DNA of 64,000 nucleotides, from assembly GCA_947854175.1 (NCBI GenBank), contig CANTYJ010000001.1, positions 1 to 64,000 on the forward strand, read 5' to 3'. A program made the translations under genes and the position numbers. Numbering within the stretch: position 1 is the first letter of the stretch; every line of letters begins with the position of its first letter. Shown here piece by piece: positions 1-64,000 of the stretch. The notes under the pieces were generated by a model that ran no database searches, was not told the origin of the DNA, and saw nothing but the letters and a program-made list of their open reading frames with translations. This DNA is from an uncultured Turicimonas sp. GTDB taxonomy: Bacteria; Pseudomonadota; Gammaproteobacteria; Burkholderiales; Burkholderiaceae_F.

Positions 1-362
1 CGACTGCCAATTTTTGAGATTATGTAATTTTCGAGTCGTCGTTTTTCATCCGGATAAGATTTGATTCTTCCCTTCTTTTTGGCGCACCAAAACCTGAAAG
101 CATCTTTGACTGTAAAGGACTTTGGTGGTTCAAGTTCAAGCTCTTTCTTCTTTTGTCTTGCAAGTGCACGAGCTTGCATAAGAGAAACTTCTGGCCAATG
201 GCCCAACGAAATGTCTACGACTCTGCCGTTTTGAGGGATTCTCAGAACCCAAGATTTGATACCTGATTTTTGTACCCGGATAGCTAAACCGTGACCGTCA
301 GTGACCTGAAATCGTTTTTCTTTTGGTGTGAGAGATGAGATTATTTTTGTTGTTAGAGGCAT
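1..362 (-). CDS. Phage-type (P4-like, DUF4102 N-terminal) tyrosine integrase, truncated by window edge
   Basis: Minus-strand translation from ATG at 362: MPLTTKIISSLTPKEKRFQVTDGHGLAIRVQKSGIKSWVLRIPQNGRVVDISLGHWPEVSLMQARALARQKKKEL..., typical integrase arm-binding domain; open to the window edge. Confidence 0.85.
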   Translation of the reverse strand, partial: MPLTTKIISSLTPKEKRFQVTDGHGLAIRVQKSGIKSWVLRIPQNGRVVDISLGHWPEVSLMQARALARQKKKELELEPPKSFTVKDAFRFWCAKKKGRIKSYPDEKRRLENYIISKIGS

Positions 363-496
363 AAGACTTTCCTATTGAAAATCTTGAATATATCTACCCC
401 TACCCCCATTGTTTACACAACTCAAATAGGAAAAACAGGACAAATGCCCTGTAGGTCGCCGTTTAAAGTTAAACAACAAACAATGGAGTTTTAAAA

Positions 497-1291
497 ATGA
501 ACATTAAAACCGTTTGGGTTTACGATGAGGATGGTTTTTTCGAGGACACGCACATTGCTCAGCCAAACCCGCGCCGTCCGGGAAGCTGGCTGTTTCCTCC
601 CAGAGCAACAACTGTGAAACCCGCTATGGAGGCTAAGGTTTTTTACAAGATCAAAGATCCCACTGATACCGACAGCGAATGGGAGGCTATACCGTATCCT
701 GCGGGCCCTGAGGATTTCGTAGGCCTTGAAATTTCTCATCAGTCACGCACTCAGCGTTCTGAGACTCTGCGCAAATGGTTGAGAAAATTTGTCGCGGATC
801 AGCCGGAGCTCTGGCGTGAAAAACAGATCAACGATGAAGACGGAAATTTACAGGCGATCACCATAGAAGCAATTCCTCAACCGACAGCTGAAGAACTGTT
901 AGAGAAAAAATCGCAAGAGATTCGTGCTAAACGAGATTATTACCTGCAATTAACAGATTATTTGGTGGTAAACGACTATCCGATCACTGAAAACGAGCGT
1001 GAACAAGTTTTAGCCTATAGACAGTTCCTCAGAGATCTACCGCAGGCACAAAATTTTCCAGAAAACATCGAATGGCCAGAGCCTCCGACTGTCGCAAAAG
1101 CCGCACATAAGGTCTGGAAATCTAATGAAATGCACAAAGAAATTCAAATAAGAATTACAACAATTCAGCAACGATCCGACCTGAACAACGAACAAAAGAC
1201 TGCGATTGTTGAACAGCTTCATGCTGTAGCTCAACAGCCGGGATTCCCATATGAGATTGTCTGGCCAGATCCGATTCCAGTCGCTGTCTAA
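497..1291 (+). CDS. Phage tail fiber assembly / tail assembly chaperone-like protein
   Basis: C-terminal IRAKRDYYLQLTDYLVVNDYPITENEREQVLAYRQFLRDLPQAQNFPENIEWPEPP resembles phage tail assembly chaperones; part of the motif recurs at the C-terminus. Confidence 0.7.
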   Translation: MNIKTVWVYDEDGFFEDTHIAQPNPRRPGSWLFPPRATTVKPAMEAKVFYKIKDPTDTDSEWEAIPYPAGPEDFVGLEISHQSRTQRSETLRKWLRKFVADQPELWREKQINDEDGNLQAITIEAIPQPTAEELLEKKSQEIRAKRDYYLQLTDYLVVNDYPITENEREQVLAYRQFLRDLPQAQNFPENIEWPEPPTVAKAAHKVWKSNEMHKEIQIRITTIQQRSDLNNEQKTAIVEQLHAVAQQPGFPYEIVWPDPIPVAV

Positions 1292-1321
1292 GAGTTAGTT
1301 TTAATCCGGGGAGAAAACAGA

Positions 1322-1687
1322 ATGGCAACAAATGAACCGGCTGTCTGGAGTGATTTTCTGACTGCCATTTCTCAAATCACAGCGGTGTTAATCATCGTCT
1401 GTGCATTGGCAGGACCAGCACAGCCCTACATCAAAGGCGAGGAAAAATTTGTGTTTATCAAATACATCGTTGAGGTTATCACCTCTGCACTGTCTGGAGT
1501 GATTGTTTTTTTGCTGTTGCGAGTTATCGACATGCCGGAAGAATGGCTTGCTGCATTTACAGGCATTGGGACATTTTTTGGCTTGAAGTTGATGAATGTT
1601 TTTTACCGAATTCTCGTAGGTCGCCTCAAGGTCATTTTTCAGCAAGACGATGAAAAAAAGAAGGAGGCTGAAAATGGAAAAAATTAA
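1322..1687 (+). CDS. Putative phage holin-like membrane protein
   Basis: 121 aa, hydrophobic segments, basic/acidic C-tail, directly upstream of endolysin. Confidence 0.6.
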   Translation: MATNEPAVWSDFLTAISQITAVLIIVCALAGPAQPYIKGEEKFVFIKYIVEVITSALSGVIVFLLLRVIDMPEEWLAAFTGIGTFFGLKLMNVFYRILVGRLKVIFQQDDEKKKEAENGKN

Positions 1688-1982
1688 TAAATTGCCCCCG
1701 TGGCCTGAGTTTTGGGCAGGTTTACTGAAAGCGTTGCTTTTTGGCGCATTCTATATTGCCGGCGTGCTGTCCAGCACTCAACTCTCTCAGTTCACGATTT
1801 CAAGTCAACAGGATAGGATTGCGGCCTTGGAACATGAAACCGCCCTGCAACAGTTACAAATCAACGAACTGAACCGACTTTCACGTCAAAACAAAAAGAA
1901 TCTCGAAGCACTTGAATCAATTAAAAAAGACTTGAATTTTGTCAAGAAAGAGGTTCAAAAATTACAAGGCCTTCATAAATGA
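1674..1982 (+). CDS. Small membrane-anchored coiled-coil protein of the lysis cassette (unknown function)
   Basis: N-terminal TM segment plus heptad-like C-terminus; ATG at 1674 follows GGAGG and overlaps the holin-like gene. Confidence 0.55.
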   Translation: MEKINKLPPWPEFWAGLLKALLFGAFYIAGVLSSTQLSQFTISSQQDRIAALEHETALQQLQINELNRLSRQNKKNLEALESIKKDLNFVKKEVQKLQGLHK

Positions 1983-2458
1983 TCAGGAAAAATGTTTTAA
2001 GTTACGACCCATCAGTCGCAGTGCCGTTCATTGCCAAATGGGAAGGAGAAAACGGCAAACCTGTACTGAAAGCTTATTTATGCCCAGCAAAAGTTTGGAC
2101 AATTGGATTTGGTCATACCACGGGTGTCAAGAGCGGCATGGTCATTAACACAAACGAGGCCTATGATCTGCTCGAAAAAGACCTGAAAAAATTCCAAGAC
2201 GAACTTGCTAGTGTTGTGCACGTTCCAGTCACTCAAAATGAATTCATTGCTCTTCTTTCATGGATTTTCAATCTCGGACTCACGCCCGCCGTTCGCAATT
2301 CCACACTGTTGAAAAAACTTAATGAGAGCGACTATGAAGGGGCAAGTTCCGAATTCCCGAAATGGAGAAAATCACGAGGAAAAGTCTTGGATGGCTTGGT
2401 AAATCGCAGGCGTGCTGAACGAGAATTGTTCGATAAAAAGGAGTGTGGAAATGATTGA
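1979..2458 (+). CDS. Phage endolysin, T4-type lysozyme (GH24-like)
   Basis: FIAKWEGENGKPVLKAYLCPAKVWTIGFGHTTGV...INTNEAYDLLEKDL...LLSWIFNLG is the canonical phage lysozyme pattern. Confidence 0.9.
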   Translation: MIRKNVLSYDPSVAVPFIAKWEGENGKPVLKAYLCPAKVWTIGFGHTTGVKSGMVINTNEAYDLLEKDLKKFQDELASVVHVPVTQNEFIALLSWIFNLGLTPAVRNSTLLKKLNESDYEGASSEFPKWRKSRGKVLDGLVNRRRAERELFDKKECGND

Positions 2459-2621
2459 AAGAGAGGGGGTCAAATTAGAAGATAACGAAAGAACACCTTG
2501 CGAGGTCTGGACTCGTGTGATGGGATACCACCGACCGATTGATTCGTTCAACATCGGGAAAAAAGGAGAGGTCGCGGAGAGAAAATATTTCAAAGAGGAT
2601 AAGGCTTGTAAATGCCGGTGA
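2451..2621 (+). CDS. 56-aa stand-alone protein resembling the C-terminal glycyl-radical segment of anaerobic ribonucleotide reductase (NrdD)
   Basis: MIEREGVKLEDNERTPCEVWTRVMGYHRPIDSFNIGKKGEVAERKYFKEDKACKCR; RVMGY matches the RVxGY glycyl-radical signature and the RP...FN.GK..E...R.YF tail matches class III NrdD C-termini. Confidence 0.7.
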   Translation: MIEREGVKLEDNERTPCEVWTRVMGYHRPIDSFNIGKKGEVAERKYFKEDKACKCR

Positions 2622-2992
2622 GAAAACTGATTGTCTCGATCGGATTTTTGTTGGTAGTTATTTCAGTTTATCTGTATGGCTATTTTCAGGGACAAAATTC
2701 GGAGGAACTCAAACATGCACGGCTTGAAATATCAACGCTCACAAAAACAATTCAGGAATTTAAAGCCAAGCAAACGAACGATGCGCTTGCTTTATCTGAA
2801 CTTCGCATTGCTGAGTCTGCTTCTCGTAATGAACTTGACCGGATGCGCCAGCAACTGTCCGCAATCGAAAGAGCCGCCAAAACTCACGCCGATCGAGAAC
2901 GTAATCGATGCCTCTCGTTTGGAGTCAGATGTCAAGAAGCTCTCGAAAGAGCTGCACGAGCTGTTAGATTCTGCGCAGAAAACCACAAATAA
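2612..2992 (+). CDS. Inner-membrane spanin subunit (Rz-like)
   Basis: Single N-terminal TM plus long coiled coil, downstream of endolysin, with an Rz1-like ORF nested in the +1 frame. Confidence 0.75.
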   Translation: MPVRKLIVSIGFLLVVISVYLYGYFQGQNSEELKHARLEISTLTKTIQEFKAKQTNDALALSELRIAESASRNELDRMRQQLSAIERAAKTHADRERNRCLSFGVRCQEALERAARAVRFCAENHK

Positions 2993-2996
2993 CTGA
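2781..2996 (+). CDS. Outer-membrane spanin lipoprotein (Rz1-like), nested in Rz
   Basis: MRLLYLNFALLSLLLVMNLTGCASNCPQSKEPPKLTP...: lipobox LTGC, Pro-rich start, embedded in alternate frame. Confidence 0.75.
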   Translation: MRLLYLNFALLSLLLVMNLTGCASNCPQSKEPPKLTPIENVIDASRLESDVKKLSKELHELLDSAQKTTNN

Positions 2997-3088
2997 ATCA
3001 TTTAGTCCCATATGGTAATATTTTTAAAATCATAAAGTTGCGGTTAAATATTACCGTTTTGGTCCCATATCTTTTTGATGAAAAACTA

Positions 3089-3111
3089 AAGGGGCTAACG
3101 CCCCTTTATTT
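3089..3111 (+). terminator. Intrinsic terminator after spanin genes
   Basis: AAAGGGGC-taac-GCCCCTTT followed by ATTTAT. Confidence 0.6.
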
Positions 3112-3556
3112 ATCTGAAAAACTTATCTACTTTCTTTGTGATCCGTTTCATCAGTCTTTTTTCGTTCAGTTCAAAATATTTGTCGAACAGAATTGAATCA
3201 GTTTTGAAAACTGATAACGGTTCTCCGTCATTATCAGTCAACTGGACTGATTCTCCTTCACTGGTCTGGATTGACCATAATCCACAACCAATGTCGTAAT
3301 AGTCTTCAGTCTCTTTGTCTGATTCGACTTCGCTATTGCCGGTACAGAGGCAAAATACGGCTTCTTCGTAATCAGCAACAATTTTGTATTTTGTACTTAA
3401 AAATAGAACCAAGTTTTTGTTTTCAAATTTGGCTGAAACTTTACCTGTTTCCAATTCCCCAAATTCAGTTCCACGGGCACGATCCACAAATTCGATCGTG
3501 GATTTAAAACGACCTACAGCAAAAACGTTAAATTCGTCTAATGTCAATTTAATCAT
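3110..3556 (-). CDS. Hypothetical protein (prophage accessory gene)
   Basis: 148-aa ORF adjacent to the lysis cassette; no family recognised. Confidence 0.55.
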   Translation of the reverse strand: MIKLTLDEFNVFAVGRFKSTIEFVDRARGTEFGELETGKVSAKFENKNLVLFLSTKYKIVADYEEAVFCLCTGNSEVESDKETEDYYDIGCGLWSIQTSEGESVQLTDNDGEPLSVFKTDSILFDKYFELNEKRLMKRITKKVDKFFR

Positions 3557-3710
3557 TTTTTTCTTCCTTTTCTTTTTCTACTTTGTTTTTTATCCACTCT
3601 GCTCCGCCATGCGCCTTAATGTAAGCGATGGCCTCCACAGGCAAGTAAAACGTAACGTTTTTTCCCCCGTTGGGCGTTTTGCGGGGGCGCCCCATTTTTT
3701 TTGTTTCCAT
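3549..3710 (-). CDS. Small ribbon-helix-helix-like protein (53 aa)
   Basis: METKKMGRPRKTPNGGKNVTFYLPVEAIAYIKAHGGAEWIKNKVEKEKEEKND; below the ORF-track cutoff; stop overlaps the start of the next gene (ATGATTAA). Confidence 0.6.
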   Translation of the reverse strand: METKKMGRPRKTPNGGKNVTFYLPVEAIAYIKAHGGAEWIKNKVEKEKEEKND

Positions 3711-3712
3711 TA

Positions 3713-4060
3713 TTAATCGTTTTCTTCATTCAATTCTTCGGCTTTATTCCACGCCTTTTCTTCATCGAGTGACCAGAACTCGCATTCGGTAGAGTTGGCA
3801 ACAGCAGGCCTCCACTCGCCACGTGCAACATTTTCTCTGATCCAATCTACCTGAGCAAAAACATCGGCTGCACTTTGGAGTTCGTCCAGATCCTCAAAAC
3901 CGCCTTTGAGTTCGTCCTTGTCGAAGGTAAGGTTGAATTGGTCGCAGAGGTTTTCAGTGACAACTTCGTACCCGTTATACCCTTGACGAACCCAAAAAAT
4001 CTTTAACTTTTGAATTTCATTGATGGCGTTCAAAATTTCTTTTCTTGTTTGTTCGTTCAT
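3713..4060 (-). CDS. Hypothetical acidic protein (prophage accessory gene)
   Basis: 115-aa ORF followed by the RHH-like ORF and 3110-3556; AT-rich block. Confidence 0.5.
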   Translation of the reverse strand: MNEQTRKEILNAINEIQKLKIFWVRQGYNGYEVVTENLCDQFNLTFDKDELKGGFEDLDELQSAADVFAQVDWIRENVARGEWRPAVANSTECEFWSLDEEKAWNKAEELNEEND

Positions 4061-4220
4061 TTTTTTCTCCTAAATTTGTGTTTGTTTATTAATTACTTAA
4101 ATTATACATTTATAAATGTGAAAAGTCAAGTAATTTTGACTAATTTTTTTAAAAATTTAAAGAATTTTTGGAGTTTTACAGAAAAATTTTAGATCTTTTT
4201 TAGATAACTTATTGATTTTA

Positions 4221-4266
4221 TTGATTAGATTGGTGCAGACCTCTCGCACCAAAATGTTCTAATCAA
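4221..4266. other. Nested inverted-repeat/stem-loop element at prophage/host junction
   Basis: TTGATTAGA-TTGGTGC-agacctctc-GCACCAA-aatgt-TCTAATCAA; 9-bp and 7-bp perfect arms. Confidence 0.5.
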
Positions 4267-4505
4267 TTCTGTTACCGCTTGATTTACACGTTTTTCAAGC
4301 TGTTTTTTCCTTTATATCCTGAAGCAAACTGAAATGTGCCGTGTAGAATTGCAGAGTTTTTTGCGGATATCCACAATGATGCAATTCTCTCAATGTTTAA
4401 AAAGACTCCGATTTTTTACTTTTGAGTTTCTTTCACGCAAACCTCCCATTACAATGACTGTGCACCTTGTCACAAATACAAAAAAATTCCGGAGTAATAA
4501 TTACA

Positions 4506-6068
4506 ATGTCAAACCTTGATTTCGATGCGCCTCTTACTCAATACTTCTTTAAAGAGACCGCAGAAAAATTATTTCAAAACGACATTTCTACACTCGACGA
4601 TCTCATGGATCTGATCTATGTCAATGAGAATAACTGGTGGAAGTCCATCCATTTGGAAAAAGATATTGCCAACGGAATTCAAAAATGGCTTTACGACCAC
4701 CGGCATGAAGGCATCGAGTTACCGGAGTCTGTTCTAAAGAAATCACTGGAACTAACAAAAAGTTATTACGGCCACCCTATCGCGCAAGTTGCAGGAGCTC
4801 TTTTTTCAGAGGTTGTAAATCCTGAATCCAGGAATAAAGCTACCCCCAGAGCAGGATTTATGCATTCTGAAAAAGCTAAAGTTCTTCCGATAGAAACTTT
4901 TAAAGTTCCTGAACAATTTAATGGAGTAAACGGTACAAATAGAGGACCAAAAAATAACTGTGCACTTTCGGCCAACGATGACCTTTCAGCTATTAAAGCC
5001 TGGTTAACAGCGAGGGCAAAAAACGCTAATACCAAAGTTGCATATAAAAAAGAATCTGAACGGTTTTTCTTGTGGGCTGTATTAGAAAAAAGAACGGCTC
5101 TTTCCTCTTTAACACTTGAAGATTGTGCATCATATTTAACCTGGTTAGAAATGTTGGGACGCTCATCAGATGAAGATTGGGCAAAAAAATGGCACCAACC
5201 TCAGAGTCAGTGGCTCGGTCCTAAAAATGTTCCCCGCTCTTCAGGATTATGGAAACCGTTCAACTCACCTTTATCTTTTGCCAGTAGAAAAGTGGCAATG
5301 ACGGTCATTCGCCAACTCTTCTCTTTTCTTCAGAAGACCGGTTACCTTCAAATGAACCCGTTTGACCAAATTTCTCCGAAGATTCCGTTGCTTCCCGGTG
5401 AAGGTAAACCAAAAGAATATGCAGATCGCTCTTTGACCAAAGACCAGTGGGAAGAGATAATGGCTTATCTTGAAAACATGCCGGACTCTCTACAGAAATT
5501 AAGACTGAAAGTGATTCTGTTATTAGGAAAAGGTCTTGGTATGAGATGCAGCGAAATAATTAACGCTCGATGCTTCTGGATTTCCGACCGGATCATTGGT
5601 TCTGAAACCGTCAAAACTATTACCATTATTGGAAAAGGCGACAAAGAAAGAAGACTGCCGCTCTCAGAAGAACAGGTTCAAATTATTTCTGATTATCTTG
5701 CAGAAAGAAAGATAGCTCCTTTGGGAATGGAGGAATCTCAGAATGAATTTCTCATTGCTTCTATGCGCAAGTCAAAGAAAAATACAGGAGGCGGAGTATC
5801 CCGTTCCGGATTGTATGTAATTTTGTCCTCATTTCTTGCTGAAGTAGCTGACAGCGTCCGCAAGGAAAGGCCAATTGATTCTGCAAAATTAAGAACCAGT
5901 TCAACTCACTGGTTGCGTCATACTTTTGCGGTAACTAGTCTGGAAGTAATGTCAGTGAACGTTGTACAGGCAGCTTTAGGGCATGCATCGGTTTCAACAA
6001 CCGGTAAATACATCGTTCCTGACGAGGAAACTATCAAAGATGCTTTGTTAAAAAAACCTGCGCTTTAA
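4506..6068 (+). CDS. Tyrosine-type site-specific recombinase
   Basis: C-terminal catalytic signatures GLGMRCSEI, THWLRHTFA, LGHASVSTTGKYI; long N-terminal extension; ATG at 4506 chosen. Confidence 0.85.
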   Translation: MSNLDFDAPLTQYFFKETAEKLFQNDISTLDDLMDLIYVNENNWWKSIHLEKDIANGIQKWLYDHRHEGIELPESVLKKSLELTKSYYGHPIAQVAGALFSEVVNPESRNKATPRAGFMHSEKAKVLPIETFKVPEQFNGVNGTNRGPKNNCALSANDDLSAIKAWLTARAKNANTKVAYKKESERFFLWAVLEKRTALSSLTLEDCASYLTWLEMLGRSSDEDWAKKWHQPQSQWLGPKNVPRSSGLWKPFNSPLSFASRKVAMTVIRQLFSFLQKTGYLQMNPFDQISPKIPLLPGEGKPKEYADRSLTKDQWEEIMAYLENMPDSLQKLRLKVILLLGKGLGMRCSEIINARCFWISDRIIGSETVKTITIIGKGDKERRLPLSEEQVQIISDYLAERKIAPLGMEESQNEFLIASMRKSKKNTGGGVSRSGLYVILSSFLAEVADSVRKERPIDSAKLRTSSTHWLRHTFAVTSLEVMSVNVVQAALGHASVSTTGKYIVPDEETIKDALLKKPAL

Positions 6069-6073
6069 CACTT

Positions 6074-6099
6074 CCTCGCCTATAACGGCGAGGATTTTT
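6074..6099 (+). terminator. Intrinsic terminator after recombinase gene
   Basis: CCTCGCC-tataac-GGCGAGG-ATTTTT. Confidence 0.75.
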
Positions 6100-6115
6100 G
6101 ATTATTCGAAAAGCT

Positions 6116-7147
6116 CTAGTTCACAAAACAATTTTTATATTTCATCAGAAGATCTTGCTCGATTAGACGGGCATTCAAGGCGATCTGTGCATGACGTTTA
6201 TTTTGAGCTAACTCATCCACAAACCCATACATTTTTCTTAAATCAAGAGCTGTAGAAGCAGACTTTATTTGCTCTTTTCTTCTAAGAAAATACCTGGCAT
6301 TCAATCCCTCTCTCATCAGTATTAAATCGACACAACAGCGTTGCATTAGTGTGAGAAACGGAAGGAGAGGAAAATCAGAAGCCGTTAATTCAATAATCAT
6401 CCGGCTATCAAGGTTTTTCCCTTTTGCCAATAAATCGAGAAGAATTTCTTCTTTTTTTTCGTCAATCTTTAACTTAACGTCCTCTTCGAAGTAAAGCAGT
6501 GGCATTCCGCCAAATTTGGCTAACATTTCTTCAGGATGTTCAACATTCTTAGCTTTCAAAAAAGCACAACCCTGTTCAGGAGTCGGAGGCGTTACGCGAA
6601 CAATCTGACAGCGGGAACGGATAGTCGGTAGCATCGAATCCAAATTATCAGAAACAAGAAGAAAAATCACTCCTGCAGGAGGCTCTTCCAATGTCTTTAA
6701 AAGAGCTGAACTCTGATCAGCCATCATCGTATCGGCCGGATAAATCAGAACAACTTTTCTGCCGCCACGTCGTGAGCTCGTCGACACAAATTCACTTAAT
6801 GAACGAATTTGTTCTATTGAAATTTGGCGTGATAAAGATTTTTTTGCCGTAACGGTTTTTTCTTCTTTTTGCCATGGTAACGGATGAATCGCCTCTTCAG
6901 CCTCAGAAAGGAGAAGTTTAAAGTCCGGATGGTTGCCTGCTTCCAGAAGCTTACACTCCGGACATTCTCCGCACGGAGCCCCTTCTATTGGAGAACTGCA
7001 CAGAAGAGACCTGGCAAAAGCATTTGCTAATTCAAAGGTCCCGCTTCCTCTCGGCCCATGGATAAGAATTGCGCCGGGTAAATTGACACGAAACTTATTA
7101 AGAGCTTCTGCCGGTTTAGTCAGCCAGACAAACGGAGCTAATCCCAT
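6116..7147 (-). CDS. holB: DNA polymerase III subunit delta'
   Basis: ILIHGPRGSGTFELANAFARSLLC...CGECPECKLLEAGNHPDF...LLKTLEEPPAGVIFLL; next to tmk. Confidence 0.92.
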   Translation of the reverse strand: MGLAPFVWLTKPAEALNKFRVNLPGAILIHGPRGSGTFELANAFARSLLCSSPIEGAPCGECPECKLLEAGNHPDFKLLLSEAEEAIHPLPWQKEEKTVTAKKSLSRQISIEQIRSLSEFVSTSSRRGGRKVVLIYPADTMMADQSSALLKTLEEPPAGVIFLLVSDNLDSMLPTIRSRCQIVRVTPPTPEQGCAFLKAKNVEHPEEMLAKFGGMPLLYFEEDVKLKIDEKKEEILLDLLAKGKNLDSRMIIELTASDFPLLPFLTLMQRCCVDLILMREGLNARYFLRRKEQIKSASTALDLRKMYGFVDELAQNKRHAQIALNARLIEQDLLMKYKNCFVN

Positions 7148-7758
7148 GTAGAAAACTCCTCTTGAAGTAGTTGGCTTATCTCTTCTTTCGGCTTTGATGA
7201 ATCAACAACCAAAAATCTATCAGGTTGTTCTTCAACTAATTTCAAATATCCCTTTCTAACTCTCTTGTGGAATTCAGAGTTTTCTGATTCAAAACGGTCC
7301 AACTTTCTTTCAAGCCGTTTCATTGCAATGTCTGTATCCAGATCAAACAAGACAGTTCTATCCGGTTGAAGATCGTGGTGGACAAAATCAGATAATTCAT
7401 CCACCCATTCTTTCGGTTGCTCTCTGCCATAAACTTGATAAGCATAAGAAGCATCCGTAAAGCGGTCACATAAAACCCATTTTCCTGCAGCAAGAGCGGG
7501 ACGAATGACTTTGTCCAAATTTTCTTGTCTTGAAGCAAACATCAATAATGCTTCGCACTTCGGGCTCATCGGTTCACTAAGAAGAATCTCGCGAATTTTT
7601 TCCGCGGTCGGGGTTCCGCCGGGTTCACGGGTTATGACTAGCTCAATTCCCCGGTTTCGAATAGTCTCTGCAATAACTTGAATTTGAGAACTCTTCCCCG
7701 CTCCATCGACTCCTTCAACAGTGATAAAACGTCCTCTTTTTATCTTTTGCTCTGACAT
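7138..7758 (-). CDS. tmk: Thymidylate kinase
   Basis: RGRFITVEGVDGAGKSSQ...TREPGGTPTAEKIRE...DRFTDASYAYQ. Confidence 0.95.
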   Translation of the reverse strand: MSEQKIKRGRFITVEGVDGAGKSSQIQVIAETIRNRGIELVITREPGGTPTAEKIREILLSEPMSPKCEALLMFASRQENLDKVIRPALAAGKWVLCDRFTDASYAYQVYGREQPKEWVDELSDFVHHDLQPDRTVLFDLDTDIAMKRLERKLDRFESENSEFHKRVRKGYLKLVEEQPDRFLVVDSSKPKEEISQLLQEEFSTWD

Positions 7759-8783
7759 TACTTTCCTTTGCTTCTTAGATACTTCTGAACAGCTGCATTA
7801 TGCTCTCTAAGCGATTTGGAAAAATAAGATTTTCCCTCACCCATGGCGACAAAATATAAAAAATCAGTTTTTGCCGGGTGAGAGGCGGCTTGCAAAGAAG
7901 CTAAACCGGGATTTGCAATCGGTGTCGGAGGCAGTCCCGGACGGATATAAGTGTTATATGGATGGTCCGTGTTGAGGTGGGAGCGGAGAATCTTTCCCTG
8001 AAAATCTTTAATTCCATAGACAACCGTCGGATCTGTCTGCAACAGCATGTTTTTCTTCAAACGATTATTAAACACACTGGATACCAGTTCTCTGTCGTTT
8101 TTATGTCCGGTTTCTTTTTCAATAATACTTGCCATAATCAGGAGCTGATATGGATTTTTAACCGCAATGGACTTATCTCTTTGCTCCCAAGCCTTCTTCA
8201 GCCGGCTTTTTTGCAGGTTGTAGGCGGATTTAAGGATTGTATCAACAGACGACCCGGCTGCATAAACGTAAGTATCGGGGGCTAACTGTCCTTCGGGATG
8301 CGTGCCTTTGGGAGCTCCTGCTTTTTCCATTACGTTGGAAAGATTGATAGGTTCAGAGCCATGTTCAACATCTTTCAATCCGTTTAGCTTATCGATGAAT
8401 TGCTGGGTTGTAGTCCCTTCGATAAATGTCACTTTATCCATAATCACGTCGCCGGAAGCCAGATGAAGAACAATGTCCTTTAAGGTCTTATGTTCTTCAA
8501 GCAAATACCATCCGACATGAACTGACTTATCCGCATCAAAAAATTTGAAAGCCAATCTGGCTAGATCGGGATGAATATCCAAACCTTCCCGATTCATCTC
8601 ATCAATAATGCTTTTGATTGAAGCACCTTTTTCAACTTTAAGAACAATTTCTGATTTGCCTGAGGGGAACGGAACAATCCTTTCGCTCACATACCAAAAT
8701 ATGTAATACCCGAAAGCACAACAAGCCAGAACTGCAGTAACCAAAAGAATCTTGAAGAGTTTTAACAAAGCCTGCTCCACCAT
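7758..8783 (-). CDS. mltG: Endolytic murein transglycosylase MltG (YceG)
   Basis: ASIIEKETGHKNDRELVSSVFNNRLKKNMLLQTDPTVVYG... YNTYIRPGLPPTPIANPG. Confidence 0.95.
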   Translation of the reverse strand: MVEQALLKLFKILLVTAVLACCAFGYYIFWYVSERIVPFPSGKSEIVLKVEKGASIKSIIDEMNREGLDIHPDLARLAFKFFDADKSVHVGWYLLEEHKTLKDIVLHLASGDVIMDKVTFIEGTTTQQFIDKLNGLKDVEHGSEPINLSNVMEKAGAPKGTHPEGQLAPDTYVYAAGSSVDTILKSAYNLQKSRLKKAWEQRDKSIAVKNPYQLLIMASIIEKETGHKNDRELVSSVFNNRLKKNMLLQTDPTVVYGIKDFQGKILRSHLNTDHPYNTYIRPGLPPTPIANPGLASLQAASHPAKTDFLYFVAMGEGKSYFSKSLREHNAAVQKYLRSKGK

Positions 8784-8973
8784 TTATATAAAATCCTTTT
8801 GAAATTTTAAGGCAATACTTAAGAAGAGATATCCGCCTTTCAAAGTATTAAAAGTTGAATTTCAAACTTTTTTACAAAAGCAAAGCATCTAATACCCAAA
8901 ATGTCTCCAAAAATTCATCTGTTGAAATCAAAGCAGTAAGATTCAGAACATCTTTTTTAGGAAGCAAATAAAA

Positions 8974-9888
8974 ATGAATATGCCAGTATCCGATTTGTGG
9001 ACCTTTAGTAATGAGCCGAATTACCGGCTTGTTTCTGTTACAGGTGAAGATGCCGCTCAATTTCTCCAGGGGCAACTAACTCAGGACGTTTTAAACCTCA
9101 AGGAAAATGAGGCCAAATGGACCTGTAGCTGTAACTATCAGGGAAGAGTCGCCTCTTCTTCTTTAATTATTAGAGTTCCTAACGGTTTCGGATTATTAAT
9201 GCCTGCCTCAATAGCAGAAACAGAAATCAATCGTCTTAATAAATTTGTTCTCCGTAGCAAAGTCGAAATCGCTCTTTTGGCTACACCAATTACATTCTTT
9301 GCCACACAGGAAAAAGAGTCAGCCAAAATTTCAGCCTGTCCGGCAATTCCTATTGAACCAATGACTGTTTACCACGGAAATTCCGTGATTGTTGTAAGAC
9401 TTCCGAGTCTGGCTGCAAACGGTTTTTCTGCTAAGTTTGTTGCTTTCGGCAAATTACCCGATGCCATGGAAAACGGAAAGAAAGCTTCAAATATGCTTCA
9501 GTCTGCACTTATCGAAGAAGGTATCGCGTTAATCGATAAACCGGAAGCTCTTGAATGGTTACCTCAATTCTTAAATATGGATCTTATCGGCGCCATCAGC
9601 TTCAGCAAAGGCTGCTATACAGGCCAGGAAGTTGTCGCTAAGACACAGCATCTGGGACGTGTAAAACGTCGTATGCTTCTTGGTACAGCTCAGGTTGAAA
9701 ATCCCGATGAAGGAACAGAAGTCTTCATGGAAAATGAACCGATGGGCAGAATCATTCAAAGCGACGGGGATAAATTCCTTTTCATTATCAGAGCCGACTA
9801 TCTTGATTCTGAATTTACCGTCAAAGGAGCACAAATCTCCAAACAACAGCTCCCATATGACGTCACAATTCCACTTAGCAAAATCTAA
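8974..9888 (+). CDS. ygfZ: Folate-binding protein YgfZ
   Basis: FLQGQLTQDV and KGCYTGQEVVAKTQHLGRVKRR motif; divergent from mltG-tmk-holB. Confidence 0.9.
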   Translation: MNMPVSDLWTFSNEPNYRLVSVTGEDAAQFLQGQLTQDVLNLKENEAKWTCSCNYQGRVASSSLIIRVPNGFGLLMPASIAETEINRLNKFVLRSKVEIALLATPITFFATQEKESAKISACPAIPIEPMTVYHGNSVIVVRLPSLAANGFSAKFVAFGKLPDAMENGKKASNMLQSALIEEGIALIDKPEALEWLPQFLNMDLIGAISFSKGCYTGQEVVAKTQHLGRVKRRMLLGTAQVENPDEGTEVFMENEPMGRIIQSDGDKFLFIIRADYLDSEFTVKGAQISKQQLPYDVTIPLSKI

Positions 9889-9902
9889 TTTTTGCTAACT
9901 AA

Positions 9903-9927
9903 AAAAGCCGGGGTTTCCGGCTTTTTT
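9903..9927. terminator. Bidirectional intrinsic terminator
   Basis: AAAGCCGG-ggttt-CCGGCTTTTTT between convergent genes. Confidence 0.8.
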
Positions 9928-9940
9928 GATCTTTGGCTTG

Positions 9941-10552
9941 TTAACCGGCTTTAATCTTATTGAAATAATCTTGTTTATTTCTGGCTTTCCCGGTTACTTT
10001 TTCAATTTTGATTTTCCAAACCTGAATACCTTTATTTCCGGTCTGGTAGTACTTTTCGGTTCCTTCAGCGCCTGCTTGGGGAACGTGTCTCATCGCAATT
10101 GCTGTAGCTAGTTTTTTCTTTTTAGCTTCATCAGTTACCGAGATTGCTTTGCCGGTTAGAATGGCTGAGGCATAATTGACAGAAAACTCTCCCGGCAACT
10201 CATCAGAAGCTGTTTCTTCTTTACCGACAAAAGTCACACTGACCTTCGGATTTTGACGCATATTTTCCCATTTTCTGCCTTTTGGATCTGCGGCTTCGTG
10301 GAACACTAAATAATCACCAACTTAAACAGGAGAAATCGGAACTCCATAAGGTTGACCACTGGCATCAGTTGTACAAAGCACAGCATGCGGAGTGTGTTTA
10401 ATGACTTCGTAGGCTTCTTCTGTTGTAAAAGCACGATCCTTTCTTCTAATCAGACGACCAGTACTTTGTGCTTCTGCAGCATGGACGCTTGCACCAATAC
10501 CCAAACCGGATTCCAACAAAGTTGAGGTAGTAAGCATTGTTCTTCTATTCAT
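9941..10552 (-). pseudogene. Nim-like / pyridoxamine 5'-phosphate oxidase-fold flavoprotein with signal peptide, interrupted by in-frame stop
   Basis: ORFs 10322-10552 and 9941-10306 are in the same frame; reads ...PYGVPISPV*VGDYLVFHEAADPKGRKWENM...; single TAA (10322-10324). Confidence 0.8.
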
Positions 10553-10673
10553 TTTGTAAATCTTCTTGGAAAATATTTATGAGAAAATTTTATTTCTTAA
10601 ATACTCTAGAGACCCATACAGTTTTCTTTCATATTATCCATACAAACTCAGATGATTAATCATAAGAAAGAAA

Positions 10674-12175
10674 ATGAGAACCTCAACAGTTGCTTTAAAT
10701 ATTGACTTAAACCGCTTCCCGGAGTTAAGTGCTTATAAGAGCATCAGCGCGCAGATTCAAGAATATATCGAAACAGGCATTATTAGAGAAAAAGAGGAAT
10801 TACCAAGCATAAGAATGCTTGCTTCAACTCTCAAGACCTCCCCAGATACTGTTAAATCAGCCTATACAGATCTTCTAGACCAAGGATTTATCCAATCGGT
10901 TCCTCGTTCCGGTTAAATTGTTTCCTAGAGATTACAAATACACACTCCGGACAGAACTCCATCAATTTTTCATCAAAGCCGGCCTCGTCCATTAAGCGCA
11001 AAAGCAAGAAAAGCCGCACAATGCTTACAAAGTAACTATGCTAGAAAGCAATAATCACGGCCTTTTGATTGTTTTGTAAATGAAAAAGGTGAATTTATTT
11101 CTCCTGAATGGGTAAAAGAAGCTGTACGGATCATCAAATCGACCTGGAACCATAACAATTACAGTGATCCGTTTGGTTACCTTCCTTAGAGAAAAATTAT
11201 TTGTGACAGACTAAGGCAAACAAGAGGAATCATAACGGAACCTCATCAAATCATTATCACCTCAAGAACGGTTCAATCAGTTTCTTTGTGTACTCAAATT
11301 TTATTTAACTCCGGAGAAAGTTTCTTCCTGGAGGATCCGGGCTTACCGATATTCAGGAAAATTTTTTCTTTTAACGGTATTCAACCTACCATGATTCCCG
11401 TCGCTGAAAATGGTGCCAACCTCGACTCCGGTCTAAAGAAAGATTCCTCTGCCGGAGGAATACTGGTCACACCTTCCTGTCAATATCCAATGAGTGTTTG
11501 CTTAAACAAGAAAAGACGTGAACAAATGACTGAATGGGCACGGGTGACCGACAGCTGGATAATTGAGGATGACATTGACAGTTTGCTGACTTATGAGAAG
11601 AATCCTACTCTGCCCATTCGAAGTATGGCCGGAGCTGATCTATGTACGATATACCTTGACAGTTTCTCTTTGCTTATTTACCCGGGAATCCGGCTTGGTT
11701 TCATGGTCGTTCCGGAACAATTAGCTGAATCTTTCGCCGAAGCAAAACTACTGATGGATCGGCAATGTCCTGAAATGACCCAGGCCATGTTAACTTCATT
11801 TCTAGGTTCTACCTCTTATGAATCCCATTTACGAAAATTAATCACTCGATTAAAAAAAGGAAAACATTTCTAGAAGAACTTCTTGGTCAACACATGAAGA
11901 ATTACGGCCGAACTTTAAAATGTAATAATGGCTCGCTCCTGAGTTTTTTGTTGGAAGAGCAATATATAGATTCGGAGATCTCCTCACTTTTAGATACAAA
12001 AGGAGTCGCTGTTACTCCGATATCAAAATTTTGCGACGAAACCCCGGTTAACGGATTTGTTTTAGGATTAGGTACCTTTAAAGAGGAAGAGTTAGAAAGA
12101 ATCAAATTAACATGGGTTCTCATAGAGGTATGGAAGCCGAAGCTTCCATATATCAAGTTAATTAAGTCCGTTTAA
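10674..12175 (+). pseudogene. MocR/PdxR-type transcriptional regulator (GntR HTH fused to PLP aminotransferase domain), degraded
   Basis: N-terminal QIQEYIETGIIREKEELPSIRMLASTLKTSPDTVKSAYTDLLDQGFI (GntR); aminotransferase-like remainder; in-frame stops at 10914, 10926, 11052, 11187 and a frameshift near 11850-11873. Confidence 0.85.
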
Positions 12176-13087
12176 CTGTCCTGCATACAGGATAAACAGT
12201 CGCAAACACATCATACCGACGATAGCAGCTGAGCATCCGAAGTAGAAGCAGACTGCGGAATGAGACAGACTGCATGCCAGCGGTATAACCATGCCAATCA
12301 AAATTGCGCCCACCCAGAATACTACGGCCCAGGTACCCGATGTAAAAGCTGTAAATGCAACTTGAGCAGCTTCTGTTCCCGTAATCAAAGAGACTGCAAT
12401 CATGAAGATACACATGGCCTCTACCAGGATAATCGGGTATTCTGCAAGATGTAACTGGTGCATTTGTGGATCACCTCGGTTGGCTCCGAAGATAACAGCA
12501 ACCAGTCTGACCGCTGCTCCGCCAGCAGAGAAACCTGAGGCAACAAACAATGCAGGCAATACAGCTGTATTTATCAGCGGGAACCTTATCAGTGCTGAAA
12601 TAAGGAATCCGGTATAAGCACAGATAACGATTGCCAGAATCATAACCAGCCAGTCCAAAACTGTCCGGAAGTTGGCAAGAAAGTCAGTTAACGGTTTAAG
12701 GAATTTCAGAATCGGCAGATCTCTGAACACAACCAGTGTTAAAACAAATAACAACGGTATGTAAAAGAGCAATGCCGCCACACCGATACTCATAACGGAA
12801 GTCGGATTGTAATAAATCAGAATCCGCCAGAATTGGAATGGATCCGTTAAGTCCAAAACCAGACATACCATACCCAACAGAATAGTTACAAGACCAACGC
12901 AGGTGGCTGCTTTCATCTGAGGATTGTCGGTATGTTCTTTGTGGAAAAGATTCAAAAGAATTGCCAGGGCCACAGCGCCGCCGGAAATACCTGCCAGGAA
13001 CAGGTAAACAGCAATCGGCCACGGCCACGCAACGCTTCCTGATAATCCGGTCGTGAAATCAATGATAATGTCAGTTGTTCCGTTCAT
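12158..13087 (-). CDS. NrfD/PsrC-like polytopic quinol-interacting membrane subunit
   Basis: Multiple TM segments, WPWPIAVYLFLAGISGGAVALAILLNL start typical of NrfD family; last gene of redox operon. Confidence 0.85.
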   Translation of the reverse strand: MNGTTDIIIDFTTGLSGSVAWPWPIAVYLFLAGISGGAVALAILLNLFHKEHTDNPQMKAATCVGLVTILLGMVCLVLDLTDPFQFWRILIYYNPTSVMSIGVAALLFYIPLLFVLTLVVFRDLPILKFLKPLTDFLANFRTVLDWLVMILAIVICAYTGFLISALIRFPLINTAVLPALFVASGFSAGGAAVRLVAVIFGANRGDPQMHQLHLAEYPIILVEAMCIFMIAVSLITGTEAAQVAFTAFTSGTWAVVFWVGAILIGMVIPLACSLSHSAVCFYFGCSAAIVGMMCLRLFILYAGQLNGLN

Positions 13088-13088
13088 C

Positions 13089-13757
13089 TCACACCTCTTC
13101 TTTCATTTGTGGAATGTAACGAAGATTCGGTTTTGTTCCTAAATGAGCTCTTACACGAACAGTATCTTTGACATCCAACAGCTTATTGACATAAGAATTG
13201 GGATTATTGACGTCTCCGAACACCAGCGCATCGTAACGACAGGCTTGAACACAGGCCGGTTGTTCGCCTTTTGCCAGTTTGGTATGAAGACAGAAATCAC
13301 AATTCTCTGCAACCTTCGTTTCTTCATTGATAAAACGAACATTGTAAGGACAACCCGCAATACAGTATTTACAACCGACACATCGGGAATTGTCCATGGT
13401 AACAATGTTTGTTGCCGGATCAATGTGAGCTGCCCCTGTCGGACAAACTCGGACACACGGAGGCTCAGAACACTGCTGGCAAGAAACACGGACGTACTTA
13501 CGACTGCCGGCCGGTCCGTCAAGCGGAGACTGTCTTTCAAGAGTCATTCTTAACTGACCTTTCGGTACGTTATTTGTTTCCGAACAGGCTTCTTTGCAAG
13601 CACCGCAACCGACACATTTGTTCTGGTCAAAGACCATCACAAAACGTGGCTGGTAACCGCTGACATTGGCTGCTTGGGCTTCTTTGTCCAGAACAATTAC
13701 CGAACCGATTGCTCCGACGGCTGCGCTAGTTAAAAATTTTCTACGATCTATGGTCAT
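13089..13757 (-). CDS. Tat-signal 4Fe-4S ferredoxin-type electron transfer subunit
   Basis: RRKFLTSAAVGAIGSV leader; CVGCGACKEAC, CQQCSEPPCVRVCP, CVGCKYCIAGCPYNV, CDFC motifs. Confidence 0.92.
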   Translation of the reverse strand: MTIDRRKFLTSAAVGAIGSVIVLDKEAQAANVSGYQPRFVMVFDQNKCVGCGACKEACSETNNVPKGQLRMTLERQSPLDGPAGSRKYVRVSCQQCSEPPCVRVCPTGAAHIDPATNIVTMDNSRCVGCKYCIAGCPYNVRFINEETKVAENCDFCLHTKLAKGEQPACVQACRYDALVFGDVNNPNSYVNKLLDVKDTVRVRAHLGTKPNLRYIPQMKEEV

Positions 13758-13795
13758 AATTTTCCCCGCAACCTTCTCAGGCTGCGGACTCCCGG

Positions 13796-14875
13796 TTACT
13801 TGAGAGGATTGACTGCTTTCTTTGAAAACTCGCCTTTATCAAGAATTTCTTGAGCTTTGCGAACGTAGTTTTGTGCAGCAGCGAGACGTTGAGTCAAGTA
13901 ATTATTGGCATGTGCGCCCCAAGAACCGTCTTTTTCAATCATATCGGCAATGTTAGTTGCCAAATCAACATAAGAAAGAACCTGTGTTCTTTGGTCACGG
14001 TCCAGACGAGTTACTTCCAGAAGCTTATTGATGCGTTCTGTAGCACCGACAATTTCCTTGTAGCCGTCTTTAATCGGATTCTGCCAATTCATCAACTCAC
14101 CGTAAACCTGTTTCTGGTCCTTATATACAAGACCTTCTTCAAGTTTGGAGGTATATTGGCTGTGGCAACCTTTGCCTTCAAATACGGTCCAGTCAGCCGG
14201 TGCATTTCTGGCACAACTCCACATCAAATCGATATAGTCGTTACCATTTTCATCCTTAGCCAATACATAGCGGGAGACCTTCTTTCCGTCCATCTCAACT
14301 TCTTCTTTGACATAAGACGATTTATCAGGAGACGGATTGATCTTATACATATGGGCACGATACAAAGCAGTTGCAGCAACTTTGCTCTGGTCGTTTGTAT
14401 ATAGTTCAGGTAATGGCATATTCGGCATATGGCAAGCTATGCAATCGACTTTGCTATGAGTATCGGCATGTTTGAAAACGTCAGCCTGAACGGTATGACA
14501 GCTTTGGCAGTCCTGTTTCATCTGCGGATTGCTGATATAAGCCATCCATGAAACACCTTGAATCTGAGACTGGTCATGACATGATAAGCACCCTACTCCA
14601 CGGTTAGCATGAACACTCATAAAGTGTTGAGCTGTCTTGTCGTTGTAATTGGTTTCTGCCATAGTCCGTAATTCTTTCTTTGTGAACTGTTTGGCCTGAG
14701 AAATTTCATCAACACCGAGAGATTTCAAAAAACCGTCTACACCTTCAATTTTGAAAGGGGCGTTTTTAAGACTTTCGGGTATCGGTGCCGGAACATTATC
14801 TTTGGCATATGCCGCAGAAGACAAACCCAGGCAAGCTAATGCTGTCAGTAATAAAACGGATTTAGTATTGAACAT
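13796..14875 (-). CDS. Periplasmic multiheme c-type cytochrome (three CXXCH plus one CX15CH)
   Basis: Sec signal peptide; CLSCH, CQSCH, CIACH and CARNAPADWTVFEGKGCH. Confidence 0.88.
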   Translation of the reverse strand: MFNTKSVLLLTALACLGLSSAAYAKDNVPAPIPESLKNAPFKIEGVDGFLKSLGVDEISQAKQFTKKELRTMAETNYNDKTAQHFMSVHANRGVGCLSCHDQSQIQGVSWMAYISNPQMKQDCQSCHTVQADVFKHADTHSKVDCIACHMPNMPLPELYTNDQSKVAATALYRAHMYKINPSPDKSSYVKEEVEMDGKKVSRYVLAKDENGNDYIDLMWSCARNAPADWTVFEGKGCHSQYTSKLEEGLVYKDQKQVYGELMNWQNPIKDGYKEIVGATERINKLLEVTRLDRDQRTQVLSYVDLATNIADMIEKDGSWGAHANNYLTQRLAAAQNYVRKAQEILDKGEFSKKAVNPLK

Positions 14876-14898
14876 TTTTGACCTTTACTTTCTTTAAT

Positions 14899-15732
14899 TT
14901 AAGGATTCAGCGGTCTACTTTCCTGCTCTTCAGCCAGAAAGTCCGCAAAATCATCTTCCAAATATTTGTCTGAGTAAAAGAAGATGGTTCCTAACGAAGT
15001 TCTTGTAAATTTGATGTCTTTGTATTGCTCATTTTGTCCGATTGACTCAATCAGATCTTCCAAATGGCTTCTTTCGATATTGAAAGGATTTTCCAAAAAC
15101 ATCTGAGCAGGAACCGGTCTCGGATAGATTCTTGAATTCTCACGAATCTGATCACAAATCAGAGCCTCCTCGTCATCTTTTGCCGCAAGAAGCCTTGCGT
15201 ATGATCCGGATAGCAATGGTTTGAAGTAAAAATTCCGCTGATTTTGTGGAGTCATGACCGGATAGATGCCTAATTCCGCATCCAAAGCAGCTTCCAGGAC
15301 CTGTTCGAAATAACCCGGCAAGTCCTGTTCCAGCTGTTCGTCTGACTTCAGATCCGAAGGATGAATGTCTCCGCTCACGAGGTTACGTAACATCTCTCTG
15401 CGACTCAAAGTCTTGCGGCTCGGCCTAAGGTTCGGATGTTCAGCCTCATAAAGATCAACTTTACCTTGAGGTGTGAGCTGAATCTCGTAATCCAGTTCTT
15501 CTTTTCTGCGTAACGCTCTTTGAAGGACATCATCAACGGTTACTTCAGCTGCAGCCTGCACTTCTTCCGGAGTTGGCATTTTGGCTGTACTTAAGCGACG
15601 AAGAAACGTATCTTTGAGTTTCTCCTCATCGATAAGTTCAGTTTTTCCACTGGCATCTGCGACGATGTCAACCAGAAGAAGGACATGGCTCTTAAAACGA
15701 GGCAAATTGTAAGGATTTTCTTTTTTACTCAT
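14899..15732 (-). CDS. Uncharacterised cytoplasmic protein in AOR-family operon
   Basis: 277 aa, no signal peptide, tightly placed between AOR and cytochrome genes; position comparable to the unknown ydhW/ydhT genes of the E. coli ydh operon. Confidence 0.75.
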   Translation of the reverse strand: MSKKENPYNLPRFKSHVLLLVDIVADASGKTELIDEEKLKDTFLRRLSTAKMPTPEEVQAAAEVTVDDVLQRALRRKEELDYEIQLTPQGKVDLYEAEHPNLRPSRKTLSRREMLRNLVSGDIHPSDLKSDEQLEQDLPGYFEQVLEAALDAELGIYPVMTPQNQRNFYFKPLLSGSYARLLAAKDDEEALICDQIRENSRIYPRPVPAQMFLENPFNIERSHLEDLIESIGQNEQYKDIKFTRTSLGTIFFYSDKYLEDDFADFLAEEQESRPLNP

Positions 15733-15752
15733 GATGGAAGACTTCTAATCTG

Positions 15753-17846
15753 CTAAATAAGACCTTCTTTTTGTAAAACCGGGATTACAAAATCAAGCTG
15801 ATATGCTTTGAGAGTTTCGGTTGTCGGAACACCGGTCTCTTTGTTAAAGCCCATTTGTTCAAAGAAAATGTCAAAGCTCTTTTGGATGTCATCCGGATCC
15901 ATACGGACGGTACCTTTTGTAAACGGCTTCTTGTCCTTCGGATCGTAGTAAATCCAACCCGGAACGTGGTCGTGATCTTTTCTCATATTGGAAGAACCCA
16001 TTTGTCTCATGGTGTAGACACGCTGTAGGATCCAAGCACGGATAGCTTCACGGTCCAAATCATCGCCCGTCTTATTTACGCCGGTAACGGCGGAGAAGAC
16101 TTTGGCCTCAATATTGGGATCACCAACATACTGATTCTTTTCATCAGGACAGTATTCCCAAGGACCCATCCAAGAGCAAAGGCCAAGCATGTTATGAAGT
16201 TCTGTTCTGGCGATAACCCAAGCCAGACGTTTCATCTTGTATTCATTTACCGGAGTGTAATCACCAATCTGGTCGACTGCACTTTCGTCACCCCAAGTAA
16301 CCTTAGCAATATGCTTTTGTTCCTTGATTGGTAATCCGCTTCTTGTGAAATTAACGTGGGCATGTGCCATCGGGTCACGGTTCCACATACAATTAAGAAC
16401 GCAACCTAATTGACCGTCGTCTTCATTGGTGTGATGCTTCGGATGACCGCATGACCAGTAAAGAGTGCGTTTATCGTCGCTCCATGTCTTGAGAGGAATA
16501 CCGAAATGCTCAAGCATAACCGGTGTAGTTTCTCCCATCCATTTTCCAAACTCGCCCTGACGATAGGCAATTCTCGGGAGAAAATCCTGCATTGCGGAAG
16601 CATCGACGTCATCAATCTTCTTCCATGGAATGGAGTCATATTCTTCTTTCGGAAGAACTTTCTTCCAATGACCGTCTGTATACATGACGACCAGGTCACG
16701 CTGGATCTGACCGTAGTTACACCACAGTCCGAGTTCATCCATTAACTGACTACCAACGATAGCGATTTCAATATTTCTTTCAGGATGTTTTGCCAGATTC
16801 GGATAGAAGAAGACCGGGAACAACAATCCGCCGCAGGTTTGTTCAGTAATCGGATTGACGTTGTACTTAGCAGCTGTCTTAACATCTTTGATAACAGGAT
16901 AACAACGGATCGGGCAAGAGAAGCAACCGTTATTTCTAACATGCAAACCCCATTCCTTGTCACCAAGGAAGAATTCACCGGCGTTTGTACGGAAAGCCAT
17001 CTTAGACAAGCGGCGTGTATCCAAAGGAACATTAATCGGAGGATTAGCTGCTCCCCACTGTTTGCCGGGCATGCCTGACCAGCGGGAGTTCAATGAATGA
17101 TATTCAAACAGCGGATGAGGATAACGGGAAACAACTGTCTGAGTTAATGCACCCATCAATTCTTTATGACGGTTAATAAGTTTTTCCCAATCTTCTTTGT
17201 CGGCTGCAATGTGAATTGCCTGATCGCCGTCGATTGCAATACCTTTTAAGTTCTTGGAACCGAAGACACCGCCGACACCACCGCCGGTATGACTTTTAGC
17301 ATTAATCAAAACGGACATCGGAAGTAGATTTTCACCGGCCGGTCCGATGACAGAAACGGATGCTGTCGGGGAGGTTTCCTGACTGATGAGCTCGTGAGAG
17401 CGGCGTGTTCTTTCACCCCAGATGTGGTTTGCCGGGCGAATTTGAACATCGTCGTTATTAATGTAAATATAAACCGGCTCTTTTGCCTTGCCTTCAATAA
17501 TGACGAAATCGTATCCGGCGTATTTAATTTTTGCACCGATATCACCGCCGATGTGTGCACTACCGATCATGTGAGTCGGATAAGTGGTCGGATACATCGT
17601 TGTGATTGAAGTTCTGCCTGAGCATACAGCACCTGTACCGGTTAATGGTCCGGGAGCGATAACGAGTTTATTGGCTTCGTCAAAGGCCATGGTTTTTGGA
17701 GGAACTTCATCCCAGAAAATCTTATAACCGAGGGCTGTACCGCCAATCCAGTCTTTTTGTGTCGGAACAATTGAAACTTCACCGGTGGAAAGATTGATTC
17801 TTAATCCTTTTCCTGTCCAACCAAATCTTTTTGTTTCTACTGACAT
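15753..17846 (-). CDS. Aldehyde:ferredoxin oxidoreductase-family (YdhV-like) tungsto/molybdopterin enzyme
   Basis: KRFGWTGKGLRINLSTGEVSI...ARPTALGY-type N-terminus (GGTALGYKIFWDE), CFSCPIRC (CX2CX3C) plus later Cys; start moved from 18056 to ATG 17846 (MSVETKRFGW). Confidence 0.92.
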   Translation of the reverse strand: MSVETKRFGWTGKGLRINLSTGEVSIVPTQKDWIGGTALGYKIFWDEVPPKTMAFDEANKLVIAPGPLTGTGAVCSGRTSITTMYPTTYPTHMIGSAHIGGDIGAKIKYAGYDFVIIEGKAKEPVYIYINNDDVQIRPANHIWGERTRRSHELISQETSPTASVSVIGPAGENLLPMSVLINAKSHTGGGVGGVFGSKNLKGIAIDGDQAIHIAADKEDWEKLINRHKELMGALTQTVVSRYPHPLFEYHSLNSRWSGMPGKQWGAANPPINVPLDTRRLSKMAFRTNAGEFFLGDKEWGLHVRNNGCFSCPIRCYPVIKDVKTAAKYNVNPITEQTCGGLLFPVFFYPNLAKHPERNIEIAIVGSQLMDELGLWCNYGQIQRDLVVMYTDGHWKKVLPKEEYDSIPWKKIDDVDASAMQDFLPRIAYRQGEFGKWMGETTPVMLEHFGIPLKTWSDDKRTLYWSCGHPKHHTNEDDGQLGCVLNCMWNRDPMAHAHVNFTRSGLPIKEQKHIAKVTWGDESAVDQIGDYTPVNEYKMKRLAWVIARTELHNMLGLCSWMGPWEYCPDEKNQYVGDPNIEAKVFSAVTGVNKTGDDLDREAIRAWILQRVYTMRQMGSSNMRKDHDHVPGWIYYDPKDKKPFTKGTVRMDPDDIQKSFDIFFEQMGFNKETGVPTTETLKAYQLDFVIPVLQKEGLI

Positions 17847-17865
17847 ATTTAACCTTTCAAGAAAA

Positions 17866-18576
17866 TCATCCGTGACAAACACCGCACTGATCGTTACTGT
17901 TTTGTGGCAAGTAACCGTGTGGAACGCCTCTGGTGGGTTCTTTTGAACGATCCATCCAAGGAACATATCTGATTGCTTCTGTCGGGCAGGCTTTAACACA
18001 TTTCGGATCGCCGTTGCATAAGAAGCACTTACTGGCAACATTCTTTTCGACGTCAAAGCTCATCATGTTCCATGGGCAGGCCTTCTGGCAAAGACCGCAA
18101 CCGACGCAGATATTTTCGTCTACATAACGGGCACCGGTTTTCGGATTCACGCGGATAGCACCTTTCGGACAAGCGTTTGCACAAGGAACCGGGTGATCGC
18201 ATTGTCTGCAGGTATCCTGAATGCTCACAGGTGCAGAACCAAATGCTCCGTTGACACCGCTGACTAAAGGAGTACCTTCCGTTCCGAAGAACATGCCGCG
18301 ATTGATCTTGATTCTGGCTAATTTCGGATCTGCTTTGCCGTCGTTAAATTCTGTACAAGCCAATTCACATCTTTGGCAGCTAACACACAAACTCGGGTCA
18401 GCAATCAAAATGCCTTTCGGTGCTGAAAGAATGATATAAGGCTGGGCGCCTGTTTGAGCTCTTGCTTTGTTGATTGCAGCCATGGCAGCAACCACGGTAG
18501 AGACTTCTAAAAAACCGCGTCTGGTGATATCCAACGGTAGACGCACTTTGGTGAGTAGCTCTTTAAGTTCTAACAT
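17866..18576 (-). CDS. YdhY-like 4Fe-4S ferredoxin subunit with Tat-like leader and C-terminal CXXCH
   Basis: TRRGFLEVSTVVAAMAA leader; CVSCQRCELACTEFND, CRQCDHPVPCANACP, CVGCGLCQKACPWN, CFLC; ends QCGVCHG*. Confidence 0.88.
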   Translation of the reverse strand: MLELKELLTKVRLPLDITRRGFLEVSTVVAAMAAINKARAQTGAQPYIILSAPKGILIADPSLCVSCQRCELACTEFNDGKADPKLARIKINRGMFFGTEGTPLVSGVNGAFGSAPVSIQDTCRQCDHPVPCANACPKGAIRVNPKTGARYVDENICVGCGLCQKACPWNMMSFDVEKNVASKCFLCNGDPKCVKACPTEAIRYVPWMDRSKEPTRGVPHGYLPQNSNDQCGVCHG

Positions 18577-18655
18577 TAGAGACTCCGGTAATTAAGAGAA
18601 TAAGGGATCCCTCTGCATAAAAAATGCATTATTAAAAATCTGATTTTTTTGAGAG

Positions 18656-18682
18656 AAAAAGAATACGAGGGTTATTCTTTTT
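18656..18682 (-). promoter_or_regulatory. Perfect inverted repeat / leader hairpin between uORF and Ydh-like operon
   Basis: AAAAAGAATA-7 nt-TATTCTTTTT. Confidence 0.5.
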
Positions 18683-18696
18683 AGAAAGAAAGGGAA

Positions 18697-18813
18697 CTAT
18701 CTCGCAGGAGGAGGAACGCAATAGGTATTTTGATTAATGTGGATTCTGCAGATGCAATAGTGCATCAGCAGCAGATTACCGGTCGCAATCTTTGAAACTT
18801 TCGAGGAATGCAT
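18697..18813 (-). CDS. 38-aa leader peptide ORF (uORF) upstream of Ydh-like operon
   Basis: MHSSKVSKIATGNLLLMHYCICRIHINQNTYCVPPPAR*, preceded by AAGGAG-CACACA-ATG Shine-Dalgarno and a sigma70-like promoter; below track cutoff. Confidence 0.65.
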   Translation of the reverse strand: MHSSKVSKIATGNLLLMHYCICRIHINQNTYCVPPPAR

Positions 18814-18866
18814 TGTGTGCTCCTTCCTGAGATGTTAATGGGTGCATTTGTTTCTTTTCGTTTCAA

Positions 18867-18895
18867 AATATACGCTCAAGTTATTAATTTTTCAA
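18867..18895 (-). promoter_or_regulatory. Sigma70-like promoter for uORF/Ydh-like operon
   Basis: Minus strand TTGAAA-17 nt-TATATT. Confidence 0.6.
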
Positions 18896-18976
18896 TTACT
18901 TGAATTTAAAAGAAATAAATAGCTTTTTAATGGTATTGCATTAATCCGAACGGATGATATTTTTGTGAAATTTCCG

Positions 18977-18990
18977 TTGATTAATAACAA
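18977..18990. promoter_or_regulatory. FNR/CRP-like site
   Basis: TTGATTAATAACAA, one mismatch from TTGATNNNNATCAA, upstream of an anaerobic-type redox operon. Confidence 0.35.
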
Positions 18991-19255
18991 ATTGAAATAT
19001 ATACAAATTTTCACAAAATAACGTTTTCCCTAATTTTCAGATACTCATAATGAGTATGGAGAGAATTTTTTACTTCTTCTACAGGTTTTCATTAACTTTT
19101 TGTTTAAAAAGGGAATTATTAAAATTTCTAGTACAAGGAAGAGAAAGATACCCTGTTCTTAGGATATCTTTAATTTATTGTTGCTTTTTTCGTACTTTGC
19201 GCCTTATTTTCTTGTGAGCAAAAAAATTTCAAGGAACTAACCTTGGAATTTTTTA

Positions 19256-20393
19256 TAGTAAACGACAAAATTAATTGTGAATAATTCATAATACTCTTAT
19301 ACAGGAGAGTGTTATGCCTAAACGAGTCTATATATCTGATGTTAACGAGCTTCTGAAAGAAGGAAAAAAGTTAATCGAAAGTGAGCCAAATGGTAAATTC
19401 ATTCACAAGGTTGGGATAGTTAATCTTGTTCTTTCCGGACTTCCGGTTTCAACCATTAGCAAACACATTGGAGAGAGCGTAAACACAATTACTTTGTGGG
19501 TTAAGAAAGTTGACGAGCAGGGCTTTACAAGTCTTCTGCCAAAAAGCCATTCTGGTCGACCCCCTAAGCTCGATCTAAAACAACGTGAGAAGATTCGAAC
19601 TGCACTTTTAAGTCCTCCTGAGAATCATGGATACAGGGTGTGGGACGGTCCGGCTCTTTCTAATTTTATCGAAAAGACTTTTACGGTTAAGATGAGTACT
19701 CGGCAATGTCAGCGCTTATTCCATGAACTTGGTTTTTCGCTCCAACGCCCTCAAGTACTCCCATGCAAGAACCCTGATTCTCAGGAGAGGATTGAGTTTA
19801 AAAAAACTCCAATCGGTAGAAAAAGATCCAAACCTTGTTAGAGCTTTTCAGGATGAGCTTCATTTCAAAATTACTACTTCGGAAATGCGGCAATGCCACC
19901 TAAGGGCAGTAAGCCTAGAATTTCATCTTCGCCATCCCAGCATAAAGTCGCATATAGCGGTTTTGTATTTCCAGGCACCGGAGAACTGATAATCAATAAG
20001 TCAGAAGTTTTTAACCATGAAACTGTTATAGCTTCTTTACGGGAATTCTTAAGAAAAGTATACCTTCCAGAGAATCGAAAAGTTGCCTTAATTCGCGATA
20101 ATGCACCTTGGCACAAAAAGGTCTTCAGACGAATTGAAACTGAAGATCAGCCTGAGTATGCAGATATTCGTGAAAAACTCACGCTCATACGCCTACCACC
20201 TTATTCTCCGGATTTGAATCCAATTGAGCAGTGTTGGCGGGTAACTCGAAGAGAAGTAGCGCATAATCGCTACTTCTCCGATTTACAGACTATGGAAAGA
20301 GCGTTGGACAAATATTTTAAGGAGTTTAAGTTGCCGAATGAAAAATTAAGAAGTCTCTGCACCTTTTTTCACAAATAATTTTGCCGCTTACTA
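19256..20393 (+). mobile_element. IS630-family insertion sequence, about 1.14 kb, flanked by TA
   Basis: TIRs TAGTAAACGACAAAATTAATTGTGAA / TAGTAAGCGGCAAAATTATTTGTGAA (rev comp right end); TA on both sides; HTH plus DDE transposase. Confidence 0.88.
19314..20378 (+). pseudogene. IS630 transposase, split across frames
   Basis: N-terminal HTH ORF 19314-19841, middle in +1 frame (FQDELHF), C-terminal DDE part 19893-20378 (RDNAPWHKK, PPYSPDLNPIEQCW). Confidence 0.8.
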
Positions 20394-20408
20394 TAGTTGG
20401 GATAGGAA

Positions 20409-20657
20409 CTAGAGTTTTTTAAAAGAAATAACCTTCGGTCCTATCCATTCGTAATGGAACCGGTCGTCAGTGCTACAGAAGCTACATCCGGAACATTGCT
20501 CTTTTGAAAAATCAACTTTCCTGACGACGCCCTTTTCAATCCAGCGCTCCATCATAGCTTCTATTGCAGACTCATCTGAACGGAAATGGACAGAGAGTTC
20601 ATGCAAAGAAGCACTTCCTCGTTCTCTGACATATCCCTTTAATTCAGTTAGGTTCAT
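20409..20657 (-). CDS. feoC: FeoC-like transcriptional regulator
   Basis: Winged-helix N-terminus plus CSGCSFC; adjacent to feoB. Confidence 0.85.
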   Translation of the reverse strand: MNLTELKGYVRERGSASLHELSVHFRSDESAIEAMMERWIEKGVVRKVDFSKEQCSGCSFCSTDDRFHYEWIGPKVISFKKL

Positions 20658-20669
20658 AGACCGCTCCTT

Positions 20670-23027
20670 TTAATTGTCTGTATCTTTTCCTGCCTTTGCC
20701 AAGCCGACAAAAGTCAGAAGGAACATGGCGAGAACACATGCAATACAGATCATGGAGTAAGTCGGATGATTACTGAACCTACCGACCTGGTATATGACTG
20801 TTGCAAGGCCGTAACCAAGTAAAGAGGTCCAGAAGGCTCCGAACAAAGTCCATTTGGCTCCGATTTCTCTATACATTGCACCTATAGAAGCACAACACGG
20901 AATGTAAAGAAGAACCATAACAAGGTAAGCAAAAGCTCCGAGATCCCCATCAAATAATTTCTTCATATTCTTGATAGTGCCGACTCCAACTTCCTGCTCC
21001 GCTGCTTGTTCATCAACATCAGTCAAGTCTTTTTCAACATTAACTCCCAGCGGGTCGACAAGGAAATCACCAAGTTGGGATAAATTCTCTCCGATACTTG
21101 CAAAAGCTTCTTTAGTAGAGTTCCAAATGCTGAAATCTTTTTCTTCGGATTCCTCTTCCTCCTGAGCAACCGCAGGAGAAGCCTCTTTAACTGTATTAAC
21201 GGTTTCATCGCCGTGAGCTGATCTTGTACCCATTCCTGAATACAAGGAATCCAGAGTTCCTACAACAGCTTCTTTAGCAAGAATACCGGTAAAGATACCG
21301 ACTGCTGCAGGCCAGTTATCTTTTTGCATTCCCATTGGTTCAAATACAGGAACGATTGTTTTACCGATATTAGACAAAACTGATTTATCAGAATCTTCGT
21401 TTCCGAAGCTACCATCAGTTCCTAAGGAGTTCAGGAAAGCCAGAACAGCCACAATAATGACAATCAATTGGCCGGCTTTGAGAATAAAGCTCTTCAAGCG
21501 ATCCCATGTTCTGTAGGCCAATGTTTTGATGGTCGGCATGTGATAAGGCGGAATTTCCATCACAAATGCGGTCGGTTCCCCCTTTAAAGCAGTTCTCTTC
21601 AACACAAAACCGGTAATAATTGCAACCACAATACCGATTAAGTACAGGGAGAAAACCAGGTTTTGTCCGCCCAAAGGCCAGAAAGCTGTAGCAAAAAGGA
21701 CGTAAACAGGAAGACGAGCACCGCAGCTCATAAACGGAGCCATCAGCACGGTTGTAATCCGATCTGTCTTCTTTTCCATTGTTCTGGCACCCATAATTGC
21801 CGGAACACCGCAACCAAAACCAACAATAAGAGGAACAAACGATTTACCGGGTAAGCCCAGAGTCCTCATCATTCTGTCCATGACGAAAGCTGCTCTGGCC
21901 ATGTAACCGGAATCTTCCAGGAATGACAGAGATAAGAACAAACATGCAATCACAGGAATGAAGGTTGAAACGGTTTGGATACCTCCGCCGATACCGTCAG
22001 CCAAAATGGTCTTTAACCAATCCGGAGTTCCCCACGAAGTTAAGAGATTACCGAAACCTTCAACAAAAATCGCTCCGAATAAAATATCGAAGAAATCGAT
22101 AAATGCAGAACCAATGTTAATGGAGAACACAAACATCAGGTACATGACAAATAAGAAGAATGGAATCCCGAGCCAGCGGTTCAAAACTATCTTATCGATC
22201 TTATCTGTGGTACTTTGCTTAACCTCTCCCTTGCGGATAATGCTGTTATGTGCAACTTCAGAAACAAACTGATATCTTGCATCAGCCATAGCGATGTCAA
22301 GATCTCCGTTGTACTTCTTATTAAGTTCTTCTATTATCGGTTTGGTCTCCGAAAGATCAACTCCTTTAAGATACTCAACCAAGGCTTCGTCACCTTCCAA
22401 CAACTGCTCAGCAACCCAAGCCGGATTTTCTACGTGTTGTTTCTGAAGTATCTGACTTATTTTCTGAATAGTCTCAGTGATGTCAGCCGGTAATGTGATG
22501 GGATTCGGCGGAACTTTAAGATTATCCAGTTCCTTATCAATTGCATCACAGAGGTCTTTAAGACCTTTCTCTTTTGAAGCAACGATACCGACGACCGTAC
22601 AGTCAAGATCTTTACGGAGAGCCTCTAAATTAATTTCAATTTTGTGGGCCTCAGCGACGTCGAGCATGTTCACTACAACAATCATTGGAACACGCATTTC
22701 TATGAGCTGGGCGGTTAAATAAAGATTTCTTTCCAGATTGCTGGCATCAACAATATTAACGACCAGTTGTGCTTCGTTTTCCAGGATGTAATCTCTGGCA
22801 ACTTTTTCGTCAATACTGGCAGTTGAACTCGGCTGAAGAGAATAAATACCCGGCAAATCAACGATAGTAATCTGTCGGTCTTTATATTTAAATTCACCGC
22901 TTTTCTTTTCGACAGTTACTCCGGGCCAGTTACCTACAATTTGGTTTGAACCGGTTAATCCGTTGAATAAAGTGGTCTTACCGCAGTTGGGGTTGCCAAC
23001 TACGCAAATAATATTTTTTGTGCTCAT
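20670..23027 (-). CDS. feoB: Ferrous iron transporter FeoB
   Basis: CVVGNPNCGKTTLFNGLTGSNQIVGNWPGVTVEKKSG G-domain; Fe(II) transport membrane domain. Confidence 0.97.
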   Translation of the reverse strand: MSTKNIICVVGNPNCGKTTLFNGLTGSNQIVGNWPGVTVEKKSGEFKYKDRQITIVDLPGIYSLQPSSTASIDEKVARDYILENEAQLVVNIVDASNLERNLYLTAQLIEMRVPMIVVVNMLDVAEAHKIEINLEALRKDLDCTVVGIVASKEKGLKDLCDAIDKELDNLKVPPNPITLPADITETIQKISQILQKQHVENPAWVAEQLLEGDEALVEYLKGVDLSETKPIIEELNKKYNGDLDIAMADARYQFVSEVAHNSIIRKGEVKQSTTDKIDKIVLNRWLGIPFFLFVMYLMFVFSINIGSAFIDFFDILFGAIFVEGFGNLLTSWGTPDWLKTILADGIGGGIQTVSTFIPVIACLFLSLSFLEDSGYMARAAFVMDRMMRTLGLPGKSFVPLIVGFGCGVPAIMGARTMEKKTDRITTVLMAPFMSCGARLPVYVLFATAFWPLGGQNLVFSLYLIGIVVAIITGFVLKRTALKGEPTAFVMEIPPYHMPTIKTLAYRTWDRLKSFILKAGQLIVIIVAVLAFLNSLGTDGSFGNEDSDKSVLSNIGKTIVPVFEPMGMQKDNWPAAVGIFTGILAKEAVVGTLDSLYSGMGTRSAHGDETVNTVKEASPAVAQEEEESEEKDFSIWNSTKEAFASIGENLSQLGDFLVDPLGVNVEKDLTDVDEQAAEQEVGVGTIKNMKKLFDGDLGAFAYLVMVLLYIPCCASIGAMYREIGAKWTLFGAFWTSLLGYGLATVIYQVGRFSNHPTYSMICIACVLAMFLLTFVGLAKAGKDTDN

Positions 23028-23034
23028 AACAGAA

Positions 23035-23265
23035 TTAATTCAATGGTTTTACATCAAGAATTTCAATTTCGCCCTTCCGAACGCTGATGTAAGAACCGCG
23101 GATTTTGATTTCAACAGGATCACCTAAAGGAGCAACTCTAGTCACCTCAAAATCTGTCCCGGGAATAGCTCCGAGAGCCAAAAGTCTTTTTCTATATTCA
23201 GGTAAACCCTGTTTAAAAGCTACAATTTCGCCTTTTTCTCCGGGATGCATATTCTTTAATAACAT
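23035..23265 (-). CDS. feoA: FeoA family protein
   Basis: LLALGAIPGTDFEVTRVAPLGDPVEIKIRGSYISVRKGEIEILDV. Confidence 0.9.
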   Translation of the reverse strand: MLLKNMHPGEKGEIVAFKQGLPEYRKRLLALGAIPGTDFEVTRVAPLGDPVEIKIRGSYISVRKGEIEILDVKPLN

Positions 23266-23278
23266 TTATCTTGCCTTC

Positions 23279-23524
23279 TTATAAAATAACTTTCAATTCT
23301 TTGGAAACTTCATGACCAAGAGCCACGCGGGAGTCATTAAGCACCACCACTAGTGGACCGGAAACACTCAGTTCTGTGACTTTAAGTGTTACACCTAATA
23401 AAATTCCCATGTGCTCAAGTCTGTCAATGGTTTTTTGATCCAAATTTCCCCACTTAACCAAAGTACATTCCTTATCGACAGGAACGGTATCTAATGCAAC
23501 AGGTTCCAAACTATCGTGTTCCAT
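23279..23524 (-). CDS. Second FeoA-domain protein
   Basis: RLEHMGILLGVTLKVTELSVSGPLVVVLNDSRVALGHEVSKEL, first gene of feo operon. Confidence 0.8.
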   Translation of the reverse strand: MEHDSLEPVALDTVPVDKECTLVKWGNLDQKTIDRLEHMGILLGVTLKVTELSVSGPLVVVLNDSRVALGHEVSKELKVIL

Positions 23525-23554
23525 TTAAACTCCCAAACTTCAATATTTGAATAA

Positions 23555-23573
23555 GAATGATTATCAATAATTC
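23555..23573 (-). promoter_or_regulatory. Fur box-like site upstream of feo operon
   Basis: GAATGATTATCAATAATTC resembles GATAATGATTATCATTATC. Confidence 0.55.
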
Positions 23574-23669
23574 TAAATCATAGAACTATTTAATGTTTGT
23601 TTCCATGATCGCTAACCAAAATGGAGAAAAAAGTTTATTACTGCTGCAGAAGGACGTCCCAAAGGAAAA

Positions 23670-23699
23670 GTCCTCCGAGAAAAAATCTCCTCAGAGGAC
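23670..23699 (-). terminator. Terminator-like hairpin after M16 peptidase gene
   Basis: GTCCTC...GAGGAC stem followed by TTTTCC on minus strand. Confidence 0.5.
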
Positions 23700-23720
23700 G
23701 AATTTTAATATTGCTTAGAC

Positions 23721-26489
23721 TTATTTAGTAGTTTCTTTTGTTTTTTTCATATCTCCGGCCAAAACGTATGAGATCTCATCCGGTTTGATATATTTTCTTA
23801 AAGCTGCATTGACTTGTTCAGTGGTAAGAGACTTAATTTTGTCTTCCATCTGACGGTTAAACTGCCAATCACGATTAAGTTCAAGTTTTTTAGTCCAGGA
23901 TGCTGCAATCACTCGGTCCTGAGCTCTTGCGACAGCCTGGCTCTGAAGGAAGCCTTTTTTAGCCTCTTCAACTTCCTGATCAGTAAATCCGTCCTTAACG
24001 GCCTGATTGATCACTTCTTTAGCACTTGCTTCAGCCTTAAGAAGATTTTGAGGTGCTACGATAGCTCTCATTGCAAATACACCTGCGTTCCCTTCAGAAG
24101 GAATCTTGACGCCGGTCCCGGCTCCGTACGATAAGCCTTCTTTCTGACGCAGTCTTTCGATCATGCGGTTTGATAAACCGGTGCCACCACCCAAAATCCA
24201 GTTAGCCACCATCAGTGCCGGTGCGTCTTCGTCCGTGTCCTTAATCGGGAATACGCTGCGTGCTGTCAGAACTGCATTTTCCTTTTCAGGAGTGTCAATC
24301 ACAATCCTGGTCGCTGAGACCGGCTTGTACTCACGAATGATTTTGCCGTACTCGGCTTTGCTTTTATCAGAAGCAAAAACTTTCCTGATGGTTTCTTCGG
24401 CTTTTTTAGCGTCGAAATCACCGACAATTGCAATCTCACCTCTTGCAGTTCCGAAAAAGTCATTAGCAAAAGCTTTGACTTGTTCATCGGTTACTTTTTT
24501 GATTTCTGCTAACTTTTCGTCTATCGAAGCAGAATATCTGGGATCACCCTTCGGATAAGTATTGAAATGGAGTGTCATTGCCTGTTCAGCAAGAGAGTCC
24601 GGCTTGTCTTTCATGCTTTCAAGCATGACGATCAGTTTCTTCTTGAGTTCATCTAATTCAGCTTTCGAATAGACGGAGTTTTTCCACAAGTCTCCGACAA
24701 GCTGCAAGGACGCATCGAGATTAGGACCGGTCGTTACGTAATTAGAGATAGATCCAACCATTTTCAGCTTTGTCATTTCATCTTCAATTTCACCACGGGA
24801 CATTGACTTTGTTCCATGGGTGAGCAAAGCTGCAGCCAAAGACATCTCTGCATCTTTGTTGGTCAGGTTCTTAACGTTGCCGTAATCAAATTTAAGCTGA
24901 ACGGTGACTGTTTCTCCTCTATTTTTCTTAGGCAGGAGAGCGACCTTTAAGTCTCCAACCTGAAAACGGATGGTTCTCTTATCTAAGTTGTCAAAGGAAG
25001 AGTCAAAGTTCTCGACTTCCTGTCCTTGTGTTTTGGAGACATACTTGCTCAAAATCTCTTCGGCTGTTGGAGCCTTAGGAATGACTGCTCTCTGAGGATT
25101 ATCTTCCGGAATGAATTCTCCGACTACCCTGTTATCTCTTACGAAATATTTCTGAGCCGCTTTTTCGGCTTCCTCGGCTGTCACTTTTTGAGATTGATCT
25201 CGGCCATAGAAAAAGAGTCTCCAGTCTCCTAATGCGATGAATTCAGAAAGTCCAACGCCAAAAGCTTCAGGATCTGAGAACGCCAATTCATAAGAATTTA
25301 AAGCTTCCGTCTTAGCCCTATCTAATTCTTTTTCCGTTACGGGGTTCTTTTCCAGAGATGTTTCAATGGTTTCAATCAACGCTTTTTTTACCGGTTCAAG
25401 TGGTTCGCCCTTCTTTACGACAGCCATAAAGATGGCATAACCCGGCTGCTTAGTACCCATGAGAGTGCCGAATACTTTAGTTGCCAGACCACTCTTGACC
25501 AGGTTTTGATACAAACGCCCGTTTGGCTCATCGCTTAAAACATCCACAGCTGTTTCCAAAGATTGGAAATCAGGGTGTAGTGCACTGGATACTCGATAAG
25601 CAATAGCTACTAACTGCGACTCTCCTTTTCTTCTGATTTGGAAACTTCTTTCTCCATCAGCAGTCGGCTCTACAGTCCATTCAGCCGGAAGACTTTCCTC
25701 AGGATTTTCAATACTTCCAAAATCCTTGGCAATCAAGGCGAGAGTCTTCTCAACATCAAATTTTCCACTGACGGTCAGGACCGCATTATCGGGGCGATAA
25801 AACCTGTGATAGAAATTCTGAAGGTTTTCGATTTTGACGTTTTCAATATCGCTTCGGTTTCCGATTGTGCTCTTTCCGTAGTTGTGCCAGTCATAGATCA
25901 TGGACTGCATACGTTTGAACATCACGCTTGTCGGAGAGTTTTCGCCCATTTCATATTCATTGCGGACAACACTCATTTCACTGTCCAAATCTTTTTGAGC
26001 AATGAATGAGTTTCTCATGGCATCTGCACTCCAGGCCAAAGCCCATGCCAAGTTATCCTCAGTTGCTGAGAACGAGACATAGTAATTAGTACGGTCAAAC
26101 CAAGTTGAACCGTTCATTCTGAATCCACGGCGTGAAAACTCTTTTGTTGGATCCGGAAAGTTTTTACTTCCCTTGAAAATCAGATGCTCCAACAAATGAG
26201 CCATTCCGGTTTCACCATAATTTTCCTGCCTGGAACCGACAAGGTAAGTCATGTTAACTGTGGCCGTTGCTTTTGAAGCATCGGGGAAAAGAACTACTCT
26301 TAAACCGTTTTGAAGTCTGTATTCAGTGATACCTTCAACAGTCGGTCCTTTAATGACGCCGGCAGGAAGAGTCACTCCGGCTTTTGGAGCCTCAGCTCTG
26401 ACATCAGAAATCATTTTTGTTTGATCGTTCATAGAAAATAAAGCAACTCCAACACAGGCTGCTAAAGCAAGTTTTTTTATTGTTTTCAT
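23721..26489 (-). CDS. M16 family zinc peptidase (two-domain, periplasmic)
   Basis: GMAHLLEHLIFKGSKNFP (HXXEH) and second M16 domain; signal peptide. Confidence 0.93.
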   Translation of the reverse strand: MKTIKKLALAACVGVALFSMNDQTKMISDVRAEAPKAGVTLPAGVIKGPTVEGITEYRLQNGLRVVLFPDASKATATVNMTYLVGSRQENYGETGMAHLLEHLIFKGSKNFPDPTKEFSRRGFRMNGSTWFDRTNYYVSFSATEDNLAWALAWSADAMRNSFIAQKDLDSEMSVVRNEYEMGENSPTSVMFKRMQSMIYDWHNYGKSTIGNRSDIENVKIENLQNFYHRFYRPDNAVLTVSGKFDVEKTLALIAKDFGSIENPEESLPAEWTVEPTADGERSFQIRRKGESQLVAIAYRVSSALHPDFQSLETAVDVLSDEPNGRLYQNLVKSGLATKVFGTLMGTKQPGYAIFMAVVKKGEPLEPVKKALIETIETSLEKNPVTEKELDRAKTEALNSYELAFSDPEAFGVGLSEFIALGDWRLFFYGRDQSQKVTAEEAEKAAQKYFVRDNRVVGEFIPEDNPQRAVIPKAPTAEEILSKYVSKTQGQEVENFDSSFDNLDKRTIRFQVGDLKVALLPKKNRGETVTVQLKFDYGNVKNLTNKDAEMSLAAALLTHGTKSMSRGEIEDEMTKLKMVGSISNYVTTGPNLDASLQLVGDLWKNSVYSKAELDELKKKLIVMLESMKDKPDSLAEQAMTLHFNTYPKGDPRYSASIDEKLAEIKKVTDEQVKAFANDFFGTARGEIAIVGDFDAKKAEETIRKVFASDKSKAEYGKIIREYKPVSATRIVIDTPEKENAVLTARSVFPIKDTDEDAPALMVANWILGGGTGLSNRMIERLRQKEGLSYGAGTGVKIPSEGNAGVFAMRAIVAPQNLLKAEASAKEVINQAVKDGFTDQEVEEAKKGFLQSQAVARAQDRVIAASWTKKLELNRDWQFNRQMEDKIKSLTTEQVNAALRKYIKPDEISYVLAGDMKKTKETTK

Positions 26490-26747
26490 AGTAAACAGAA
26501 GCGAACTTTACTCTTTTATAAAGATCCGTTAAGGATATATCCTTATTCTTAATAGAACTTAAGTGTCTGAGAGTGGCAGCGAGGTTCAAAGCCTATTTTG
26601 TTTAAGCTTGTTACAGATGGACTGAAACAGCAAATCTTTTTGACATAAAGATATTTAATTTAGCAGGTTTAGTCGGGAGATTTCTAATTTAACAAAAGAA
26701 ATCTTTTTTTGTAAAATTCATATAAAGTTATATTTTGGGGGTCTTCG

Positions 26748-27368
26748 GTGAAGTTTTTGTATGACCTTTTGCCGGTCATTCTGTTTTTTGTCACGTTTAA
26801 GTTCGCTCAGGGAAATTCAGAGTACGCGGCAGACTTGTGCAATTCTGTCCTTGGCAGTGGTTTTGACGCAACCCAGGCACCTATTATTTGTGCCACAGCC
26901 ATCGCTATTATTGCGTCTTTACTACAGGTCGTTTACAACTTAGTTTGTGGGAAGAAAGTGGAACCGATGTTGTGGATTTCGGTAGCGATTATTCTCGTTT
27001 TTGGTTCATTGACCATCTGGCTTCACGATGAGATGTTTATTAAGTGGAAACCGACCATACTTTACGGAGTCTTTGCCGCAATCTTGGGATTTGGCCAACT
27101 AACCAAAAGAAACTTTATAAAAAGTATTTTAGGGAAACAAATTAGTTTACCCGCGAAACAATGGAATGTAATCCAGCTTTCCTGGATAGCTTTCTTTGTG
27201 TTAGTCGGAATATTAAACGTATTAGTAGCCTACACATGTTCTACTAATTTCTGGGTTAATTTCAAGCTGTTCGGCTTAATGGGATTGACTCTTTTATTTA
27301 CAGTGGCCATAGGCTTCTACATTACCCCTTATGTCGCAGAAAACAATTCGAGAGGAAATCAAAAGTGA
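26748..27368 (+). CDS. yciB: Septation protein A / inner membrane protein YciB
   Basis: MKFLYDLLPVILFFVTFKFA and WVNFKLFGLMGLTLLF. Confidence 0.92.
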   Translation: MKFLYDLLPVILFFVTFKFAQGNSEYAADLCNSVLGSGFDATQAPIICATAIAIIASLLQVVYNLVCGKKVEPMLWISVAIILVFGSLTIWLHDEMFIKWKPTILYGVFAAILGFGQLTKRNFIKSILGKQISLPAKQWNVIQLSWIAFFVLVGILNVLVAYTCSTNFWVNFKLFGLMGLTLLFTVAIGFYITPYVAENNSRGNQK

Positions 27369-27631
27369 GTCATACTCCGTCATTAGAAAGGATCACAACA
27401 GCATTAGAACCTTTGTTCCCCATTGAATTAAGGTTTTCTAATCAATTTTTACCCGGAAATCCTCAACCGGTTTCTGGTTTGTATCACCTCTTTGTTATTT
27501 CAAGAAGGTTTGAAGGCTTGCCTAAAATTGAAAGACACAGATTAGTTTTTGAATACTTAAAACCGTTTATCGGTCATGGAATTCACAATATTAATATGAC
27601 ACTCCTTGCACCAAGTGAGTCACGTCATTAA
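27365..27631 (+). CDS. BolA family protein
   Basis: FVISRRFEGLPKIERHRLVFEYLKPFIGHGIHNINMTLLAPSE. Confidence 0.9.
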   Translation: MSHTPSLERITTALEPLFPIELRFSNQFLPGNPQPVSGLYHLFVISRRFEGLPKIERHRLVFEYLKPFIGHGIHNINMTLLAPSESRH

Positions 27632-27649
27632 TTTTATTTAAAGGATCTT

Positions 27650-28441
27650 TTGATGAAGAAAACTATGCTTGCATTGGCCTTGGTTTCTTTAGGAACAGTT
27701 GCTAATGCTCAAACGGCTTTTTCTGTAAACGGTCAGACAATTTCTGCAAATGCTCAGAAAAATATCATGACTCAGTTAGAAGCCAGAGGTGTTTCTGACA
27801 AGAAACAACAGGAAAACATGGCCCGCGCCCTTTTGATTGAACAGACAGTCATCAGCCAGGAAGCGCGTAAGCAAAAAATTGATCAGTTACCAGCTGTGAA
27901 AGAAGAGTTGGCTGCTCTCAAACACAGGGTTTACGTCAATGAACTTCTTAAAAAGAATGTCCTTGATAAAAAGCCTACAGATAAAGAAATCAACGCCTTA
28001 TATGAGAGAGCCAAAGACAATTATGATCCTCACGAGGTAAAAATCAGTCATATCCTTGTTAAGGATGAATCCGAAGCACGAGATTTAATTAAACAAATCC
28101 AGGGCGGTGCTGATTTTGCAAAATTAGCTAAGGAGAAGAGCTTGGATCAAGCCACAGCAAAAAACGGTGGTGGCCTTCCAATGGTCAATGTTCGTCAATT
28201 GCAGCTTCCCGGCCTGGCAGAAGCCGCTGTTTCTTTAAATAAAGGTCAACTCCTTGCCATTCCATTTAAAGGAACAAGTGGTTATCATGTTGTCAGACTT
28301 GATGACAAAAAGGAAGTTCCTTTCCCGTCTGAAGCCGATTTAAAGGATCAACTGGTTAATATCTGGAAACAGGAACAGTCAGTTAAATATTTGAGAGAGT
28401 TAGTCCAGAAGGCTAAGATTAGTACTGCTAAAGGAAAATAA
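27650..28441 (+). CDS. Parvulin-type peptidylprolyl isomerase, periplasmic
   Basis: HEVKISHILVKDESEARDLIKQIQGGADFAKLAKEKSLD...GGGLPMV. Confidence 0.93.
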   Translation: MMKKTMLALALVSLGTVANAQTAFSVNGQTISANAQKNIMTQLEARGVSDKKQQENMARALLIEQTVISQEARKQKIDQLPAVKEELAALKHRVYVNELLKKNVLDKKPTDKEINALYERAKDNYDPHEVKISHILVKDESEARDLIKQIQGGADFAKLAKEKSLDQATAKNGGGLPMVNVRQLQLPGLAEAAVSLNKGQLLAIPFKGTSGYHVVRLDDKKEVPFPSEADLKDQLVNIWKQEQSVKYLRELVQKAKISTAKGK

Positions 28442-28457
28442 TTTTCTGAATCCAAAT

Positions 28458-28484
28458 AAAAATCCGCCTTCGTAGCGGATTTTT
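28458..28484 (+). terminator. Intrinsic terminator
   Basis: AAAAATCCGC-cttcgta-GCGGATTTTT. Confidence 0.8.
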
Positions 28485-28486
28485 AT

Positions 28487-28837
28487 TTACCCTTCAATGG
28501 CTTTTATCAATTTTTCGTATTCTTCTTTAATATCAGGCTGAATTCGATAACCTTCTTCCCATTGCTCTTTTTTAAAGAAATTATCCTGTGTTAAGAGCAA
28601 CTCGTAAAGCCTCATCATCCCTAGAGTTCCACTAATGCCCTTAAGAGTATGGGAGTATCGATGGCAAAGTTCGGTATTTTTTTCCTTAATTGCTATCTCT
28701 AAGTCAGCAAATGTACTATCCGAACAAAACTTATTCAAAAACTTCTCGTACATAGGCTCGATGCCCATAAAACTGTTCAGCCCTTTCTTAATATCGATTC
28801 CGGCGTCAGACAGTTTGGCTTTTTTTAATTCGTCCAT
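28487..28837 (-). CDS. Hpt domain phosphotransfer protein
   Basis: CHRYSHTLKGISGTLGMMRLYEL (H-x-LKG) pattern. Confidence 0.8.
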   Translation of the reverse strand: MDELKKAKLSDAGIDIKKGLNSFMGIEPMYEKFLNKFCSDSTFADLEIAIKEKNTELCHRYSHTLKGISGTLGMMRLYELLLTQDNFFKKEQWEEGYRIQPDIKEEYEKLIKAIEG

Positions 28838-28843
28838 GTTCTT

Positions 28844-29914
28844 CTATTTTATGATGGGATAAAGCCCTTTTATTTCATCAGATAAAGCTTTTACAGCATT
28901 GATAACCTTCGGATTAAACTCTCCGAACTCACCACTTTCAATTCTTTTCATTGTTTCCTCAAATGCCGTTCCAGAACCGGTTTCAGAATTTTCCATGATG
29001 TCATCAAGCTTCATTGCAAAAGTAACAGCCTGAGCCCATAGAGGGATCTGATCCTGCTTTAACCCTGACGGAAGTCCTTTTCCATCCCACTGTTCATATT
29101 GATATAAAGCAATGTCCCGGGTGTATCCGACAAGTTTAGAATCCTCCGAGTTATTAATGTAGTTTAGAAATTCAACCGCTCTATTGTTTCGTCCGAGCAA
29201 TACTTCCTGTTCTTCCATAGTAGGGTGCAAAAGCGGACGTTCCAGAGCAGGATCTTGGGCTAACACCCCCAATCTTCTCAAAGAAATAGCATTCATAATG
29301 TCTTTAATATCGTCTTCTTTGAGTTCTTTGCCTAATTCTGTTTGCGTAAGAAGAAGTCTGGAAACTGCTTTAATTCTTGAGGCATAGCTTTCTGTTTCTG
29401 CTCTCTTCGGAGAAAAGAGCGCGTCCATCAGTAACTTAAGACCGCTGCTAAATCTTTCAACTTTTGCATTTTCAATTTCAAGCAATCTTTTTAAGGCATC
29501 TCTAGTCTTAAAAAGCTCTATGAATGCTTCTACGCGTTTCAAGACTATGAATGCAGAAATCGGGCGTTGAATAAAATCAACCACACCTAGTTCATAGGCT
29601 CTCGATGCCAAAGAATCTTCTTCTTCGGAGGTGATTAGGAAGATGGGAATATTATTCAGGAGCTTTTCTCTTTTAATAATCTCCAATAATTTAATTCCGT
29701 CCATTTCCGGCATTAAATAATCGACAAGCATCGCAGAATAGCGATTATCCGGATTACGGATTAAGTCGAGTGCTTCTGTTCCATTGGAGGCTACAACAAC
29801 CGAATATTCGGAGAAAATAATAGAAAGAATTTCTCGGTTTAGTTCATTATCATCAACGATAAGAATAGGAAACTTCTTTTCAAGTTCTTCCTTAGCCCGA
29901 AGAATTTCATCCAT
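28844..29914 (-). CDS. Response regulator with degenerate HD-GYP-like output domain
   Basis: REC: ILIVDDNELNREIL...LVDYLMPEMDG; C-terminus YEQWDGKGLPSGLKQDQIPLWAQAVTFAMKLD. Confidence 0.8.
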   Translation of the reverse strand: MDEILRAKEELEKKFPILIVDDNELNREILSIIFSEYSVVVASNGTEALDLIRNPDNRYSAMLVDYLMPEMDGIKLLEIIKREKLLNNIPIFLITSEEEDSLASRAYELGVVDFIQRPISAFIVLKRVEAFIELFKTRDALKRLLEIENAKVERFSSGLKLLMDALFSPKRAETESYASRIKAVSRLLLTQTELGKELKEDDIKDIMNAISLRRLGVLAQDPALERPLLHPTMEEQEVLLGRNNRAVEFLNYINNSEDSKLVGYTRDIALYQYEQWDGKGLPSGLKQDQIPLWAQAVTFAMKLDDIMENSETGSGTAFEETMKRIESGEFGEFNPKVINAVKALSDEIKGLYPIIK

Positions 29915-30046
29915 CTTCCCCTCCTTGAGACTTTAGTTTTTTAAAAGCAAGAAAAAACATCCAAAGCATTTAACATGCGACAGATATTTTTCATTCTAAC
30001 AAGCTAATTTGTAAATAAGCAAATAATTTTCTTTGTTATTTTTCTC

Positions 30047-30619
30047 TCATGAATCACTTTCTGAAGAACTAAAACGACGATCCAGACTACATGGTTCAAT
30101 TTTTAAGAACGGATCAGACGAAGCTATCAGCTTACCAAGGACTGAATATTTGTAAGCTAAGTATTCAGCATGTTCAGCTTCAGTTTTACAGCCTTCCTGT
30201 TTAGCTGCCACCGCTTCGAACCATTGTTTGTCAAAAATTTTTGGAGAAAGCGTGTAAGCAAAACATTTATTGCGGTAACCAATTTCAAAATACATGTAGC
30301 CACCGGCCGGCGATGGGGGTGCATAAGCCGGCGCTTTGTCCGGATCTAAAATGTATCTGCCTCTGGTGACAGCTCTTGTCACTAACTCAATACCGTCAAC
30401 CACATCTGATCCCGGAAAAGATGACAAAACATATATTTCGTTCCTCATCGGAGGTTCATGAGGAGATAAATCTGAAAATGCACGCGACAAAAGTTTCATA
30501 GTCAGGCCGCTTGCGATTAAGCCTCTCGGCCCTGAATATCTCATTAAATCTTCTAACTGAAAAACCAAAAAGCCTTCAGGTTCTCTAACACTGACATAGT
30601 TTTTCATCTGAAAATACAT
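30047..30619 (-). CDS. Hypothetical protein next to substrate-binding protein
   Basis: 190-aa ORF, 8 bp from upstream ORF; no family recognised. Confidence 0.6.
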   Translation of the reverse strand: MYFQMKNYVSVREPEGFLVFQLEDLMRYSGPRGLIASGLTMKLLSRAFSDLSPHEPPMRNEIYVLSSFPGSDVVDGIELVTRAVTRGRYILDPDKAPAYAPPSPAGGYMYFEIGYRNKCFAYTLSPKIFDKQWFEAVAAKQEGCKTEAEHAEYLAYKYSVLGKLIASSDPFLKIEPCSLDRRFSSSESDS

Positions 30620-30627
30620 AGTTACGG

Positions 30628-31572
30628 CTACTCCTTTGCTAACGGTAAAACCAATTCACCTATTGGTACTGTCCGACCGATAAATCCATAATTTTTTAGA
30701 AACCGCTGAGTTAACTCTAACTGTTTAATATCTCCGGTCGACAGTTTCTGATAATAGCCGTACTTCTTAGCCAAATTCTCTGCCTGTTCGATCGGAATAC
30801 CCAATTCGTGAGCTCCCTGCTCTATTGTGTCTTTGGGATTATTTTTGATTAGCTCAAAAGCTTTTTCCTGGACGTCCACAATTTTTCTGACAGCTTCAGG
30901 ATATTTTTCAGCGAATTCCTTTTTAACTACCAAACCCAGGTTAACTCCTGTGAAATTCTTGGCATTCGCTACTTCTTTAGCTCCGTTCTGCTTTGCCTTT
31001 TCCAGCAACGCTCCTGCCAACAACGCACAATCTATTTTTTCCGTCAAAAGAGCGGAAAGGGCCGCATTTTGTGTCATATGAATAAACTTTGGCTCAACTT
31101 TTTGTTCTTTTTTTGAGTTCATATAGTCGGCAAAAAGTTGGTGAAGTGCTGTCCCTTTGGGTCCTCCGACAACAGTATCATTTGAGTCTTTCGGTGTTTT
31201 TCCTTTTGTGCACACAAGCGCAAATAATTCTGACGGCCGGGCAACCCCGGAAACAATTTGGATTTTATTGCCATTTGTATTAGCCAACAGCAAAGAAGAA
31301 AAGTTCATTGCCGTTGCTACTTGCGCACTGTTGGATGCGAGGGCTTGTGCCTGTCTGGCACCACTGCCCATCTCAATCCAGTTAATTTTGACCCCGTCCT
31401 TTTCAAATTCTTTTTCCAGCATCTTATTTTTCTTCATAAGAATTCCCTGGAGATTAAAAGGATTTTTAACATAAAGAACATCTATTTGTCGGGGCAGTTC
31501 AGCACTTGCCTTCGCTTGGAAAATACAGATGACAGCGAACGCCGTCAATAATAAAGTTAGGAGTTTTTTCAT
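30628..31572 (-). CDS. NitT/TauT-type (SsuA/NMT1-like) periplasmic substrate-binding protein
   Basis: Signal peptide; IDVLYVKNPFNLQGILMKKNKMLEKEF...NSAQVATAMNFSS fold pattern. Confidence 0.85.
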   Translation of the reverse strand: MKKLLTLLLTAFAVICIFQAKASAELPRQIDVLYVKNPFNLQGILMKKNKMLEKEFEKDGVKINWIEMGSGARQAQALASNSAQVATAMNFSSLLLANTNGNKIQIVSGVARPSELFALVCTKGKTPKDSNDTVVGGPKGTALHQLFADYMNSKKEQKVEPKFIHMTQNAALSALLTEKIDCALLAGALLEKAKQNGAKEVANAKNFTGVNLGLVVKKEFAEKYPEAVRKIVDVQEKAFELIKNNPKDTIEQGAHELGIPIEQAENLAKKYGYYQKLSTGDIKQLELTQRFLKNYGFIGRTVPIGELVLPLAKE

Positions 31573-31584
31573 AGTCTTTGAATT

Positions 31585-32868
31585 TTAAGCAACTTGAGGG
31601 ATATCGGCCAGACACGTAGTATAGGCAGGGCTTAAACGGTAACGAGCCATTCTCCACTGCTCCTCCGAGAGTTTACTGCCGGCATAACAAAGGCAATACT
31701 TACCGAAACGCCGGTTAATTGCATCGACTGCATCAGATAACTTTTGTCTGTCTTTTCTCTGTTCTTCTTCAAACAAATCCATCGGTACAGACTTCATTGG
31801 CACCACTTCGGAAGCATAAACTCCGGCTCGTTTAAACAAATAACCGGGGCGAAAGTACGTATGAAGTAAATCACAAGCCGCCTCTATGATGCTTTTCGAA
31901 TCATTGGTCGCAAAGTTTAGTCCTTTTGCGGGGTAGATATGGTATTGGAGATCATGCTCTCTAAAAGGATTGGTGTTAAGAATAATGCCAATGACATGAG
32001 CTGCTGTTTTTTCTTTTCTTAACGTTCTGGCAGTTTCTTCTGCATGAAAAATGATTGCGCCTTCCAGTTCTTCTTCCGTCGAAATCAACTGATTAAAGCT
32101 TCGGCTTCTTACGACCTGTTTCCTTTGTGCCCTGACCTCTTCCAAAGGTAAACAGCTTTCTCCTCTCAGTTCCAGTACTGTTTGTGCCAAAACAAGGCTA
32201 AACTGCTTTCTTATCCAATCGGGCGGAGTTACTGTCAGATCCCAGGCGGTATAAATACCAAACGAATTAAGTCTTGTCTTTAAACGTCTTCCGACTCCCC
32301 AAATTTCATCGACCGGCTGGCACATTAGAGCTTTTTGTCTTCTGTCTGCTGATAGTTCAAACCAGTTGCACACACCGTTTAAGGAAGGAAACTTTTTTGC
32401 AAGATGGTTGCAATACTTGGCCAATGTTTTTGTCGGAGCAATTCCCACACAAGTCGGAATGCCAACCCATTGGAGTACACGCTCTTTAATATTAGTCCCT
32501 AATGTTGTTAACTGCTCCGGAGTGGTGCTCAAGCCTGACATATCTGCAAATGCTTCGTCAATACTATATTGCTCTACTGCCGGAACTAAGCTGGCAATCG
32601 CAGAGATCATCCGCCCGGACAGGTCTCCGTAAAGCTCATAATTACTGGAAAAAGCCACTACTCCGTTTTTCTTGCAGAAGTCTTCAATTTCGAAAAAGGG
32701 TTGGCACATTTTGATCCCAAGTTTTTTAGCCTCAGCACTTCGCGCAACAACACAACCGTCGTTGTTACTGAGTACAACCACAGGAGTATGTGCAAGGTCA
32801 GGGCGAAAAACCTTTTCACAAGAGGCAAAAAAAGAATTTCCGTCAATTAAGGCAAAAACCGGATCCAT
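31585..32868 (-). CDS. umuC: DNA polymerase V catalytic subunit UmuC
   Basis: FALIDGNSFFASCEKVFRPDL...PVVVLSNNDGCVVARSAEAKKLGIKM. Confidence 0.95.
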   Translation of the reverse strand: MDPVFALIDGNSFFASCEKVFRPDLAHTPVVVLSNNDGCVVARSAEAKKLGIKMCQPFFEIEDFCKKNGVVAFSSNYELYGDLSGRMISAIASLVPAVEQYSIDEAFADMSGLSTTPEQLTTLGTNIKERVLQWVGIPTCVGIAPTKTLAKYCNHLAKKFPSLNGVCNWFELSADRRQKALMCQPVDEIWGVGRRLKTRLNSFGIYTAWDLTVTPPDWIRKQFSLVLAQTVLELRGESCLPLEEVRAQRKQVVRSRSFNQLISTEEELEGAIIFHAEETARTLRKEKTAAHVIGIILNTNPFREHDLQYHIYPAKGLNFATNDSKSIIEAACDLLHTYFRPGYLFKRAGVYASEVVPMKSVPMDLFEEEQRKDRQKLSDAVDAINRRFGKYCLCYAGSKLSEEQWRMARYRLSPAYTTCLADIPQVA

Positions 32869-32877
32869 ACAGTGAAC

Positions 32878-33516
32878 TCATGCTTTTTTGATAATGTAAG
32901 TCACCACACCGACAAAATTCCAGACATCACCTTCTTTTGGAACAATGTCTAAATAAGCGGGATTAGAGCTTTCAGGATGAAGAATAATGTTTCCGTCCCT
33001 TTTGATAAGACGTTTAACCGTGAATTCTTCGTTGATGTTGACAATTACAATATCTCCGTTGCGAGCCTGTTTAGAACGGTCGACCACCAACAAATCTCCT
33101 TGGTCAAGCCCGGCCAAATCCATGGAGTCTCCTTTTACTCTTACAAAGAAGGTCGCAGCCGGAATATCCACCATCATTTCATTCAGATCAATGCGCGCTC
33201 CAACATAACTTTCTGCCGGGGACGGAAACCCTGCCTGGACAAAACTTTCCGCTAAAGGCAGCTCCAGCTTTTCAGGATTAAGACTGGGAAACTGACAGTC
33301 AGGAGGAAGATTCTTTTTAAAGTAAACAGCCTTTTCTATTTGTTCCCGGACCCACTTGGATCCTCCGAGTTTTTTAAAGTCTTCTTTGAGGGCATCTGAA
33401 ATAATCAATGTCGTCACAAACTTCCCCGGCAATGGCTTCCGACCTGCTCCCGGTCTTGCCCCACCCTTTTCAGAAGAAGGCTCAGTTGTTTTTGATGTTT
33501 GTTCTTTCTTATTCAT
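32878..33516 (-). CDS. umuD: UmuD/LexA-type S24 peptidase with N-terminal DNA-binding-like extension
   Basis: S24 core QAGFPSPAESY...VKGDSMDLAGLDQGDLLVVDRS...EFTVKRL; N-terminus GGARPGAGRKPLPGKFVTTLIISDALKEDFKKLGGSKWVREQIEKAV; start at MNKKEQ (33516). Confidence 0.85.
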   Translation of the reverse strand: MNKKEQTSKTTEPSSEKGGARPGAGRKPLPGKFVTTLIISDALKEDFKKLGGSKWVREQIEKAVYFKKNLPPDCQFPSLNPEKLELPLAESFVQAGFPSPAESYVGARIDLNEMMVDIPAATFFVRVKGDSMDLAGLDQGDLLVVDRSKQARNGDIVIVNINEEFTVKRLIKRDGNIILHPESSNPAYLDIVPKEGDVWNFVGVVTYIIKKA

Positions 33517-33523
33517 AAAAAAA

Positions 33524-33565
33524 CCTCTTTTATTGAAAAATAACATACTTTTTCAATAAAAGAGG
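33524..33565 (-). promoter_or_regulatory. Perfect 17-bp inverted repeat upstream of umuDC
   Basis: CCTCTTTTATTGAAAAA-TAACATAC-TTTTTCAATAAAAGAGG. Confidence 0.75.
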
Positions 33566-33593
33566 ATAAAAAGAATATCTTTTTTCAAAACAA

Positions 33594-33619
33594 AACTCCC
33601 GGAACCTATTCCGGGAGTT
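33594..33619 (-). terminator. Intrinsic terminator of FMN-binding protein gene
   Basis: AACTCCCGGAA-ccta-TTCCGGGAGTT. Confidence 0.7.
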
Positions 33620-33646
33620 CATTCAGTTCAAAACTGAAAATGCTTA

Positions 33647-33973
33647 TTACTTAGCCTTTGCCAAAGCGTCGTTTACAGCAGCGATGATACCCTTAGAAGA
33701 GTTAGTAGCACCGGCAATTGTTTCTACACCGGCTGTACCGTCTTTCTTAACGATTTCAGGAATAAGGTTATCGATCGGAGCCTGAATGATCATGTCTGTT
33801 TCAGTATGTTTTACAACCTTAACATCAGCAACTTTACCGCCTTTAACTGTTACAGCAACAGTAATTTTACCGTGGTTACCGTCGCCCATACCTTCGTATG
33901 TACCGTCTTTGTATGCAGCCTGAGCAGCTGACATTAAACCAACGCTAGCCAATAAAAGGACTAATTTTTTCAT
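33647..33973 (-). CDS. Exported FMN-binding domain protein
   Basis: Signal peptide MKKLVLLLASVGLMSAAQA; YKDGTYEGMGDGNHGKITVAVTVKGGKV...VETIAGATNSSKGI. Confidence 0.88.
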   Translation of the reverse strand: MKKLVLLLASVGLMSAAQAAYKDGTYEGMGDGNHGKITVAVTVKGGKVADVKVVKHTETDMIIQAPIDNLIPEIVKKDGTAGVETIAGATNSSKGIIAAVNDALAKAK

Positions 33974-34355
33974 CGGAAAATCTCCTAAGCATTTAAAAAC
34001 TTTCTTTTCGGGAACGAGGTCCCGCACGGTGAGAATTTTAAAAGTTTTTTTAGTACGTTATGTTTTTCCGAATAGACTTTGTTCCCATTTCGTTTGAATC
34101 ATTTCAAACTATTTCTAAAAACCAATCTTTTTTACTTTAATTATCGCTCAGTTACCGACAGTCGCTCGGTGTTAACTAAAAATAGAAGCCGACAGTATCC
34201 ATTTGATTTATAACAATTAATTTAATCATTGAGATTTTTCTTTTTCGAAAAAAAGTTATTTCTTTTATGGAATACAACAGAACTGATTTCAAGGAGCTTC
34301 CAATAAGCATGAGTGAGCTTGAGAGAATATTTGAAGGATACTTGACTTGGATCAA

Positions 34356-34369
34356 GGTACTTAAGTACC
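34356..34369. promoter_or_regulatory. 14-bp perfect palindrome upstream of flavocytochrome gene
   Basis: GGTACTTAAGTACC, 57 bp before ATG 34426. Confidence 0.4.
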
Positions 34370-34425
34370 GCTCAATGAAAAAATCCAATCATTGCTTCAG
34401 CGTACGAGTTTTCCAAGGAGAAAAA

Positions 34426-35829
34426 ATGAAACATTTATTAATTGCTTCCGTCTGTTCATTAGCCTTAGCTTCTTTTGCCTTTGCAGAGGAAACCGATTTA
34501 GTTGTTGTCGGATCAGGCGGTGCAGGAATGTCTGCTGCTTTAACAGCTGCTCAAGCGGGTAAGAAAGTTGTTGTTCTTGAAAAAATGCCTATTATCGGTG
34601 GTAATACGAACCGTGCTGAAGGCGGGATGAATGCAGCCAGAACGCTTCAACAACTGGAACACAAAATCACAAATGATAGTCCGATGCTCATGTCTTTAGA
34701 CGCACAAAAAGGCGGCCACTATCTTAACAATCCGGAACTCACATTAACATTGGGAGAAAACGCAAAAGATGCAGAAGCCTGGATGCTCTCACTTGGAGCT
34801 GACTTCTGCCATAGAATGGGAAGAGGCGGCGGCCAATCAGTTGCCCGAGGCCATGGACCATGTGATGGTTCAGCTGTTGGAGCTCACATCATGAAACTCT
34901 TTTACAAAACAGCCCAGAGCATTCCGAACATTGAAATTCGTCCATCTAATAAAGTTACCGAAGTCATTGTTAAGGACGGTAAGGTTGCCGGGGTTAAAGT
35001 AGAAGGCAAAGATAAAAAAGAATACACAATTGATTCCAAAGCTGTTGTACTCGCTACAGGAGGCTTTGGTGCCAACGCTAAAATGGTTGAATCCTTACGT
35101 CCTGAATACAAAGGCTTTGCAACCACTAACCAGCCCGGTGCCTTGGGAGAAGGTATTAAGCTGGGACTCGGTGCCGGTGCAACACTTGTTGATATGAGAG
35201 AAATTCAGGCTCATCCGACAGTCGTTCCGGTCAAAGGTATATTAATTTCTGAATCCATGAGAGGCCGCGGTGCATACATGGTCAATCAGGAAGGCAAACG
35301 CTTCATAAATGAACTTCTTCCCAGAGACATCGTTGCTGCAGGGGTACTTGCCCAACCAACTAAAAAAGCATGGATCCTGATTGACAATGCACTTGTTCAA
35401 AAAAATAAACTTGCTCAAGGCTATGTTCAACAAGGTCTTGCGGTTAAAGGAAACAATGTTGAAGAACTGGCTAAAGCTATCGGAGTTCCGGCAGCAAACT
35501 TAAAAGCTACGATGACTCAGTACACAAAAGCCTATGAAACTAAAAAAGATGAAGCTTTTGGCCGTCCTGAAATGATTACACCCAACAATGTATTCCCGAT
35601 GTATGCTATTCAGATTACACCGGCCATCCATCACACCATGGGCGGGCTGAGAATTAACAAAAATTCTGAAGTTATCGGTGTAAATGCTAAACCTATCCCC
35701 GGATTATTTGCGGCTGGTGAAGTCACCGGCGGTGTCCACGGTGGAAATAGAATTGGTGGTAACGCTGTTGCAGATATTATTACTTTCGGCCGTATCGCTG
35801 GTAAAAGCGCAGCCAACTACATGAATTAA
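34426..35829 (+). CDS. Periplasmic FAD-dependent flavocytochrome c / fumarate reductase-like flavoprotein
   Basis: Signal peptide; VVVGSGGAGMSAALTAAQAGKKVVVLEKMPIIGGNTNRAEGGMNAA...GEVTGGVHGGNRIGGNAVADIITFGRIAG. Confidence 0.93.
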   Translation: MKHLLIASVCSLALASFAFAEETDLVVVGSGGAGMSAALTAAQAGKKVVVLEKMPIIGGNTNRAEGGMNAARTLQQLEHKITNDSPMLMSLDAQKGGHYLNNPELTLTLGENAKDAEAWMLSLGADFCHRMGRGGGQSVARGHGPCDGSAVGAHIMKLFYKTAQSIPNIEIRPSNKVTEVIVKDGKVAGVKVEGKDKKEYTIDSKAVVLATGGFGANAKMVESLRPEYKGFATTNQPGALGEGIKLGLGAGATLVDMREIQAHPTVVPVKGILISESMRGRGAYMVNQEGKRFINELLPRDIVAAGVLAQPTKKAWILIDNALVQKNKLAQGYVQQGLAVKGNNVEELAKAIGVPAANLKATMTQYTKAYETKKDEAFGRPEMITPNNVFPMYAIQITPAIHHTMGGLRINKNSEVIGVNAKPIPGLFAAGEVTGGVHGGNRIGGNAVADIITFGRIAGKSAANYMN

Positions 35830-35850
35830 CCCGTTAACAACTTAATCATT

Positions 35851-35883
35851 CCGCAAACGTTCCCTGGGACGTTTGCGGTTTTT
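35851..35883 (+). terminator. Intrinsic terminator
   Basis: CCGCAAACGTtCCctGGgACGTTTGCGG-TTTTT. Confidence 0.75.
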
Positions 35884-36511
35884 AGTCTTTCAAGTGAGAT
35901 AACAACGTTGCAATCTCTGCCGGTAGGTTGATTTTCAATTTTTTTGTCGCAGATAATCGATGAGCTTCAATGGTCCTTTCTGATAAGCCAAGACGTCGTC
36001 CTATCTCTTTATTGATAAGACCATTCGCAACCAGTGTGATGACCTCTTTTTCTCTCTTACTTAAAGATTCATATCTGGCCAGCTCTTCCTCAGGTGATAT
36101 CACCCAACCTCTATGATTCAAATCCCAGTTTATTGCTTTAGAAACCGCTGTTAAGAGTCGCTCCTCATCGACAGGCTTCTGAATAAAATCAGCAGCGCCC
36201 TTTTTCATTGAATCCACTGCCATGTCAATATCTCCATGACCGGTCAGAAAAATAACGGGAGTTTCGTACCCTCTTTCAATCATCATCGTGTGAAGCTGCA
36301 GACCTGTCATTTCAGGCATACTCACATCTAAAACAATGCACCCCGGAACGGACGGTGCGTCTTCGGTTAGAAATTCTTTTGCTGAACTGTAATCCTTAAC
36401 GTTCCATCCTTCCATTTCAAGAAGAACTTTCAACGCTCTGCGCATGGACGGATCGTCGTCGACAACTCGAACCAACGGCGATATTTTGTTAGTTTTCATA
36501 TGTTTTTCCAT
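35882..36511 (-). CDS. TtrR/FixJ-like response regulator
   Basis: VVDDDPSMRRALKVLLEMEGW...FLTGHGDIDMAVDSMKKGAADFIQKP; LuxR HTH LSKREKEVITLVANGLINKEIG. Confidence 0.9.
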   Translation of the reverse strand: MEKHMKTNKISPLVRVVDDDPSMRRALKVLLEMEGWNVKDYSSAKEFLTEDAPSVPGCIVLDVSMPEMTGLQLHTMMIERGYETPVIFLTGHGDIDMAVDSMKKGAADFIQKPVDEERLLTAVSKAINWDLNHRGWVISPEEELARYESLSKREKEVITLVANGLINKEIGRRLGLSERTIEAHRLSATKKLKINLPAEIATLLSHLKD

Positions 36512-38258
36512 CTTTGAAGGTTGGAATCTGAATAGTTATTTTTAATCCACCCAACTTTGATTTTGAGAACCGGATGCTCCCACTATGATTTTCTACAATG
36601 GCCTTAACAATTGAGAGTCCAAGTCCCAATCCTTCCCGTTTAGACGAATTAAGTGGTTGCGATAAACTATTTAACAATTCATCTGAAATACTTCCATTGT
36701 CTTCAACAACTATTTGAGCATCACTGTCGACTTTACGGATATCAACCGTTATCAGAGGTTGTTTGGTCTTTAAATTATTGAGAGAGTATTGTGCGTTTCT
36801 AATAAGGTTTATCAGCACTAATTCCATTTCCAATTTATTAGCACTGATAACCGGATTCGCAGTCTGCAAATACTTTACTTCGATTGAATAGCTTGAATGT
36901 CTCAAATAATTGTTGACTACACAGCTTGAGAAGTCACCTAAAAAAATATCTGTCCTCTCTGATTTCTCTCCTTTCGCATAGCTTCTTACCCGTTGAACGA
37001 TTTCACTGGCTTTAAAGGATTCCCGTCTGATCTCTTCTAAAACTTCAAGAAGTTTCTCTTTTGTCAAATTTCCGAGATCGGCGGCCCGGATTAGACTTCT
37101 TGCATAAAGATTTAATGAACCCAACGGCTGATTTAATTCATGAGCCAGCAAACCGGAGACCTGTCCTACAACGCCAGCTCTTTGTAAAGACATCATCCTT
37201 TCCTGGGCTTTTTTTGTTTCCTCATTCAGACGTCTTTCTCTTTCTAAAGCTTCTTCCAATTGCCGGGTTCTTTTCTTTACCGCGCTTGACAAAAAAGCGG
37301 AATAAGAAAAAAGCATCAATAAGAAAAAAATTGCGAAGAAAAAATATTGATAGTTATCTAGTAAGAATCTCCGAATCGACAATCTAGTAGCTTTTTCATA
37401 AGTGCCAATCTTCAGAAGTTCCTGTAACTTATCCAGTTCACTTAGATCACTGCCAACCTGCCAGTAGTTTCCAAGTTTTGTTTTGGGTTGATTTATCAAA
37501 GCTACCGTAACTTTACTAGTCAATTCGGAGCTTAAAGAAGGCATGGAAGCTAATGTCCAATTGGGATATAACGCTGTTGAGCGTTTACAAATATGCTTTT
37601 CATCATTTTTTAGGTTAATAAACTTAACGTCCGACTCCTTAAGAACTTTTCTATTAATAGCATCTTCAAGATAGCAAATTCTTAATATGCCAACATCAGA
37701 ATCTCCGTTTAGTACATCTTGGATTATGTTGTCTCTTTCCAATCCGTGAAACCGAGAAACAGAAAAGAACGTATTCGGATTAAATCCCTCTCTAGCAATC
37801 TCTCCCATTCCAGCAATATACATACCAAACGCTGTCGGTCTTCCTGCTGAAACTCTTTTACCTTGAAGATCTGCAATTTTCTCTATATCTTGTCTGTCTG
37901 CCTTAACAATAAACAATGAACCTTCACTCTTGTTTGGATCTTTCGAAAAAGGAGAGGCCGCGACAGTTAAGTCTCTTGTTCCTTCTGCTTGAAATTTTTT
38001 TGTGAAATTACTTGTACCAAGAAATAAGTCGACTTGTTTATTTTTTACTTCATTTTCTAACTGCGGTAATTCAAGAAATTTGACCTCCAACTTTCGAGGT
38101 TCAACAGCGCTTCTCAAAGTCTCTATAGTTTCTTCTACAAATTCTTTTGTAAGTAATGGATTAACAGCTGAATTAATAGCAAGTACCAGAGGCTTTTCCT
38201 CCGGTGAGGCCATGACACAGCAGCTCCAAAAGAATAACAAAAAGAAATACTTTTTCAA
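36489..38258 (-). CDS. TtrS-like sensor histidine kinase with PhnD-like periplasmic sensor
   Basis: LLAHELNQPLGSLNLYARSLIRAADLG, VEDNGS...GLGLGLSIVKAIVENHSGSI; periplasmic-binding-like N-terminus. Confidence 0.9.
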   Translation of the reverse strand: MKKYFFLLFFWSCCVMASPEEKPLVLAINSAVNPLLTKEFVEETIETLRSAVEPRKLEVKFLELPQLENEVKNKQVDLFLGTSNFTKKFQAEGTRDLTVAASPFSKDPNKSEGSLFIVKADRQDIEKIADLQGKRVSAGRPTAFGMYIAGMGEIAREGFNPNTFFSVSRFHGLERDNIIQDVLNGDSDVGILRICYLEDAINRKVLKESDVKFINLKNDEKHICKRSTALYPNWTLASMPSLSSELTSKVTVALINQPKTKLGNYWQVGSDLSELDKLQELLKIGTYEKATRLSIRRFLLDNYQYFFFAIFFLLMLFSYSAFLSSAVKKRTRQLEEALERERRLNEETKKAQERMMSLQRAGVVGQVSGLLAHELNQPLGSLNLYARSLIRAADLGNLTKEKLLEVLEEIRRESFKASEIVQRVRSYAKGEKSERTDIFLGDFSSCVVNNYLRHSSYSIEVKYLQTANPVISANKLEMELVLINLIRNAQYSLNNLKTKQPLITVDIRKVDSDAQIVVEDNGSISDELLNSLSQPLNSSKREGLGLGLSIVKAIVENHSGSIRFSKSKLGGLKITIQIPTFKDGKTYEN

Positions 38259-38398
38259 TTTTTTATACCGACCGGCGTCGAATTATTTTCTATTAAAAAC
38301 TTTTCCCTAACATGATGTTAACAACGTTTCAAGTTTTCTAACTTTAATTTCACAAAAAGTCAGTTCTAATCACTCAAGCAAATTAAAGAAAATGAAAT

Positions 38399-39361
38399 CT
38401 ATTCTTGCTGTTCTTTCGCTCGGACATGTTTCAACATATCTTTAACCATTTCATCCAGCGTAAATTTTGGTTTCCAGCCCCACTCTTTTTCAGCGCAGGT
38501 TTCGTCCATCTTGTTTGGCCAACTTTCCGCTATAGCCTTGCGTAAAGGATCTACTTCATAATGTATCTTGAACCCTGGGACATTCTTTTTAATGGCTTCG
38601 GCAATTTCTGCCGGAGAAAAACTCATTGCCGTGATGTTAAAACTATTCCGGTGGATAAGTTTTGTCGGGTCTGTTTCCATAATTTCAATGGCTGCTCTTA
38701 TAGCGTCGGGCATATACATGAAATCCATTTTTTCATTTTCCGGAATCGGACAGGCAAATGGCTCATTTCTAACTGCAGAATAGAAGATGTCAACCGCGTA
38801 ATCTGTAGTACCGCCTCCCGGAGGTGTTGCGTAAGAAATCAGTCCCGGAAAGCGTACGCTGCGTGTATCGACTCCATATCGCCTGAAGTAATAATCGGAA
38901 AGTAGCTCTCCGGTCACTTTACTGACTCCGTAAATTGAGGTCGGGCGCATTACACAATCCTGTGGAGTGTTATTTTTTGGAGAATCCGGGCCGAAGGCGC
39001 CTATCGAACTTGGCGTAAAGACCGCACATCCGTAAATTCTGGCAACTTCAAGAACATTGATCAATCCGTCAATACCAACTCTCCATGCATTGACAGGATT
39101 GGCTTCAGCGGTAGCCGATAAGACAGCAGCCAAATTATAAATAGTATCGATTTGATATCTTTTAACAACTTCTTCTATATTGTCTTTATCCAAAATATCG
39201 ACAAGTTCCGCCGGGCCAGTCTCCCGGATTTGTGCCGGGACTCCTCTGCGTTTTGTATATCCGGCAACAACCGTGCCTTTTTCTTTTAAGTGTTCACGCA
39301 GTGCAACAACGAGTTCTGATCCGATTTGGCCGGTAGAGCCAATGATTAAAACGTTTTTCAT
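38399..39361 (-). CDS. NAD-dependent epimerase/dehydratase, SDR-type L-threonine dehydrogenase-like
   Basis: NVLIIGSTGQIGSELVVALRE...VFTPSSIGAFGPDSPKNNTPQDCVMRPTSIYGVSKVTGELLSDYY. Confidence 0.8.
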   Translation of the reverse strand: MKNVLIIGSTGQIGSELVVALREHLKEKGTVVAGYTKRRGVPAQIRETGPAELVDILDKDNIEEVVKRYQIDTIYNLAAVLSATAEANPVNAWRVGIDGLINVLEVARIYGCAVFTPSSIGAFGPDSPKNNTPQDCVMRPTSIYGVSKVTGELLSDYYFRRYGVDTRSVRFPGLISYATPPGGGTTDYAVDIFYSAVRNEPFACPIPENEKMDFMYMPDAIRAAIEIMETDPTKLIHRNSFNITAMSFSPAEIAEAIKKNVPGFKIHYEVDPLRKAIAESWPNKMDETCAEKEWGWKPKFTLDEMVKDMLKHVRAKEQQE

Positions 39362-39396
39362 AATTCTTCTATATTAGGATTAAGTTTTTTGAGTCT

Positions 39397-40155
39397 TTAG
39401 AAGTAACGATAAACCAAAGAACCTACCAATAACACCAAGACGACATACAGAATATTTCTGACAAACTTGCCTCCGATTTTTATTGCGTAATAGGCCCCGA
39501 CTCTGTTTCCAATCATACTCGATACTGCGCACGGAATAGCAATAGAATAAAGGACCGAGCCTCCGGCCGCAAAGGCAAGAAAAGCTCCGAAATTTGCTGC
39601 CAGGTTAAAGACTTTTGACGTAGCAGAAGCATGAACCATACCCATCTTCATAAAAACATGAAGTGCAATTAGGTAAAAGGTACCGGCTCCCGGGCCAAAA
39701 AATCCTTCATAAAGACCGACGATAGCGCCAATGAGTCCGATTCGAAGCCAGAAGCCTTTTTTAGGAAGCTCGCCTTCGCTTAATTTAAAACCGCCTGAAA
39801 AAATGGTCAAAAGAATAGCCAATGGCAACATAATGATTATTATTTTACCCATCATTTCTGCGGGAACGAGAAGAGCAAGATTTCCACCTGTAATTGAACC
39901 GGCCATAGATGAGGCAATGCCAAGAGGAACTGCTCTCATCAAGATCAAATTTCCACGCCAAAAAGTCCAAATGGCTGCTAAAGAACCAATGCTTGTTGCA
40001 AGCTTCCCGGTACCTAAGGCCAAATGTGGAGGTACTCCGCATAACAATAAGGACGGCACTGTAATAAAACCTGCACCGCCGGCGATTGAATCGATGAATC
40101 CGGCAACAAAAAAAGCGGCGATGCAAATAAGAATAATGGTAAAGGTGACTTCCAT
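39397..40155 (-). CDS. TSUP family (TauE/SafE) transporter
   Basis: FVAGFIDSIAGGAGFITVPSLLLCGVPPHLALGTGKLATSIGS...YEGFFGPGAGTFYLIALHVFMKM. Confidence 0.9.
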   Translation of the reverse strand: MEVTFTIILICIAAFFVAGFIDSIAGGAGFITVPSLLLCGVPPHLALGTGKLATSIGSLAAIWTFWRGNLILMRAVPLGIASSMAGSITGGNLALLVPAEMMGKIIIIMLPLAILLTIFSGGFKLSEGELPKKGFWLRIGLIGAIVGLYEGFFGPGAGTFYLIALHVFMKMGMVHASATSKVFNLAANFGAFLAFAAGGSVLYSIAIPCAVSSMIGNRVGAYYAIKIGGKFVRNILYVVLVLLVGSLVYRYF

Positions 40156-40277
40156 AACCTTCTCCTCTTGATTCTTTAATTACATTTGTGGATTGTAATC
40201 ATTTTGTAATACTAGGAGAATAGCTTTAAACCGTCACGAGTATTTCTGTTGTTTTTAGTGTTATGTCGGACTACTGA

Positions 40278-40724
40278 TTAGAGTTTGCCGGTTGCCAAAA
40301 AGTAGATTAACAGCGTTAACAAAATCCCAATTAAAATGCCAAGAACCCAGTTTGTGAAATTTGTTTTTGGAGGTTGTTCAAATTTTTCTAAAAGTTCGTT
40401 GCACTTTGGACAGAACGTGGATTTAACTTTCCCCTCAACCACTTTTGCCTTCGGCATAATAGATTGACCGCAATGAGGACACTTAACTTTTAAATCCACT
40501 GAGGAAGATTGTGCGGGCGCCCCCTTTTGACGGTGGTAGAGAGTGATGGCAAACGGTTGGTCTTCAATTAAAGTAAATTCCACCACATCATTGAGAACAG
40601 GAGAATAACCTGCGTGAAGCTGTTCACTTGTATAAGTGAATTTGTTATTTTTTCCACAGTTAATTTCTCCGATATTTCCATTGTCCATAACTTTTGTTAT
40701 GACACCTTTTAATTTTTCTTCCAT
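40278..40724 (-). CDS. Small protein: cold-shock-like N-terminus, zinc ribbon, C-terminal TM
   Basis: KGVITKVMDNGNIGEINCGKNNKFTYTSEQL; CPHCGQSI...CPKC; terminal hydrophobic helix. Confidence 0.65.
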   Translation of the reverse strand: MEEKLKGVITKVMDNGNIGEINCGKNNKFTYTSEQLHAGYSPVLNDVVEFTLIEDQPFAITLYHRQKGAPAQSSSVDLKVKCPHCGQSIMPKAKVVEGKVKSTFCPKCNELLEKFEQPPKTNFTNWVLGILIGILLTLLIYFLATGKL

Positions 40725-40806
40725 TTTTATCTTTCCTTCTTCTCAGAAATCCACACCCGCTGAAGTTACTCACGGAGAACTTTAATTTTTTTATCTCTTT
40801 AGCTTC

Positions 40807-41721
40807 TCATTTTTTAGATTCTTCTTCAGGCTGAACCGTAATATGCGTAATGCCATACTTCGCATCGAGTGCTTCTCTTATTAAATCCAGAATTTCCGGC
40901 CAGTTCTGAAAATTGTTGATCGTGACGTGAGCAGATAATGCAACCTCACTTCCTGTCATATTCCAGATATGCAAATCATGAACCGATAAAATTCCGGGAA
41001 CATTGGACATCGTCGCTCCGATTTCATGATAGGACAGACCGTCAGGCACGCCGTCTAACAACAATCTGAGAGATGTTTTTACTATTGAATATGAAGACTT
41101 CAAAATAAGACAGCTGACAAACATAGAAAGAATCGGGTCAGCTTGTTCCGGGCCTCCAAAAAATATGATTAAACCCGCCAAAATCGCTGCGACAGAACCA
41201 AGCAAATCGCCCAGAACGTGAAGAAGAGCAGCCTTTGTATTAATGTTTTTTGAATCTTTGGATAAGGTCCAGGCAACTGCAATATTAACCAAGAGTCCAA
41301 TCACAGCGACAACGGCTACCCCAAGCCCATGGACCGGTTGCGGATTCGTCAATCTTTGGATGGCTTCATAAAAAATCCAACCGACAACAACAAACATAAC
41401 CAGCCCGTTAATCAGAGCTGATACAACTTCAGCCTTCGCTAAACCATATGAATATTGGGGACTGGCTGCACGTTGAGACAAAATGCTCGCCATCAACGCA
41501 AAAAGCAAGGAGGCTGAGTCCGTCACCATATGTCCGGCATCAGACAATAAGGCTAACGAATTTGAAACATAACCGCCGATAATCTCGATAACAGCAAATC
41601 CTAAAGTCAGAAAACAGGCCGCCGCAAGTAATTTTTTTGATTTCGAATCACTTTGATGTACATATTCCGAGTCTCCCCTCTGATGGGAGAGCAATTCACT
41701 GTTTTTTGGCTCTTGTAACAT
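40807..41721 (-). CDS. Cation diffusion facilitator (CDF) transporter
   Basis: GFAVIEIIGGYVSNSLALLSDAGHMVTDSASLLFALMAS. Confidence 0.93.
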   Translation of the reverse strand: MLQEPKNSELLSHQRGDSEYVHQSDSKSKKLLAAACFLTLGFAVIEIIGGYVSNSLALLSDAGHMVTDSASLLFALMASILSQRAASPQYSYGLAKAEVVSALINGLVMFVVVGWIFYEAIQRLTNPQPVHGLGVAVVAVIGLLVNIAVAWTLSKDSKNINTKAALLHVLGDLLGSVAAILAGLIIFFGGPEQADPILSMFVSCLILKSSYSIVKTSLRLLLDGVPDGLSYHEIGATMSNVPGILSVHDLHIWNMTGSEVALSAHVTINNFQNWPEILDLIREALDAKYGITHITVQPEEESKK

Positions 41722-41947
41722 AATGAATCATTTCTGTTTTTAACACCGGTTGGATATATTTATACTCTTGGCCTTCCCGAAAATGTCGACCACCCGACCA
41801 AAATCGGCTTAAAACTCAAATCCGCTGAAATAAATCCGGTCAACAAAAAAATTAGAAGATCGGTCATTAAACCAAAACCATTTGTTCGAATTAAACCCAT
41901 TTTGAGAAAACTTTTTACAAATTCCACTTTACTTTTATAAGGGTTTA

Positions 41948-42133
41948 TTCTAATATCACGAATGAGAGATGCGAATGCACTCTCACTCCTTGGGATTTGA
42001 GGTTACCAAGTTGGCTAACTTTCCCGAGCTGCCAAACAGCTCAAAAGTTGAACCACTTGGATTTGAGGATTTGAGTTCCCGTTAACTCAGTGGAACAATG
42101 AACCGCATACTTTACAGTGTGCGGTCTTTTTTT
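41948..42133 (+). ncRNA. Candidate structured ncRNA with own promoter and terminator
   Basis: TTTACA-16-TATAAG promoter (41914-41941); stem-loops 41960-41988, 42006-42060, 42072-42089; terminator 42103-42133; no ORF on + strand. Confidence 0.55.
42103..42133 (+). terminator. Strong intrinsic terminator
   Basis: CCGCATAC-tttaca-GTGTGCGG-TCTTTTTTT. Confidence 0.85.
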
Positions 42134-42136
42134 GTC

Positions 42137-42424
42137 TTAATTCTTCGTTCCTTCTTCCTGGAAAGCCGGCGAGCCGAGCATTGGAAGAACCGGAGGAAAA
42201 GAAATGATGTCATCATCACTCATCTCTAACAACGCATTCGGACCTTCCTCAGCACTGTGGAATGCATAATTGAGTTTTGCATAAACGTTGACAAGTTCTT
42301 CGTCGAGGATTTCTTTAACCTCTTCCGGACTATCTTCAATTTCCGCAATAACTTTTTCAAGCGCTTCTAGTGCATCATTTAATGTCGCCAATGTCCATTC
42401 CGGATCGTATTTAATATCGTCCAT
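42137..42424 (-). CDS. Hypothetical acidic protein (95 aa)
   Basis: ORF adjacent to GNAT gene; no family recognised. Confidence 0.55.
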   Translation of the reverse strand: MDDIKYDPEWTLATLNDALEALEKVIAEIEDSPEEVKEILDEELVNVYAKLNYAFHSAEEGPNALLEMSDDDIISFPPVLPMLGSPAFQEEGTKN

Positions 42425-42450
42425 TCGAATCTCTGCCTCTTATTAATCAT

Positions 42451-42987
42451 TTATTCCAGGGTCGGGGGCACGGTGGCTCCGGGCGCCAGAGTCTTTTGAT
42501 AAATAACGGTGTCCAACCATTTCCCGAACTTCCATCCTACGGATTTTAATTCTCCGGCCAGCTCAAAACCGCATTTTTCATGTAAACGGATGGCAACAGA
42601 ATTTGTTTTGTCGCCGATATAGGCAATCATTTGACGATAACCGATGGATTCACATTGAGCTATCAAAGCAGTCAAAAGCTGTGTCCCTACTCCGTCTCCC
42701 CGTGCTTCAGGATGAACAAAAACATGATCTGTCACTGAGTTTTTATAGCCCTGCTCAGGACTGTATGGCATGGCATATGCAAAACCTACAATTTCGCCTC
42801 CTACTTCAGCAACAAAACAGGGACAACCGTGATCCTGTGCATATTCCCGGTTACGGTTGATTTCCTTTTCCGTCGGCAACTGACGGTCCAGAGTTCCTGT
42901 ACCAAGGACGACTATTTGACTATACAAACACAACATTGCAGGAATATCTTTTTCCGTTGCATTCCTAATCTGAACTTCCAGATCCAT
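42451..42987 (-). CDS. GNAT N-acetyltransferase (phosphinothricin acetyltransferase-like)
   Basis: [20 protein letters not shown]...[23 protein letters not shown]...[26 protein letters not shown]. Confidence 0.9.
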
Positions 42988-43110
42988 TTTTTTCTCCTAG
43001 ACCTGTTCATTCTAAAAAGATATTTGTTCTTCTTTACAAAATGTGTCCTTAATAGGCACCAAAGAAAAAATTTCAACCTAAAATTCTTTAATCAAAGAAA
43101 AAGGGAAAAA

Positions 43111-44187
43111 ATGTCTGGATCTAGCATTGGAAAATTATTTGTCGTCACCAATTTCGGCGAATCTCATGGAGTTGCGATCGGTGCAGTCATTGATGGCTGT
43201 CCGCCGGGACTGGAACTATCAGAAAGTGATATTCAAAAAGAACTTGACAGGAGAAAACCCGGAACTTCCAAATATGTTACCCAAAGAAAGGAAAGTGATA
43301 CAGTCCAGATACTGTCAGGCGTTTACAAAGGAAAAACAACCGGAACCCCGATGGCTCTATTAATAAAAAATGAAGATCAAAGAAGTAAGGACTATTCTTC
43401 GATAGAAAATATTTTCCGCCCTGCTCACGCGGACTGGAGCTATTTCTGCAAATATGGGATTCGCGATCCGCGGGGCGGCGGCAGAAGTTCTGCCCGTTTA
43501 ACCGCACCAACGGTAGCAGCCGGCGCCGTTGCAAAAAAATGGCTTAAAGAATATTTCAACATTAATATTCAAGCGTGTTTATGCCAGATAGGAGAGATTC
43601 AACTGAAGACAGATGACTTCAGCATTGTTGACGAAAACTGTTTTTTTACAGCAGACAAAGACAAAATTCCCGAATTAGAAAGATATTTGGATTCCATTCG
43701 GAAATCTCAAGACTCCGTCGGAGGTAAAGTATTTATAAAAGCTGAGAACGTTCCTGCGGGCCTCGGCCAACCGCTTTATGACAGGCTTGATGCACAGTTA
43801 GCTTATGCATTCATGGGATTAAATGCTGTAAAAGGCGTTGAAATCGGTGAAGGCTTTAATAGTGCAGAATTAAAGGGAAGCATTAATGCCGATGAGATGA
43901 GCCAGGAAGCTCCCCACTATTTCAAAACAAACCATCACGGCGGCATCCTGGGAGGGATTTCTTCAGGAAATACTATATATGCCAAAGTGGCAATTAAACC
44001 TACTCCGTCAATTAGCAGACCTTTACAATCTCTTAATACCGAATTGAAAGATACTGAAGTAAGAACGACCGGCAGACATGATCCATGTGTTGCCATCCGG
44101 GCAGTACCTGTCCTCGAAGCGTTAACTGCAATTGTCCTGATGGATATGGTCCTTCAACATCATGCTCAGTGCAGCTGGGACAGATAA
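43111..44187 (+). CDS. aroC: Chorismate synthase
   Basis: [34 protein letters not shown]...[34 protein letters not shown]; start at 43111. Confidence 0.96.
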
Positions 44188-44224
44188 ATTTAAACCTCCG
44201 GCTAAGGAGGTTTTCTCTTAACTC

Positions 44225-44249
44225 AAGACCACCTCATCAAGGTGGTCTT
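44225..44249. terminator. Bidirectional terminator-like hairpin
   Basis: AAGACCACCT-catca-AGGTGGTCTT. Confidence 0.5.
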
Positions 44250-44259
44250 ACTATTTGTT

Positions 44260-44412
44260 TTATTTAGAAGAACAACCGCAGCCACATTCTTCTTTTTTTG
44301 CTTCCTTCTTCTCTTTCTTGGATTCAGGACCGCAATCAGTAGCCGCTTCAACTTCTGCATCCATCAAAGCTTCAGTTTCGAGTTGTTCTTTTACTTCTTC
44401 TTTCTTGTTCAT
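44260..44412 (-). CDS. 50-aa charged protein with Cys-rich C-terminal tail (CGCGC)
   Basis: MNKKEEVKEQLETEALMDAEVEAATDCGPESKKEKKEAKKEECGCGCSSK*; SD-like AAGGAG upstream; below track cutoff. Confidence 0.55.
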   Translation of the reverse strand: MNKKEEVKEQLETEALMDAEVEAATDCGPESKKEKKEAKKEECGCGCSSK

Positions 44413-44503
44413 CGGACAATCTCCTTAACTATTAAATTAGATCTGCGTTTATTTTGCCGCTATTTCAATTCCCGCTTCTGAGATTGAGCCAATTTTGAGA
44501 AAT

Positions 44504-46054
44504 CTAATTAACCTCCTTGGCATTCAAGTCAGAGATCCGGTACCCACATATAGCTAAGGTCCCAAGATAGCAAAAAGCTGCACCGAGAATGATTGCGCAC
44601 AACAATGAAAGCTTCATTAACCAGGTCATTTGAAGATGCGCCCAGTCAATCCGGGTTTGAACAAAGAATAGAATCAAAGAAAGGATGATGCTCGCAAGAG
44701 CTACAGAACAAAACAGTTTTCTCCATCCTTGTAAGGGAGTAAAGATTTTTCTTTTTCTAAGTATCATCAATAATATGAAACTATTAAAGCACGCACCCAG
44801 ACCTACAGATAAAGCCAGACCTGCATGAGCAAAAACAGGAACGTTAATAAGATTAAAAAGCTGAGTGACAATTAAAGCAACACAGGCAACTTTGACCGGC
44901 GTTTTAATATCTTTTTGTGCATAAAAGCCGGGAGCCAGAATTTTAATGCCGATTAATCCAATGAGACCGACTGAATAACCGAGAACAGCAGTGGAAGTTT
45001 GAACCACATCGTTAGCATTAAATAAGCGGCTTTGAAAAAGTACAGACACCAACGCTTCACTAAGAAAAGCCAGTCCCAAAGCAGCGGGTACTGCAAAAGC
45101 AACAATCAGCTTTAGACCCCAGTTAAGAAGAGCGTTATATTTGTCCATTGCTCCTTTGGCATAAGCAGCCGATAAATTCGGTAAAAGAACTGTGCCTAAT
45201 GCCACCCCCAGCAAAGCTGTCGGAAACTCCATCAATCTATCCGCATAAGTCAGCCAAGTCACTGAACCTTCAGCAAGAAACGAAGCGATATTCGTGTTAA
45301 TGAGAATAGAGATATGGGCAACACCAACTGCAAATAATGCCGGCACCATCAGTTTTAAAACTTTTCTGACAGCTGCGTCTTTCAGAGAGGTTAAAGGTGA
45401 AATCGGTTTTGGCAATAAACCCCGTTTCCAAAGAGCCGGAATCTGAACGGCTAACTGTAGAAAGCCTCCTCCCATTACGCCAATTGCTAACGCAAAAATC
45501 GGTCGTTCCATATGAGGTGCAATAAACAGTGTTGCACCTATCAGCGATAAGTTAAGCAAGATAGGAACAGCTGCCGGGATTGCAAACTGCTTCCATGTAT
45601 TTAATATTGAGGAACTTAATGCAACCAGTGACATGAAGAAGATGTATGGAAACATGATTCTTGTCAATTGTGTAGCTGTCAGAAAGGTCTGAGGTTCTTC
45701 ATACAAACCGGAAGCAATGATCCAAACAAGGGCCGGGGCACAAATCACACCTAAAATACTTATCAGGAGCACGGCGCAAGCTAATAAACTTGCAACTTTG
45801 TCAATGAAAAGTTTAGCTTCACTTTGCTCTTTCGTCGATTTTGCGTCTGCAAGCATTGGCACAAAAGCTTGTTGAAATGCTCCTTCGGCAAATAATCTCC
45901 TTAGCAAATTAGGCAAACGAAAGGCTACATAATAAGCATCGGTATCTCCGCTGACGCCAAAAAAACGGGCTATCAGAATATCCCGGATCAAGCCTGTGAT
46001 TCGGGAGAGTAAGGTCATCGCAGAAATGACTGCAGCACTCTTAAAAATACTCAT
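44504..46054 (-). CDS. murJ: Lipid II flippase MurJ
   Basis: MSIFKSAAVISAMTLLSRITGLIRDILIARFFGVSGDTDAYYVAFRLPNLLRRLFAEGAFQQAFVP; start at 46054. Confidence 0.95.
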   Translation of the reverse strand: MSIFKSAAVISAMTLLSRITGLIRDILIARFFGVSGDTDAYYVAFRLPNLLRRLFAEGAFQQAFVPMLADAKSTKEQSEAKLFIDKVASLLACAVLLISILGVICAPALVWIIASGLYEEPQTFLTATQLTRIMFPYIFFMSLVALSSSILNTWKQFAIPAAVPILLNLSLIGATLFIAPHMERPIFALAIGVMGGGFLQLAVQIPALWKRGLLPKPISPLTSLKDAAVRKVLKLMVPALFAVGVAHISILINTNIASFLAEGSVTWLTYADRLMEFPTALLGVALGTVLLPNLSAAYAKGAMDKYNALLNWGLKLIVAFAVPAALGLAFLSEALVSVLFQSRLFNANDVVQTSTAVLGYSVGLIGLIGIKILAPGFYAQKDIKTPVKVACVALIVTQLFNLINVPVFAHAGLALSVGLGACFNSFILLMILRKRKIFTPLQGWRKLFCSVALASIILSLILFFVQTRIDWAHLQMTWLMKLSLLCAIILGAAFCYLGTLAICGYRISDLNAKEVN

Positions 46055-46583
46055 CTTTGATTTTCCATTTTTTGTTTGACGAAAGTTGGTCTTGAAAGAC
46101 AATGATGTGTTTGACGGTGCAGATCTTAATTGATACTTTGGTCGTGTTCCTGTTGTTAAGCTACTGAATTCCTGGTTTTTGTTGTTACGCAACAAAAATT
46201 AAAATGTAAAAAGACGAAAAATTAGACAGTTGTGAAGACTTTAAAAAACAAGCCGGTTCTTCCATTTTTAATTAAAAACAATCCTTTAAATTCAATAAAT
46301 CATTTAAATTCAAATGGTTGCATATAAATGTTTTTAAAAGATATACTTTACAGACGAATTTTTAACAACCTTTTAGGTTGTTAATCCCCTCTATATTTAT
46401 TCTTTGTTTTCTACTCAGAAAAATAAAATTTGTTGTATACTCTCGGACTTATCTGATGACGGCTGCCTCGGAACTGTCGTCTAGTATTTTTGATTAACTT
46501 TTAACAACCGGCCTAGCCCTATATTGCAGTGGCAACCGGTGATTTTTGTACAAGCCACTCGCATAGGCAAGGAATTTAAAACA

Positions 46584-46847
46584 ATGGCAAATACTAAACA
46601 AGCTCGCAAGCGCGCTATTCAGTCTGTTGCTCGCAACAAACACCTCTCAGCACAGCGCACTCGCTATCGTACAGCAATCAAATCCGTTCGCAAAGCTATC
46701 GCCACTGGCGACAAGGCTGAAGCTCAGAAAGCTTTCATCGCAGCTCAGTCTGTTATCGATTCAATGGCTGACAAGAATGTTCTGCACAAAAATGCAGCTG
46801 CTCGTCATAAGAGCCGCTTGAGTGCATTCATCAAAGCAATGGCCTAA
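46584..46847 (+). CDS. rpsT: 30S ribosomal protein S20
   Basis: [39 protein letters not shown]; start 46584. Confidence 0.97.
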
Positions 46848-46867
46848 TCTTAGGGCGAACAGAGAAG

Positions 46868-46894
46868 AGGAGCTGAAAGGCTCCTTTTTTTTAT
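46868..46894 (+). terminator. Intrinsic terminator of rpsT
   Basis: AGGAGC-tgaaa-GGCTCCTTTTTTT. Confidence 0.75.
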
Positions 46895-47015
46895 ATCAGA
46901 ATTCAAAATAAAACTTCTTCAAAAGAATTTATACCTTCAATCTTGCCTATAATTGAAAAATTAAGCTCCTTTTGGAGTTCTTTTAACGTATCTTTCAATA
47001 AGGATAGATTTGCCA

Positions 47016-48194
47016 ATGTCGAATCTCATGAACAATTACGGACGTCTCCCTGTCGAATTTGACCACGGTCAGGGCGTCTGGCTTTGGGATAAAGAGGGAA
47101 ATAAGTATTTAGATGCCCTCGCAGGTATTGCAGTTAATTCTGTCGGGCATGCTCATCCCCGTCTTGTTAAAGCCATTAGCGATCAGGCTGCCAAGCTGAT
47201 TCATTGTTCCAATTATTTTCAAATTGGTTTACAGGAGCAAGTAGCTGAAAAACTTCTACAGCACTCCGGAATGAAGGCTGTTTTCTTCTGCAATTCCGGT
47301 CTTGAAGCCAATGAGTGTGCATTTAAGATTGCCCGTAAATACGGTCATGATAAAGGTATCGAAGTTCCCAACATCATCGTTCTGAGTAGGGCATTCCACG
47401 GCCGCTCCATCGCAACTTTATCTGCCACCGGCAATCCTAGCGTCCGTGAAGGTTTTGCACCTTACACAAGAGGATTTATCCATGTCGACGCAAATGACAT
47501 CGACGCTATCCGTGAATTGGCCAAAACTAACAAAGATATTGTTGCTTTGATGTTCGAACCGATTCAGGGTGAAGGCGGCGTTCTCCCAATCGATCTTCAC
47601 ACGATGAAAGAATTCCGACAGATCTGTGATGAAAACGACTGGCTGTTGATGGTTGACGAAATCCAATGCGGACTTGGCAGAACCGGTAAATGGTTTGCAC
47701 ACCAATGGGCAGAAATTAAACCTGATGTGATGACACTTGCAAAAGGTTTGGCCGGAGGCGTTCCTGTCGGCGCCGTCGTTGTTGATGAGAAAGCTAATAT
47801 CTTCAAACCCGGAAATCATGGCTCAACCTTTGGCGGCAACCCATTAGCCATGCGTGCAGCCCTTGAAACATTAAACATTATTGAAGATGAAAATCTAGTC
47901 GAAAATGCATTTAATGTTGGAAAGAAACTTAAAAAAGATTTGTCAAAGTCACTTAATGGCTTTTCCGGCGTTTTAGAAATCCGTGGTAAAGGTCTGATGC
48001 TCGGAATTGTGCTTGATCGCGATGCACACGACATTCTTGAACCGGCATTAAAAGCCGGCCTGACTTTTAGTGTAACAGCAGGAAATGTTATCCGCTTGGT
48101 ACCTTCGCTTATCCTTACAGAAGCAGAAGCGGAAGAAATTGTGAAGCGGATTACACCGGTTATAAGAGCATTTTTAGCTCAACCAAAAATCTAA
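47016..48194 (+). CDS. argD: Acetylornithine aminotransferase
   Basis: FCNSGLEANECAFKIARKYG...MVDEIQCGLGRTGKWFAHQW...GSTFGGNPLAMRAALE. Confidence 0.93.
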   Translation: MSNLMNNYGRLPVEFDHGQGVWLWDKEGNKYLDALAGIAVNSVGHAHPRLVKAISDQAAKLIHCSNYFQIGLQEQVAEKLLQHSGMKAVFFCNSGLEANECAFKIARKYGHDKGIEVPNIIVLSRAFHGRSIATLSATGNPSVREGFAPYTRGFIHVDANDIDAIRELAKTNKDIVALMFEPIQGEGGVLPIDLHTMKEFRQICDENDWLLMVDEIQCGLGRTGKWFAHQWAEIKPDVMTLAKGLAGGVPVGAVVVDEKANIFKPGNHGSTFGGNPLAMRAALETLNIIEDENLVENAFNVGKKLKKDLSKSLNGFSGVLEIRGKGLMLGIVLDRDAHDILEPALKAGLTFSVTAGNVIRLVPSLILTEAEAEEIVKRITPVIRAFLAQPKI

Positions 48195-48207
48195 TTTTCG
48201 TCTTTGA

Positions 48208-48238
48208 CCGGCCTCTTTGAGGCCGGTTTGTTTTTTTA
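48208..48238 (+). terminator. Intrinsic terminator
   Basis: ACCGGCCTC-ttt-GAGGCCGGT-TTGTTTTTTT. Confidence 0.8.
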
Positions 48239-48350
48239 TCGTTATTACTGCTTCTCCTCTGTTTTTTTATCTCTCATTTGTTAACCGCTTATTTAATGAG
48301 AGAAAAACGTATTGATGGGTAAAATATTTTCAAGTTTACAAGTACTGTAA

Positions 48351-49685
48351 ATGCCATTCGCGAGAGATCGAAATAGACCCAATTTTTCACATTCAATATT
48401 AAAAATTGAAAGGTATGGGTATTTTGGAAATGTCTTCAAAATTCTTTTTCTGAATCGTTCTTTCTTCTCCGTGACAAGGAATTTCCAAAAAGAAGAGTTT
48501 TATCTTTTTGGAAAGAAATTTTTCAGCCGAAATCTTTCTTCCTGTTTCTCTCAATACTCATTACTTAACATTTTGTTCTCTCGGCTTAACGAAGAACTCA
48601 TCGAACAATCTTCAAAAATTCAAACACTGACAAATAACAATTCTCTATCTTCTACAAACAGAAAGCGAATTCTTTTATTGACAGATCATTTGGCTCAAGT
48701 TGGAGGAGCCGAAACAAGAATATGTAAGACAGCAGAACTTTTGGAACAATTAAAGTTAGTTCCAATAATCTTGGCTCAGCATAATAGCTTCGCTCAGTCT
48801 CATAAATATACAAGTCTCACTTTAGATCTTAGAGATCCTCATTTGCCTTCTATACTCAGTCGCTGGATAGAAAAAGGAAAAATTCACGGAATTGAAATTC
48901 ACGTAAAAAATCCTAGAGTCATTTATGATCTTCCGCTGTTTGCCTGGAGTAAGAAAATTACTATCGGCGCTGTCTTCCACAATGTTTTTCCAATCACAGA
49001 TAGATTACGACAGCAGCTTACTCACTGCCATTATCTTCTGTCCTCCCAGATTAAGATTGTTCCGAATGTCGTCGTGGTAAGGAATTGGACCGATAACTTT
49101 CCGATAGTATGGAAGTACCGTCAACAAAAAACAGCCTTGTTAATTTCACGTTTATCCAAAGACAAGAGTCTTCATTTTTCAAGATTTGTTGATTTCTGCA
49201 GGACAAACAACTTTAAAATTCGCATCGCTTCAGAACACCCGGAAAAACCATGGCAAACTGGTTTCATTCGTTCATTAAATCTAAGCCCGGAAGAATTTAT
49301 TGGACCAATTTCTACATTATCTTACTTAGAAAATCATTCTGATGAATTCCTTTTTGTAGCAGGAGTCGGTCAAATACCGCTGGAAGCATCTTCATTAGGA
49401 TTTCCAGTGGCAGTAATGTCTTCTAAAAAAAAGGCAGAGTTTCCCGAGCCTTTAATTTTTTTAGATAATCAGAATGTCGAATTTCTGAATCAATGGAATT
49501 TTGTTATTAATGAATGTCCATCTCAGGAATTAGAAGCTAACTCGAAAGAATTTTTGGACAGCGTCAATAACGACAAAATTTCAGCTAAGTTTTTTGTTAA
49601 AGAAAAAATTCAAAAAATTCGTGAACCGGGAGAATTGATAAAAATCTACAAAAATTATTTTGTTGATTCGACTACAACTTGTTGA
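48351..49685 (+). CDS. GT-B fold glycosyltransferase-like protein
   Basis: RILLLTDHLAQVGGAETRICKTAELL; ALLISRLSKDKSLHFSRF; FVAGVGQIPLEASSLGFPVAVM. Confidence 0.7.
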   Translation: MPFARDRNRPNFSHSILKIERYGYFGNVFKILFLNRSFFSVTRNFQKEEFYLFGKKFFSRNLSSCFSQYSLLNILFSRLNEELIEQSSKIQTLTNNNSLSSTNRKRILLLTDHLAQVGGAETRICKTAELLEQLKLVPIILAQHNSFAQSHKYTSLTLDLRDPHLPSILSRWIEKGKIHGIEIHVKNPRVIYDLPLFAWSKKITIGAVFHNVFPITDRLRQQLTHCHYLLSSQIKIVPNVVVVRNWTDNFPIVWKYRQQKTALLISRLSKDKSLHFSRFVDFCRTNNFKIRIASEHPEKPWQTGFIRSLNLSPEEFIGPISTLSYLENHSDEFLFVAGVGQIPLEASSLGFPVAVMSSKKKAEFPEPLIFLDNQNVEFLNQWNFVINECPSQELEANSKEFLDSVNNDKISAKFFVKEKIQKIREPGELIKIYKNYFVDSTTTC

Positions 49686-49825
49686 TTTTTTTATAACAAA
49701 ATCAATTCGTTCAAAAAATAAAGACGCTGTTAAGGCACAAAGCGGCCTGAAATCTAAAAGAAAAACAGAGCAAGTTCTCTCTTACAAAACTCACTCTGTT
49801 CTTGTTTTACGACTTACCGTCTAAT

Positions 49826-50875
49826 TTAGACGATTACCACTTCAGATTCCAGCTTTACTCCGAAATAATTTTTCACTCTTAAACGGATGTCTTGAGCCAT
49901 CGCAACTATGTCTTCGCCATAGGCTTGTCCATAATTGACAATGATAAGCGGCTGTTTCTCATAGACTCCAACATCCCCCATGCGGATACCTTTAAGACCG
50001 GCACTGTCAATTAACCAGGCAGCTGATACTTTGTATCTTCCTCCGGCCATCGGATATGCAACCACCGAAGGTGCTCTTTCCTGCAATGTAAAGAAGTCTT
50101 CTTTGCTTAAAATCGGATTTTTGAAAAAGCTTCCGGCATTTCCAAGTTTTCTTGGTTCCGGTAATTTTCTCTTCCGGATAGCAACAACAGCTGAATAAAT
50201 GTCTGTCGGGTACAAAGCCGGGGCATGGCAATTCTGTAGTTCTTCCCTTAATTCTTTATAGTTGATCACCGGTTCCCATTTTTTGGGGAGCTTAAAGACG
50301 ACTCCTGTGATATATGCGTCTTTCATCTCCGGCTTCTTAAAAATAGAAGTCCTATAGCCAAAGTCGCATTCTTCATTACTCAGAGCCTTCTTCTGTCGGG
50401 TTTTAAGATCAAAATACTCAACGCTATGTATACGCTCTGCAACTTCCAAACCGTAAGCGCCTATATTTTGAATAGGAGCTCCGCCGACAGTGCCGGGAAT
50501 CAAAGCCAGATTTTCAAGTCCGGGCTTATTAGCATCCAACGTTCTGAGAATAAAGCTATGCCAGTCTTCACCGGACGCCGCACGGACATAATAGAAATCG
50601 TCATCCTCGCCGACAGGTTCAATCCCGTAAAGACAGTTATGGATGACTAACCCGTCATAGTCTTCACTGAACAAAACATCCGAGCCCCCTCCAATGATCA
50701 GAAACTTTTGCTCTGGGTACTGTGCAAGATAATCTGCAAGTTGTAAAAGCTCCATTTCGGCCTTAATCGTGGTGAACTCTTTTGCCTTAGCAGTTACTTT
50801 GAATGTATTTAATTTCGTTAAATCAACATTCTGTTCTATAGCTGGACTCATACATAGCTCCGGATTTTCATTCAC
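49826..50875 (-). CDS. murB: UDP-N-acetylenolpyruvoylglucosamine reductase
   Basis: LIIGGGSDVLFSEDYDGLVIHN...LALIPGTVGGAPIQNIGAYGLEVAERIHSVEYFD...NAGSFFKNP. Confidence 0.95.
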   Translation of the reverse strand: MNENPELCMSPAIEQNVDLTKLNTFKVTAKAKEFTTIKAEMELLQLADYLAQYPEQKFLIIGGGSDVLFSEDYDGLVIHNCLYGIEPVGEDDDFYYVRAASGEDWHSFILRTLDANKPGLENLALIPGTVGGAPIQNIGAYGLEVAERIHSVEYFDLKTRQKKALSNEECDFGYRTSIFKKPEMKDAYITGVVFKLPKKWEPVINYKELREELQNCHAPALYPTDIYSAVVAIRKRKLPEPRKLGNAGSFFKNPILSKEDFFTLQERAPSVVAYPMAGGRYKVSAAWLIDSAGLKGIRMGDVGVYEKQPLIIVNYGQAYGEDIVAMAQDIRLRVKNYFGVKLESEVVIV

Positions 50876-52733
50876 TTAATCGTGCTTTGATTTTTTCTTT
50901 AATACTTTCATTGTCTAACCCGCATTCTCTAAATAAGGACGCGTTGTCACCCTGTTCGATAAATTCATCTGGAATACCAATCTGCAAAACAGGTCGGCAA
51001 ATTCCTAACTTCGACATCGCTTCAAGGCAAGCGGAACCTGCTCCTCCCTGAATCACATTTTCCTCAGCTGTGACTAGCAAGTCATGCGTTTTAGCGGCTT
51101 GAGCAATAGCTTCTTCGTCGATTGGTTTAACAAATCTCATATCGATTAATGTTGCATCTAATTCTTCTGCTAGTGGCAATAATTGATAAACCATCGACCC
51201 AAATGCAAGAAAAGCAATTCTTTTTCCTGTCTCGGCAGTTGAACTTCTCAAAGTTCTCGATTTGCCGATAGGAAGTTCTTTCATTTCCTTCTCAACAGTA
51301 ATTCCCGGCCCCTTCCCTCTCGGATATCTCACAACAGCCGGTCTATTGAGCTTATAGCCTGTGTAAAACATTTGTCTTGCTTCATTTTCATCGCTCGGAG
51401 CCATAATCGTCAGATTCGGAATACAGCGCAGGAACGACAAATCAAATGCCCCGTGATGAGTGGCCCCGTCTGCTCCGACGATTCCACCTCTATCCAACGG
51501 GAAGAGCACAGGTAGATTCTGCAGTGCTACATCGTGAACGATCTGATCAAAAGCCCGCTGAGAAAAGGTTGAATAAATTGCACACACCGGTTTCATGTCA
51601 TCAACAGCCAGTCCTGCAGCAAATGTTGCTGCATGCTGTTCTGCAATTGCGACATCAAAGAAGCGTTTCGGATATTTTGTTGCAAAATCAGTAAGCCCTG
51701 AACCTGATTCCATCGCGGGTGTAATACCGATAACTTTTTCATCTATTTCTGCAATGTCACAAAGCCAATCACTAAAGACTTCCGTATACGTTTTTGCATG
51801 TGCTGTCTTTTGAATCCCTACTTTTACATCAAAAGGGGAAATGCCGTGATATTGAGTGGGATTGTGCTCTGCAGGTTCGTACCCATGACCTTTTTCTGTT
51901 ACGACATGAAGTACCAGTGGACCCGGTAACTCTTTCATGTTCTTCAAAAGAGGAATTAAAGCCTCCAAATCATGACCGTCAATGGGACCGTGATAGTTCA
52001 AGCCGAATTCTTCAAATAAAGTCGAATCCGGTGAGACCATGCCTTTACTATATTCTTCAGCTTTACGGGTCAAATCGTATAACTTAGGAATTGGCCGAAC
52101 AAGAGCTTTACCAATTTCTCTAGCCTGAGCATAAAAATGTCCGCTCATTAAATGCGAAAAATGCTTACTTAAGGCGCCGACAGGAGGAGAAATGGAACAA
52201 TCATTATCGTTGAGGATAACCAAAAGTCTTACATCTTTCATGTCGCCGGCACAGTTCATCGCTTCGAAAACCATACCGGCAGTCATTGCACCGTCGCCGA
52301 TAACGGCAATGTGATGACGATCTGTAAGACCTTTTTCTTTGGCTGAAACTGCCATTCCTAATGCAGCAGATATCGATGTTGATGAATGACCGGTTCCAAA
52401 TGCGTCGTAAGGACTTTCTGTGACTTTAGGAAATCCTGAGAGTCCTTTGTACTGACGCAGAGTACTCATCTGCTCACGACGCCCCGTCAGAATCTTGTGG
52501 GCATAGGCCTGATGACCCACATCCCAGATTAATTTGTCATCCGGAGTATCGAATACGTAATGGATCGCTATAGCCAGCTCGACACATCCCAGCGAAGACG
52601 ATAAATGACCTCCCGTTTTCGATACGGAGTCGATGATGAAACTCCTCAACTCTTTTGCCAGAACCTTCAGTTCAGGCATACTGAGCTGCTTCAAATCGGC
52701 CGGAGAATTTACTTTACTTAAAAGATCGTACAT
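50868..52733 (-). CDS. dxs: 1-deoxy-D-xylulose-5-phosphate synthase
   Basis: SKTGGHLSSSLGCVELAIAIHYVFDTPDDKLIWDVGHQAYAHKILTGRR...AIVGDGAMTAGMVFEAMN. Confidence 0.97.
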   Translation of the reverse strand: MYDLLSKVNSPADLKQLSMPELKVLAKELRSFIIDSVSKTGGHLSSSLGCVELAIAIHYVFDTPDDKLIWDVGHQAYAHKILTGRREQMSTLRQYKGLSGFPKVTESPYDAFGTGHSSTSISAALGMAVSAKEKGLTDRHHIAVIGDGAMTAGMVFEAMNCAGDMKDVRLLVILNDNDCSISPPVGALSKHFSHLMSGHFYAQAREIGKALVRPIPKLYDLTRKAEEYSKGMVSPDSTLFEEFGLNYHGPIDGHDLEALIPLLKNMKELPGPLVLHVVTEKGHGYEPAEHNPTQYHGISPFDVKVGIQKTAHAKTYTEVFSDWLCDIAEIDEKVIGITPAMESGSGLTDFATKYPKRFFDVAIAEQHAATFAAGLAVDDMKPVCAIYSTFSQRAFDQIVHDVALQNLPVLFPLDRGGIVGADGATHHGAFDLSFLRCIPNLTIMAPSDENEARQMFYTGYKLNRPAVVRYPRGKGPGITVEKEMKELPIGKSRTLRSSTAETGKRIAFLAFGSMVYQLLPLAEELDATLIDMRFVKPIDEEAIAQAAKTHDLLVTAEENVIQGGAGSACLEAMSKLGICRPVLQIGIPDEFIEQGDNASLFRECGLDNESIKEKIKARLSE

Positions 52734-52735
52734 AT

Positions 52736-53644
52736 TTAGTGATCCCGGGAAAAAATAAAGTCAGCTATTTCTCTAAGCCGTTGTGTCTTGTTTTCTCCCA
52801 CAATAGCCTCAGCTTTTTCCAAAGCGCCTAAAGCTTTGTCATATTGTTCCCGGGCAAGCTCTCTGGACTTTTCCAGTCCGAGAATAGAAACATAAGTCGG
52901 TTTATCTTCCAGAGCGTCTTTTCCGGCAGTCTTCCCTAATGTTTTTGCATCTGATGTCACATCCAGAATATCGTCAATGATCTGGAATAGCAGTCCGATG
53001 CTATGGCCGTATTCAGAAAGAGCGTCTGTCAAATCCTCATTGACCGACTCTTTTTTTCCGCACCATAAACCCGCCATCACAGAAGAATGCAATAGCATTC
53101 CGGTCTTCAGGGAATGCATATGAACAAGTTCCGACAGAGTCATTTTTTTGCCGACCATACAAAGATCGATCGCCTGTCCTCCGCACATCCCTCTACTTGA
53201 CGAGGCTTCAGCAAGTAATGAAATCAGAACCAGTTTCTGGTGGGGATTCAAAGTCGTCTCAGAAATATAGGAAAATGCTTCGGGCTGGAGTGCATCACCG
53301 GCCAGCATAGCCATTGCTTCTCCAAATTTTGCATGTGTCGTTAACTTACCGTGTCTTAGCCGGTCATTATCCATGCATGGCATGTCATCATGAATCAAAG
53401 AGTAGGAATGGATACATTCTATTGCCAGAGCAACACGGTCCACGTTTTTAATGTCAGCATCAAGGAGTTCACTGACGGCGTATACAATCAGAGGACGAAC
53501 TCGTTTACCTCCTCCGATCACGGAGTAACGCATTGCTTCATGAAGAATCTTCGGCTCGATTTGGACTGAAGGAAGTAACGTCTCAGCAGCTTTTTCTACT
53601 CTATCCTGTCTGCCTTTAACCCATTGTGAAAAACTTTCATTCAT
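52736..53644 (-). CDS. ispA: Polyprenyl (farnesyl diphosphate) synthase
   Basis: GGKRVRPLIVYAV...SYSLIHDDMPCMDND...QIIDDILDVTSD. Confidence 0.95.
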   Translation of the reverse strand: MNESFSQWVKGRQDRVEKAAETLLPSVQIEPKILHEAMRYSVIGGGKRVRPLIVYAVSELLDADIKNVDRVALAIECIHSYSLIHDDMPCMDNDRLRHGKLTTHAKFGEAMAMLAGDALQPEAFSYISETTLNPHQKLVLISLLAEASSSRGMCGGQAIDLCMVGKKMTLSELVHMHSLKTGMLLHSSVMAGLWCGKKESVNEDLTDALSEYGHSIGLLFQIIDDILDVTSDAKTLGKTAGKDALEDKPTYVSILGLEKSRELAREQYDKALGALEKAEAIVGENKTQRLREIADFIFSRDH

Positions 53645-53657
53645 TTTTATATTTCAT

Positions 53658-53918
53658 TTAAAAGGGAATATCCTCCCGAAGATCCTGCTTAGTAATGTCA
53701 GTTAATTGAGCATCAAGTTTTTGGATCTTTTTCTGGGCTGTATCGAGCAGTTTTTGGCAATGTGCTCCAAGCTCTACTCCCCGCTGATATGTTTGAACCG
53801 ATTCATCAAGAGTCAACCCTCCCTGACTCATCTTGTTGGAGAGAGCTTCCAGTTCAGTCAATGCTTCTTCATAGCTCATCTCTTCAATAGGTTTGTCTTT
53901 AATTTTGTTTGGTTCCAT
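53658..53918 (-). CDS. xseB: Exodeoxyribonuclease VII small subunit
   Basis: MSYEEALTELEALSNKMSQGGLTLDESVQTYQRGVELGAHCQKLLDTAQKKI. Confidence 0.93.
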   Translation of the reverse strand: MEPNKIKDKPIEEMSYEEALTELEALSNKMSQGGLTLDESVQTYQRGVELGAHCQKLLDTAQKKIQKLDAQLTDITKQDLREDIPF

Positions 53919-54111
53919 TTGTCTTTACAGAGTCTCGAAAAATTACTGCTTTAACTTTTTAATCGAATATATCCTCACAGTACTCGATTCTAACAAACAC
54001 CAATATATTTTCCAGTAAGATTTGGCAAGGCAGGAGCTCAATATCTCGATTTACTATTTCTTTTTTCATGCTCAGAAAGATACAATAGCTCCAATTCTTT
54101 CGGAGGCTTAA

Positions 54112-54978
54112 ATGATATTTACAACACTCATCGACGTTTCTGAACTCCATACTCTTCTTTTGAATCAGAAAGTCTCAGGTAACAAGAATAATCTCGTAAT
54201 TCTTGACTGCCGTTGTTCAATTCAGGATCCTGAAGTGGGAATCAAGTTATATAAAGAAGCTCATATCCCCGGAGCCGTTCTATGTGACTTTGACCGGCTG
54301 GTTACAGGGACAGTTTCTCATGGAACGGGAAGACATCCCATGCCTGACCGTGAACAATTCAAAGAAAATATGCAACGTTTGGGCGTCGGCTCCAACAAAC
54401 AAGTTGTTCTTTACGACCAAGGAGGCCTGGGTTTCGCAACACGTTTATGGTTCGAACTCAGGTGGCTTGGCCTAGAAAAAGTCGCAGTCTTAAACGGTGG
54501 TTTCAAAGCCTGGACCAATGCTAAATACCCGGTATCTTCCGAACCGGTTGAGCCCTCCCCGGCCGTAATTGAAACGGCTTCCTCGCTTGAAACCCCGATC
54601 CCCATGTCGGTTGTTCAGAATAATCTTAAGAAACACTCTTATCTTGTCGTCGATGCCAGGCCAGAATCCCGTTTCCATGGCATTGGAGAAAACGTCGACC
54701 ATAAAGCCGGTCACATTCCGGGGTCAGTTTCCCGACCCGGTTCGGAAAACTTTAATCCGGACGGAACGTTCAAATCCCCTGTCGAACTTAGAAAAGAATT
54801 TCTAATACTTCTGAACGGTAGAAATCCGTCACAGATCATCAATTCCTGTGGTTCAGGAGTAAACGCATCCGTTAATCTCTTTGCAATGGATTACGCCGGG
54901 TTGGTTGGCTCTCATTTATATGTTGACTCCTGGAGTCAATGGATTGATGATGACAGCAATCCCGTTGAAGTTAACTAA
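54112..54978 (+). CDS. Two-domain rhodanese-type sulfurtransferase
   Basis: Two rhodanese domains; active-site loop SCGSGVNASVNL. Confidence 0.92.
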   Translation: MIFTTLIDVSELHTLLLNQKVSGNKNNLVILDCRCSIQDPEVGIKLYKEAHIPGAVLCDFDRLVTGTVSHGTGRHPMPDREQFKENMQRLGVGSNKQVVLYDQGGLGFATRLWFELRWLGLEKVAVLNGGFKAWTNAKYPVSSEPVEPSPAVIETASSLETPIPMSVVQNNLKKHSYLVVDARPESRFHGIGENVDHKAGHIPGSVSRPGSENFNPDGTFKSPVELRKEFLILLNGRNPSQIINSCGSGVNASVNLFAMDYAGLVGSHLYVDSWSQWIDDDSNPVEVN

Positions 54979-54993
54979 AGGCAAGCTTGAAAT

Positions 54994-55022
54994 GCCGGAG
55001 TTTGTTCTCCGGCTTCCTTTTG
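54994..55022. terminator. Intrinsic terminator
   Basis: GCCGGAG-tttgtt-CTCCGGC then T-rich. Confidence 0.65.
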
Positions 55023-55042
55023 TTTATTTGTTTACTCACTTG

Positions 55043-55804
55043 CTAATGAATGTGAAGAGATTCTGTAGCCATAACGGCGATAACAACACCTAAAACGATA
55101 AAGAACATCTGACTCCAAAACTTTTCTTTTCCATTTCTTACCATCTCAGGCATTAGATCCGATAACGCAATATAAATAAAGCTGGCCGCTGCTACAGCAA
55201 ATGCGTATGGGATAAGCCACGATACCTTATCCAATAGAAAATATCCGATTACACCGCCGATTACGGCTGTAAAACCGGAAAGCAGATTACATAAAAGGGC
55301 TTTTCCTCTCGAGAATCCGGAATGCAAAAGTACCATGAAGTCCCCTACTTCCTGAGGAATCTCATGAGCCATGATGGCCAGAGCCGTCACCCAGCCAAGG
55401 CTCGGACTAATCATGAAAGAGCTTGCAATTAAAACTCCGTCTGTAAAGTTGTGAAACGCATCTCCCAATAATATAGCCTGTCCTCCTCGGCCTTTTGCCT
55501 TCCTGCTTTCTTCAATGATTTCGGAAATGTTCTCTGCTTCATGGCCGGAAAAGAATTGTTCGACTCCAAAAAGAAACAACACGCTGATAAGAAGCGTCCA
55601 GCCAATGTAATGGGCCTCATCGTGATGCTCAAAAGCTTCAGGCAGAAGGTGTGTAAAAGCCACTGCCAGCAAAAGTCCTGCGGACAGACACAACATCTTG
55701 GTCATGTATCTGTCAAGAAATTTAAAACTGATTATTCCGGCTAGAAATATAGATAATGCCGAAGATACAATTGTCGCAAGTACTATCTGTAAAACCGTTT
55801 CCAT
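55043..55804 (-). CDS. ZIP family divalent metal transporter
   Basis: LLGDAFHNFTDGVLIASSF...IMAHEIPQEVGDFMVLLHSGFSRGKAL. Confidence 0.93.
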   Translation of the reverse strand: METVLQIVLATIVSSALSIFLAGIISFKFLDRYMTKMLCLSAGLLLAVAFTHLLPEAFEHHDEAHYIGWTLLISVLFLFGVEQFFSGHEAENISEIIEESRKAKGRGGQAILLGDAFHNFTDGVLIASSFMISPSLGWVTALAIMAHEIPQEVGDFMVLLHSGFSRGKALLCNLLSGFTAVIGGVIGYFLLDKVSWLIPYAFAVAAASFIYIALSDLMPEMVRNGKEKFWSQMFFIVLGVVIAVMATESLHIH

Positions 55805-55885
55805 ACTTATTATTCTCCACGTAAGATGAGGATACTATGAAGGTCAATAAGTATGCTTTCAATGAGCCTAATTCAAGGAGTATCG

Positions 55886-56857
55886 CTAATCAATTTCAAA
55901 AGTCAACTTTTTGTTCCAGCTTCGTTTGAAGCCTTCTTTAACCGAAACCGGTGGAGTCCAGTCCAACAATAATTTATTCTTTGAAATATCCTCTACCTGA
56001 CTTTCAAAGAAAAATTCTCCCCAAGCCCGCCTTCCGATATAGCTGTTAAACAGAGCAAGTAACTTCTTTGGAAAAGGCCAAAGCAGGCACGGACGGTTTC
56101 CGGTTTTAGCCAATAGTTTGAATATTTCGTAAGTTGAAAGGTCGTTTCCGTCACTGACTAAAAAAATTTCATTGGCTGCTTTCTTATGTTCAGAAACACA
56201 CTTTAAAAAGCTAATGAGATTATCAATACAAACCAGAGACCTCTCGTTATCGTTCGTATTTCTTAAAGGCAATGGTAAACAAAAATTCACCATAATCTGT
56301 ACTGCTCTAAAAAAGTTATGGCAACCCGGACCATAAATCATCGGACTGCGAACAATCACCAACTCCATTCCTGTTTCTTCGCAGACTTTTTGTAACTCAC
56401 GTTCCGTGGTGAGTAATGTTTTTCCTGTCGGTAACTTTGGCCTTGGCAATGAGTCAGCATAAAACTTTTTACCGGGCGGCGTGATTTCCCCGTCAACACT
56501 GATTGAACTCAGAAAAACAAAACGCTTAACACCGTTGTAGGCTGCTGCACGGGCCAGATATATAGCTCCCATGACATAAAGTCTTTCGATAGACGATAGT
56601 TTATGGGAATATCCCAGTGAATCCTGAGCCAAGGCAGTCACATGAATGACAACATCGCAGTCTCTCAGTACTTCGCTCAAATCCGGCCTGTTCTCCAAAC
56701 GTTCGCATTCAAAACATTGCAGTCCGGCTTTATAGATGGCACTTCCGATAGGACAAGTTGTACGAACTTCGTATTCATGAGGATGATTAAGATAGTCGTT
56801 TATAAGAGCTTGTCCCGCATAAGTAGAGCCGCCTGTAATCAGTATTTTTTTGGCCAT
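55886..56857 (-). CDS. NAD-dependent epimerase/dehydratase family protein
   Basis: KILITGGSTYAGQALINDYL...FVFLSSISVDGEI. Confidence 0.85.
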   Translation of the reverse strand: MAKKILITGGSTYAGQALINDYLNHPHEYEVRTTCPIGSAIYKAGLQCFECERLENRPDLSEVLRDCDVVIHVTALAQDSLGYSHKLSSIERLYVMGAIYLARAAAYNGVKRFVFLSSISVDGEITPPGKKFYADSLPRPKLPTGKTLLTTERELQKVCEETGMELVIVRSPMIYGPGCHNFFRAVQIMVNFCLPLPLRNTNDNERSLVCIDNLISFLKCVSEHKKAANEIFLVSDGNDLSTYEIFKLLAKTGNRPCLLWPFPKKLLALFNSYIGRRAWGEFFFESQVEDISKNKLLLDWTPPVSVKEGFKRSWNKKLTFEID

Positions 56858-56969
56858 GTTGTTTGGTATTGAGTCGTATCTGCCTAAATAGGTATCAAAT
56901 AAGTATTCATCGTTTTATCTGATCTATGATAACCGATTGACGTGATTTTTTTGATAACGGAGCAATCTA

Positions 56970-57614
56970 ATGGACTTTTTAGAATTATCTAAAGCAAGAT
57001 TCACAGCTAAAAAATTTGACCCTGCAAAAAAAATATCAGATGGGGATATCGCAAAACTCAAAGAAATTCTTCGTCTGTCTCCTTCTTCTGTTAACAGTCA
57101 GCCCTGGGTTTTCCTCTTTGGCTCCAGCGACAGCGCAAAACAGAAAATCCGCCCTGCTATAGCCGATTTTAACTGGCCGAGAACAGATACGTGCTCCCAC
57201 TTTGTCATCATTGCAGTCAGAGACGGGTTGGATGAAAAATTCCAGAAAGAAGTTCTTCAAAAGGAAATTGAAGACGGAAGACTTCTTAGCGAAGAAATTG
57301 CCAAAGAACAGTACGAAAGCAGAAAGTATTTTATCGGTCTGAGAGAAGCCGCCGGCACTACTGTTACCTGGGAAGAAAAACAGGCTTACATCGCAATGAC
57401 AACCTTGTTATACGGATCTGCCAGCCTCGGAATTAACTCAACTCCGATCGAAGGATTCGATGAGAGAAGACTCGATAAGCTTCTGGGACTTGATAACTAT
57501 GGGTTGAGATCAGTGCTTGTAGTCACACTTGGTTATGATGCAGAAAACGACCACAATGCAACAAGACCTAAATCCAGATTACCTCTTGAAAAAGTCGTCT
57601 GGGACATGAAGTAG
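56970..57614 (+). CDS. Oxygen-insensitive NAD(P)H nitroreductase (NfsB-like)
   Basis: RFTAKKFDPAKKISDGDIAKLKEILRLSPSSVNSQPWVF; GINSTPIEGFDERRLDKLLGL. Confidence 0.9.
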   Translation: MDFLELSKARFTAKKFDPAKKISDGDIAKLKEILRLSPSSVNSQPWVFLFGSSDSAKQKIRPAIADFNWPRTDTCSHFVIIAVRDGLDEKFQKEVLQKEIEDGRLLSEEIAKEQYESRKYFIGLREAAGTTVTWEEKQAYIAMTTLLYGSASLGINSTPIEGFDERRLDKLLGLDNYGLRSVLVVTLGYDAENDHNATRPKSRLPLEKVVWDMK

Positions 57615-57630
57615 ATATTTCATGCAAAGA

Positions 57631-57660
57631 ACGGACCCTCTTCCTGGTGGTCCGTTTTTT
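57631..57660 (+). terminator. Intrinsic terminator
   Basis: ACGGACC-ctcttcctggt-GGTCCGT-TTTTTC. Confidence 0.75.
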
Positions 57661-57661
57661 C

Positions 57662-58522
57662 TTATTGAGCTCCGATTATTGTCACCGGCTCATCTTCTGA
57701 AAGCCCCTTCATCGGAATTTTTTGTGTCAGCCTGCCAACTTCTACTCCGTTATAAAAGACTGTTCCCCGTTTATTCAAACTTAGGTAACCGGGACTTGCA
57801 TCAGTCGGTTTAAGTTGCGCCTCCAAGTTGCCGGAATAATATGAAAACTTAGTGGTTCTCGGTAGTTTACGGGCGAAATCCTTATCTGTTATTTTAATTT
57901 CAAAAATTACTTTTTTAGCCGGATCTGCCTCAATACCACGAACCACCGTCGCTCTGGCAGGAATTGTATTTTCCAGAAATTTTTTAAGCCGGGTTTCTAT
58001 TCGCGAGTCCGATGTCTGATTGCAACGGTAAAGAGAAATGAATTTTGCTACAGGAACACCTTTGAGCATACTCTCCAATTTATCGAAAGTATTCCCTAAT
58101 CTGCCGTATCCACAGGCTACTGCGATCACTTCTTTCCCTTTTAAATCCAAATGTTCCAGGTATTGTTGCATCGGTAAAGCAACGGTATAACCCCAAACGG
58201 GAAATACCAGAATAACTCTGGAGAACTGTTTTAATCTCGGCTGTTTTCTGTGGACCGCCGGCAATTTTCCTGACTCTCTGTCTTGTCTGGCTGAGTAAGG
58301 ATCGTATGGACGGAGAGTCTTTATTTCAAAAGTCTCTGCATTGTATAGGCGAGATAATATTTCGGCCGTTTTAGCAGCTGTGCCCGAATGACTGTAATAG
58401 ATAATCAGTGTTTTTTCCTCCGGTTGTTGCCCGTCAGTAGACAGAGGCAATGTTTGTGCATATACACCGGAAAGTAAAAGCACCAGAGGTGATAATAAAA
58501 CGGTTCTTCTATTTAAGCCCAT
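57662..58522 (-). CDS. Exported flavodoxin-like protein with extra C-terminal domain
   Basis: Tat-like leader NRRTVLLSPLVLLLSGVYAQ; flavodoxin LIIYYSHSGTAAKTAEILSR...VILVFPVWGYTVALPMQQYLE. Confidence 0.8.
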   Translation of the reverse strand: MGLNRRTVLLSPLVLLLSGVYAQTLPLSTDGQQPEEKTLIIYYSHSGTAAKTAEILSRLYNAETFEIKTLRPYDPYSARQDRESGKLPAVHRKQPRLKQFSRVILVFPVWGYTVALPMQQYLEHLDLKGKEVIAVACGYGRLGNTFDKLESMLKGVPVAKFISLYRCNQTSDSRIETRLKKFLENTIPARATVVRGIEADPAKKVIFEIKITDKDFARKLPRTTKFSYYSGNLEAQLKPTDASPGYLSLNKRGTVFYNGVEVGRLTQKIPMKGLSEDEPVTIIGAQ

Positions 58523-58667
58523 CTTTTTCGTCCTTGAACATCAGCAAAAAATTATAATTCAAGCCGTTTCCTCTTTTTTGCCGGTTTCTCTTCGCATCAA
58601 TCAATACCTCAAAGATTTGATGAAAATCCTAATAATTTTTTTGCTTGCAATTTGAGAAAATCTCGAC

Positions 58668-60473
58668 ATGCGAAATTGGAAAAATTTATTCTCTTTGGTA
58701 TTGATCGGAGGTGCCCTAACGGTGACCTTGTCAGGGCAAGCCACGGCTGATCACAGGCCTACAGTGAGCATTGGTTATATCAGCCAGACAGTCTATGGCG
58801 TTGAAGATAATCCGGTAGGTTCAACTATCGAGTATCTGCAGGACAAGCTTAAAGAGCGTTACCGGTTTAAGATGGTGCGTCTGACCTCTTCCAATTTAAT
58901 AGAAGATATCAAAAATCAGAAACCCAATTTCATCATCGTCCCGAGTGAATATTTTATTCAGGTGACCTCGGAAGCCGGGTTAGGTGCTCATGACATCGCT
59001 GTCAGAAAAACAATCTTTTCTACTGACGCCTCCAGATCTATCGGTTCGGTCTTTATCACGACTTTTGGAAGAAATGATTTAAACACCGTTGAATCTTTAA
59101 AAGGGAAAAGTATTGCAACGGCTGACACTGATACCGTCGGAGACTGGTGGGCTGCGTTAGGAGAAATCAAGAACCGTGGTTTTAACCCTGAACAGTTCTT
59201 TGGAAAAGTCAACCTTTCCCCGTTCTTCTTTACCGGAGTCGTTGAAGAAGTACTCTCAGGAAAGTCCGATGCCGGCATATTACCGACTTGTGCTCTGGAA
59301 CTAATGCAAGGCGAAGGTCTGTTATCGCCGAACTCTATCAAAGTCATTGACCCGGTTAAGCCCAATACCGGCAACAAGGACTTCTTTTGTCTGCGATCGA
59401 CTCAAAACCTATACCCCGGCACAGTTATGGCTTCCATGCAACATACGCCTGATGCTGTAGTCAAACAGGTTGCTATCGCTTTATTTACGATGCCTGCAAC
59501 GTCAAAATCTGAATGGGCTGTCAGCAACGATTTCTCTGAGATACTGGCATTAATGAAAGAGTTGAAGTTCGGTATGTTCTCAACTTTAAGAGACTATTCT
59601 TTTACAACTATCGTTAAAAGATACTCAACTGAAATTATCTTTGTTCTATTAGTGTTATTTTTGCTTTTTTTGAATGAAGTCCGTATTCACAGGCTCGTCG
59701 ATAAAAGAACGTTTCAACTATCCTCCGCCCTAAGAGCAAAAGAAAAAGCAGAGAAAGAAGCAATCGAAGGACGAAAGAGGCTGTCCCATATAGAAAGATC
59801 CGGTGTTATTTCTCAAATGTCCAATATTATTGCCCACGAACTTAAACAACCGCTCGGAGCTTTAATTAATTACGCGGCAGTTCTCAAGCTGAAAGAAAAA
59901 AAACAGCAACTTGGAGACGCCTTGACAACCACTATTGTGTCCAATATTGATTCTGAGGCGAAAAGAATTGCTGCGATTGTCGATAGTGTCAGGAAGTTTG
60001 CAAAAAAAGAACAGGCGCCAAAAATCCCTTGCGATCTTCTTGCTATTACCCGGAAAGCTATCAGAACATATCAGCAGCAGGAAGATCCGGATATTATCAT
60101 CCCGCTGGAAACGCAATTTACTCAAGCTCCGGTAACGGCTGACCCGTTATCGCTTGAGTTGTTAATTTTGAATGTCATCCGAAACGGTGCCTCTGCAAGT
60201 AAGACAGACTCGGGGGTGGCCAGTGTCGGTATTAAATTGTCATTAGAAAACTCTAAATGGCTGCTGTCGATCTCCAACGAAGGGAACGAGTTAACAGATG
60301 AACAACTGGCTCGTCTTTCCATTATGGGTGAAAGCGTGAAACCCGAAGGTCTGGGGCTTGGTTTATCAATCGTCAGAGAAATTGCAGATTACCATTCTGC
60401 TTCACTGGTCTTTGAAAAGCGCCCGGGCGGTGGTATCACAGCCGAGATTGCCATGGACAAAAGAGACGATTAA
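58668..60473 (+). CDS. TtrS-like sensor histidine kinase with PhnD-like periplasmic sensor
   Basis: PTVSIGYISQTVYGVEDNPVGSTIEYLQDKL; IIAHELKQPLGALINYAAVLKLK; GLGLGLSIVREIADYHSASL. Confidence 0.9.
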   Translation: MRNWKNLFSLVLIGGALTVTLSGQATADHRPTVSIGYISQTVYGVEDNPVGSTIEYLQDKLKERYRFKMVRLTSSNLIEDIKNQKPNFIIVPSEYFIQVTSEAGLGAHDIAVRKTIFSTDASRSIGSVFITTFGRNDLNTVESLKGKSIATADTDTVGDWWAALGEIKNRGFNPEQFFGKVNLSPFFFTGVVEEVLSGKSDAGILPTCALELMQGEGLLSPNSIKVIDPVKPNTGNKDFFCLRSTQNLYPGTVMASMQHTPDAVVKQVAIALFTMPATSKSEWAVSNDFSEILALMKELKFGMFSTLRDYSFTTIVKRYSTEIIFVLLVLFLLFLNEVRIHRLVDKRTFQLSSALRAKEKAEKEAIEGRKRLSHIERSGVISQMSNIIAHELKQPLGALINYAAVLKLKEKKQQLGDALTTTIVSNIDSEAKRIAAIVDSVRKFAKKEQAPKIPCDLLAITRKAIRTYQQQEDPDIIIPLETQFTQAPVTADPLSLELLILNVIRNGASASKTDSGVASVGIKLSLENSKWLLSISNEGNELTDEQLARLSIMGESVKPEGLGLGLSIVREIADYHSASLVFEKRPGGGITAEIAMDKRDD

Positions 60474-60490
60474 GAAAAGGAAGAACTTAA

Positions 60491-61117
60491 ATGGATAACT
60501 TACAAAACAAAGCCCTGATTCGGATTGTCGACGATGATGCCAGTCTGCTCTTTTCGACCCAAATATATCTTGAAGCTCTGGGCTGGAAAGTTCAATCCTA
60601 TTCCGATGCGGTTGAGTTTCTTAACCGTGATAATTTAACTACACCCGGCTGTCTGATTCTTGATGTAAGAATGCCAAAAATGACTGGTCTGCAACTTCAG
60701 GAGCTCTTGAACGAAAAAGGATTTGGGTTCTTTCCTATTATTTTCCTCTCCGGACATGGCGATATCGAAATGGCGGTTCATACCATGTCTCATGGAGCAG
60801 TCACCTTTTTGGAAAAACCGGCTGATCCTGAAAAACTGGCTCAGGCTGTTGAAAAGGCTGTCTCGCTAGGCTTAAAGAAAATTAAAGAGAACAAAGAAGT
60901 AATTCAATTAAAACGTAAATTCAGCTCGTTAACCAACCGCGAAAAGGATGTTATCGAACTTGTCAGTGAAGGTCTATCAAATAAGGAAATCGGCGAAAAA
61001 CTCAATGTTGCACTGACCACTGTCAAAATGCACAGAAGCAATGCCTTAGAAAAATTAGATATTCACTCGGTTGCCGAATTGACGAAGGCTCTGATGATTG
61101 TTAAAGGTGAATCATGA
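60491..61117 (+). CDS. TtrR/FixJ-like response regulator
   Basis: IRIVDDDASLLFSTQIYLEALGW...FLSGHGDIEMAVHTMSHGAVTFLEKP; HTH LTNREKDVIELVSEGLSNKEIG. Confidence 0.9.
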   Translation: MDNLQNKALIRIVDDDASLLFSTQIYLEALGWKVQSYSDAVEFLNRDNLTTPGCLILDVRMPKMTGLQLQELLNEKGFGFFPIIFLSGHGDIEMAVHTMSHGAVTFLEKPADPEKLAQAVEKAVSLGLKKIKENKEVIQLKRKFSSLTNREKDVIELVSEGLSNKEIGEKLNVALTTVKMHRSNALEKLDIHSVAELTKALMIVKGES

Positions 61118-62544
61118 TTAGCCGCCGGAAATTATTGAGTGCTTCGGCATTAGCCTTAACTCCGGCAGTTAATGCCTTCGGAGCTCTTAACTTTAATATC
61201 AATAAAACATGGGACGTGATCGTCATCGGATCCGGACTTGCGGGTTTATCAGCGGCAATAGCAGCTAAGGAAAACAAAGCGAAGGATGTCCTTATCATCG
61301 AAAAAACTTCTTTAATCGGAGGCCATTCCAGATCGTCTTCCGGTTCCTTTTGTGCGGCTCTTCCCACCAATATCGATAAAAACGGCGTTCCTGATAGTCC
61401 GCAGCTCATGGCCAGGGAGATTTATGAATACGGCGGCAAGCTCGGCTCCATGGAACTTATTAATATCTTGGCCGAGCAAAGCGTTAACGCTTACCGCTGG
61501 CTGGCTTCCAAAGGTGTTAAATGGTCTGCTCCGTTTATTCCTGTCGGTGCGAGTTATCCGAGAGGATTTCATTCCAATGCGCCTTTATCGGGCTTTGATT
61601 ATGTCCACAAACTGACGACAAACGCCAGAGAATTAGGAATTAATTTTTTGTTCCGCCGGGAAGTCACTGATTTGTTAACCGATGATGGAAGAGGTGCCGT
61701 CTGTGGCGTTGTCATTCGTGATACTTATGGGACTTTAAAGTATCTGAAAGCAAAAACAGTCATTCTTGCGACCGGCGGCTTCACGGATAATCCGGTAATG
61801 CGCGCCCGATATGACTCACGCCTGTCTTCCTCCCTCCATAGTACCGCCAATCCGTTTGGCCGGGGCTTATTAACCGCCACAGGAGACGGCATCCGGATGG
61901 CACAGGAACTCGGTGCCGATACTATTGATATGGAACACATCCAGACCCTGTTCTACTTAGGAGGAAGACTGCTTGATTATGTCGGAGGAGATATCTATCT
62001 TGACTCCCGTGGAAAACGGTTCATCAATGAAGGTTCTTCTTTGAAGCAAATCTCGGACACGGTTTTTTCCTTGGGACTCAAAGAGGTATGGATATTAACC
62101 GATGCTAAGTCCCATAAAGGTCCGAACTTTGAAAACCGGATAAAAAACGGTATCGTCAATAAGTGCAACTCCCTTGAAGAGGTAGCCTCTCTGATTCGCT
62201 GCCCGATTGAAAATTTAAAAAGAACTCTCGATCGTTATAACACCGATGCCGAATCTAATAGCGACTCAGAATTCGGAAAAACAACCGTCCTACAAAAAAT
62301 CGATCGTCCTCCCTATTTTGTCGGAAAGGAAAAATTAGGCGTCCATTTTTGTTGCGGAGGCTTAAAGTTCGACCGTTATGCCCGTGTGCTTGATACCTAC
62401 GAGGCTCCTATCCCGAATCTTTACGTTGCCGGTGAAGCTGCCGGTGGTATACACGGGAATAACCGGATGGGTGGCTGTGCATTAGTCGAGTGTGTGGTTT
62501 TCGGAAGGATAGCAGGAACCCACGCTGCAGAGATATCGCTATAA
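61114..62544 (+). CDS. Tat-exported flavocytochrome c / fumarate reductase-like flavoprotein
   Basis: MISRRKLLSASALALTPAVNAFG; VIVIGSGLAGLSAAIAAKEN...GEAAGGIHGNNRMGGCALVECVVFGRIAG; ATGA overlap with response regulator. Confidence 0.92.
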   Translation: MISRRKLLSASALALTPAVNAFGALNFNINKTWDVIVIGSGLAGLSAAIAAKENKAKDVLIIEKTSLIGGHSRSSSGSFCAALPTNIDKNGVPDSPQLMAREIYEYGGKLGSMELINILAEQSVNAYRWLASKGVKWSAPFIPVGASYPRGFHSNAPLSGFDYVHKLTTNARELGINFLFRREVTDLLTDDGRGAVCGVVIRDTYGTLKYLKAKTVILATGGFTDNPVMRARYDSRLSSSLHSTANPFGRGLLTATGDGIRMAQELGADTIDMEHIQTLFYLGGRLLDYVGGDIYLDSRGKRFINEGSSLKQISDTVFSLGLKEVWILTDAKSHKGPNFENRIKNGIVNKCNSLEEVASLIRCPIENLKRTLDRYNTDAESNSDSEFGKTTVLQKIDRPPYFVGKEKLGVHFCCGGLKFDRYARVLDTYEAPIPNLYVAGEAAGGIHGNNRMGGCALVECVVFGRIAGTHAAEISL

Positions 62545-62547
62545 AAA

Positions 62548-62583
62548 ATCCGATCGGTATCGCTGCCTTTGATACACGATCGG
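62548..62583 (+). terminator. Stem-loop after flavocytochrome operon
   Basis: CCGATCGGTATC-gctgccttt-GATAC-a-CGATCGG. Confidence 0.55.
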
Positions 62584-62604
62584 CCAAATTTTAAGGAGAA
62601 CTAA

Positions 62605-62658
62605 ATGACGCTGAGTTGTATTCTCAACGTAATCTGTAGATTAAGACAACCATTTTGA
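62605..62658 (+). CDS. 17-aa candidate leader peptide upstream of ispDF
   Basis: MTLSCILNVICRLRQPF*, perfect AAGGAG-6 nt-ATG Shine-Dalgarno. Confidence 0.4.
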   Translation: MTLSCILNVICRLRQPF

Positions 62659-62762
62659 ACGCGATACCTCCTTTGGTACATTAGCCTTTAGGAGTAAGTA
62701 AAATTGCTTACACTGCAATTTTCGCCTTCTTATAAAAAAAGAATGGATAAAAAGGAATTTTC

Positions 62763-63464
62763 ATGGAAAAACAGGATATTTCACTGACTGCTATTGTTGT
62801 TGCAGCCGGAGTCGGATCAAGAATGGGAGACAAGTCTCCCAAACAATATAAGAAAATCGGCACCAAAACGATGTTGGAACTGTCGGTTGAAGCCTTGGCC
62901 GCCGAACCCCGTATTAAAAGAATTGTCGTTGTTGTTTCCCCTTCTGATCTTCTTGCCCAGCATTTGAAATTTGAGGATCCGTCCGTCAAAATTGCGAGGG
63001 TCGGTGGCTTAACCAGAGCTTCGAGTGTTTTAAATGGACTCGGATTTTCGGCCTTTACCTCCAATGATTGGGTTTTAGTTCATGACGCCGCAAGACCTTG
63101 TCTATTAACTTCGGATGTCAGTAAATTAATTGACTCCTGTTTGGAAGAAAACACAGGCGGATTACTGGCAGTCCCGGTCAATGACACGTTGAAAATGGAA
63201 AATGAAAACGGGACTGTGTTAAAAACAGTCGATCGTAAAGGTCTATGGGCGGCTCAGACTCCGCAAATGTTCAGAGCATTTGACCTTATCAATGCCCTTG
63301 AGAAGGCCGGGGATTCCGTCACAGACGAATCAAGTGCCATAGAACTCGCGGGTCTGCCTGCACTTCTGGTGGAAGGATCAACCACTAACATTAAAGTGAC
63401 CAGACCAAATGATTTATGGCTGGCTGAAGCAATCTTTGAAAAACGGAATAATGAAACAAAATGA
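62763..63464 (+). CDS. ispD: 2-C-methyl-D-erythritol 4-phosphate cytidylyltransferase
   Basis: [36 protein letters not shown]...VHDAARPCL; next to ispF. Confidence 0.96.
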
Positions 63465-63946
63465 GTTGTAATTTGAGAGTCGGACAAGGATACGATGTCC
63501 ATAAGCTGGTAGAAGGCAGAAAACTAATTCTTGGCGGAGTTGAAATTCCTCATGAGAAAGGACTTTTAGGTCATTCAGATGCGGATGTCCTTCTTCACGC
63601 TATCACGGATGCAATTTTTGGAGCCGCTGCTTTAGGAGATATCGGGCGACATTTTCCTGATACCGATGAAGCATTTAAGGGCGCAGACAGCAAGGTTTTA
63701 TTAAAAGAAGCCGCAAGACGCGTTGCCGGTAAAGGTTTTCAGATCGTCAATATTGATTCGACTATCATTGCTCAGAAGCCGAAACTCGCACCTCACATCA
63801 ATGCTATCCGTGACAGTATTGCAGCAACTCTCGGCCTGGATGCATCAGATGTAAACGTAAAAGCCAAGACAAACGAAAAATTAGGCTTCGAAGGTCAGGA
63901 AGAAGGAATTGTTGCACAGGCAATCGTTCTTCTCGAGAAGGCTTAA
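63461..63946 (+). CDS. ispF: 2-C-methyl-D-erythritol 2,4-cyclodiphosphate synthase
   Basis: [64 protein letters not shown]. Confidence 0.97.
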
Positions 63947-64000
63947 TTCTTAGACTTAAATCCTTTTCTGTTCAGTAACCCGGTGGTTACAAGAGGAATC

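Follow-up and report, generated by a model that had tools for sequence, protein, structure and literature searches.

E. coli and many gut bacteria carry genes for YdhV-type enzymes of the AOR family, which have no known substrate, and the locus studied here raises the question of what such an enzyme does in an operon with a small multiheme cytochrome and an NrfD-type membrane subunit. Our study addressed this in a window of 64,000 nt (the whole stretch of DNA analysed) from a genome belonging to the genus of Turicimonas muris YL45, Sutterellaceae. Six ORFs were located on the minus strand, running from 18576 to 12158 of the window in the order YdhY-YdhV-YdhW-cytochrome-Fe-S-NrfD-type, with intergenic gaps of 19, 20, 23, 38 and 1 nt, in that order; the six genes form a tight operon. 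This agrees with the first-pass annotation of this DNA, which had placed a six-gene set at 12158-18576 in the same order and had read it as a Ydh-type AOR operon in which a multiheme cytochrome is paired with an NrfD-type subunit for quinone, a combination that the ORFs and family models confirmed.

A gene-neighbourhood survey, as suggested in that annotation, found the six-gene set to recur in several Sutterellaceae genera. Comparison with T. muris gave pN/pS values of 0.10-0.30 for the six operon genes, which points to purifying selection on each of them but is indicative only, because pS was near saturation. The recurrence of the set in several genera, together with signs of purifying selection in all six genes, argues that it did not arise by chance. 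Upstream of the operon, the search for FNR-like sites returned one match with 1 mismatch (18977-18990), overall no better than chance, and promoter and terminator scans at the operon returned no more than shuffles did. An IS630-type transposase in two overlapping frames lies upstream of the operon (window 19314-20378, plus strand), and a probable pseudogene, a GntR/aminotransferase (MocR-like) regulator broken into three or more fragments, was seen just beyond the operon end (window 10674-12175, plus strand).

The Ydh core

By family models, gene order and alignment, the first three genes are assigned to a Ydh core (YdhY, YdhV and YdhW), with the following features.

17866..18576, minus strand: YdhY/WorS-like 4x[4Fe-4S] subunit with Tat signal and C-terminal CXXCH (NF007382, E 1.9e-48)
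18502..18525, minus strand: twin-arginine motif TRRGFLEV of the YdhY-like subunit (sequence and alignment)
17872..17886, minus strand: C-terminal CXXCH (CGVCH) of the YdhY-like subunit, candidate c-type heme site (alignment)
15753..17846, minus strand: YdhV/WorL-like enzyme of the AOR family, 697 aa, with a putative Mo/W-bis-pterin site and no signal peptide (family models, alignment)
16902..16925, minus strand: CX2CX3C [4Fe-4S] ligands Cys308/311/315 of YdhV, the fourth being Cys557 (alignment)
16833..16835, minus strand: Cys338 codon of YdhV, equivalent of E. coli YdhV Cys336, extra metal ligand (alignment; role, PMC12096430)
14899..15732, minus strand: YdhW-like protein, 277 aa, without signal peptide, winged-helix domains predicted (NF007411 match confined to the C-terminal part, E 2.5e-24)
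15388..15405, minus strand: SRREML motif inside the long YdhW (alignment)

The AOR gene has its best start at ATG 17846. Its product matched AFOR_N at 203.9 bits and AFOR_C at 122.9 bits, both exceeding the cut-off, and the YdhV model NF007354 at 820 bits against a curated cut-off of 868, far above every other model. The order YdhY-YdhV-YdhW, with a Tat-type Fe-S subunit next, is that of E. coli ydhYVWXUT, whose YdhV (Mo-bis-MPT) is 40 % identical and has the same four Fe-S cysteines and one extra metal-ligand cysteine. The equivalent Cys338 was invariant in nine aligned YdhV sequences. In AOR sensu stricto the metal has no protein ligand, the Cys336-type ligand is reported to be common only to YdhV and the benzoyl-CoA reductase BamB, and the second-shell residues of aldehyde oxidoreductases are reported missing in YdhV (PMC12096430). 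Thus the AOR label holds for the family domains, although the extra metal-ligand cysteine is a feature that classical aldehyde oxidoreductases lack, and identity with a classical aldehyde oxidoreductase is weakened. BamB, of class II benzoyl-CoA reductase, is likewise an AOR-family protein with a cysteine metal ligand and catalyses a reduction, but it sits in a cytoplasmic electron-bifurcating complex without an Mcc-type module. ModA is encoded in the genome studied here.

The 277-aa protein that the first-pass annotation had left as unknown is YdhW by its NF007411 match. These YdhW-like proteins are 22-25 % identical to E. coli YdhW, which is 62 aa shorter and lacks the N-terminal region and the internal SRR motif. 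The motif, in the form [ST]RRxxL/M, falls in a low-confidence linker of the long YdhW proteins. The 11 Sutterellaceae copies and a Deltaproteobacteria MAG locus (L028) all have it, and it was not seen in E. coli, L030 and G528, whose YdhW is short. Structural modelling (pLDDT 74) predicted a pair of winged-helix-like domains; a whole-fold PDB search gave no significant match, returning only single winged-helix domains (2mh2, probability 0.95; ScpA, 0.92). YdhW is probably a cytoplasmic assembly or quality-control factor.

The twin-arginine signal was clear in all complete YdhY copies, and YdhV, which has no signal of its own, is probably exported with YdhY via Tat. A wholly cytoplasmic enzyme, with the periplasm reached by none but the products of the last three genes and with no contact between the cytochrome and YdhY or YdhV, would fit the missing signal peptides of YdhV and YdhW. 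We regard it as improbable, as it is at odds with the YdhY signal, with a CXXCH tail on YdhY that could take a c-heme only outside the cytoplasm, and with the periplasmic location assigned to Class V WORs on the same ground in the main text of PMC13328260. This tail was found in all 11 aligned Sutterellaceae copies and in the distant relatives L028 and L030, and was missing from YdhY of E. coli, G643 and G528 in the same alignment. YdhY therefore differs from its E. coli counterpart and, to judge from the conserved motif, probably binds one c-heme. It would be unusual for a ferredoxin-like subunit exported by Tat to bear a c-type heme, but such a heme would account for the passage of electrons from the cytochrome.

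A module derived from sulfite respiration

The remaining three genes encode the putative link to the membrane.

13796..14875, minus strand: tetraheme cytochrome corresponding to MccA hemes 5-8, Sec signal (alignment, PDB search, trees)
14576..14590, minus strand: CXXCH 1 (CLSCH), MccA heme 5 (alignment)
14495..14509, minus strand: CXXCH 2 (CQSCH), MccA heme 6 (alignment)
14429..14443, minus strand: CXXCH 3 (CIACH), MccA heme 7 (alignment)
14162..14215, minus strand: CX15CH (CARNAPADWTVFEGKGCH), MccA heme 8, atypical (alignment; motif in PMC6976685, PMC7096707)
13089..13757, minus strand: MccC-type 4x[4Fe-4S] subunit, Tat signal DRRKFLT (family models, tree, identities)
12158..13087, minus strand: MccD-type NrfD-family quinone subunit (NrfD PF03916, E 1e-61; tree, identities)

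The earlier description of a tetraheme-type cytochrome was borne out by four heme sites, three CXXCH and one CX15CH, the latter a motif known from MccA/SirA (PMC6976685, PMC7096707). The sole PDB match of the cytochrome was Wolinella MccA (4RKM, residues 414-701, E 2.3e-55), and by alignment the protein is the C-terminal half of octaheme MccA. Eight cysteines and eight histidines were invariant across 35 tetraheme and octaheme sequences, as many as four bis-His c-hemes require; CX16CH was read from the alignment in place of CX15CH in G719, G721 and G726. Two cysteines (chain positions 411 and 507), which we take to be the MccA copper ligands (published as Cys399/Cys495, with an agreeing spacing of 96), were kept in 23/23 octaheme sequences and replaced by a gap or a non-cysteine residue in 12/12 tetraheme copies. 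Hemes 1-4 were absent from the alignment of the same 12 copies, including heme 2, the active site of MccA (PMC7096707). A role for the cytochrome as a sulfite reductase is rejected on account of the missing heme 2 and copper-ligand positions.

All tetraheme forms fell in a single clade of the cytochrome tree (support 100/100), which adjoined the MccA of Turicimonas/Parasutterella (92/92) within Sutterellaceae MccA; the tree was rooted on Wolinella MccA as single outgroup and has long branches, so this placement is moderate. The simplest history consistent with the tree is that the catalytic half of MccA was lost once, within the Sutterellaceae. The cytochrome is a clear example of how a multiheme enzyme can lose its catalytic part and be pared back to a wire.

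Its two partners pointed the same way. The Fe-S subunit, whose twin-arginine motif agrees with the earlier claim of a second Tat Fe-S protein, was 65 % identical to MccC of the same genome, compared to 49 % for E. coli NrfC and 40 % for YdhX, and for the NrfD-family subunit the identities were 65 % to MccD of this genome and 37 % to NrfD of E. coli. In the trees both subunits were intermixed with MccC/MccD and apart from NrfC/NrfD/YdhX, with low inner support in the NrfD tree. By these comparisons the cytochrome/Fe-S/NrfD trio derives from the Mcc/Sir sulfite-respiration system. NrfABCD nitrite reductase likewise combines a multiheme cytochrome with an NrfC/NrfD-type pair, but the operon lacks NrfA, and a Nrf origin of its last three genes is rejected on the trees and identities. 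The system shares with MccACD/SirACD of Wolinella and Shewanella the CX15CH heme, three CXXCH, the MccC-/MccD-type partners and their relative order; in contrast, the catalytic N-terminal half, FKBP and nos genes are missing and YdhV is coupled instead. Where E. coli ydh continues with YdhX, YdhU (membrane cytochrome-like) and YdhT, this operon has the MccA half, MccC and MccD, and neither YdhU nor YdhT was found in this operon, which has a cytochrome c and an NrfD-type subunit in their place. The proposal that NrfD and a multiheme cytochrome link the enzyme to quinone thus stood as regards an NrfD-type quinone subunit; what changed is that the trio is specifically Mcc/Sir and its MccA is cut to the non-catalytic half.

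A complete sulfite-respiration locus is present elsewhere in the same genome (contig 22, L021 635-11855), comprising octaheme MccA, an FKBP isomerase, a TPR protein, MccC, MccD, NosL, NosD, an ABC pair and an NrfE-like heme lyase. This MccA is a full-length match (E 2.8e-221) and retains hemes 1-8 and both cysteines. The two forms keep different company: an AOR gene adjoins 12/12 of the tetraheme forms found, octaheme loci are on separate contigs or at a distance from AOR operons, and no AOR gene was found beside octaheme MccA in the six loci looked at in detail. No mcc, FKBP or nosL/D/F/Y genes were found beside the AOR operons; the absence of FKBP and nos genes is in keeping with loss of the copper site. 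The complete mcc locus and the MccA ancestry of the cytochrome would suit an accessory of sulfite metabolism, in which the complex swaps electrons with periplasmic full-length MccA and acts on a sulfite-related sulfur compound. However, we consider this unlikely, since the catalytic heme and copper-ligand positions are gone in every tetraheme copy, the AOR operons lack adjoining mcc or copper genes, and G719 carries the operon with no octaheme MccA match.

Direction of electron flow

Taken with the Mcc ancestry, the Ydh core suggests a membrane-linked periplasmic respiratory oxidoreductase in which the core took over the quinol-oxidizing arm of a sulfite-respiration system. The core would comprise YdhV, with a Mo- or W-bis-pterin site, and YdhY, with four [4Fe-4S] and probably one c-heme, and the captured arm an MccD-like quinone subunit, an MccC-like Fe-S subunit and MccA reduced to its electron-transfer half. 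We infer that electrons would pass from menaquinol through the MccD-like and MccC-like subunits and the tetraheme cytochrome to YdhY (heme tail, then Fe-S), YdhV and a periplasmic acceptor. PMC8076601 describes MccACD as a quinol:sulfite oxidoreductase, and the captured arm therefore most likely still oxidizes menaquinol, in which case the enzyme should reduce a periplasmic substrate. E. coli ydhYVWXUT is FNR-activated and tabulated with the nrf and frd operons (PMC3688515). Given the descent of the Mcc module and this regulation in E. coli, flow from quinol to substrate is the most likely direction by analogy, and a menaquinol-fed terminal reductase working through the Mcc-derived arm is, in our judgement, rather probable.

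NrfD-family modules can run in either direction, and the complex could instead act as a dehydrogenase, with YdhV oxidizing an aldehyde or another donor in the periplasm and the electrons passing through YdhY, the tetraheme cytochrome and the MccCD-like pair to menaquinone, for use by other reductases. Aldehyde oxidation by most characterized AOR/WOR enzymes, as set out in the main text of PMC13328260, and the ability of NrfD-type modules such as QrcD to act as quinone reductases speak for this reading. It is the less probable of the two directions, with only a limited chance, as the ancestor of the module is a quinol-oxidizing system, the YdhV-type cysteine ligand is present and AOR second-shell residues are reported missing (PMC12096430), and the E. 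coli homologue is FNR-activated (PMC3688515). Furthermore, C. somerae WOR41L, the one Class V enzyme screened according to the main text of PMC13328260, was inactive on 46 aldehydes, although this assay used a partially purified large subunit only. The grafting of the Ydh core onto a quinol-oxidizing sulfite module argues for terminal reductases in the YdhV family and narrows the search for a substrate to acceptors.

The first-pass annotation had called the respiratory system undescribed, which is too strong. The main text of PMC13328260 (June 2026) places Parasutterella and Sutterella enzymes among the membrane-linked Class V WORs (clade 41), which likewise have WorL, a Tat-WorS and membrane subunits, are described with transmembrane and cytochrome-containing subunits, and have no known role. 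The term NrfD is absent from that main text, and its Class V section mentions neither MccA nor a truncation; its supplementary figures may draw the operon. Our literature search found no paper tying the system to MccA or describing a sulfite-reductase origin. Relative to the main text of that paper, the Class V grouping, including Parasutterella and Sutterella, was already known and the sulfite-reductase-derived wiring, which is unexpected, appears to be new.

Duplication and distribution of the operon

A second complete six-gene operon was found in the same genome beside moeA (contig 33, L007 5973-14360), and two operons per genome were present in three species: that of the genome studied here, T. 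muris and Parasutterella excrementihominis. G719, G721 and G726 each carried one complete set with an upstream moeA-like gene, and parts of the set were found on short contigs in G684 and G699. Several genes of the G722 set were interrupted; at this locus (L070) the interruptions affect moeA, ydhV and the NrfD gene, and represent either a decaying copy or sequencing error. In the cytochrome tree the two paralogues split before the genera do, which suggests two long-kept functions.

Together, these data lead us to propose tentatively, as a plausible reading that falls somewhat short of probable, a new anaerobic respiration in gut Sutterellaceae, in which a Tat-exported YdhV-type Mo/W enzyme, as terminal reductase for a gut metabolite, would be fed by menaquinol through a sulfite-reductase-derived wire and an Fe-S subunit with a c-heme, the two paralogous operons serving two different acceptors. 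The cultured strains T. muris YL45 and P. excrementihominis carry both operons, which makes the question testable.

AOR matches at E<=0.001 were found in 14/67 genomes of the family, nine of which (13 loci) had full-length YdhV-type matches. Across the phylum only 3/399 genomes had a full-length YdhV-type match, and the enzyme of the operon is therefore rare there. A contig scan with the AOR alignment returned nine loci, with thin sampling outside Pseudomonadota. In the Deltaproteobacteria MAG (L028, 8210-15397) HmcB (over the cut-off) and an HmcC-like protein (just under the cut-off) come after the Y-V-W core, and the core seems to be plugged into whichever membrane module is available. An FdhD-like gene, named by eye, lies upstream of the core at this locus.
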